From: Bacteroidota bacterium
GTDB taxonomy: Bacteria; Bacteroidota; Ignavibacteria; Kapaibacteriales; UBA961
DNA length: 32,146 nucleotides
NCBI GenBank assembly: GCA_018266765.1
Contig: JAFDZU010000050.1
Span: 1-32,146 of the forward strand
Direction of reading: 5' to 3'
Shown here: positions 1 to 32,146 of the stretch, in pieces
Position numbering within the stretch: position 1 is the first letter of the stretch
Layout of the letters: the number at the start of each line of letters is the position of its first letter
The notes under the pieces: model-generated
What the model was told of the DNA's origin: nothing
Seen by the model: the letters and a program-made list of their open reading frames with translations, nothing else
The model's database searches: none
Made by a program: the position numbers and the translations under genes

Positions 1-1
1 A

Positions 2-274
2 ACAGATCCGCTCAAAGCTGATACAGACGGGGACGGTTTGAATGACGGTAATGAAGTTAATTCTACTAAAACTGATCCGCTTAAAGCAGATACAGACGGG
101 GATGGTTTGAATGACGGTAATGAAGTTAATTCTACTAAAACTGATCCACTTAAAACGGATACTGATGGTGATGGACTAACAGATGGTGATGAAGTAAACC
201 GTTATAAAACCAATCCGTTAGATCCTGATACCGATAAAGGTACGATAAATGACGGCGAAGAAGTACGACGTGGC
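2..274 (+). repeat. 69-bp in-frame tandem repeats encoding TSP type-3 units
   Basis: Copies lie at 2-70, 71-139 and 140-208, followed by a degenerate copy from 209 to about 274. The first two copies differ at only four bases (ACA/ACT, CTC/CTT, GCT/GCA, GAC/GAT). All four are silent third-position changes, so the encoded 23 residues are identical. The array probably continues left of the window. It is a coding repeat inside the OmpA-family gene. Confidence 0.92.
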
Positions 275-673
275 ACAAATCCTCTGGTAAAATCTGATGA
301 CATCAAAAAAGAGATGCCTAAAATGGAACTTGGTAAAAAATTAGTACTTGAAGGTGTTGAGTTTGAAACAGGGAAAGCAGTCATTACTCCAGAATCTGAT
401 GAAATTCTCCAAACTGCCCTCAATACAATGCAAGATAATCCTGATATTGATGTCGAAATATCCGGCCATACTGATAATGTAGGTAGAAGAGATAAAAATC
501 AAAAATTATCACTTGAGCGAGCAGAATCAGTAAAACAGTGGCTTATTGACCACGGTGTTACTGCATCAAGAATGTCTACTAAGGGCTTTGGACCTGATAG
601 ACCTATAGCTCCTAATGATACTCCTGAAAACAAGAAAAAGAATCGCAGAATAGAATTTTCAAGAACCAAATAA
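2..673 (+). CDS. OmpA-family outer membrane protein with TSP type-3 repeats (5' end missing)
   Basis: The reading frame is open to the left edge from base 2, so the true start lies outside the window. The visible part has two regions. First come three full and one decayed 23-residue thrombospondin type-3 repeats (core [13 protein letters not shown]), whose regularly spaced Asp residues bind calcium in this family. Then comes an OmpA-like domain (about bases 320-670). It carries the peptidoglycan-binding signature ISGHTDNVG, the LSLERAESV helix and the C-terminal KKNRRIEF; Asp in HTDN and Arg in NRRIEF are the residues that hold diaminopimelate in OmpA and Pal. The protein therefore probably anchors the outer membrane to the cell wall from the periplasm, with the acidic repeats as a stiff linker to an unseen N-terminal barrel or other domain. 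The gene ends just before a clear terminator. Family is certain; the N-terminal architecture is unknown. Confidence 0.93.
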
Positions 674-746
674 AATAGGTTTGCAAAGAATTCAAATTCA
701 AAATGGTTCAGTTCAACAACTATTTTTCAATAAAATAGATTTTTTC

Positions 747-778
747 AAAAAGCCGTGCTATAAAAAGTACGGCTTTTT
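747..778 (+). terminator. Intrinsic terminator after the OmpA-family gene
   Basis: AAAAAGCCGTGCT (747-759) pairs with AGTACGGCTTTTT (766-778) through one G-U pair. The loop is short and the descending arm supplies the T-run. The sequence TATTTTTG, a match to the Bacteroidota -7 element TAnnTTTG, follows at 780-787, but no TTTG sits at the right distance upstream. The rest of the gap to the next gene at 907 is plain AT-rich sequence. A near copy of this hairpin plus TATTTTTG lies at 4442-4482. Confidence 0.85.
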
Positions 779-906
779 GTATTTTTGAGAATATATATTA
801 ATACAAAAATTTTAACTCTAAGTTATTATATATAGTAAACTAAAAAAATACTTTGACAGCAAAAACTTTTGCCTTCAAATTTTTACTAACCAATTTTAAT
901 TTATAA

Positions 907-1659
907 ATGCAAAGAGATTTAAAAAAAATAAATCAAGAATATGAACAAAGTGAAATAGATCCATGGGGGTCAGATTGGAGAGGGTCACTTGCTCTATGGC
1001 ATAAATTCTGTACTGAAAAAGTTATAAGTAATTTAAAAACTAATTTAGAACACACCCAAAAGTTAAAAATAGCCGATATTGGATGCGGCTCAGGAATACT
1101 GACTGAAAAATTGTATAAAGCAATATCTAATGAGTTTAATATATCTCAATATGATGCTGTTGATGTTTCAGTAGCTGCAATAGAAAAAGCCAAAAAGATA
1201 TTCACCCATACTGAAGTAATATATTCAATAATATCTGAAGATTTACACGAACTTGAAAATAAAAAATTTGATTTAATTTTTGGATTTCAATTTTTATCTT
1301 ATTTGAGCCGAATCGAAAGAAAGAATTTGTTCTTAACTGTAAAAAGCTTATTAGGTCCAAACGGTATTGCCGTTTTTTCAAGTAATGTACGTTCTGAGGG
1401 TGATGATTTTGCCTATATTAATTCATCTGATCTTGAAATTGATATGAAACAAGACTTTATATTAATTGATAAAGCAGATTTATTTACTGCACAATACGTT
1501 GAAAAATTTGAAGGTAAAATATTTAAATACTCCAAATTTTATCCAATAAGATCCATTCTTTCAAGCAGTTATTTTCCTACAAAATTTCACAATTATTATT
1601 CAAAACATTCAACTGATAGTTATCCGACAAAACGAATGAGGATGTATTTTCTAAAATAA
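907..1659 (+). CDS. Class I SAM-dependent methyltransferase, substrate unknown
   Basis: The 250-residue protein has a Rossmann-type methyltransferase core. Motif I is IADIGCGSG at residues 55-63, followed by an acidic strand end (YDAVDVS), then KFDLIFGFQFLSYL as the motif IV region and a motif V/VI strand (GIAVFSSNV). The N-terminus (INQEYEQSEIDPWGS) resembles small UbiG- or Tellurite-type methyltransferases that act on small molecules or lipids. The C-terminus from about residue 200 is basic, aromatic and not recognised. There is no signal peptide, so it should act in the cytoplasm. The T9SS protein gene at 1692 starts 32 bases after its stop, so the two may be co-transcribed, but nothing in either protein ties their functions together. 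The enzyme class is secure; the substrate is not. Confidence 0.85.
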   Translation: MQRDLKKINQEYEQSEIDPWGSDWRGSLALWHKFCTEKVISNLKTNLEHTQKLKIADIGCGSGILTEKLYKAISNEFNISQYDAVDVSVAAIEKAKKIFTHTEVIYSIISEDLHELENKKFDLIFGFQFLSYLSRIERKNLFLTVKSLLGPNGIAVFSSNVRSEGDDFAYINSSDLEIDMKQDFILIDKADLFTAQYVEKFEGKIFKYSKFYPIRSILSSSYFPTKFHNYYSKHSTDSYPTKRMRMYFLK

Positions 1660-1691
1660 ATTTCATCTAAATCATATTCATTACAACGTAT

Positions 1692-4343
1692 ATGAAAAAG
1701 ATACTACTTATATTAGCTCTAGGGATTTTAGAATCAATTAATCTTTTATCTCAGGGTACTCCAAATTGGCGAGAAGTTGGCAATTTATCAATAGCTCGTA
1801 CTCGTCACGAATCTGTGTATATTGGTTATAGTAAAATACTTGTATTTGGAGGAACTACACCATCAAACATTACAAATACAGCAGAAATAGTTGATGTTGA
1901 TAAAAATATTATTGTTAATGCTAACCCAATGAAAACACCACGTGCTGAGTTTGCATCATTAGTTACTATTGATAGTTTAGTTTTAGCTATTGGAGGTGTT
2001 ACTTATCAAGACGACGTAACTTCCTCAATCGAAGCTTACGATATTAAAACAGGTATTTGGTCAAATTTTGGCAGTCTTATACAACCTCGAAGGCAATTCA
2101 CAGTGATTTGGTTGAATTCCACTGAATTTTTAGCAGTTGGTGGACGAGAGTTTGGAACCCAAACCATTAAATCAGCCGAAATATTTAATATTACAACACA
2201 AACTTCTAGGCGAATAGCCGATTATCCTGTTTATTGTAATAACCCTGTTTCCGGATACTCTTCTCAAGGTATTCCAATTGTATTTGGAGGACGCGAAGGA
2301 GGCACAGGTAGTAATCAATCCGATAATGTTTATTATTATAACCAACTAATTAATCAATGGGAAGTTGTTGGTCAAATGGTTAGATCTTCAGAATTTCCAC
2401 CTACTATTAAATTGTGGGATGGAAGAGTCGTTTATACGGGTGGAAACAACGAAATTCAGCGACCTTCAGATTGGTTAAACGATATTGCCATTGAGAATAA
2501 CAATACTTTTACACTTTTGGCTAGAATGAAAACCGGAAGACATATACATTTTTTATCTCAATGGAATACTACAACTTTATTAACAGGTGGAGGTATGTCA
2601 GGTTCTCCATTCGGAAGTAAATCATTGAATAGTACTGAATGGATAAACATTATAACAAAAAAAGTAACAGATGGTCCTCAAATGAATCATCCACACGCCC
2701 AACCTTCGTTTCTGACTATTCCCATTTATGCCAATGGACTTCCAATAGCATCAAAAATTGTAGTAATATCGGGGTTTGGAGAAGATTTTAAGTTTACCCA
2801 ATCCGTAGAAATTCTTGAAGAAAAAATTACTCCTTGTGATAATTCCTATAATTCTAAGTTATTACCTAACATATATGTTCCAATAGAATCTATATCAAAT
2901 AATAGAATTCAAATAACCACCTCAATTGCAGCCGACCTTTGCCCTGGTAACAAGCTGCTAATAATTCAGATGCGTGGAGCAGAAGTAGATTCAAAATCTG
3001 GAGATACGTATGGAAAAATTACATCGTATTCTGATGCAGGAAATTATGAGTTTACACGTATTAGTTCAATTAATGGTAATTCAATAACTCTTGAAAAGCC
3101 ACTTACACGTTCGTATAATCCTGCGGGCAAAGTACAGATTGTTCGTGTACCTGAATTCAATAATTATACAGTATCTGACAAAATTATATGCCCAAAATGG
3201 AATGATACAATTTATGGAGTTCTTGCCTTTTCTGTTTCAGACACGTTAAGAATCCGTCAACAAATTAATGCTGATGGTGCAGGATTTTCCGGTGGCCGTG
3301 CTGTCAATTCTGACACAACAGCTCAAGAACATTTAGATAACTATTTTGGTAGTATAGACCCGTCGCGTTATGCTCAAAAAGGTGACGGTTTGGCTAACTA
3401 CCTTAGTGATGAGCATCGTTCTGCTCGTGGAGCATTAGCTAATTCTGGTGGTGGTGGTAACAATCATAATGCAGGTGGAGGTGGAGGTTCAAATGGAGGT
3501 TGCGGTGGTAAAGGTGGTTATGGTTGGGATTTGATGCTTAAAGGAAGCAAAGAATTAGCTCAAGGATTGGGTGGTTATGCCTTAGATAATTCGAGTAATA
3601 AAATATTTATGGGAGGTGGTGGTGGTGCCGGACATTCAAACGAACAAACAGGAACGAGTGGTGGTAACGGAGGTGGGATTATTATCATTGATGCAAAGGT
3701 AATAATAAATGAAGGTGGAATGATATCTGCAAATGGAAACTCTGTAAAAAACGCTCCGTATGACGGTGCAGGTGGTGGCGGCGGCGGCGGAACTGTTATT
3801 ATTAAAACTGAAAGTGTCCCTAAACAACTACCAATCGAAATATATGGAGGTAGTGGTGGTGGTGTTACTGTCCATAAAGATGGTCCGGGTGGTGGTGGTG
3901 GTGGTGGAGTCGTATGGTTTTCATTACCGGTTGAATCCATGAACGCATCAATAGAAAACAGAGGTGGTTACGGTGGAAAAAGCAGAACATTAGATGATTA
4001 TGGTCAAACTGACGGATGTGCAGGAAAAATTCTCACTAAATTGGAAATTCCGGGTGATAATACAGTCAGAGATGTAAGCGAATCAAACGTTAATTCGCAA
4101 AAAGGAACGTCAACAGTGTATCCCCTACCGGCTGATGAATTAGTTACGATTCATTTTGATAATCAATTTTTTGGAACAGATTGTTCAGTTTTTGATTTAT
4201 TAGGAAATTATATTGCAAATGGGAAAAGTCTCGCTAATGGTGATTGGCAAATAGATGTAAGCAAACTTTATTCAGGTGTTTTCTTTGCAATCACTAAGAA
4301 TGCTTCCGAAAGTAAAATGGTAAGAGTTATAGTTCGACATTAA
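1692..4343 (+). CDS. Secreted kelch-repeat, glycine-rich protein with T9SS sorting domain
   Basis: The 883-residue protein opens with a typical signal peptide (MKKILLILALGILESINLLSQ). About residues 24-375 form a kelch-type beta-propeller: repeated blocks such as ILVFGGTT, VLAIGGVTY, FLAVGGREF, PIVFGGREG and VVYTGGNNE, each followed by a W or F strand. Residues about 380-525 form an unassigned beta-rich segment with two cysteines. Residues about 529-760 are extremely rich in glycine, with runs of GGGGG. The last 80 residues look like a Por/T9SS type A sorting domain (VYPLPADELVTIHFD, VFDLLGNYIANG, LYSGVFFAI, MVRVIV), with PLPAD in place of the usual PNP. The protein is probably carried across the outer membrane by the type IX system and held on the surface. 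The molecular function of the propeller is unknown. Confidence 0.85.
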   Translation: MKKILLILALGILESINLLSQGTPNWREVGNLSIARTRHESVYIGYSKILVFGGTTPSNITNTAEIVDVDKNIIVNANPMKTPRAEFASLVTIDSLVLAIGGVTYQDDVTSSIEAYDIKTGIWSNFGSLIQPRRQFTVIWLNSTEFLAVGGREFGTQTIKSAEIFNITTQTSRRIADYPVYCNNPVSGYSSQGIPIVFGGREGGTGSNQSDNVYYYNQLINQWEVVGQMVRSSEFPPTIKLWDGRVVYTGGNNEIQRPSDWLNDIAIENNNTFTLLARMKTGRHIHFLSQWNTTTLLTGGGMSGSPFGSKSLNSTEWINIITKKVTDGPQMNHPHAQPSFLTIPIYANGLPIASKIVVISGFGEDFKFTQSVEILEEKITPCDNSYNSKLLPNIYVPIESISNNRIQITTSIAADLCPGNKLLIIQMRGAEVDSKSGDTYGKITSYSDAGNYEFTRISSINGNSITLEKPLTRSYNPAGKVQIVRVPEFNNYTVSDKIICPKWNDTIYGVLAFSVSDTLRIRQQINADGAGFSGGRAVNSDTTAQEHLDNYFGSIDPSRYAQKGDGLANYLSDEHRSARGALANSGGGGNNHNAGGGGGSNGGCGGKGGYGWDLMLKGSKELAQGLGGYALDNSSNKIFMGGGGGAGHSNEQTGTSGGNGGGIIIIDAKVIINEGGMISANGNSVKNAPYDGAGGGGGGGTVIIKTESVPKQLPIEIYGGSGGGVTVHKDGPGGGGGGGVVWFSLPVESMNASIENRGGYGGKSRTLDDYGQTDGCAGKILTKLEIPGDNTVRDVSESNVNSQKGTSTVYPLPADELVTIHFDNQFFGTDCSVFDLLGNYIANGKSLANGDWQIDVSKLYSGVFFAITKNASESKMVRVIVRH
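3447..3912 (+). repeat. GGT/GGA-rich low-complexity tract coding for polyglycine
   Basis: Within the kelch protein gene, clusters of GGT, GGA and GGC codons encode five or more runs of four to seven glycines, separated by ordinary blocks of 20 to 40 residues. The strand is strikingly G-rich in an otherwise AT-rich region. The complementary strand reads as polyproline, which produces long but meaningless antisense frames. Codon choice within the runs is mixed, so this looks like selection on the protein and not simple trinucleotide expansion. Confidence 0.85.
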
Positions 4344-4441
4344 AAACATAAATTCAATTACTTCTTTAAATAAAAAGAAGTTAAGCGCATATTATTTGTA
4401 TGTTTCCTGTGTAGCAATTTAACAGTAAAATAATTAAGATT

Positions 4442-4473
4442 AAAAGCCGTGCTATTTACTATCGCGGCTTTTT
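4442..4473 (+). terminator. Intrinsic terminator after the kelch/T9SS gene
   Basis: AAAAGCCG (4442-4449) pairs with CGGCTTTT (4465-4472); the stem extends inward by a T-G and a G-C pair, and the T-run follows directly. Both the left arm and the right flank match the terminator at 747-778 almost base for base, while the inner pairs differ in a compensatory way. A weaker upstream hairpin (ACTTCTTT/AAAGAAGT, 4360-4381) has no T-run. Confidence 0.85.
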
Positions 4474-4474
4474 G

Positions 4475-4482
4475 TATTTTTG
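4475..4482 (+). promoter_or_regulatory. Candidate -7 element TATTTTTG for the Asp-box gene at 4511
   Basis: TATTTTTG matches the Bacteroidota -7 consensus TAnnTTTG and sits 28 bases before the ATG at 4511, directly after a terminator hairpin. No TTTG -33 element is present 19-21 bases upstream, so the site is only a candidate. Confidence 0.3.
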
Positions 4483-4510
4483 AAAACAATTACTAAAGGA
4501 ATAAATTACA

Positions 4511-5758
4511 ATGCATTCAACGATTTTCAAATATATATTTATATCATTACTTACTATAATTTCTTTCAACACAGCTAATTCAAAAGAAATTTGGGAAAGA
4601 ACCGGTACGTTTGACGGTGAAAAGTCAGGAGTTGTACTTTCTATTGGAACTTCAAAGAATGGAAATGTTTTTGCTTGTGTCAACACCGGAGCTCCTGTTT
4701 TTCAGTCAACAAATAGCGGAAAATCTTGGCAAAAGTCTACTCTTCCTTCAAATAATTACATAAATGATTTTGCCACAAAAGATACAATGATGTTTGCCGC
4801 TTCACTCAACGGCATTTTTCGTTCATTTGACAATGGTTTAACATGGAAATTATCAAATTCAGGACTAACTACCTTAAATATAAAATCTATTATTGTTACT
4901 TCTAATGGAATACTATTTGCAGGAACTCGTGGGAACGGAATTTTTCGTTCCAATAACAATGGTGACACTTGGATTCCTTCAAATAAAGGTTTATCCAACT
5001 TAAAAATTAATGCTATAGTATCGCTTGACAGCAATAATTTAATTGTAGCTACCGATGGTGAGGGATTATTTTTCACTAAAAACGGAGGTAGTACTTGGGA
5101 AGCAGGCAGTTCAGAAGTTCGATTAAATTATGTATTGACTCTTGCTATCTCACCTAAAGGGTATCTCTATGCAGGTACTGATAATTATGGTGTATTTAGA
5201 ACTAAGAATATGGGGAATTCGTGGGAAGAAATGATGGCAGATATTACTGGTAAGGTAAATTACATCTCAATTACTCCTAATAATAAAATTTATGTTGGTA
5301 CATTTGAAAAAGGAATATTCTATTCTTCTGACGATGGAAATACATGGACAGTTGAGAACGAAGGTATTGATAATGAACCAATTGCAGTATACTGTTTAGC
5401 TATTGCACCAAATGGTGATGTATATGCAGGAACCGGCGGAGGTGGTGTCTATCGAAGAACAATCGTTAATGGAATTAATGATGAAAAAGATTTTACAATT
5501 ACTAACTTTAATATCAGAACTACAAATAAAAATAATATTTATACTACATTTAGTGTTAGAAGTAGAGGTTTGATAAACTGTACTTTGTATTCCGTCTTGG
5601 GCGAAAGAATTACTGAACTTATCAACGAAACTTTCGTCGAAGGAAAATATGATATTGAAGTAAATTCAAATTCTGCATTGTCATCATTACATGGTATTTA
5701 TTATTGTAGATTCACAACATCTAATTTCAACCAGACAAAATTAATCTATTTTCCATAA
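4511..5758 (+). CDS. Secreted Asp-box (BNR/sortilin-like) beta-propeller protein, T9SS-like C-terminus
   Basis: The 415-residue protein starts with a signal peptide (about residues 1-24, ending FNTANS). Residues about 28-320 carry six Asp-box motifs of the SxDxGxTW type (STNSGKSW, SFDNGLTW, SNNNGDTW, TKNGGSTW, TKNMGNSW, SSDDGNTW). They alternate with strands of the form GYLYAGTDNYGVFRT, which fits a beta-propeller of the YCF48/sortilin kind. The last 85 residues have the strand pattern of a T9SS sorting domain (CTLYSVLGERI, GIYYCRFTT, KLIYF) but lack a clear PNP motif. The fold is confident; the ligand or activity is unknown. Asp boxes occur in sialidases and carbohydrate-binding proteins, but no sialidase catalytic residues are apparent. 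It is a tandem paralogue of the next gene, starting 60 bases downstream. Confidence 0.82.
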   Translation: MHSTIFKYIFISLLTIISFNTANSKEIWERTGTFDGEKSGVVLSIGTSKNGNVFACVNTGAPVFQSTNSGKSWQKSTLPSNNYINDFATKDTMMFAASLNGIFRSFDNGLTWKLSNSGLTTLNIKSIIVTSNGILFAGTRGNGIFRSNNNGDTWIPSNKGLSNLKINAIVSLDSNNLIVATDGEGLFFTKNGGSTWEAGSSEVRLNYVLTLAISPKGYLYAGTDNYGVFRTKNMGNSWEEMMADITGKVNYISITPNNKIYVGTFEKGIFYSSDDGNTWTVENEGIDNEPIAVYCLAIAPNGDVYAGTGGGGVYRRTIVNGINDEKDFTITNFNIRTTNKNNIYTTFSVRSRGLINCTLYSVLGERITELINETFVEGKYDIEVNSNSALSSLHGIYYCRFTTSNFNQTKLIYFP

Positions 5759-5818
5759 GAATTTAATTTCTAAACAATAAAAAATTAATTTCATTATTCA
5801 GTTTTCGAGGAAATTTCA

Positions 5819-7435
5819 ATGAGTATTATTTCTATTTCAGTTCGCATTTTTACCGTTATTTGTTTTATTTCTGCGACTTCTATACCTACTATAGCCCAAG
5901 ATTATTGGGAAAAATTAGCAAGCCCCCCAAGTGCCCATCCCGGTCCCTTATCAGTATCTAAAATCCTTATTACAAAACAAGGAACTTATCTTTGTGCAAC
6001 TTCTGAAGGTTCTGGAGTTTACAGGTCTGTTAATCGTGGAACTTCGTGGATAACATCAACTCCCTATGTCAATTACGACCATGGGATTACTTACTGTGTT
6101 AATCTTACAGGCGATATATTTGTTGTTACTAATAATGCTAATGGAGGAAACGAGATTACAAAAATAGGTCGCTCAACTGATGATGGTGTTAGCTACAAAA
6201 ACCAACCTGCATATCCATCTAATAAAACTGTGAATTCGATGATTTGTACTTCTACCGGTACTTTATTTATTGGAACAAATCGAGATGGAATTTATCGTTC
6301 TACCGACGATGCAGCAAGCTGGCAACATATAGAATTTAAAGCAATAACAGACTCCTCTACAACATGTCTTTTAGATGGTGATAATGGAATTATTTATGCT
6401 GGCACAAATGCCGATGGAATTTATCAAAGTAAAAACAATGGTGATACATGGACACCTCTTTATTATAATATAACACTATCCAATATTAAAAGTTTGGCAA
6501 AAGACAAAAATGGATATTTATATGCTGGTTCTAATTATGGTGCATATCGTTCTAAAGACGCCGGAATAACTTGGGAAGAAATCTTCAGTTCAGGTTCATC
6601 AGGCAGTACAGCTGTTTCAGATATTATTGTTACTTCACAAGGCAGAATTTATCTTACAATGCTTGGAAACGGTACTTACTGTTCAATAGATAATGGTAAA
6701 TCTTGGACACAACTTATAACAGGATTTAAATCTAATAATGTAAATACAATAGCAGTCGACTCTACCGGAAACTTTCTTGTAGGAACTTCATTAGATATGT
6801 ATCGAAATACTAATGCTCCTGTTTTGAATGCTTCTATAGATATAAACAATCAAGAAATTAATTTTGGTGATTTAACCTATCCTGAACAAAAAGATAGTAT
6901 AATTACAATAACAAATATTGGCAATAGTATGTTAGAAGTAAGTAATATGTCAATAAACGGGATTAGTGCTGCTTCTTTCCAAATTACGCCATCTTCAGCA
7001 TTTTCACTTTCATCAGGTCAATCTAAACAAATAACTATTCACTGTAAACCTAATAAAAATGGTGATTTAGAAGCGAATTTGAAATTTACTAGTAATTCTG
7101 CCGGTGAAACTTCAGAGATACGATTGTTAGGTTTTTCTTCAGGAGTAAACGGTATAAATGAAATGGAAGACTTTCCATTTACAGGTAATCTTTCACCCAA
7201 TCCAAGTGTTGGAAATGGAACATTTACGCTTACATCTGAAAAAAATTCAAATGGAACTTTTTCTATATTCAACATGTTAGGAATATCAGTATTTTCCCGT
7301 GAATTTACAATTACAAGTAATGCTCCCCTTATGCTGCATTGGAATATTCCTTTCTCTAATTCAGCAGGATTATATCAAGGAATATTTACAATTGGACATA
7401 AATCCGTATCAATTCCAATAATAGTAATTCGATAA
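5819..7435 (+). CDS. Secreted Asp-box beta-propeller protein with choice-of-anchor D and T9SS domains
   Basis: The 538-residue protein has an N-terminal signal peptide (ending SIPTIAQ). Six Asp boxes lie in residues about 30-330 (SVNRGTSW, STDDGVSY, STDDAASW, SKNNGDTW, SKDAGITW, SIDNGKSW). A choice-of-anchor D/HYDIN-like Ig domain follows at about residues 340-440 (INFGDLTYPEQKDSIITITN, FQITPSSAFSLSSGQSKQI, CKPNKNGDLEANLKF). The C-terminus from about residue 452 is a T9SS type A sorting domain with the diagnostic LSPNPSVGNGTFTL and FSIFNMLGISVF strands. It resembles the preceding gene in its propeller and probably arose with it by duplication, with the anchor domain as the extra module. nadD starts 25 bases after the stop. 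Surface exposure is inferred from the sorting domain; activity is unknown. Confidence 0.85.
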   Translation: MSIISISVRIFTVICFISATSIPTIAQDYWEKLASPPSAHPGPLSVSKILITKQGTYLCATSEGSGVYRSVNRGTSWITSTPYVNYDHGITYCVNLTGDIFVVTNNANGGNEITKIGRSTDDGVSYKNQPAYPSNKTVNSMICTSTGTLFIGTNRDGIYRSTDDAASWQHIEFKAITDSSTTCLLDGDNGIIYAGTNADGIYQSKNNGDTWTPLYYNITLSNIKSLAKDKNGYLYAGSNYGAYRSKDAGITWEEIFSSGSSGSTAVSDIIVTSQGRIYLTMLGNGTYCSIDNGKSWTQLITGFKSNNVNTIAVDSTGNFLVGTSLDMYRNTNAPVLNASIDINNQEINFGDLTYPEQKDSIITITNIGNSMLEVSNMSINGISAASFQITPSSAFSLSSGQSKQITIHCKPNKNGDLEANLKFTSNSAGETSEIRLLGFSSGVNGINEMEDFPFTGNLSPNPSVGNGTFTLTSEKNSNGTFSIFNMLGISVFSREFTITSNAPLMLHWNIPFSNSAGLYQGIFTIGHKSVSIPIIVIR

Positions 7436-7460
7436 TTATCTGAAAATATGTGTATAATTA

Positions 7461-8075
7461 ATGATTAATTTACCAAATAAAATTGGTATTATGGGAGGTA
7501 GTTTTAATCCGGTTCATAATGCACATTGCATTATGGCAGATTGTTTTGTGAGGGAAGTAAATTGTGATGTTTGTTATCTTGTCCCATCAGCTATATCACC
7601 TTTAAAACCTGTAAATACTCTTGTTTCGTCCGAACATCGTTTGGCAATGTTAAAGTTAGCGACACAAAATAATCCTAAATTAGAAGTCTCAGACATTGAA
7701 ATTATTCGTGGAGGTATTTCATATACAATTGATACAATTCGATGGTTCCAAAGTCATTTCCCGGAATCAAAGTTGTATTTATTAATTGGTGCAGATCAAG
7801 CAGTAGAATTTACTCGTTGGAAAGAGTGGAAAGTTATACTACAAGCTGTTCAGCTTTGTATAGCATCTCGAGAAGGAATTGATAATCAAGATGATATTTT
7901 AAAAGCCCTGACAGTAGATGATAGAAGTCCTATTTGGTTAAATTGTCCAACGATACAGCTTTCTTCAACAATGATACGACAATATCTAAATTTCAACAAA
8001 CCTGTTAAAAATTTTCTTGCTGATGAAGTTGTAGAATATATTCATATTAATAAATTGTATAAACTAACAATTTGA
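7461..8075 (+). CDS. nadD: Nicotinate-nucleotide adenylyltransferase
   Basis: NadD transfers AMP from ATP to nicotinate mononucleotide, giving deamido-NAD+, the step before NAD synthase in the de novo and salvage routes. The 204-residue protein has the nucleotidyltransferase signature GGSFNPVHNAH at residues 12-22 (the GxFxPxHxGH class, with Asn for the second Gly). It also has the acidic YLLIGADQAVEFTRWKEW segment that contacts the pyridine nucleotide, and SSTMIR at 168-173, the usual ATP-binding end of the fold. Length is typical of bacterial NadD (about 190-215). The ATG at 7461 leaves a short leader before the first beta strand (KIGIMGGSF), as expected. It follows the T9SS gene by 25 bases and may be read through from it. 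No terminator for this gene is visible on the + strand. Confidence 0.95.
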   Translation: MINLPNKIGIMGGSFNPVHNAHCIMADCFVREVNCDVCYLVPSAISPLKPVNTLVSSEHRLAMLKLATQNNPKLEVSDIEIIRGGISYTIDTIRWFQSHFPESKLYLLIGADQAVEFTRWKEWKVILQAVQLCIASREGIDNQDDILKALTVDDRSPIWLNCPTIQLSSTMIRQYLNFNKPVKNFLADEVVEYIHINKLYKLTI

Positions 8076-8095
8076 AATTTCAAGACAATTTTAAT

Positions 8096-8129
8096 AAAAA
8101 TGCCCTTGCAATATCGTAGCAAGGGCATT
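8096..8129 (-). terminator. Intrinsic terminator for tRNA-Ser (minus strand)
   Basis: Arms 8099-8109 and 8119-8129 form an 11-bp perfect stem (AATGCCCTTGC on the minus strand) with a 9-base loop. On the minus strand the stem runs into a T-run (complement of 8096-8100). On the + strand no T-run follows, so it serves the tRNA gene and not nadD. Confidence 0.85.
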
Positions 8130-8132
8130 AGA

Positions 8133-8221
8133 GGAGAGAGAGGGATTTGAACCCTCGGTAGTGTCAAAAACACTACGACGGTTTAGCAAACCGTTGCCTT
8201 AAGCCACTCGGCCATCTCTCC
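8133..8221 (-). tRNA. tRNA-Ser, anticodon GCU
   Basis: Read on the minus strand from 8221, the acceptor arms GGAGAGA and TCTCTCC (complement of 8133-8139) pair perfectly. The D arm is GCCGAGTGGCTTAAGGC. The anticodon stem ACGGT/ACCGT encloses loop TTGCTAA with anticodon GCT, decoding AGC and AGU. A long variable arm (GTAGTGT/ACACTAC) marks a class II serine tRNA. The T arm is GAGGG/CCCTC with loop TTCAAAT. CCA is not encoded. The base after the acceptor stem (complement of 8132) reads U, where bacterial serine tRNAs normally have G. The gene stands alone, with its own promoter and terminator. Confidence 0.97.
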
Positions 8222-8272
8222 GTTTTATCATTTTTTACAACAAATTTCCGTTTAATTTGTATTTGTAAAGTG

Positions 8273-8305
8273 CGAATATACGACAGATTCCGCATTTTTA
8301 CCAAA
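8273..8305 (-). promoter_or_regulatory. Probable Bacteroidota-type promoter of tRNA-Ser
   Basis: On the minus strand, TTTG (8305-8302) is followed after 21 bases by TATATTCG (8280-8273), one mismatch from the TAnnTTTG -7 consensus. Transcription would start about 45 bases before the mature tRNA 5' end. The remaining sequence between this site and the rplM promoter (8306-8444) is T-rich and shows no gene. An ACTCAA/TTGAGT inverted repeat at 8394-8418 is of unknown meaning. Confidence 0.55.
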
Positions 8306-8444
8306 CAAAATTATCTTATTGCCTTTTTTTTCTAATTAATTTTTTTTCCGTCTCTAAATTTACTCCCATTTTTATAACAATCCAACGATTTTTACTCAAT
8401 TACCCTTTAATTTTGAGTGTAATCGCTATATTTTATAAATTTAC

Positions 8445-8476
8445 TTTGGCAAAAAGAGCATTAGTTGTTATTTTTG
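8445..8476 (+). promoter_or_regulatory. Promoter of the rplM-rpsI-rpsB-tsf operon
   Basis: TTTG at 8445-8448 and TATTTTTG at 8469-8476 are separated by exactly 20 bases. This fits the Bacteroidota primary sigma factor consensus (TTTG, 19-21 bases, TAnnTTTG). It lies about 45 bases before the rplM start and is the best promoter in the window. The sequence upstream is strongly AT-rich. Confidence 0.7.
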
Positions 8477-8520
8477 TATTCTTTTTGAATTAAAATCGTC
8501 TTTTCATATAGGAGTTATTA

Positions 8521-8979
8521 GTGGAATCGTCAGCAAAAATTACTAAATCCATTCGCGAAGTGGATGTTGAACGGAAGTGGCTCGTGGTAGATGCGGCAGG
8601 TAAAACTTTGGGGCGGATTGCAACTCAAATAGCAATTCTTCTTCGTGGCAAAGATAAGCCATTTTATACTCCTCACGTTGATTGTGGAGATTATGTCATC
8701 GTTATCAATGCATCACAAGTGAAAGTAACCGGCAAGCGCCAAGAACAAAAAGAATACTTTCATTATACCGGTTATCCGGGCGGAGGTCGTACTCGTTCAT
8801 TCAAAAATCTAGTGGTTTCAAAACCTGAAGAAGTAATTGAACTTGCCGTAAAAGGAATGCTTCCCAAAAACAGTTTAGGACGTGAAATTGGCAAAAAACT
8901 GAAGGTATACTCAGGAAATGAGCATCCACATTCAGCACAAATGCCTATTAATCGTGAATTACCTTACAGAGCAAACTAA
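8521..8979 (+). CDS. rplM: 50S ribosomal protein L13
   Basis: L13 is an early-binding protein of the large subunit. The 152-residue product has the family's hallmarks: [20 protein letters not shown] near the N-terminus, [19 protein letters not shown], the [10 protein letters not shown] segment, and [21 protein letters not shown] near the end. The start is GTG at 8521, chosen because AGGAG at 8510-8514 lies six bases upstream and no in-frame ATG occurs before the conserved region. It opens the standard rplM-rpsI pair; rpsI follows after 30 bases. A good sigma-A-like promoter lies at 8445-8476. Confidence 0.97.
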
Positions 8980-9009
8980 AGCTATTTTAAATTAGGAGAA
9001 TTATTATAC

Positions 9010-9396
9010 ATGAAGAATGTCGCAGCAACAGGTCGTCGTAAAAATGCTATTGCTCAAGTGCGTATGGTTCCGGGAACAGGTACTGTTACGGTTAATCGTT
9101 TGCCGATTGAAACTTATTTTCCACTTGCTACTTATCGTCAAGAGGCATTACGCCCTCTCGAAACTGCAAACATGGAAGGTAAATTCGATATTATCATAAA
9201 AGTAAATGGTGGAGGAAAAAGTGGTCAAGCAGGTGCAGTCAGACTTGGAGTGGCTCGTTCACTCGTTGAGTTTGATGCAGAGTTACGTCCCCCACTTCAC
9301 TCTGCCGGTATGCTAACTAGAGATCCTCGTATGGTTGAGCGTAAGAAATATGGACAGAAAAAAGCGCGTAAACGTTTCCAATTTTCGAAGCGTTAA
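9010..9396 (+). CDS. rpsI: 30S ribosomal protein S9
   Basis: S9 is a small-subunit head protein whose C-terminal tail reaches the P-site tRNA. The 128-residue product shows ATGRRKNAIAQVRMVPGTG at the N-terminus, the VNGGGKSGQAGAVRLGVARS core, and the basic tail KKYGQKKARKRFQFSKR ending in the invariant SKR. Length is typical. AGGAG at 8994-8998 precedes the ATG by 11 bases. It is co-transcribed with rplM. The 161-base interval to rpsB carries a small hairpin (TGGCAAA/TTTGCCA, 9404-9428, without a proper T-run) and the structured leader described separately. Confidence 0.97.
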   Translation: MKNVAATGRRKNAIAQVRMVPGTGTVTVNRLPIETYFPLATYRQEALRPLETANMEGKFDIIIKVNGGGKSGQAGAVRLGVARSLVEFDAELRPPLHSAGMLTRDPRMVERKKYGQKKARKRFQFSKR

Positions 9397-9442
9397 ACTT
9401 TTATGGCAAATTGAAATTCATTTTGCCAATTATTATCAATCA

Positions 9443-9519
9443 TGCTTCAGGATTATCAGCGTGTGGCGTTTTTTAAAAATTATTTAACAAAACGTTGAGC
9501 CGATAAGTTGAATGAAGCA
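9443..9519 (+). promoter_or_regulatory. Structured RNA leader upstream of rpsB (putative S2 autoregulatory element)
   Basis: Three sets of complementary arms are nested here. P1 is TGCTTCA 9443-9449 with TGAAGCA 9513-9519 (7 bp). P2 is TTATC 9453-9457 with GATAA 9502-9506 (5 bp). P3 is CGTTTT 9467-9472 with AAAACG 9489-9494 (6 bp, extendable by G-U pairs), around an A/U-rich loop. The element ends 38 bases before the rpsB ATG and has no T-run, so it is not a plain terminator. S2 is known to repress rpsB-tsf through the mRNA leader in other bacteria, so a regulatory RNA is the likely reading, but I do not recognise this fold as a named family. Confidence 0.5.
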
Positions 9520-9544
9520 GTAGTTTTTACAACACATTATTATT

Positions 9545-9548
9545 GGAG
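9545..9548 (+). promoter_or_regulatory. Ribosome binding site GGAG that fixes the rpsB start
   Basis: GGAG ends nine bases before the ATG at 9558. A longer frame could open at TTG 9543, but that codon overlaps the binding site and would add five residues absent from S2 proteins. The start at 9558 (MANVTVEALL) is therefore preferred. Confidence 0.8.
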
Positions 9549-9557
9549 TTATATTTT

Positions 9558-10583
9558 ATGGCTAACGTTACCGTTGAAGCCCTTCTCGAATCAGGTGCAC
9601 ACTTTGGTCACCTAACCCGCCGGTGGAATCCAAAAATGCGTAAGTTTATTTATACCGAACGTAATGGAATTCACATTATTGACCTTCGTAAAACCCAGCT
9701 TTTATTAGAAGTTGCTACTGATGTTGCTCACGAAATATCAGCGTCAGGGAAAACAGTTTTATTCGTTGGAACAAAAAATCAAGCAAAAGAACCAATTACA
9801 GAACAAGCAAAACTTTGCGGAACAAATTATGTTTCTGACCGTTGGCTTGGTGGTATGCTTACGAATTTCACAACAATTCGCAAAAGTATCAAACGCCTAG
9901 CAACGATTGATAAAATGGAAATTGATGGTACGTTCGATAAAATAACCAAAAAAGAACGTTTGATGAGAAATCGTGAACGTGAAAAATTACGTCGAGTTTT
10001 TGGTGGAATTGAAAACATGACTCGCCTTCCCGGAATTTTATTTGTGGTTGATGTTAAAAAAGAACACTTAGCTATAAAAGAAGCGAAAACACTTGGTATT
10101 CCTGTTATTGGTATTGTTGATACTAATTCAGATCCTGATTTGATTGATTATCCAATACCTGCAAACGACGATTCAATAAGAACTATTGAACTTGTGGCTG
10201 GTGCAATTGCCGCCGCTGTTTTAGAAGGTCGTGAAATAGCAAAGATTAAAGCACTTGAAGCCGGTGTTTCGGGTGAACTTGCCGATAAAGATGAATCAGA
10301 CAACGCTACAGACCAAAAGAACCAACGTAGAATGCGTGGTCGTAGAAATCCAAATGAAGCAGGTGGTGGTGGTGACCGTCAGCAAAGTAATGATCGCCCA
10401 AGACGCACGGCAGGGTCTAGAACCGACGCACCAACACGTAGCGTTACTCCTGTTGCTAAACCCGAATTTGTTGTTGAAACAACGGCCGTTCCTGAAACAA
10501 TTGCTGATAATCCAATTCAAGAGCCGGTTAATGTGGTTGTTGAAACTCCGAATCCTATCGTAGAAACTCCAACAGCAGAATAA
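9558..10583 (+). CDS. rpsB: 30S ribosomal protein S2 with long low-complexity C-terminal extension
   Basis: S2 binds late to the small subunit next to S1. Residues 1 to about 235 are a standard S2: VEALLESGAHFGHLTRRWNP, IYTERNGIHIIDLRKTQ, FVGTKNQAKEPI, RWLGGMLTNFTTIRKSI, LPGILFVVDVKKEHLAIKEA and PVIGIVDTNSDPDLIDYPIP. The typical bacterial protein ends there (about 240 residues in E. coli). This one continues for roughly 100 residues with no predictable fold: first an R/N/G/Q/D-rich stretch (RRMRGRRNPNEAGGGGDR), then a P/V/E/T-rich acidic tail. The extension is in frame with no break and is followed by tsf after 45 bases, so it is unlikely to be an artefact. The start is set by the GGAG at 9545. 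Confidence 0.96.
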   Translation: MANVTVEALLESGAHFGHLTRRWNPKMRKFIYTERNGIHIIDLRKTQLLLEVATDVAHEISASGKTVLFVGTKNQAKEPITEQAKLCGTNYVSDRWLGGMLTNFTTIRKSIKRLATIDKMEIDGTFDKITKKERLMRNREREKLRRVFGGIENMTRLPGILFVVDVKKEHLAIKEAKTLGIPVIGIVDTNSDPDLIDYPIPANDDSIRTIELVAGAIAAAVLEGREIAKIKALEAGVSGELADKDESDNATDQKNQRRMRGRRNPNEAGGGGDRQQSNDRPRRTAGSRTDAPTRSVTPVAKPEFVVETTAVPETIADNPIQEPVNVVVETPNPIVETPTAE

Positions 10584-10628
10584 TCTTTATTTTGAAATCA
10601 AATTAATATATTGAAGGTATAATAGAAA

Positions 10629-11477
10629 ATGGTTACTCCACAAATGGTAAAACACTTGCGCGATAAAACCGGCGCAGGTATGGCTGATTGTAAAAAAGCT
10701 CTCGACGAAGCATCAGGTGATATGGATGTTGCAATTGATGTTCTGCGTAAGCGTGGTGCTGCTTCCGCCGCTAAACGTGCAGATCGTTCAGCTAATGAAG
10801 GACTTATAATTGCGAAAATTTCTGATGACGGTAAAAAAGCGGCAATTGTAGAAATTAATTGCGAAACAGATTTTGTTGCCCGTAATGAAGAATTTGGTGA
10901 CTTTGCTTCACAAGTTGGAGATGCAATTCTTAAAAACAACCCGAAAAATGCCGAAGAAATTATGGCAATAAGTATTGGTACCAAAACACTCGGTGATCTT
11001 CATAATGAAATGCTCTCTAAATTCAGTGAAAAAATCGGTGTTAAACGCTTCAAACATATTTCGACAGCTGGAACAGTCGTTGAATATATACACGCTGGTA
11101 ATAAACTTGCTGTTTTGATTGAGGTTAATGCTGTAGCAAATGAAAAAGGTAAATCAATGATTCGCGATATTGCTATGCAAATTGCGGCTATGAACCCTTC
11201 TTTCATAGACCGAGAAAATGTAAATACTGATGCAATTAATAAAGAAATTGAAATCTACCGTGACCAAGCAATTCAAGAAGGTAAAAAGCCGGAAATTGCC
11301 GATAGAGTTGCGGTCGGTAAATTAGAAAAATTTTATCAAGAACAATGTCTTGTAGAACAGGCATTTGTCAAAGACAGTACAAAAACTGTTAATGATGTTC
11401 TTAGTGATATCTCAAAAGAAATTGGTTCCGATGTTAAAATTTTAAGTTTTGACCGCTATTTCTTGGGAGAAGAATAA
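10629..11477 (+). CDS. tsf: Translation elongation factor Ts
   Basis: EF-Ts is the guanine nucleotide exchange factor of EF-Tu. The 282-residue product opens with the UBA-like N-terminal domain (VKHLRDKTGAGMADCKKALD), continues with LRKRGAASAAKRADRSANEG, and carries the exchange motif NCETDFVARNEEF at about residues 77-89, whose Asp and Phe insert into EF-Tu. The second half (VVEYIHAGNKLAVLIEVN, IAMQIAAMNPSFI, EQCLVEQAFVKDS) matches the dimerisation and core domains. Length is typical (283 in E. coli). A weak GAAGG precedes the ATG. It is the last gene before the strong terminator at 11501-11530, giving a rplM-rpsI-rpsB-tsf transcription unit. Confidence 0.97.
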   Translation: MVTPQMVKHLRDKTGAGMADCKKALDEASGDMDVAIDVLRKRGAASAAKRADRSANEGLIIAKISDDGKKAAIVEINCETDFVARNEEFGDFASQVGDAILKNNPKNAEEIMAISIGTKTLGDLHNEMLSKFSEKIGVKRFKHISTAGTVVEYIHAGNKLAVLIEVNAVANEKGKSMIRDIAMQIAAMNPSFIDRENVNTDAINKEIEIYRDQAIQEGKKPEIADRVAVGKLEKFYQEQCLVEQAFVKDSTKTVNDVLSDISKEIGSDVKILSFDRYFLGEE

Positions 11478-11500
11478 AACTCTTTCTATAGTTTCTTACT

Positions 11501-11530
11501 AAGGGCGAGGTGAAAACTTTGCCCTTTTTA
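11501..11530 (+). terminator. Strong intrinsic terminator between tsf and pyrH
   Basis: Bases 11501-11511 pair with 11516-11526 through an 11-bp stem (outer part AAGGGC/GCCCTT, two G-U pairs inside) closed by a GAAA tetraloop. TTT at 11527-11529 extends the T-run. The stem-loop is compact and sits 24 bases after the tsf stop, so pyrH probably needs its own promoter. None matching the consensus is evident in 11531-11596. Confidence 0.9.
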
Positions 11531-11581
11531 TTACACTTTTTTGAAGTTATATTTAAAAAAAAATAACTCACAGTTCCATAA

Positions 11582-12307
<726 letters not shown>

Positions 12308-12366
12308 TTGTAATCGAATCTTTTGTAGTATTACCATAATTTGTTTAATAATGTAAGTGATTAATT

Positions 12367-12927
12367 ATGCCTATTCCAGATATCATCAACGATGCCCGCA
12401 GTGGTATGCAAAAAGCTGTAGAACATGCACAGCATCAAATTATTAAAGTACGTACCGGACGTGCTTCCGGTAGTTTAGTTGAAAATTTAAAAATTGAATA
12501 TTATGGAGCTCCTACCCCTCTTGGTCAAGTTGGAAGTATCTCTACACCTGATGCTCGGACAATTCTTATTCAACCGTGGGATCGAACGACACTTGGGGCA
12601 ATTGAGAAAGCCATTCTTGCCTCTGACCTTGGGTTAAATCCTAATAATGATGGTTCAGTTATTCGTGTTCCAATTCCTCCGCTTACTGAGGAACGTCGCA
12701 AAGATTTTGTGAAACTATGTAAAAAATATGCTGAAGAAGGTAAAGTTGCCGTAAGAAATGTACGACGTGACAACTTAGAAGCTCTTAAAATTGCAGAAAA
12801 GAAAGAAAGTTTTTCTGAAGACGACAGAAAACGAGGAGAAGATGAAATTCAAAAGATAACTGACAAATATATTAAAGATATTGATGGTATATTAGCTCAG
12901 AAAGAAAAAGAAATAATGGAGGATTAA
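12367..12927 (+). CDS. frr: Ribosome recycling factor
   Basis: RRF splits post-termination ribosomes together with EF-G. The 186-residue protein has the expected three-helix-bundle domain broken by the small beta domain. Diagnostic segments are VRTGRASGSLVENLKIEYYG, the TPLGQVGSIS and DARTILIQPWDRTTLGAIEKAI strands, IRVPIPPLTEERRKDFVKL, and the C-terminal helix with VRNVRRDNLEALK. Length matches E. coli (185). It follows pyrH and is closed by the terminator at 12956. Confidence 0.97.
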   Translation: MPIPDIINDARSGMQKAVEHAQHQIIKVRTGRASGSLVENLKIEYYGAPTPLGQVGSISTPDARTILIQPWDRTTLGAIEKAILASDLGLNPNNDGSVIRVPIPPLTEERRKDFVKLCKKYAEEGKVAVRNVRRDNLEALKIAEKKESFSEDDRKRGEDEIQKITDKYIKDIDGILAQKEKEIMED

Positions 12928-12955
12928 TTCCTTTATTCTCATTGAATTTATATTT

Positions 12956-12995
12956 AAGCGCAAACTCACCATAATTATGAGTTCGCGCTTTTTTA
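12956..12995 (+). terminator. Intrinsic terminator after frr
   Basis: AAGCGC (12956-12961) pairs with GCGCTT (12985-12990). After one mismatch the stem continues as AACTCA with TGAGTT (12963-12968 and 12978-12983). A 9-base loop closes it, and the T-run follows from 12989. It ends the pyrH-frr unit. Confidence 0.88.
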
Positions 12996-13031
12996 TTTTA
13001 TACATTCTCTTTACACATAAATTATTTAAGT

Positions 13032-13847
13032 ATGAATAATATTGATATGTTAACATTAAAACCTATAGGTGTTCTATCATCACCTTATACTGATAAGTAT
13101 GATGCACCTCGGCAGCCAGGAGTTGATGGCAAACACAATGAAGCAATAATTACACTACTTCCTCAATGCAATTTTGAGCAAGCGTTAGAGGATTTGGCAG
13201 GATTTGAAAGGATATGGTTAATAACTTGGTTTCATAAAAATACCACATGGAAACCAAAAGTATTACCCCCAAGAAGCTGTCGAATAAAACGAGGAGTGTT
13301 TGCTACTCGTTCTCCACATCGTCCAAACCCAATTGGACTTACAGTGTGCGAACTTAAGGAAATTAAAGGATTGAAATTATATGTTCGTGACGTAGATTTA
13401 TTACACGGAACACCAATATTGGATATAAAACCTTACATTCCCTATTATGATAGCTTTCCTAAATCAATAAGTGGATGGATTGACGATGTTGATAAACACA
13501 TTCAAGAATATTCAATTATTGTATCTGAACTTGCGCGTGAACAATTAAATTGGCTTGAAATTCATTCTGAACTCAGACTTGAGGATATATCATTTCCAAT
13601 TTTGAGACGTGATCCATTTCCCTTTTCATCTCGGCGGATAGTAGAAAAAGACTATGGTTATATGATGGCAGTAAAATCCTGGAGAATACATTATAAGATT
13701 GAAAATAAAAATGTATTAATTGAAAAAATTACAAGTGGTTACAGTCGAGAATATGTTTTTCTAAATCCTGATAACCACATCTTAAATGACCACTTGGCTC
13801 ATATAGGATTTTTCCGAAAATGGGACGATAATTGTACTGATTTATAA
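13032..13847 (+). CDS. trmO: tRNA (N6-threonylcarbamoyladenosine37-N6)-methyltransferase TrmO-like
   Basis: TrmO (formerly TsaA/YaeB) adds an SAM-derived methyl group to t6A37 in ANN-decoding tRNAs; it has a beta-barrel SAM fold unlike Rossmann methyltransferases. The 271-residue product shows the family pattern: LKPIGVLSSPYTDKYDAPRQ, the FERIWLITWFHKN strand, ATRSPHRPNPIGLT at residues 91-104, and HGTPILDIKPYIPYYDS at 125-141. These include the residues that bind SAM and tRNA in the family. The C-terminal domain (from about 165) is less conserved but includes the usual second lobe ending VFLNPDN. The ATG at 13032 gives six residues before the conserved strand; Met6 is a possible alternative. 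It converges with the sensor kinase gene with only five bases between the stops and no visible terminator. Confidence 0.88.
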   Translation: MNNIDMLTLKPIGVLSSPYTDKYDAPRQPGVDGKHNEAIITLLPQCNFEQALEDLAGFERIWLITWFHKNTTWKPKVLPPRSCRIKRGVFATRSPHRPNPIGLTVCELKEIKGLKLYVRDVDLLHGTPILDIKPYIPYYDSFPKSISGWIDDVDKHIQEYSIIVSELAREQLNWLEIHSELRLEDISFPILRRDPFPFSSRRIVEKDYGYMMAVKSWRIHYKIENKNVLIEKITSGYSREYVFLNPDNHILNDHLAHIGFFRKWDDNCTDL

Positions 13848-13852
13848 AACTC

Positions 13853-16800
13853 TTATTCTGTATCTTGTGAAGGGGGAGGATTAAGAGGCAATCGAACAGT
13901 AAAAACAGTTCCGACTCCAACTTTACTTTTTGCTTCAATAGTGCCACCGTGAAATTCAAGCATATCTCTTACAATTGATAATCCCAACCCAGTACCAGTT
14001 ACCAAACCTACATTAGAACCTCTGAAAAATGGAGAAAATAAATGTTTCATTTCCTCATCAGGAATGCCAATTCCACTATCGGTTACTTGTATTATGACAA
14101 AATCATCTCCTTCGGAGCGAAGTGTTAACATTATATTTTTATTTGTAGCAGAATATTTAGATGCATTTGTTAATAAATTTATTATTATCTGTTTTATCAT
14201 CCTTTTATCACCTTGGATTTCTGGTAAGTTTTTTGGTAAAGTAATTACGAGATTTTGTGATTTAGTATTGAGTATTCCATGAAGTTCCGAGTGAATTCTA
14301 TTCACCATCTCATCAAGATTGATTTTTTCGGGAATAAATTTATCCTTGAAAGATTGAATTGAAGATTGAAGTAAAAAGTCATTCATCAGCTCAGTCAGGT
14401 CTTGAATTCTTGACTTTATTTTATCGATTTCACCTATTCTTTGTCCAAAATCTAATTTAGATGCATAAGCAGCAAGTAAATCTGCTGAAATTTGAATTCC
14501 CGTTAATGGAGTACGGAATTCATGAGAAATAGTGGTAATAAACTGCGTTTTCATTGCATTTAATTCACGTTCTTTAGCGAGTGTTTTTTGTAATTCTTCT
14601 TCACTTTGTTTTCTCTGAGTTATATCATATAAAAATATGCGAATTGTTGAAGTATCAGGAACGAAAAACACACGTTCATCAAACACATGGTTATTAATAT
14701 ATATTTCCCTCTGCAATGGATTATTCGGTTGTTTAATAAGCTCATCCATTTGTTCAAAGAGCCCGGCAAATATTGGACTGTTTAACTGTTGTGACTTCAC
14801 ATCAGGAAAAAATTTTTTTGCTTCAGCATTACAATATGTTATTTCTCCGCCTTGTGAAAGTTCGAATATTGGTTGAGGATTCTGTTCAGGAAATGATGCA
14901 AGATGATGAAGAATTTGTTCTGATTTTTTACGTTTAGAGATATCTACCGCTGCTTGAATTGTTACAACAACCCCGTCAGGACGAACAAATTTTGTGATAT
15001 GATTTTCAAGCCATATATACTGACCATTTTTACGTTTGAAACGATAATCTATATCAAAATTAGTGAATTCTCCTTCTAATTTAATACTATCAAATTTTTC
15101 CAAAACATGTTTTAAATCATCAGGATGTATAAAGTTAGGGTTTTCTTTCAACATTTCATATTGCCATTCTTCTTGTGTAAACCCCGATTGTTTTATAAAT
15201 TCAGCATTAACATAATCAATATGAATTTCTTTTCCAGGAAATCTTGAAGATTGAGATACTCCAAGCGGCAATGAATTAGCGAGAAACCGAAATTTATTTT
15301 CACTTTCTTTCAATTTTTTCTCGGCTTCTTTTTGCAGTGTAATATCAACGGCCGAACCAACTATTTCAGTTACTTTTCCATTTTCGAACAATGGCTCTAA
15401 AGTAAAAAAATAATATTTATTACCAGGTATTTCGGACTCAAACGAAACAGATTCTCCTGCAAAAACTTTATGAAGATGTGGCAATACTTTAGTTTGGTAT
15501 TCTATACCAAATAATTTACTTGGTGTCTCACCTTGTATAAGCTCAGTAGTAAAATCTCCGGCTAATTTACCTTCACGTAATGAATATACATACTCACCAT
15601 CTTCACGACGATACATTTTAATAATTAAATTTTGAAGATTCTTTACAGTTCTTCTGAAATCTTCTCGTTGTGCTTGGGCAAGAGCCGCTTCAGCTCGTTT
15701 TAAGTCGGTAATATCTACAGATATTTGTGTGATTGTTTCCGGAAGACCTGTTATCAGATTGTGTTCAGCAAAACAATATACTTCTGTCCAAATTATTTCA
15801 TTTTTTTTACCAATATTACGATACTGAGTCTTCAATACGTCTTTAGCACCAGATTGAATCCATTTTGTGGCTTCGGTTATTTGTCGTTCTCGGTCGTCAG
15901 GATGAAAAATTGATGATGCTTCCTCAATACTCAGTTTAGAAAATTCATCAATAGTTAAACCTATTTGTTTTTCAAATTCTTTATTAGCAAATTCGTATTT
16001 ATGTTCATCAATAATCCATCGAACAATTCCGACCGGAGCGTTTTCAACCAAATTTTTATATTTTTGAGAACTCTTCTCGATATGTAAATTTGCAGCTATT
16101 CTTTCTGTTATTTCTGAAATTGTACCAACTGTACCAATAATTATACCATCAACATTTCTAAAAGGAGCAGCATTAATTTCCAACCATTTTTCTTGGTTGT
16201 AAGGGGTTTTAATTTTTACTAAATATTGTTCTGATATTCCTTTTAATCTTCTTTCCAACCTTGCTAGGTATTCATTATTATTTTCACCTTCATTTAAAAC
16301 TAAAATTGATGAATTTTTACCAATCAAATCATCAGAATTTAATCCAAATATTTCTGATATTCGGTTATTCACAAATTCAATGTTTCCCTCTGTATCAGTT
16401 AAAACAATACCTTCATTCAAACTTTGCATTATTGTTCGAAGTTTAAGTTCACTTTCTATCAGGGCTTCCTCTGTAAGACGTTTTTCGGTAACGTCATTTG
16501 TAAATGTAAGAATAACTCTTTCATTATTTAAAACTATTATAACAGATGAAATTTCTACGTCTTTAACTTCTTTGTTAAGATTTTTGATTTTTATTAATGC
16601 CGGTTGTAGTATTTTTCCTTCTTGTAACATCATTGATATCCGATTTTTTACTAAATCTACTGATTCAGGAAGTAAAAACTCTATTGGACTTAATCCTAAC
16701 AGTTGAGATTCATTTTCTGCCCCTATAAACTTTAAACCCGCATTATTAGCATAAATGATAGTCTCTTTATGAATAAAAATAGGAATTGGTAAATCATAAA

Positions 16801-18352
16801 TTATTGTTCTAAATCGTTCTTCGCTTTCTTGGAGATTTTGTTTGGCAACAATTCGATTTGTAACATCATTTTGCATTCCGATAAAATGGGTAATATTTCC
16901 TTTATCATCTTTCACTGGTGATACAGCAAGTTCATTCCAAAACATGGTACCGTCTTTTTTATAATTCCTAAGGATAGTTTTTACATGTTTACCTTCAACA
17001 ATTGCATCGTATAACTCTTTAATTCCCGGTTGGTTTTTATCATCATTTTGTAAAAATTTACAATTTCTACCTAAAATTTCTTCATCTGAATACCCTGTTA
17101 TAGTTTGAGCAGCAGTATTTACATAAATTATAGGGTTATTAAGTTGGGTAGCATCAGAAATCATAATTCCTGTGAGTGACTCTTCTATAGCACGGTCTTT
17201 GATGTAAAGTTCATGCAATGTTTTAATTTTTTCAGTGATATCTCTCACTATCACTACAACACTATTTTCAGTAGAATAGGCTACCCGCGCTTCGTGATAA
17301 AATAATCCGTTTGCTTGTTGTAACTCAAATTCAAATGTTATAGTTTTGCGATCAGAAATAGATTGATGAATTGCTTCTAAGGTTTGCATTGCCACTTTTT
17401 TCGGCAAAAAATCTTTGATGTTTTTTCCAATAAACTCTTCTGGAGGAGCAAGAGGTTCAATACCGTGCCCTGCACGATAATCAATATAAGTACCTTTATT
17501 ATCAAGATAAAGAATCATATCAGGGATTGCATTTAAAAGTGAACTTTTATAACGTTCGCTTTTAATCAAAGCATTCTGTATTTCTATTCTGTCTGTTATA
17601 TCTCTAAATGCAAATATTTCGTGATACTCACCCAATGGATTATCCTTGAGAAAGGACGCACTGCCTTCAATTGGGATTCTTTTGCCTGATTTTGATTTAA
17701 TCCAAATTGTTGATGGAAGATTCTGGCGATTATTGAGACGTAACAATTCTAATTGTTCATCTGAATTAAATTTAGAAGTATCTGCAAAATTAAAAACTTC
17801 CTCAAATTTTTTACCAATTCCCAGTGAACTTGACCATTCGGTAATAGATTCGGCAAATGAATTCATAAAAACTATACGACCTTTTTTGTCTGTAGCAATA
17901 ACTCCTTCTCCTATAGAATCTAAAGTTGCCGAGAGCAATTTCATATTTTCTCGTTCACGATTTTCCATCCGTTGTTTATATACTGCCATTTCCATTGTAA
18001 TTCGAAGTTCATCTTCTTGAAATGGTTTGAGTAAGTATCCCATTGCACCAACTTGTTTTGCTCTATTGATGATACTGTCATTTGAATATGCAGTAAGGAA
18101 AATTAATGCGACATTGTAGATTGTGATTAAAGTTTTAGCCGTTTCTATCCCATCGAGTTCACTTTTGAGCATGATATCCATCAAAACAATTGTAGGACAG
18201 TCTTTCCTAACTGTTTGTTCAAACAAATGAATAGCTTCTTCGCCTGATGAAGCGATATCTACATTATGATATCCCAGTTTTTCGAGAATAATAACAATAT
18301 TTTTTGCAACTATTTGTTCATCTTCTACAATTAAAACTCTAATTTCACCCAT
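13853..18352 (-). CDS. LOV-containing REC-(PAS)9-histidine kinase (hybrid sensor kinase)
   Basis: The 1499-residue cytoplasmic protein has no membrane segment. An N-terminal receiver domain (1-125) has Asp59 in VLMDIML as phosphoacceptor, with D11, T87 and K109. Nine PAS domains follow, at about 138-255, 266-375, 388-500, 508-622, 632-752, 762-885, 895-1006, 1015-1140 and 1148-1245. The third is a LOV domain: NNPIIYVN, GRNCKFLQ with Cys431, N463 in LRNY, N473 in FWNEL and Q494 in FIGMQ. It would bind FMN and form a Cys adduct in blue light; Lys432 replaces the usual Arg. The HisKA phospho-His is H1277 (ISHEFRTPL). The HATPase has N1396, DSGIGIP and GTGLGLSI. AGGA lies shortly upstream of the ATG, and the frameshifted kinase ends 18 bases upstream. 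No output domain is present, so signals must leave by phosphotransfer. Confidence 0.93.
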   Translation of the reverse strand: MGEIRVLIVEDEQIVAKNIVIILEKLGYHNVDIASSGEEAIHLFEQTVRKDCPTIVLMDIMLKSELDGIETAKTLITIYNVALIFLTAYSNDSIINRAKQVGAMGYLLKPFQEDELRITMEMAVYKQRMENRERENMKLLSATLDSIGEGVIATDKKGRIVFMNSFAESITEWSSSLGIGKKFEEVFNFADTSKFNSDEQLELLRLNNRQNLPSTIWIKSKSGKRIPIEGSASFLKDNPLGEYHEIFAFRDITDRIEIQNALIKSERYKSSLLNAIPDMILYLDNKGTYIDYRAGHGIEPLAPPEEFIGKNIKDFLPKKVAMQTLEAIHQSISDRKTITFEFELQQANGLFYHEARVAYSTENSVVVIVRDITEKIKTLHELYIKDRAIEESLTGIMISDATQLNNPIIYVNTAAQTITGYSDEEILGRNCKFLQNDDKNQPGIKELYDAIVEGKHVKTILRNYKKDGTMFWNELAVSPVKDDKGNITHFIGMQNDVTNRIVAKQNLQESEERFRTIIYDLPIPIFIHKETIIYANNAGLKFIGAENESQLLGLSPIEFLLPESVDLVKNRISMMLQEGKILQPALIKIKNLNKEVKDVEISSVIIVLNNERVILTFTNDVTEKRLTEEALIESELKLRTIMQSLNEGIVLTDTEGNIEFVNNRISEIFGLNSDDLIGKNSSILVLNEGENNNEYLARLERRLKGISEQYLVKIKTPYNQEKWLEINAAPFRNVDGIIIGTVGTISEITERIAANLHIEKSSQKYKNLVENAPVGIVRWIIDEHKYEFANKEFEKQIGLTIDEFSKLSIEEASSIFHPDDRERQITEATKWIQSGAKDVLKTQYRNIGKKNEIIWTEVYCFAEHNLITGLPETITQISVDITDLKRAEAALAQAQREDFRRTVKNLQNLIIKMYRREDGEYVYSLREGKLAGDFTTELIQGETPSKLFGIEYQTKVLPHLHKVFAGESVSFESEIPGNKYYFFTLEPLFENGKVTEIVGSAVDITLQKEAEKKLKESENKFRFLANSLPLGVSQSSRFPGKEIHIDYVNAEFIKQSGFTQEEWQYEMLKENPNFIHPDDLKHVLEKFDSIKLEGEFTNFDIDYRFKRKNGQYIWLENHITKFVRPDGVVVTIQAAVDISKRKKSEQILHHLASFPEQNPQPIFELSQGGEITYCNAEAKKFFPDVKSQQLNSPIFAGLFEQMDELIKQPNNPLQREIYINNHVFDERVFFVPDTSTIRIFLYDITQRKQSEEELQKTLAKERELNAMKTQFITTISHEFRTPLTGIQISADLLAAYASKLDFGQRIGEIDKIKSRIQDLTELMNDFLLQSSIQSFKDKFIPEKINLDEMVNRIHSELHGILNTKSQNLVITLPKNLPEIQGDKRMIKQIIINLLTNASKYSATNKNIMLTLRSEGDDFVIIQVTDSGIGIPDEEMKHLFSPFFRGSNVGLVTGTGLGLSIVRDMLEFHGGTIEAKSKVGVGTVFTVRLPLNPPPSQDTE

Positions 18353-18370
18353 ACTTAATTCCTATTTTAT

Positions 18371-18985
18371 TTAATTACCGACAAAATCAATACTAATTTC
18401 TGTTCCACCATACTTTGTTTCTTTACCACAATGTATACGGATATTTCCACCTAATTGAACTGTAAGCATTTGAACTAATTGTAATCCTAGAGTTGCCGGA
18501 TTATCAATGATCTTTACATCCGATATACCTAATCCATTGTCAGAAACAACCAAATGAATTTGAGACTTATCGCTGAAAGTACGAAAGATAGTTAAAGCAA
18601 TTTTACAAATATTCTCATTTCCCTGAGAATATTTTAATGCGTTGGAAACTAACTCATTTATAATAAGTCCACATGGAACAGCCAAATCAACAGATAAGTC
18701 AAATTCTTCTACTTCAATACAAAACTCTACCGAATTATTATAACTATGGTATGTTCTCTCTAAGAATTGAACGAGATAATGAACATAAGTCTTTAAATTA
18801 ATTGCTCCAACATCAAATGATCTATACAGTTGTTCATGGATTAAAGCCATAGTACGAACTCTACTTTGGCTATCATTAAAAATCGCAAGCATTTGTTTAT
18901 CAGTGATTTGTTCTGCTTGAAGATTAAGCAAACTCGATATTATTTGCAAGTTGTTTTTTACTCGATGGTGAATTTCTTTTAGCAA
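18371..18985 (-). CDS. C-terminal part (HisKA_2-HATPase) of a frameshifted GAF/PAS histidine kinase
   Basis: This frame encodes the kinase core. HisKA_2 helix [20 protein letters not shown] contains the phospho-His (codon 18970-18968, residue 591 of the reconstructed protein). The HATPase has [20 protein letters not shown] and the [14 protein letters not shown] end. The TTG at 18985 is not a convincing start: the frame is open upstream to at least 19147 and encodes the rest of PAS3 and the linker ([31 protein letters not shown]). The whole is one 789-residue kinase interrupted by a one-base frameshift at 19147-19153. HisKA_2 kinases typically signal to separate receivers, and the next gene, 18 bases on, begins with a receiver domain. 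It is functional only if the shift is a sequencing error or is bypassed. Confidence 0.8.
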
Positions 18986-19071
18986 TAATTCTTTTTCATG
19001 TAGTGATTTTTGAAGCGTCAGTTCAGCATTTTTTCTTTCGGTTATTTCACGTGAATATCCTTCATAATATG

Positions 19072-20739
19072 CTATTTTTTCGGTATTTGAGGTTTCTTCG
19101 TATACAGCTCGAGCGCCTTGTGTAAACCATACAATTTCACCATTTCTTTTTTTCCTTGGAATTCAAATCCACTAATATGACCATGTTTATTGAGTAAATC
19201 TATGAACTCACTCCTTGATTCTGGGAGCACGTAATTATCCATTGCATCTCGAGATTCCATCAATTCTTCCGGGGAATCAAAACCTAACATCGAAGCCATT
19301 GTCTTATTAACACTTAAGAATTCGCCGGTTGGTAATACCTGAAATATTCCAATGATGGCATTTTGAACAATACTTCTATAATTATGTTCTGCTTTTTCTA
19401 ATCGAGCTTGAACTGTTTTCCTTTTGGTGATATTTAATCCACTAAAGCATATTTGAGTAACCTCTCCATTATCGCTTACAATTGGAACAAAACTTATTTC
19501 GATCCATACTTTCCTACTATTATATGTTTTTAATTCTATCTCTGATACTATATGACTTTTTCCTGAAAAAGCTATATCACAAAATTCTCTGTACTGTTGT
19601 TGATATTCTTTTGATAAAATCTGTAATATACAATCTCCTTCAACTAAATCCTTACCCCAAAAAGAAATTGAACCAATTTGTGCTACTCGATTAAATGCAA
19701 GAATATTTAACTTTTTATCTAATAGAATAAACGCTTGCAAACTATTATTGAACAACGCATTGAGATGTGAGTTAGTTTCGCGAAGTTTTTCTTCATTATT
19801 TCTACGATGAGTGATATCAATTAACACTCCTGAAATGTACCAATTATTTTTATTAACATCTGTTTTGACACATACAGCCAAATCATTTATCCAAATATAC
19901 TCACCATTGGCATGGAGGCATCTAAATTCTAAATTTAAGACACCCAAATAGTCATTTTGTTCCCATTTTTGAAATTCTAAATCTATAGTTTTAAAATCAT
20001 CAGGGTGAATTAGTCCAACAAAATAACTAACATCTACTAAATATTTTTCAATGGGATAACCAAGCATTCCAACAATATTATTTGAAATATATTCTCGTTC
20101 CTTGTCATGAAGGATTTCTTTGTGAATACTTGTTTCATATAAAACTATCCCCGGAAGTTTTTCAAGCATTGATGAAAGTCTGAATTCAGTTCTGATTAGT
20201 TGTAATTCTAGAATTCTTTGCTCGATTTGTGCCGCTTTTTGTTGACGAATGATACCTCTGCGAACATCAAGATGTTCTGCAGCTTGGCGTGCCAATGCTT
20301 CCATCGCATCTACTTCAAGCGAAGTAAATTTTCTTGGTAAAAAATCTACTGCACATACCGAACCTAAAATAAGATTTTCTTTGTTTTTAATAGGAATACT
20401 TATACACGATCTGAGATTTAAATCTCCTGTTACAAATGGGTTATGTCGTAATAGCTCGTGTTCTTCTAAGTTTTCTGTTATTAATCTCTCACCCGACTGA
20501 ATCATTACAGTACAAAAAGAAATCTCTCGAGGAATACTTTTGAGTTCAATACCGGTTATAGATTTAAACCATTGAATCTCACTGTCTATAAAACCCACGA
20601 AAGCAATAGGAGCTTTACATATTACAGATGCAAGCAAGGCAATATCGTCAAAAATCTGCTCATTAACCGAGCCGATAATCTGCAATTCATTAACAGCTGC
20701 TATGCGATCTGCTTCAGTTGAATGAGTATAAAATTTCAT
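19072..20739 (-). CDS. N-terminal part (GAF-PAS-PAS-PAS) of a frameshifted sensor histidine kinase
   Basis: The frame gives 555 residues, of which the first 531 are in the original phase. Residues about 15-165 are a GAF domain of the kind found in front of GGDEF and kinase proteins ([55 protein letters not shown]). PAS1 spans about 185-312 ([22 protein letters not shown]). PAS2 spans about 325-440 and PAS3 starts at about 450 ([22 protein letters not shown]). PAS3 is cut by the frameshift in the GFEFQGKK strand; the last 24 residues ([10 protein letters not shown] onward) are out of phase and spurious. The true product would continue into the HisKA_2-HATPase frame. No membrane segment is present, so it senses a cytoplasmic signal of unknown nature. 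It starts 19 bases after the pdxH stop. Confidence 0.88.
19147..19153 (-). other. Frameshift site: A7 run, candidate -1 slippery heptamer
   Basis: On the coding (minus) strand, seven A residues follow GG. In the upstream frame they read A AAA AAA and are followed by G. Reading one A twice (equivalent to inserting one A) joins the GAF/PAS frame to the kinase-core frame without loss: the residues become [20 protein letters not shown], an ordinary PAS sequence. Without the shift, 25 off-frame codons run to a stop at 19072. The cause may be an indel error in a homopolymer, a real inactivating mutation, or ribosomal or transcriptional slippage. Confidence 0.88.
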
Positions 20740-20758
20740 TATATGATTTTATTGGATG

Positions 20759-21445
20759 TTATGGGTATAATCGTTTGATTATCCATTCACCATTTTGCTG
20801 TAATTCATAGATAACTCTATCATGCAAACGGCTTGCACGTCCCTGCCAGAATTCAAATTTAGTCGGAACGACAAGAAATCCTCCCCAAAATTCAGGCAAT
20901 GGTATGGCTTCCCCTTCATATTTCATCTTCACTTCATTGAATTTTTCATCTATTTCTGTTCGTCCTGATACTACTCTGCTTTGTTTCGATGCCCATGCTC
21001 CTATCTTACTTTCTCGTGGACGAGAATTGAAATATTCATAGGATTCCTCAACAGATACTTTCTCAACCATTCCTTCAATGCGAATTTGACGTTCCAACTC
21101 TCCCCAATAAAAAAGGAGTGCTGCATGAGGATTAGATAGTAATTCTTGCCCTTTTTGACTTTCATAATTGGTCGCAAACATAAATCCTCGTTCACTCATC
21201 TCTTTTAGTAATACAATTCTTGCTGAAGGGATTCCGCTTTTATTTGCAGTAGCAAGAGTCATTGCATTGGTATCAGATATTCCAGATTTTTGTGCTTCGA
21301 TGAACCATTCTTGGAATTGTTCAAAAGGGTTTTCTAAAACTGATTTTTCATCTAAAGAACTCAACATGTAATCGCGTCGTAATAACTGTAAGTCTAATGT
21401 AGTTTTCAAATTGATATTACACTTGTGATTACCGACAAAGTACAA
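20759..21445 (-). CDS. pdxH: Pyridoxamine/pyridoxine 5'-phosphate oxidase
   Basis: PdxH oxidises pyridoxine- or pyridoxamine-5'-phosphate to pyridoxal phosphate, using FMN and oxygen. The 228-residue product has the LRRDY N-terminal segment, NPFEQFQEWFIEAQ, the FMN-binding ARIVLLKEMSERGFMFATNY and SQKGQELLSNPHAALLFYW, RQIRIEGMVEKV, SRPRESKIGAWASKQS, and the C-terminal EFWQGRASRLHDR that contacts the substrate phosphate and FMN. E. coli PdxH has 218 residues. The ATG at 21445 is used because the conserved RRDY lies before the next Met. It heads a minus-strand group with the two kinases (19-base and 18-base gaps), so they may share a transcript. FMN use is a possible thread to the LOV kinase but could be chance. 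Confidence 0.95.
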   Translation of the reverse strand: MYFVGNHKCNINLKTTLDLQLLRRDYMLSSLDEKSVLENPFEQFQEWFIEAQKSGISDTNAMTLATANKSGIPSARIVLLKEMSERGFMFATNYESQKGQELLSNPHAALLFYWGELERQIRIEGMVEKVSVEESYEYFNSRPRESKIGAWASKQSRVVSGRTEIDEKFNEVKMKYEGEAIPLPEFWGGFLVVPTKFEFWQGRASRLHDRVIYELQQNGEWIIKRLYP

Positions 21446-21573
21446 ACTATGTTGGTAAAATTAATAAATTGGACTGAAAGATATTTACTTCTGAAATTGA
21501 AAAGTACTCTAATTGATTCTAAACTATTTAATATAACAGCGAAACTACGTATAAAACCTTGAATTCCAAAACG

Positions 21574-21607
21574 AAAAAGCAGGAAAAAATTATTATTCTT
21601 TCCTGCT
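21574..21607 (-). terminator. Intrinsic terminator after the large T9SS gene (minus strand)
   Basis: AGCAGGAAA (minus strand, complement of 21599-21607) pairs perfectly with TTTCCTGCT (complement of 21578-21586), giving a 9-bp stem. A T-run from the complement of 21574-21578 follows. It lies 33 bases beyond the stop at 21640. The remaining 21446-21573 is AT-rich with no gene and presumably carries the pdxH promoter, although no full consensus match is seen. Confidence 0.85.
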
Positions 21608-21639
21608 AATTTATTTTTCAGATAAAATTATAAGATTAG

Positions 21640-24600
21640 TTAGTCCCCATCATTTTTTACTACTTTATAAAACCTAAGATTTGATGTTGATTTTATTTCA
21701 AAATAATATACTCCATTTGGTAAATTATTAATATTCATAGTTACTTTACTTTGATTTTTAAAGTATATACTGCTAACCTTTTTACCATGAATATCAAATA
21801 CTGAAATGCTTGCTTCATTTTGAATAGTTTGCATGTCTATTTCAATAGTACCGGTCGTTGGATTTGGATATAATTGGTCTGTTTGTTGAATTTTGTCATT
21901 CTCCACACCGACAATCGCAACATTGAAACAAAGTGAAGTATCAATACAGTTGTTTTGCTTTATTTCTACCGCATACAAACCATCAATTGTTGGTTGAAAG
22001 GTTTGGGAAGTTGCACCGATGATTGGTTTATGTGCATCCGAACAATTCAGCCATTGATACTTAGCACCCAAAGCGTTTGCTCGTAAAATATTTCCATTGT
22101 GAATTACAGAAGTATCAATTATTGAAAGTGTTATGACTTGTTGTTTTGGAAGTAAATATCGAACACCATTTCTAAATGCTGAAAGCTGCAATAAATATGT
22201 ACCTTTTTCAGAGAGCATTACAGAATCCACTAACTTAGATGATATAAACTTAAAAGAAGCAGTATTTGTTAGTTCCCATTTAATTGAATCAACTGTATCT
22301 CCCGTATAAGTAAAATTTATGTATGATGCTCTACATAATTCGGATTCACTCAATTGAAATGCTAGTTTTGGAACTGAATGTTTGAAAACAATCGTATAAT
22401 CTTCGACTTCACCGGTTCTGCTTCCACATGGTTCGGGTGATTCATTCCAATATTGATTTCGTACTCTCATTCGTGTCGTGTCTTTTGCAACATTTGTTGG
22501 AACTCTAAAAGTACCAAATGATTTATGGGAAGCATCGAGTTCAGACATAACTATTTGTTCGTTCTTATCAAATACAGCATTATGATTGTAATCAATCCAT
22601 GCTGCAGTTGTATCATCTGCCCAGTGAAAATTCATTCCAATTTGGAGAGTGTAAGTGGAATCAGTAGTTAATTCAATCGTTTTAGAAGTAAAATCACCAT
22701 ACTTTTCTTTATCTGTTTGATTTACCATGCCAGCAAGTGAAACCATGTTTATATAATCTGACGTTGTATTATCTGCTCCAATAGCATCACAATATTTGAA
22801 TGGACTAACAGTGTACATAAATTTATAAGTTTCAGTCGTGTCTTGTTTAGTACCAACAGCATAAACTTTAAAATAAATATTTGTTCCCGGAGGTACATCT
22901 GGTATAGACTTAACTGTAGTATAAATACTATCTTTACTGTTTTTCATGGGTATTATATTAGTAAACACAGGTGCATCAACTGACCATTTAACAAAAACGT
23001 TAGTAAGTTTTTCAGCATAATGTATAATTGCAGTTACATCCACAGGGAAACCAGAAACAGGTTGATTATCTGTTGGGGGAACAGTAGTTGTAACCATGGA
23101 TATAGATGGATAATCATTTCTACCCGCAAGAGAATATTCCCATAATCCTCTACCCCAAGTAGCCGCTCGGAGAGTATTCGTTCCATATTGAATTTTCAAA
23201 TCATTAATCGATGTATTAGGCAAATTTTGTTTATACAATGTCCATTCAGTGGCTTCCATAGGTTTATAAAAAACACCAATTTCCGCTCCGAGATAAATAT
23301 TCGATGCATCAGAATGGTCGATGACTACTGTATTAATCGGCATATTTTGTAAGTTATATGTGATATTCTGCCAACTCCACCCGAAATCTTTAGAAATAAA
23401 AACCTTAGAACTATCTTTGTTATATCTGTTATATGTTACTATAATAGTATTATCGTCTTTAGGGTCAAACGCTATGTCCGTAATTCCATAATTAGGCAAT
23501 CCTTTTACAGAAAGGAAAGTTCTTCCTCCGTCAGTTGATTTTACAAGTGTTGCACCGGATGAGATAAACATATTATTACTGTTATTTTCTGCAATTGCTG
23601 CTTTACTTATCGTTCCTATAGTTGACGAACCAAGATTTTTCCAAGTTGTTCCGAAATCTTCACTCATATATACAGAGTCAGATAATGAATAAACGCGCAT
23701 TTGATTATTTGGGTCGTAAAATAAAGGTGCAACCCAATTCGCATTTTTTTGTCCTGGTGGCGTCACTATTTCCCCAGATGCTGCTCCATCTTTGCTTCGT
23801 CGTCTCCCACCGTTTTGCCAGCTTCCTATCAACCATTCCGGATTTAAAGGATGAATAATACCTTCCATGCCATCAGCACCGTAAATTTCCAACCACCCCT
23901 TCTCAGTTAGTAAACTTTGTCCGTTATCTTGCGAACCGCAAATATTTCTGTATGAATTAGATTGACTTGCACCAACTACATAATTTTCTCGAATTCCAAC
24001 ACCTTCGCTAAGCCGAGTCCAAGTATTCCCCCCATCTTTACTTTTGCTTAGGTACCCATCTGTTCCTAAATAAAACACACCTCCAATACTTTGTGCAACT
24101 CGTAGATCAGCATGGACGTAATTTTGCCCATAAAACGATGTACTCCCCAAACTCCACCACGTTTTTTGGTTGAACGAATTTCCCCCATCCGAACTGACAA
24201 CAACATCAATTCCACCATATATCATATTATTTTGGTCAAGGTCATTAACAGTAAATGCTCCATTTCCGGTTTTGGGATTTGATAAATAAACAAAGCTAAA
24301 TCCATTATCAGTGGATTTCCAAATTCCATTACTTGATGCAAAAAACAAGCAATCAGGACAAGATTTACTGACAGCAAGACTTACTGTATTATTATCATTA
24401 TTTCCTTCTATAGTACTTGACGGTGTGAATGTTTGACCTTGGTTCATTGACCTAAGCACTACATTTTTATTACTTCCCCAATAGTAATAGTCATAGATAT
24501 ACATGATACTTGCATTGGTCGGGTGAAATTGAATTTCGGAGATACTTCCATTGGTAATTTTCGTCCATGTATCTAGATTATCTGTCGAACGATATAAACC

Positions 24601-25362
24601 ATCATTTGCCGAAACGAACACCATATTACCGGAATACGGGTTAAATGCAATTTTGTTTATACCGAAGTTACTCCCTAATCCACCCTTTTTGAGATTTGTA
24701 GGATTAAATTTCGTTGGTCGCCAAGTCAATCCACCATCCACAGATCGATAAATTCCTTGAGTAGTTCCATTACCGGCATTTCGAACATTTATCAAAATCG
24801 AATCTGGATTGGTTGGTGAAACTGCAATTGCATTCACACCACTTGCCGGTAAAAAATCAGTCGTTCCAACCCATGTTTTGCCGCCATCAATTGTTCTCCA
24901 AAATCCTCCACTGCGTGAACCAAGGTATATTCTAAGAGTGTCATTCGGGTCAACATAGAAACACTCTACTCTTCCTAATCCGGGAGCATAATGTCCTGAA
25001 ATTTTTGTAATGTAATTAGGACCTAAATCTTTCCAACCATTTTCATATTTTGGGGTTAGAAGTAAATTATTATTCGAATTTTTTAGAAATGAAGAATATG
25101 CTTCTTGTGCAAAATATGGTGAACTTAAATTACGCACTCCTGTTGGATAGAACCTATATTCATTTTCGTATTTCCAGCGTTGAAATGGTGCGTAGCCCGA
25201 CCCCTTACCTTTATCTCGATTTGCAAAATAGCTATCAGCTTCTTTGACTACATCATAAAAATTTAAGTTCGGGTCATTCATCATTTGTTTATAAGTTTGA
25301 GCAACAAGTGAAGTTGGTATAACTATACTTATACAAAATAGAAAAGTTATAATATGTTTCAT
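21640..25362 (-). CDS. Large secreted Asp-box propeller protein with GEVEDY and T9SS domains
   Basis: The start is set at 25362, where MKHIITFLFCISIVIPTSLVA forms a clean signal peptide. A longer frame to 25455 would bury it behind 31 basic, hydrophobic residues. The 1240-residue product has about ten Asp boxes over residues about 100-720 (RTIDGGKTW, SVDGGLTW, STDNGFSF, SSDGGNSF, SKDGGNTW, SEDFGTTW, STDGGRTF, SKDFGWSW and variants), as in sortilin/VPS10-like propellers. Then comes a linker with an Ig-like stretch and a GEVEDY domain at about 855-1000 (WIDYNHNAVFDKNEQI, PCGSRTGEVEDYTI), common in secreted Bacteroidota proteins. After a further Ig/PKD-like region, the protein ends in a canonical T9SS sorting domain (LYPNPTTGTIEIDM, ISVFDIHGKKV, LPNGVYYFEI). 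It is probably surface-attached; activity is unknown. Confidence 0.88.
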   Translation of the reverse strand: MKHIITFLFCISIVIPTSLVAQTYKQMMNDPNLNFYDVVKEADSYFANRDKGKGSGYAPFQRWKYENEYRFYPTGVRNLSSPYFAQEAYSSFLKNSNNNLLLTPKYENGWKDLGPNYITKISGHYAPGLGRVECFYVDPNDTLRIYLGSRSGGFWRTIDGGKTWVGTTDFLPASGVNAIAVSPTNPDSILINVRNAGNGTTQGIYRSVDGGLTWRPTKFNPTNLKKGGLGSNFGINKIAFNPYSGNMVFVSANDGLYRSTDNLDTWTKITNGSISEIQFHPTNASIMYIYDYYYWGSNKNVVLRSMNQGQTFTPSSTIEGNNDNNTVSLAVSKSCPDCLFFASSNGIWKSTDNGFSFVYLSNPKTGNGAFTVNDLDQNNMIYGGIDVVVSSDGGNSFNQKTWWSLGSTSFYGQNYVHADLRVAQSIGGVFYLGTDGYLSKSKDGGNTWTRLSEGVGIRENYVVGASQSNSYRNICGSQDNGQSLLTEKGWLEIYGADGMEGIIHPLNPEWLIGSWQNGGRRRSKDGAASGEIVTPPGQKNANWVAPLFYDPNNQMRVYSLSDSVYMSEDFGTTWKNLGSSTIGTISKAAIAENNSNNMFISSGATLVKSTDGGRTFLSVKGLPNYGITDIAFDPKDDNTIIVTYNRYNKDSSKVFISKDFGWSWQNITYNLQNMPINTVVIDHSDASNIYLGAEIGVFYKPMEATEWTLYKQNLPNTSINDLKIQYGTNTLRAATWGRGLWEYSLAGRNDYPSISMVTTTVPPTDNQPVSGFPVDVTAIIHYAEKLTNVFVKWSVDAPVFTNIIPMKNSKDSIYTTVKSIPDVPPGTNIYFKVYAVGTKQDTTETYKFMYTVSPFKYCDAIGADNTTSDYINMVSLAGMVNQTDKEKYGDFTSKTIELTTDSTYTLQIGMNFHWADDTTAAWIDYNHNAVFDKNEQIVMSELDASHKSFGTFRVPTNVAKDTTRMRVRNQYWNESPEPCGSRTGEVEDYTIVFKHSVPKLAFQLSESELCRASYINFTYTGDTVDSIKWELTNTASFKFISSKLVDSVMLSEKGTYLLQLSAFRNGVRYLLPKQQVITLSIIDTSVIHNGNILRANALGAKYQWLNCSDAHKPIIGATSQTFQPTIDGLYAVEIKQNNCIDTSLCFNVAIVGVENDKIQQTDQLYPNPTTGTIEIDMQTIQNEASISVFDIHGKKVSSIYFKNQSKVTMNINNLPNGVYYFEIKSTSNLRFYKVVKNDGD

Positions 25363-25588
25363 AAATACCTTATTGAAATTAAACATGGTTGGAACAAAAA
25401 TTTTCTTAATCACTCTTATAATTGTAAAAATAAGCATTATGATTGGTTTAGGCATATTTATTTCTGTGAATTATTTTTTCTAATTGAAAATAAAAAGAGT
25501 CACTACCGAGGTACAAAAACAGAGCTGAATTCAATAGAATAAAACATTTCTAAATGTCAAGTAATCATTCTATAGTACAATTTATCCG

Positions 25589-25596
25589 TATTTTTG
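25589..25596 (+). promoter_or_regulatory. Candidate -7 element for the oxidoreductase-SDR operon
   Basis: TATTTTTG matches TAnnTTTG and lies 39 bases before the ATG at 25636. No TTTG is found 19-21 bases upstream. The divergent interval 25363-25635 holds no gene; this octamer is the only promoter-like signal I see for the + strand, and none is clear for the minus-strand T9SS gene. Confidence 0.35.
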
Positions 25597-25635
25597 TAGG
25601 TACACAATAAAAATCATCAGCCAATAATTCAAACT

Positions 25636-26910
25636 ATGAATACTAATAAAACTGACGAAAAATCACAATTACAACCTACTAACAATTTTAGTGAAGCATT
25701 CTTTACTTCCTATTTCAAAGATGGTAAGTATATCACATTTTATGGTGATAATCATCCTTATTATGCGGGAAGTGTGGTTAAAGCAATGGCAAGCGCAAAA
25801 CATGGGTACAAGAAAATAGCTGAACTTTTTGAAAATGAAATTTCCTTAGCAGAAACAGAAATTCATACTACAACCTCAGTTAAAGAAAACAATGAAGAAC
25901 TGAATGCTTTTTTTGGAATGCTCGAAAGCAATTTTAGAGCGGAAGTAGTAGCTGTAGAACCGCTTACCGAAACAATAATTGAAGTTATTGTACATGCTCC
26001 GTATGCCGCTCGTAAATTCCAGCCGGGAGAATTTTATCGTTTACAAAATTACGAATCAGATGCAGTAACTATCAATGGAATAAAACTCACAATGGAAGGT
26101 CTTGCCATGACAGGTGCCTGGACTGACCCCGAAAAAGGTTTACTTTCGATGATAGTTCTTGAAGTAGGTGCATCTTCCCGTTTAATGCGACTTTTAAAAC
26201 CAGGTCAACGCGTGGTAGTAATGGGGCCAACTGGAACACCAACCCATATTCCTTACAATGAGAATGTATTACTCGCCGGAGGCGGATTAGGAAATGCTGT
26301 GTTATTTTCAATAAGTAAAGCACTTAAAGCAAACGGGTGTAATGTAATTTATTTTGCGGGCTATAAACGAGGTGAAGACCTTTACAAACGAGAAGAAATC
26401 GAAAATGCAACGGATAAAGTAATTTGGAGTACCGATAGCGGTGCAATTATCACCCCCAGTCGTCCACAAGATATTCATATTCGCGGAAATATTATCGAAG
26501 CAATGATAAAGTATCAAAACGATGAAGCGGGTGAAAAGATTGTTCCATTTGAATCAGTAAAACGAATCATTGCAATCGGTAGCGATGGAATGATGAAAGC
26601 AGTTAAAGATGCACGGCATACAACTTTAAAGCCATTTTTGCGGGAGCATATTGCAATTGGTTCCATCAATTCTCCAATGCAATGTATGATGAAGGAAATT
26701 TGTGCTCAATGTTTGCAAAAACATGTTAATCCTCTTACAGGTGAAGAAACTACACCTGTTTTTAGTTGCTTTAATCAAGATCAAGAGCTTGACTCGGTTG
26801 ATTTTACGAATCTGAGAGCACGACTTCGAGTAAATTCTGTATTAGAAAAACTCGGGAATTCATGGCTTACCTATCTAATAGGTTATGAAGGAGTTACTAC
26901 AAATGAGTAA
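25636..26910 (+). CDS. FAD/NAD(P)-binding reductase with Fe-S motif, PyrK/NfnA/SudB-like
   Basis: The 424-residue protein resembles the electron-transfer subunits PyrK, NfnA and sulfide dehydrogenase SudB. Residues about 100-205 form the FAD beta-barrel (RKFQPGEFYRLQ, GLLSMIVLEVGASSRLM, GQRVVVMGPTGTP). Residues about 208-345 are the NAD(P) Rossmann part, with VLLAGGGLGNAVLFSI and IIAIGSDGMM. Cysteines 350, 356, 359 and 378 (C-X5-C-X2-C-X18-C) correspond to the [2Fe-2S] site of PyrK, with slightly different spacing. The first 90 residues (ITFYGDNHPYYAGSVVKAMA) match no standard PyrK and may be the remnant or partner interface of a larger fused oxidoreductase; that is from memory and uncertain. 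It likely passes electrons between NAD(P)H and a partner protein not seen here. The SDR gene overlaps its 3' end by 8 bases. Confidence 0.78.
   Translation: MNTNKTDEKSQLQPTNNFSEAFFTSYFKDGKYITFYGDNHPYYAGSVVKAMASAKHGYKKIAELFENEISLAETEIHTTTSVKENNEELNAFFGMLESNFRAEVVAVEPLTETIIEVIVHAPYAARKFQPGEFYRLQNYESDAVTINGIKLTMEGLAMTGAWTDPEKGLLSMIVLEVGASSRLMRLLKPGQRVVVMGPTGTPTHIPYNENVLLAGGGLGNAVLFSISKALKANGCNVIYFAGYKRGEDLYKREEIENATDKVIWSTDSGAIITPSRPQDIHIRGNIIEAMIKYQNDEAGEKIVPFESVKRIIAIGSDGMMKAVKDARHTTLKPFLREHIAIGSINSPMQCMMKEICAQCLQKHVNPLTGEETTPVFSCFNQDQELDSVDFTNLRARLRVNSVLEKLGNSWLTYLIGYEGVTTNE
26888..26893 (+). promoter_or_regulatory. Ribosome binding site AAGGAG fixing the SDR start
   Basis: AAGGAG lies inside the end of the upstream oxidoreductase gene, nine bases before ATG 26903. 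It overlaps an earlier in-frame ATG at 26885, which has no such site. It supports start 26903 and translational coupling. Confidence 0.8.
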
Positions 26911-27595
26911 ATCATCTAAAGTAGTATGGATTACAGGTGCTAACAAAGGTATTGGAGCGGCACTGACAAGTCAAGGAGCAGAACAAAATTTTATCATCGC
27001 GGCAACTTCGCGAAGTAATTCTATAATCACTTCTCAAAATATTCACCCATTTGTTTGTGATGTTAAATCTGCTGAAAGTATCTCCCGTTGTTACGATGAA
27101 ATTATTGATGAATTAGGTAAAGTTGATATTCTCATCAATAATGCAGGTGTTGCAACTTTTTCAACTCTTTGGGAAACTTCGCTCGGAGAAGCAGATGCAA
27201 TGCTCAATACAAATCTCCGTGGAATGTGGTTTTGTACTAAAACAGTTTTACCCGATATGATAAATCAAAAAAGTGGTATAATAGTAAATATTCAATCAGT
27301 TGCGGCAGTCAAAACTTTTACAAATTGTTCGCTCTATGCTGCTACAAAAGCTGGTGCTCTTGCTATGAGCCGTTCGCTAAGAGAAGAAGTGCGGGAATAT
27401 GGAATTAAAGTAATTGATATTATTCCCGGGGCTACTGAAACTGATATTTGGGATTCCGACAGTAGAAATGAATTTGGTTCACGAATGATGCAACCCTCTG
27501 AAATTGCAACAATTATATGGCAATCACTCGCAATGAGTAAGGATTCACTTCAATTGGAAGAAATTGTTATTCGCCCGCAATTAGGTGATTTGTAG
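26903..27595 (+). CDS. Short-chain dehydrogenase/reductase
   Basis: The 230-residue protein is a classical SDR. The cofactor motif TGANKGIG is at residues 11-18, NNAG is at 79-82, and the catalytic tetrad is Asn104, Ser132, Tyr145 and Lys149 (YAATK). The PGATETDIW segment shapes the nicotinamide pocket. Substrate cannot be told from sequence; members this short act on sugars, acyl carriers, pteridines or alcohols. TSRS after the second strand, lacking an acidic residue at the end of beta2, fits NADP(H) better than NAD(H). The start at 26903 overlaps the reductase gene by 8 bases, so the two are translationally coupled and probably work on linked redox steps. It converges on the methyltransferase gene at 27632, 36 bases away, with no hairpin between. 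Confidence 0.9.
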   Translation: MSKSSKVVWITGANKGIGAALTSQGAEQNFIIAATSRSNSIITSQNIHPFVCDVKSAESISRCYDEIIDELGKVDILINNAGVATFSTLWETSLGEADAMLNTNLRGMWFCTKTVLPDMINQKSGIIVNIQSVAAVKTFTNCSLYAATKAGALAMSRSLREEVREYGIKVIDIIPGATETDIWDSDSRNEFGSRMMQPSEIATIIWQSLAMSKDSLQLEEIVIRPQLGDL

Positions 27596-27631
27596 CGAGA
27601 TAATGAAAAAATTAGTTAATCTTACCTTACA

Positions 27632-28330
27632 TCACTTCTTCGCCTGAAAATAATACTGTGCGCCGATCGGAACACTTTTAAGCTTTTGTTCGAGTGGTAA
27701 TAAAAATTTTAAGAACTTTGGAAAGAACAAGGTAAATCGCCTCTTTACTTTGGAAAAACCTGACTGACGGAGTATTTTTCCTGTATAAGCGGGATATAAA
27801 AGCACGGCATCAACATCAAAAGGACAGCGATTAATCGTTCGTACTGTCAGAGGGTTATGCGGATTATGCTCGAATATAAATAGAGAACCGTTCTCAGCAA
27901 TAATTTCATGAAGTTGCTCTAAAATCTCCAAATGAAACTTAAACGGGATATGATGGAAAACATTTGCTATAAATATCACATCATATTTTGTCTGCTTTGG
28001 AATTTCTCCACCTTCTTCGAATGTATCAAACTCTACATTCAGTAAATGTGCATTATATTTTCTGGCTAATTTCACAGATTCGACTGAAACATCTATTCCC
28101 ATAATCATTGCATTCGGAAAATATGAACGTAAAAACGGCTCACTTTTACCTATTCCACAACCGAAGTTAAGAATTTTCAATGGTGAATCAGCAACTCCTG
28201 CTTCCTGCAATCTTGCATGAATTTCTTTTACTTTATATTCATCAAAATAAGCGGGGTCATATCCCGAAGGTTTTACATTATCAGCGTGCATTTGCTCATA
28301 TTCAAGAGCATAACGGTCAAATTCTGTCAT
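27632..28330 (-). CDS. Class I SAM-dependent methyltransferase, envelope-glycan cluster
   Basis: The 232-residue protein has motif I ILNFGCGIGKSE (residues about 53-64), an acidic cofactor-binding strand end in MGIDVS, and YDVIFIANVFHHIPF as motif IV. ENGSLFIFEHNPHNPLTVR follows as the motif V region. The C-terminus is basic and hydrophobic (RFTLFFPKFLKFLLPLEQKL), which may touch the membrane. This form (FEHNPHNPLT) is common among methyltransferases next to glycosyltransferase genes that modify sugars or polyprenyl-linked intermediates. It lies 115 bases after the GT2 gene on the same strand; the gap is AT-rich with no terminator. The substrate is not known. Confidence 0.86.
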   Translation of the reverse strand: MTEFDRYALEYEQMHADNVKPSGYDPAYFDEYKVKEIHARLQEAGVADSPLKILNFGCGIGKSEPFLRSYFPNAMIMGIDVSVESVKLARKYNAHLLNVEFDTFEEGGEIPKQTKYDVIFIANVFHHIPFKFHLEILEQLHEIIAENGSLFIFEHNPHNPLTVRTINRCPFDVDAVLLYPAYTGKILRQSGFSKVKRRFTLFFPKFLKFLLPLEQKLKSVPIGAQYYFQAKK

Positions 28331-28445
28331 AGTAATTTTTTATATTTTTAATAAGTACTTAAATTCCTAATGCTTTTATTCAATTGACATCAAGACTAAT
28401 TCCTAATCTATACCTGAACTCACAGAACGAGTAAGTCAAATGGTG

Positions 28446-29396
28446 TTATACGTCTTTCTGATATACATTTTCAATTATATATAGCGGTCTATGCTTCGTT
28501 TCATCATGAACTCTTCCTAAATACTCACCTATCATTCCGAGTGCTATTAACTGAACTCCACCTAAAATCAAAACAATGATAACTATCGAAGCCCATCCCT
28601 GAATGATTGTATCAGTAAATAACTTAACATATATTATTTCTAATGTGTACAAGAACCCGATAAATGCAGTCAAAACTCCAAGATACGAGGCAAGTCGTAA
28701 AGGGACAGCCGAAAACGACGTAATTCCGTCAAAAGCAAACTTTATCATCTTAGAGAGAGTGTATTTTGTTTCACCCGAAAAACGCTCGTGACGTTCGTAC
28801 TCCAAACCCGTTTGAGGGAAACCAATCCAGCTAATCATTCCACGAATAAAACGATGTCGTTCCTTCATCGAAGTCAATACATTCACCACTCGTCGGCTCA
28901 TAATGCGGAAATCTCCGGTATCAACCGGAATATTCACATTTGTAAGCTTCTTTAAAATTCTATAAAATAGTTTCGCTGTAAATAACTTAAAAAATGTTTC
29001 ACCTTCTCGTTTTTTTCGGACTGCATAAACAACATCAAATCCTTCGAGATGCTTGGCATACAAGTCCGCTATCGTCTCCGGCGGATCTTGTAAATCGCCG
29101 TCAATCACAGCAACAGTATCTCCTTTTGCCAAATCAATTCCGGCGGTTATTGTAATTTGGTGTCCATGATTTCGCGATAAATTAATAAGAGAATATCCAA
29201 TATATTCTTCACTAATTTTTTTTAAAATATCGAATGTTCGGTCACTCGAACCGTCATTCACAAATAATACTTCAAATTCTTCACGCTTAACATTGAATCT
29301 TTCCAGAAAAATCTTGCGAACACCTTCCATTCGCTCAAAAAATTGATGAGCAATTCCTTCTTCATTATACATCGGCACGACAACAGATATTTTCAT
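28446..29396 (-). CDS. GT2-family polyprenyl-phosphate glycosyltransferase (GtrB/DPM1-like)
   Basis: The 316-residue protein has the GT-A fold: SVVVPMYNEEG at the N-terminus, VLFVNDGSSDRTFDIL, SRNHGHQITITAGIDLAKGD, and VIDGDLQDPPE with the metal-binding DxD (Asp99, Asp101). DTGDFRIMSRRVV and RHRFIRGMISWIGF form the acceptor half. The C-terminal 85 residues hold two strongly hydrophobic spans (LASYLGVLTAFIGFLYTLEI and ASIVIIVLILGGVQLIALGM), followed by IGEYLGRVHDETKHRPLYI, the ending typical of GtrB, ArnC and YfdH proteins. The family moves glucose or a related sugar from a nucleotide donor to undecaprenyl phosphate on the inner face of the membrane. It sits in a minus-strand glycan group with two GT9 genes upstream. 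A TATTTTTG octamer lies 57 bases upstream. Confidence 0.93.
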   Translation of the reverse strand: MKISVVVPMYNEEGIAHQFFERMEGVRKIFLERFNVKREEFEVLFVNDGSSDRTFDILKKISEEYIGYSLINLSRNHGHQITITAGIDLAKGDTVAVIDGDLQDPPETIADLYAKHLEGFDVVYAVRKKREGETFFKLFTAKLFYRILKKLTNVNIPVDTGDFRIMSRRVVNVLTSMKERHRFIRGMISWIGFPQTGLEYERHERFSGETKYTLSKMIKFAFDGITSFSAVPLRLASYLGVLTAFIGFLYTLEIIYVKLFTDTIIQGWASIVIIVLILGGVQLIALGMIGEYLGRVHDETKHRPLYIIENVYQKDV

Positions 29397-29452
29397 GGCA
29401 ATTACGAAGCGAAATGAATAAATATATTTTTATTTGTGTAAAAAAGTTGTTG

Positions 29453-29460
29453 CAAAAATA
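29453..29460 (-). promoter_or_regulatory. Candidate -7 element upstream of the GT2 gene
   Basis: On the minus strand TATTTTTG (29460-29453) matches TAnnTTTG in the 80-base gap between the GT9 gene and the GT2 gene. A TTTG -33 box is not seen at the expected distance. The site raises the possibility that GT2 has its own transcript besides read-through. Confidence 0.3.
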
Positions 29461-29476
29461 GGATTTTTACGGCGGT

Positions 29477-30406
29477 TTAGAACGGAAATTGCTCAAGTGC
29501 CTTTAGAATTTTATCAGATGAAAGTTGTTGAAGTGTTTTTCCTTCATCAGGTTGAATGACTATTGAATGTGAACTCAGCGGACGAAATCGCTCGAAATTC
29601 CAATCAATATTGGCATAAATTCCAAGCGTAGGAATATCAAATGCAGAAGCAATATGTATTACTGCTGTATCAGGTGAAATAACCATTCTTGCTTTTTTTA
29701 TAAGTGAAACTGTATCCATTATTGACCTAGAAGAGAACAATTGAATTTTCGGATTATTCCCTTTAATTTCTTGAGCCAACAAAGTATCGCTTGGTGTAAA
29801 ATTAAGTACAACCGTTGAATTTATATTTTCTAAAACTTTGCGCCAAGTTTCAGCAGGTAAATACCTACTTTTATCACCTGCTGAAATATTAACGACGATA
29901 GGATTATCTATGCCTGAAAGAAATTTCTCTACAAAATCCTCTGAGTCTTTTGTGGGAAATAATTCGGGAATATTGGTAAATTGCGGAGTGATTCCCATTG
30001 GAATTAAAGCCGTTAGATTAGTTTCTACTCTATGATGATTTTGAGAATTCACTAATGGAATCGGATGTGTAAACACAGAATTTCTTTCATTTTTCCACCC
30101 AATCTTGATTTTTGCATTCGAAAGTTTTGCCAAAATCATACTTTCGCGCGAAAAATGGTCTTTCGGGTCAAGCCAAATGTCATATTTTTCAGCTCGTAGC
30201 CCGAAAATTAGCTTTGCAGTTTGTATTCCTTTTGTATAAATCCACATTTTATGAATATGTGGATTATCCTCAACAATTTGGAAATTTTGCTTTGAACAAA
30301 GAATATCAATTAGAGCATTAGGAAATTTGTGATGAATTTCCCTAAATAGTGGCGTTGTCAGAACCATATCTCCAATTCGTCCGATTTGAACAATGAGAAT
30401 TTTCAT
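29477..30406 (-). CDS. GT9-family glycosyltransferase (heptosyltransferase-like)
   Basis: The 309-residue protein has the GT9/Waa fold: KILIVQIGRIGDMVLTTPLF with the conserved Asp of the GDM motif at the N-terminus, FPNALIDILCSKQN, and the C-terminal donor-binding block ISPDTAVIHIASAFDIPTLG (Asp-Thr and His pair). A central IVVNISAGDKSRYLP matches the NPGA-type loop that holds ADP-heptose phosphates. GT9 enzymes add heptose or related sugars to the lipopolysaccharide core on the cytoplasmic face. It overlaps the preceding GT9 gene by four bases (ATGA at 30403-30406), so the two are coupled. Which heptose position it serves cannot be told. Confidence 0.9.
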   Translation of the reverse strand: MKILIVQIGRIGDMVLTTPLFREIHHKFPNALIDILCSKQNFQIVEDNPHIHKMWIYTKGIQTAKLIFGLRAEKYDIWLDPKDHFSRESMILAKLSNAKIKIGWKNERNSVFTHPIPLVNSQNHHRVETNLTALIPMGITPQFTNIPELFPTKDSEDFVEKFLSGIDNPIVVNISAGDKSRYLPAETWRKVLENINSTVVLNFTPSDTLLAQEIKGNNPKIQLFSSRSIMDTVSLIKKARMVISPDTAVIHIASAFDIPTLGIYANIDWNFERFRPLSSHSIVIQPDEGKTLQQLSSDKILKALEQFPF

Positions 30407-31473
30407 ACTTTTTTCGGTAATTGGGCTAAAAGTTCTTTAATCTCAGTCAAAACAGATTGATGTAAAATCGTCGAAAGCATTGGTTGGCTTGTAGTTACTA
30501 CTCTATGAGGAGAACGATATGGAGTCCATAGCATGTGGTTTTCTACGATGTTTGAATACAAAACCAAACAAGGAATTTTCCATGCGGCTGACAGGTGAAC
30601 GACCGAAGTATCTGGTGTAAATATCACATCACAACTCGAAAGCATTGTCGCAAATTCATCAAAATTACTCGATAACGGAGCATTTCGAAGAGATGTAACC
30701 GTAGAAATTGCATTTAGTTCACCTTGAAATTCTGAAGTTGCAAATCCAATTATTTGAAGTTCATCAGATTGAAGTTTGTGTAGAAGACTGATAAAGTTCT
30801 CACGTCCCCAATATTTCTCCCACCCTGCCGCGATATTTATTCCTAAACGAATCTTGTCTTTTTTACCCAAAGCTATTTCAGCTAATTCCCTGTATTGCTT
30901 AGGAATGATATATTCTAAATCTAAATCTGACGGTTTTGGATAAATCCCAAAAGCATGTAAAAGTGTTGCTGTTCGTTCGACGATATGGGTTGTTGCTTTA
31001 TCGGGTAATGCTACTGAATGTGTATAAATTCCGCTCGTTGTATTTTCCAATCCAACTGAATATTTTACTTTTGAAAAACGAATTATCATTCTGGAAGTGG
31101 TTGAAGGATTATCTATGCAATCTATAATAATATCATAGCGTTCAGCACGAATACGTTTAAGCAGTATAAAAATTTCTATCGGTTTTTTGGTATAAACTAA
31201 CGTTTGACGACAATAGTTCAAAACCGACGATGCAACCGCTTGGTTTTTCGTTCCAAGCAAAATATCTAATTGAGCATTCGGAAAATGATGGCGCAATATC
31301 CTTATGGTTGGAATAGTTATAAGTACATCACCGATTTTATCATGCCTGAGAAATAATATTTTTGTGTTTTCAGGTAGATTATTCAATATTGGCTTAGGTG
31401 ACTGAGAACGATTTTTCCCTCGGAGTAACAGAAGCAGACAGCGACGAAAAAATAATTCAATGGATTTAAACAT
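30403..31473 (-). CDS. GT9-family glycosyltransferase (heptosyltransferase-like)
   Basis: The 356-residue protein begins with a basic, hydrophobic leader (MFKSIELFFRRCLLLLLRG), probably a membrane-associating helix and not a cleaved signal. It then shows the GT9 start ILFLRHDKIGDVLITIPTIR, FPNAQLDILLGTKN, YDIIIDCIDNPS, GINIAAGWEKYWG and the donor-site block FTPDTSVVHLSAAWKIPCLV. It is similar in layout to the next gene and overlaps it by an ATGA, so the pair looks like successive core heptosyltransferases or a duplicated pair with different acceptors. The 185-base interval to trpS (31474-31658) must hold its promoter. TAAATTTG on the minus strand there fits the -7 consensus, but the -33 box is missing. 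Confidence 0.9.
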   Translation of the reverse strand: MFKSIELFFRRCLLLLLRGKNRSQSPKPILNNLPENTKILFLRHDKIGDVLITIPTIRILRHHFPNAQLDILLGTKNQAVASSVLNYCRQTLVYTKKPIEIFILLKRIRAERYDIIIDCIDNPSTTSRMIIRFSKVKYSVGLENTTSGIYTHSVALPDKATTHIVERTATLLHAFGIYPKPSDLDLEYIIPKQYRELAEIALGKKDKIRLGINIAAGWEKYWGRENFISLLHKLQSDELQIIGFATSEFQGELNAISTVTSLRNAPLSSNFDEFATMLSSCDVIFTPDTSVVHLSAAWKIPCLVLYSNIVENHMLWTPYRSPHRVVTTSQPMLSTILHQSVLTEIKELLAQLPKKV

Positions 31474-31646
31474 AGTTAGTTCTATTGCTTGGAATTTATC
31501 AATGATACAAAAGCAAATTTACGGAAATTCATTTACATGACTTTGAAGAATTGGTCTATGAAATGCCCGTTTAGATTCCTTTTTCTTCATCAAGAAAAGT
31601 AAAAATAGTTGTAAATTGCAGAGCAAATAGTTTATAAATATGATGA

Positions 31647-32146
<500 letters not shown>

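What the first reader, a model, noticed from the sequence alone, without database searches (positions are those of the whole stretch)
16853..17189. Canonical LOV blue-light domain hidden among nine PAS domains
The third PAS unit (residues about 388-500) of the 1499-residue kinase has GRNCKFLQ with Cys431. From that Cys, Gln435 (+4), Asn463 (+32), Asn473 (+42) and Gln494 (+63) fall at the same offsets as the flavin-binding residues of oat phototropin LOV2 (C450, Q454, N482, N492, Q513). The strand NYKKDGTMFWNEL also closely resembles my memory of B. subtilis YtvA. Lys432 replaces the common Arg next to the Cys. The kinase should therefore respond to blue light. A short LOV domain placed in the middle of a long PAS chain, behind a receiver domain, is an unusual setting. 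The domain identity is strong; light regulation of the kinase is inference.
Basis: partly seen in the sequence, partly recalled or inferred. Interest (0 to 1): 0.75.

Follow-up and report, generated by a model that had tools for sequence, protein, structure and literature searches.

The report
Blue-light LOV sensor in multi-PAS kinase
This bacterial signalling kinase really does contain a blue-light sensor of the known LOV type; it appears to have been added, inside a three-domain block, to an older kinase that related bacteria carry without it, so it is a well-supported new example of a known kind rather than something new in principle.

Summary
Residues 388-500 of the 1499-aa minus-strand kinase (13853-18352) form a LOV domain. 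Solved LOV structures are the top sequence hits (E 1.3e-31) and the top fold hits (Z 22.1, rmsd 1.2 A) of a pLDDT-95.5 model. In a tree of 105 domains it sits among LOVs, apart from its neighbour PAS domains (98/83). Cys431, Gln435, Asn463, Asn473 and Gln494 match AsLOV2 C450, Q454, N482, N492 and Q513.

Besides Lys432 for the first FMN-phosphate arginine, the second (AsLOV2 R467) is Tyr448. Both orthologues keep both arginines, so flavin binding is likely but not certain here.

LOV inside long PAS chains is not unusual. Cyanobacteria and Herpetosiphon have LOV proteins of 1600-2155 aa. The N-terminal receiver is rarer.

New: all three genus members keep the LOV kinase, while sister-genus homologues lack exactly the PAS2-LOV-PAS4 block, so the light sensor looks like a genus-level insertion into an older REC-multi-PAS kinase. 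An adjacent HisKA_2 kinase gene, intact in G001 and frameshifted in the window, is a likely donor to the REC domain. Light control of the kinase remains inference.

The parts
16853..17191 (-). LOV domain, residues 388-500; photoactive Cys431 codon at 17060-17062
13853..18352 (-). 1499-aa kinase: REC, PAS1, PAS2, LOV, PAS4-PAS9, HisKA, HATPase_c
18002..18337 (-). receiver domain (residues 6-117), acidic residues 10-11, Asp59, Thr87, Lys109 present
16475..17569 (-). three-unit block PAS2-LOV-PAS4 (residues 262-626) that is absent from sister-genus homologues
15308..15685 (-). PAS7 (residues 890-1015): most conserved PAS unit, marks an order-wide kinase family
13880..14554 (-). HisKA (His1277) and HATPase_c (N1396, DSGIG 1425, GTGLGLS 1453)
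18371..20739 (-). upstream partner gene GAF-PAS-PAS-PAS-HisKA_2-HATPase, broken into 19072-20739 and 18371-18985 by a one-base frameshift at a run of seven A (near 19150)

Best explanation
Residues 388-500 are a functional blue-light LOV domain that supplies a light input to a soluble receiver-multi-PAS histidine kinase. Most likely flavin mononucleotide binds in the pocket. Blue light forms a Cys431-flavin adduct, and Gln494 passes the change to the beta sheet and the DVT motif at the LOV exit. The change then travels through the 28-residue helical linker into PAS4 and down the chain to the HisKA dimer, where it raises or lowers autophosphorylation of His1277. The receiver at the N terminus is probably phosphorylated by the HisKA_2 kinase encoded just upstream, so the protein would combine light, that partner's signal and whatever the other PAS domains sense. 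Shown here: domain identity, residues, intact kinase and receiver motifs, conservation in the genus, and presence of the LOV block only in this genus among the homologues compared. Inferred: flavin binding, photocycle, direction of control, partner phosphotransfer and target.
For: Top PDB sequence hits are LOV proteins, E 1.3e-31 to about 8e-22 among the 60 rows shown. The NCBIfam YtvA and blue-light kinase models match the domain at 4e-41 and 7e-35. Model pLDDT is 95.5; the best fold match is the Meiothermus ruber LOV domain, Z 22.1, rmsd 1.2 A over 136 residues, and every row listed is a LOV structure. In the tree LOVs separate from 13 own-genome PAS domains at 98/83, and the window joins its two orthologues at 100/99. 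The flavin and cysteine residues are kept in window, G001 and G002. The LOV kinase is in 3 of 3 genus genomes. dN/dS of the LOV part is about 0.09. Kinase and receiver catalytic residues are present. Five of the eight PAS-to-PAS junctions, the LOV exit included, are exactly 28 residues from DIT motif to next domain, as expected for helical signal transfer. The partner HisKA_2 gene is adjacent in all three genomes. It is the only LOV in this genome; no phytochrome or BLUF domain was found, and a photolyase-family protein is present.
Against: Both FMN-phosphate arginines are changed in this species (K432, Y448), which could lower flavin affinity; the second change is not conservative. Six PAS units and 781 residues separate the LOV exit from His1277, and the two-domain linkage known from engineered YHF (PMC6798134) does not show transfer over that distance. 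The partner kinase gene is frameshifted in the window. No response regulator gene lies next to the kinase. The model of PAS2-LOV-PAS4 has low confidence (pLDDT 57), so the linker geometry is not shown.
Confidence: 0.75

Rival explanations
1. LOV domain that binds flavin and photocycles, but whose main output is on the nearby N-terminal half: it gates phosphorylation of the receiver by the HisKA_2 partner rather than the distant HisKA domain.
For: LOV sits two PAS units from REC but six units from HisKA; the HisKA_2 partner gene is adjacent in all three species; the paralogous locus repeats the pairing of a HisKA_2 kinase with a REC-first multi-PAS kinase.
Against: Known dimeric LOV kinases pass the signal towards the C terminus through the J-alpha helix (PMC6798134, PMC13322254); the partner gene is frameshifted in the window, so in this strain it may not work.
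Confidence: 0.12
2. LOV domain in decline in this species: descended from a photosensor, with Cys kept, but flavin loading poor because both phosphate arginines are lost, so it acts mainly as a structural PAS spacer.
For: K432 and Y448 differ only in the window's species; a paralogue in the genus shows LOV domains that did lose Cys, the phosphate Arg and Gln, and its own-genome counterpart has no LOV; the partner gene is broken here.
Against: Cys, Gln435, both Asn and Gln494 are all kept; dN/dS in the window's LOV is about 0.09-0.13, close to the protein average of 0.10-0.11; Lys432 and Lys439 may still hold the phosphate; 12 of 91 other domains in the LOV alignment also lack Arg/Lys at the second place.
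Confidence: 0.12
3. Generic PAS domain that resembles LOV by chance or binds flavin as a redox sensor without light function.
For: LOV is a subfamily of PAS; flavin-based redox PAS sensors such as NifL also match (77 bits).
Against: Tree, fold and residue tests all place it in LOV with the photoactive Cys; NifL scores far lower than YtvA (77 against 141 bits).
Confidence: 0.03

Closest known systems
LOV histidine kinases (Brucella LOV-HK, Meiothermus ruber and Chloroflexus aggregans LOV kinases)
   Same: Same LOV fold and flavin residues, kinase output, LOV N-terminal of the kinase
   Different: Here the LOV is the third of nine PAS units, behind a receiver and 781 residues before the phospho-accepting His; Brucella LOV-HK has LOV-PAS-HK (construct titles)
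Long multi-PAS LOV proteins of cyanobacteria (Scytonema 1607 aa, Microcoleus 2155 aa) and of Herpetosiphon (1909 aa)
   Same: LOV-type domain inside a chain of several PAS domains, in several cases ahead of a histidine kinase
   Different: None of those has an N-terminal receiver in the same order; the Scytonema LOV-type domains lack the Cys
Bacillus subtilis YtvA and Pseudomonas short LOV proteins (PpSB1, PpSB2, PF5)
   Same: Closest in LOV sequence and fold
   Different: Those have an STAS output or no effector (own knowledge for YtvA); PpSB2 keeps both phosphate arginines R54 and R70 (PMC13322254), the window has K and Y there
REC-multi-PAS-HisKA kinases of the same order (G004, G009, G022)
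   Same: Same receiver, PAS5 to PAS9 and kinase core, PAS7 46-58% identical
   Different: No LOV; the PAS2-LOV-PAS4 block is absent in G004 and G009, and G022 has about two other units there

Membership tests
LOV domain | PAS fold matching solved LOV structures best | tested here: met
   pLDDT 95.5; Z 22.1, rmsd 1.2 A to MrLOVe; all 50 rows listed are LOV
LOV domain | Photoactive Cys in the GxNC(R/K)FLQ motif | tested here: met
   GRNCKFLQ, Cys431; kept in G001 and G002
LOV domain | Flavin-ring contacts: Gln after the motif, two Asn, and Gln in strand I-beta | tested here: met
   Q435, N463, N473, Q494 at AsLOV2 454, 482, 492, 513
LOV domain | Arginines at the FMN phosphate (usual, not universal) | tested here: inconclusive
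   K432 for R451 keeps charge, Y448 for R467 does not; 12 of 91 other aligned domains also lack Arg/Lys at the second site
LOV domain | Phylogenetic grouping with LOV rather than with other PAS | tested here: met
   98/83 split, 98% of 200 bootstrap trees
LOV domain | Bound flavin and a reversible photocycle | not testable with these tools
   needs purified protein
LOV histidine kinase (general kind) | LOV upstream of HisKA and HATPase_c with intact catalytic residues | tested here: met
   HisKA 1.1e-11, HATPase_c 8.8e-29 for the whole protein; H1277, N1396, G1 and G2 boxes
LOV histidine kinase (general kind) | Light-dependent kinase activity | not testable with these tools
   needs a phosphorylation assay
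NCBIfam YtvA family (NF052652) and blue-light-activated histidine kinase (NF052306) | Whole-protein score over the curated cut-off (250 and 450 bits) | tested here: not met
   YtvA 150.4 bits for the whole protein; NF052306 120.4 bits on the LOV segment and not among the 25 families shown for the whole protein; so not filed under these equivalogs

The most novel reading that the evidence does not exclude
A three-domain light cassette (PAS2-LOV-PAS4) was inserted into an existing receiver-multi-PAS kinase and controls phosphotransfer between two kinases: blue light decides whether the HisKA_2 partner can phosphorylate the receiver, or how that phosphorylation is read by a kinase domain six PAS units away.
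Probability: 0.15. Interest if true: 0.6.

Novelty: new member of a known kind. Interest (0 to 1): 0.4.

Why it matters
It is a blue-light receptor in a little-studied Ignavibacteria-related lineage for which the literature searches made here turned up nothing. Close homologues exist with and without the LOV block (1499 aa against 1113-1118 aa). That makes a natural experiment on how a sensor inserted far from the catalytic domain comes to control a kinase, and on whether PAS chains carry signals over many units. The changed phosphate pocket (K432, Y448), against R and R in two congeners, is a ready-made test of what those arginines do for flavin loading and adduct lifetime.

Tried and rejected
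A generic PAS domain that only looks like LOV was rejected by tree, fold and profile, with PAS5 as a control. The idea that a LOV in a long PAS chain is itself unusual was rejected: 9-11 PAS-type units were counted in Scytonema and Microcoleus proteins. YtvA-family membership was rejected by the whole-protein cut-off. The PAS2-LOV-PAS4 structure model was too poor to use (three sequences, pLDDT 57). Literature searches for LOV in Ignavibacteria or Kapabacteria, and for R467, gave nothing of use; Glantz et al. 2016 is not held. Other photoreceptor classes in the genome: phytochrome and BLUF none, photolyase family one.

Full report
What was checked. The ORF 13853-18352 on the minus strand translates to 1499 residues. 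Every residue number in the finding is right: Cys431 is encoded at 17060-17062, and Gln435, Asn463, Asn473 and Gln494 follow at +4, +32, +42 and +63. Residues 388-500 occupy 16853-17191, two bases more than stated.

Is it LOV? Yes. Against all solved structures the domain's top hits are LOV proteins: Pseudomonas short LOV (E 1.3e-31), a Meiothermus kinase LOV, phototropin 2, Chloroflexus, YtvA, aureochrome and Brucella LOV-HK. As a control, PAS5 of the same protein reaches only 1.3e-4. NCBIfam places YtvA (4.1e-41) and blue-light histidine kinase (7.4e-35) first for the domain. An AlphaFold2 model with 62 aligned sequences has mean pLDDT 95.5. Foldseek and VIA-align rank LOV structures first, the best being Z 22.1, rmsd 1.2 A over 136 residues. 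A maximum-likelihood tree of 92 LOV-type and 13 own-genome PAS domains splits the two with support 98/83 and joins the window with its two orthologues at 100/99.

Pocket residues. All flavin-ring contacts and the cysteine are conserved. Two positions are not: Lys432 (AsLOV2 R451; 73 of 91 aligned domains have Arg, one has Lys) and Tyr448 (AsLOV2 R467; 70 Arg, 9 Lys, 12 others, no Tyr). These are the positions of the two phosphate arginines R54 and R70 that PpSB2-LOV keeps (PMC13322254). Both orthologues, G001 and G002, have Arg at both places, so the changes are specific to this species. Lys439 lies where slow PpSB1-LOV has R61, and Ile444 where it has R66; by the logic of PMC13322254 and PMC5314338 this predicts a fast-recovering domain (inference). 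W619_1-LOV loads poorly with flavin although it has all four arginines (PMC5314338), so loading cannot be read from arginines alone.

Architecture. REC (6-117, Asp59), PAS1, PAS2, LOV, PAS4 to PAS9, HisKA (His1277) and HATPase_c. Units 7 and 9 score below Pfam's cut-offs. Five of eight PAS-to-PAS junctions, the LOV exit included, are 28 residues from the DIT-type motif to the next domain (the domain starts were set by eye). The distance from LOV exit to the phospho-accepting His is 781 residues. Long PAS chains with a LOV-type domain occur elsewhere, so that part is not unusual; an N-terminal receiver ahead of a long chain was seen only in this genus among the 80 closest LOV proteins, with one short REC-LOV protein in Lyngbya. 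The 80 were chosen by similarity and one peptide pattern, so this is not a census.

Evolution. All three held genomes of the genus keep the LOV kinase. Both named relatives are Ignavibacteria: G002 corresponds to L049, an uncultured Ignavibacteria bacterium, and G004 to L124, UBA2373. PAS7 is the most conserved PAS unit (82% to G001; G001-G002 95%) and finds homologous kinases in 35 of 61 relatives. In the sister genus, G004 and G009 have REC-PAS1-PAS5-PAS6-PAS7-PAS8-PAS9-HK of 1113 and 1118 aa, lacking the PAS2-LOV-PAS4 block; the length difference, 381-386 aa, is three PAS units. The simplest reading is gain of a light-sensing block in this genus; loss elsewhere is not excluded. In the wider class, 18 of 391 genomes have a match of 100 bits or more to this LOV, and most fetched ones keep the Cys.

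Context. The next gene upstream in the direction of transcription encodes a GAF-PAS-PAS-PAS-HisKA_2 kinase. It is one open frame of at least 757 aa in G001, whose end overlaps the start region of the LOV kinase; in the window it is split by a frameshift at a run of seven A. A HisKA_2 kinase beside a REC-first multi-PAS kinase recurs at a paralogous locus, which suggests that the partner phosphorylates the receiver (inference). Downstream lies trmO on the other strand; no response regulator is adjacent. The genome has no other LOV, no phytochrome and no BLUF, but a photolyase-family protein.

Verdict. Real LOV domain; most likely a working blue-light input to a histidine kinase; a new member of a known kind. 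Strength by step: domain identity about 0.97; flavin binding and photocycle about 0.85; light control of the HisKA output about 0.65; receiver fed by the HisKA_2 partner about 0.5. The last three are inference.

Noticed in passing
18985-19154 (minus strand), run of seven A near 19150: The upstream GAF-PAS-HisKA_2 kinase is split by a one-base shift at seven A; the G001 homologue is one open frame and the cut G002 copy is open as far as held. True mutation, assembly error or slippage cannot be told apart here.
   Followed up: partly
L044 (G001 C271) and L045 (G002 C695): A paralogous REC-multi-PAS kinase in the two congeners carries three and two tandem LOV-like domains; only the last has NCRFLQ and Gln, the others have Arg at the Cys position (GKNRDYLQ, GKNRDFLQ, GRNRDFLK) and Leu or His at the Gln. 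The window genome's counterpart (C83, L048) has no LOV.
   Followed up: partly
15308-15685, residues 890-1015 (PAS7): A PAS-like unit with a weak Pfam match and no relative found by sequence among solved structures is the most conserved PAS unit and marks a kinase family found in 35 of 61 relatives of the order.
   Followed up: partly
L046 (G004), 3268-4941 and 5287-6648: A simpler PAS-LOV-HisKA-HATPase kinase (557 aa, Gln of strand I-beta replaced by Ala) lies just ahead of an NtrC-type response regulator: a compact light two-component pair in the same family.
   Followed up: no
L136 and L139: LOV-like domains of the same class with Gly or Leu at the Cys position (NGRILQ, NLRFLH).
   Followed up: no
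1-195: 69-base tandem repeat of an Asp-rich motif (calcium-binding-like) ahead of an OmpA-like C-terminal domain in the ORF that begins at the window edge.
   Followed up: no

Follow-up and report, generated by a model that had tools for sequence, protein, structure and literature searches.

Organization of the sensor kinase locus

On its minus strand, the window (the whole stretch of DNA analysed, 32,146 nucleotides) carries the parts of a sensor histidine kinase in two reading frames. The upstream, sensor frame runs from 20739 to 19072 and encodes 555 amino acids, ending at a stop codon 24 residues past a run of seven A residues (A7) at 19153-19147; the downstream, kinase frame is open from 19162 to its stop at 18371. 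The junction reads GG-AAAAAAA-G, and the codons of the window at this site are CAA GGA AAA AAA GAA, which the sensor frame translates as QGKK. We found that a -1 step, one base back after AAA AAA, joins the two frames into a protein of 531 + 258 = 789 residues. The coordinates, phase and motif of the junction are thus as given in the original prediction, which had described a sensor kinase split by one base at a slip-prone A run. The features of the locus are as follows.

20759..21445, minus strand: upstream neighbour, pyridoxamine 5'-phosphate oxidase family (ORF, Pfam)
19072..20739, minus strand: upstream frame as assembled, 555 aa (ORF and orthologue alignment)
20272..20661, minus strand: GAF (PF01590), residues 27-156 (Pfam)
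19825..20091, minus strand: PAS_3 (PF08447), residues 217-305 (Pfam)
19417..19752, minus strand: PAS_4 (PF08448), residues 330-441 (Pfam)
19207..19380, minus strand: first part of the last PAS (PF00989/PF13188) (Pfam)
19147..19153, minus strand: A7 run, site of the frame change, equal to the sequence of the relative G001 without one T (sequence, orthologue comparison)
18371..19147, minus strand: downstream (-1) frame, 258 aa, end of the last PAS plus HisKA_2 and HATPase_c (Pfam, frame joining)
18752..18976, minus strand: HisKA_2 (PF07568), residues 58-132 (Pfam)
18389..18667, minus strand: HATPase_c (PF02518), residues 161-253 (Pfam)
13853..18352, minus strand: next gene, 18 bases downstream, 1499 aa, intact, with a receiver, several PAS, HisKA and HATPase_c (ORF, Pfam)

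Pfam assigns GAF, PAS_3, PAS_4/PAS_9 and PAS/PAS_8 to the first frame, and HisKA_2 (E 4.5e-28) and HATPase_c (E 3.9e-09), both exceeding the Pfam cut-offs, to the second. The two domains required of a HisKA_2 sensor histidine kinase therefore lie together in the downstream frame, and the kinase half stays open for 258 residues beyond the shift, in agreement with what had been predicted for it.

Orthologues read through the junction in a single frame

We compared the locus with G001 and G002, two other genomes of the window's genus (the window's own genome is G000). In a search of 99 genomes at E 1e-60, these two gave the only matches besides that of the window's own genome; the kinase half, at E 1e-30, matched in 2 of the 13 other genomes of the family. 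A scan of genome contigs returned distant matches only, at 2 loci, and a search of plasmid records returned no match.

The G001 orthologue crosses the site in a single open frame, 757 codons long, that runs off the contig end, and its last PAS (PAS_9, residues 427-531) spans the equivalent of the break. The window aligns to this gene in two frames, at 62.9% identity over 515 amino acids and then 67.7% over 257, with 531 residues of the upstream frame agreeing with the intact orthologue and the last 24 out of frame. These alignments indicate, far beyond chance, that the sensor and kinase frames are one gene broken by one base. As in the window, a receiver-PAS-kinase gene follows in G001, 64% identical over 1498 amino acids to the downstream gene. 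The G002 gene is split over two contigs: the junction and kinase piece form one open frame of 360 codons, and the sensor part, preceded by a pyridoxamine-phosphate-oxidase-like gene, lies on the other contig. The orthologue evidence thus covers two orthologues, that of G002 being in two contig pieces.

Sensor and kinase, which occupy different frames in the window as assembled, share one frame in both relatives. In G001 and G002 the frame crosses the junction uninterrupted, giving QGKKRSGEIAWF and QGKKRNGEIAWF, and both genes specify Q-G-K-K-R-[SN]-G-E-I-A-W-F without a shift. At the site, G001 has CAA GGT AAA AAA AGA AGT GGT, with an A7 in a different register from that of the window, and G002 has CAA GGG AAG AAA AGG AAT GGT, with no homopolymer. 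G002 is thus the kind of orthologue, free of any run and reading straight through, that the original prediction had named as evidence against itself. Since the G001 run lies in another register, the window equals the G001 sequence minus one T, or that sequence after a T-to-A change and the loss of one A. From the sequences, loss of one T from a G001-type sequence would suffice in one step, without slippage in a homopolymer; the window sequence could equally have arisen in two steps, by a silent change of T to A and then the loss of an A from the resulting A8.

Identity to G001 at codon positions 1, 2 and 3 is 0.72, 0.82 and 0.49 in the sensor half and 0.76, 0.81 and 0.45 in the kinase half. 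This matching pattern argues that constraint acted on both halves through almost the whole of the divergence, and suggests that in the kinase half sensor-like constraint either lasted until very recently or continues today. The earlier view that any decay must be recent is borne out by this pattern and by the open kinase half.

The break lacks the conservation and stimulators of a programmed frameshift site

Among the options raised at the outset was programmed frameshifting that yields both a sensor-only and a full kinase product. The break does carry a slippery heptamer in phase, GG-A_AAA_AAA-G. To place this match in context, we counted in-frame A_AAA_AAA in a sample of the same genome (980,855 bases from 54 sources, including the window) and found 140 sites in 526 ORFs of at least 200 codons; these ORFs also hold 213 A7 runs and 69 longer ones. 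The motif is thus a property of this genome's coding sequence, at 38% GC, and the match at the break is by itself not remarkable.

The break is conserved in 0 of the 2 orthologues. The hairpin that the original prediction proposed looking for after the heptamer was not found: four stretches downstream of the motif fold no better than their shuffles (z +0.46, +1.08, -0.16 and +1.47). Upstream, the only Shine-Dalgarno (SD)-like stimulator candidate is an AGGA that overlaps the motif (distance 1), and none lies at a working distance; the range used for such sites is 6-17 bases in the available portion of PMC4066793. The unshifted product would end inside the last PAS and so would not be a neat sensor-only protein. 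Programmed frameshifting fails on conservation, since the fused protein comes from a single frame in each of the two relatives, and nothing in these comparisons supports it.

We also asked whether the kinase half could be translated independently. In its frame, TTG codons at 18985, 18949 and 18931 are the earliest candidate starts, and the first ATG, at 18892, already lies inside HisKA_2. With no ATG before the phospho-acceptor domain, the kinase half has no normal start of its own, and this possibility was rejected.

An IS1-like transposase elsewhere in the genome (L028:15900-16680, contig C16; a single full-length copy was found) consists of two overlapping frames, InsA-like and InsB-like, which meet at an A8 run (L028, around 16305) with the same -1 geometry as the kinase break. 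If this element was ever active, the organism may slip on A runs; by analogy, a trace of full-length kinase could possibly arise from the A7 template.

Other single-base breaks in these assemblies

A hexamer scan of the 0.98 Mb sample produced 20 candidate breaks, of which we looked at the window's own and eight others. Those eight comprise four likely breaks in non-mobile genes, two transposase-like cases, one ordinary gene pair and one case at an N gap; two further candidates have an N in or next to the site. Comparison with orthologues confirmed the break in one of the four non-mobile cases only, a gene at L025:1867 (minus strand, contig C13) with Pfam S4 and PseudoU_synth_2 that we take to be an RluD-like pseudouridine synthase. 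Its Pfam domain is split into 2-98 and then 107-152, and the gene is whole in the relatives, with 368 (G001) and 367 (G002) open codons. The other three, at L025:16434 (plus), L042:13035 (minus) and L058:13940 (plus), are tentative: the genes are OmpA-like, thioredoxin-like and, in one case, without a Pfam match, none of the breaks lies at an A run of at least 7, and searches for relatives gave none in one case, distant family members only in another and a partial result in the third. At L052:6867 (plus), a gene that looks transposase-like by eye seems to be divided over two frames close to a five-A run.

Breaks were also sought by pairwise comparison. A two-HSP filter demanding an overlap below 10 residues missed the window's break and a loosened filter found it; a Markov/Viterbi scan missed this known break and was not used. 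With the loosened filter, 1 of 63 G001 ORFs with a match of at least 45% to the G000 sample was split, namely the counterpart of the window's gene. The reverse comparison gave 1 of 69, a G001 gene on contig C6 (L068:3291-4594, minus) that is presumably ffh; it is one base shorter than that of G000 and broken in frame, with 94-98% amino acid identity on either side. The ffh gene is essential in most bacteria, and its frame break in G001 is probably an assembly error. Assemblies in this genus, then, do carry such breaks. Together, these results suggest that these assemblies have a low background of single-base breaks in conserved genes, some of which are probably errors.

Origin of the frame break

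Our results indicate that the locus very probably represents an ordinary one-base deletion in a continuous GAF-PAS-PAS-PAS-HisKA_2-HATPase_c sensor histidine kinase gene, with no special decoding. We infer an unbroken ancestor, a recent loss and no rescue by recoding. The base would have been lost at or right beside the A-rich GGN-AAA-AAA-AGA (Gly-Lys-Lys-Arg) stretch of the last PAS. Counting against this reading are the position of the break on a slip-prone heptamer, the small set of two orthologues and the IS1-like A8 junction, and a low level of full-length product from the A7 template is possible.

Whether the deletion is a real mutation or an error of the assembly is about an even question, and both of these options from the original list survive. 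An error of the consensus is given close to an even chance; the organism would then carry one further base at the site, and its gene would encode a normal cytoplasmic-type kinase. In keeping with this, one-base breaks are likely in other conserved genes of the same assembly (the RluD-like gene and, tentatively, the OmpA-like, thioredoxin-like and unnamed ones), there are 24 N runs in the 53 stretches sampled from its contigs, the presumed ffh of G001 is one base short, and the break falls at a homopolymer. Such breaks are few, however: with the present one there are about five in 0.98 Mb, and none of the rest is at a long A run, which argues that the assembly is not homopolymer-prone; its completeness is given as 100 and its contamination as 0.29. 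A genuine and recent indel that abolishes function, whether fixed or segregating, is a serious contender, though we put it somewhat short of even. If the base is truly absent from the cells, translation would stop 24 residues on, leaving a fresh pseudogene whose product would be a truncated sensor with a broken PAS and no kinase. The same sequence evidence fits this history, indel breaks have accumulated elsewhere in the genome, and a HisKA_2 paralogue, 44% identical in the kinase part, is encoded at C83. Yet the 258 downstream codons show no second damage and both halves look equally constrained, so that a null mutation would have to be very recent.

The remaining alternatives grant the A run a function or an effect. 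Translational or transcriptional slippage (-1 frameshifting or poly-A slippage), whether programmed or accidental, might yield some full-length kinase. A_AAA_AAA is a known -1 motif, with a proven IS cluster mentioned in the available part of PMC4066793; in endosymbionts, slippage in transcripts restores reading frames at long poly-A tracts, as far as the accessible text of PMC5009743 describes; and the IS1-like A8 junction lies in the same genome. Against this stand the unshared break, the unexceptional downstream folds, the lone overlapping AGGA and a truncated product that would end inside a PAS domain, and we regard such slippage as improbable. Phase variation, in which slipped-strand mispairing in the A run would switch the kinase on and off, was disfavoured more strongly and is very unlikely. 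One base of slip would restore the frame, and the portion of PMC3930126 at hand describes phase variation of Campylobacter jejuni flgS/flgR through homopolymer tracts, those of flgR being A and T runs. The tract here, however, is neither unusually long nor conserved, as would be looked for in a phase-variable gene: A7 is short and common in this genome, and G002 has no run at the site. A combination of the two, in which the A7 slips at a low rate to give mostly kinase-less sensor and little full kinase, and a one-base change of the run toggles the ratio heritably, is a long shot; if true, it would make low-rate slippage on A7 a tunable two-component switch.

Apart from its annotation, an ordinary deletion here is of small importance. 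The appropriate entry for the locus is a single sensor kinase gene carrying a frameshift, rather than two genes or a recoded one. More generally, in an A-rich genome the presence of a perfect slippery heptamer where a frame breaks counts for little unless the same break is found in orthologues.

Comparison with known systems

With a PAS sensor followed by HisKA_2 and HATPase_c, the gene resembles soluble sensor histidine kinases of the HisKA_2/HWE type, from which it differs in being one base short between sensor and kinase and in having GAF and three PAS domains in front. The nearest solved chains by sequence are 4r39 and 4r3a (Blue-light-activated histidine kinase 2), and the kinase half matches 4r39_A at E 2.7e-11. 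The site shares A_AAA_AAA in the right phase with IS-element and dnaX-type -1 frameshifting on A-rich heptamers, but unlike those systems it is without a stimulator, conservation or a useful truncated product. As with the phase-variable FlgS of C. jejuni, a one-base tract change would switch the frame of a two-component gene, whereas the tract in question is missing from one of the two orthologues and is known here from one assembled run length. According to the available sections of PMC3711429, the GeneTack rules attribute a frame break that stands alone and has BLASTP support to sequencing error or indel mutation, and for homology-validated breaks of this lone kind the authors expect sequencing error to be the usual cause. 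It is these singleton frameshifted genes that the locus matches with no notable difference, its break being validated by homology and absent from the relatives.
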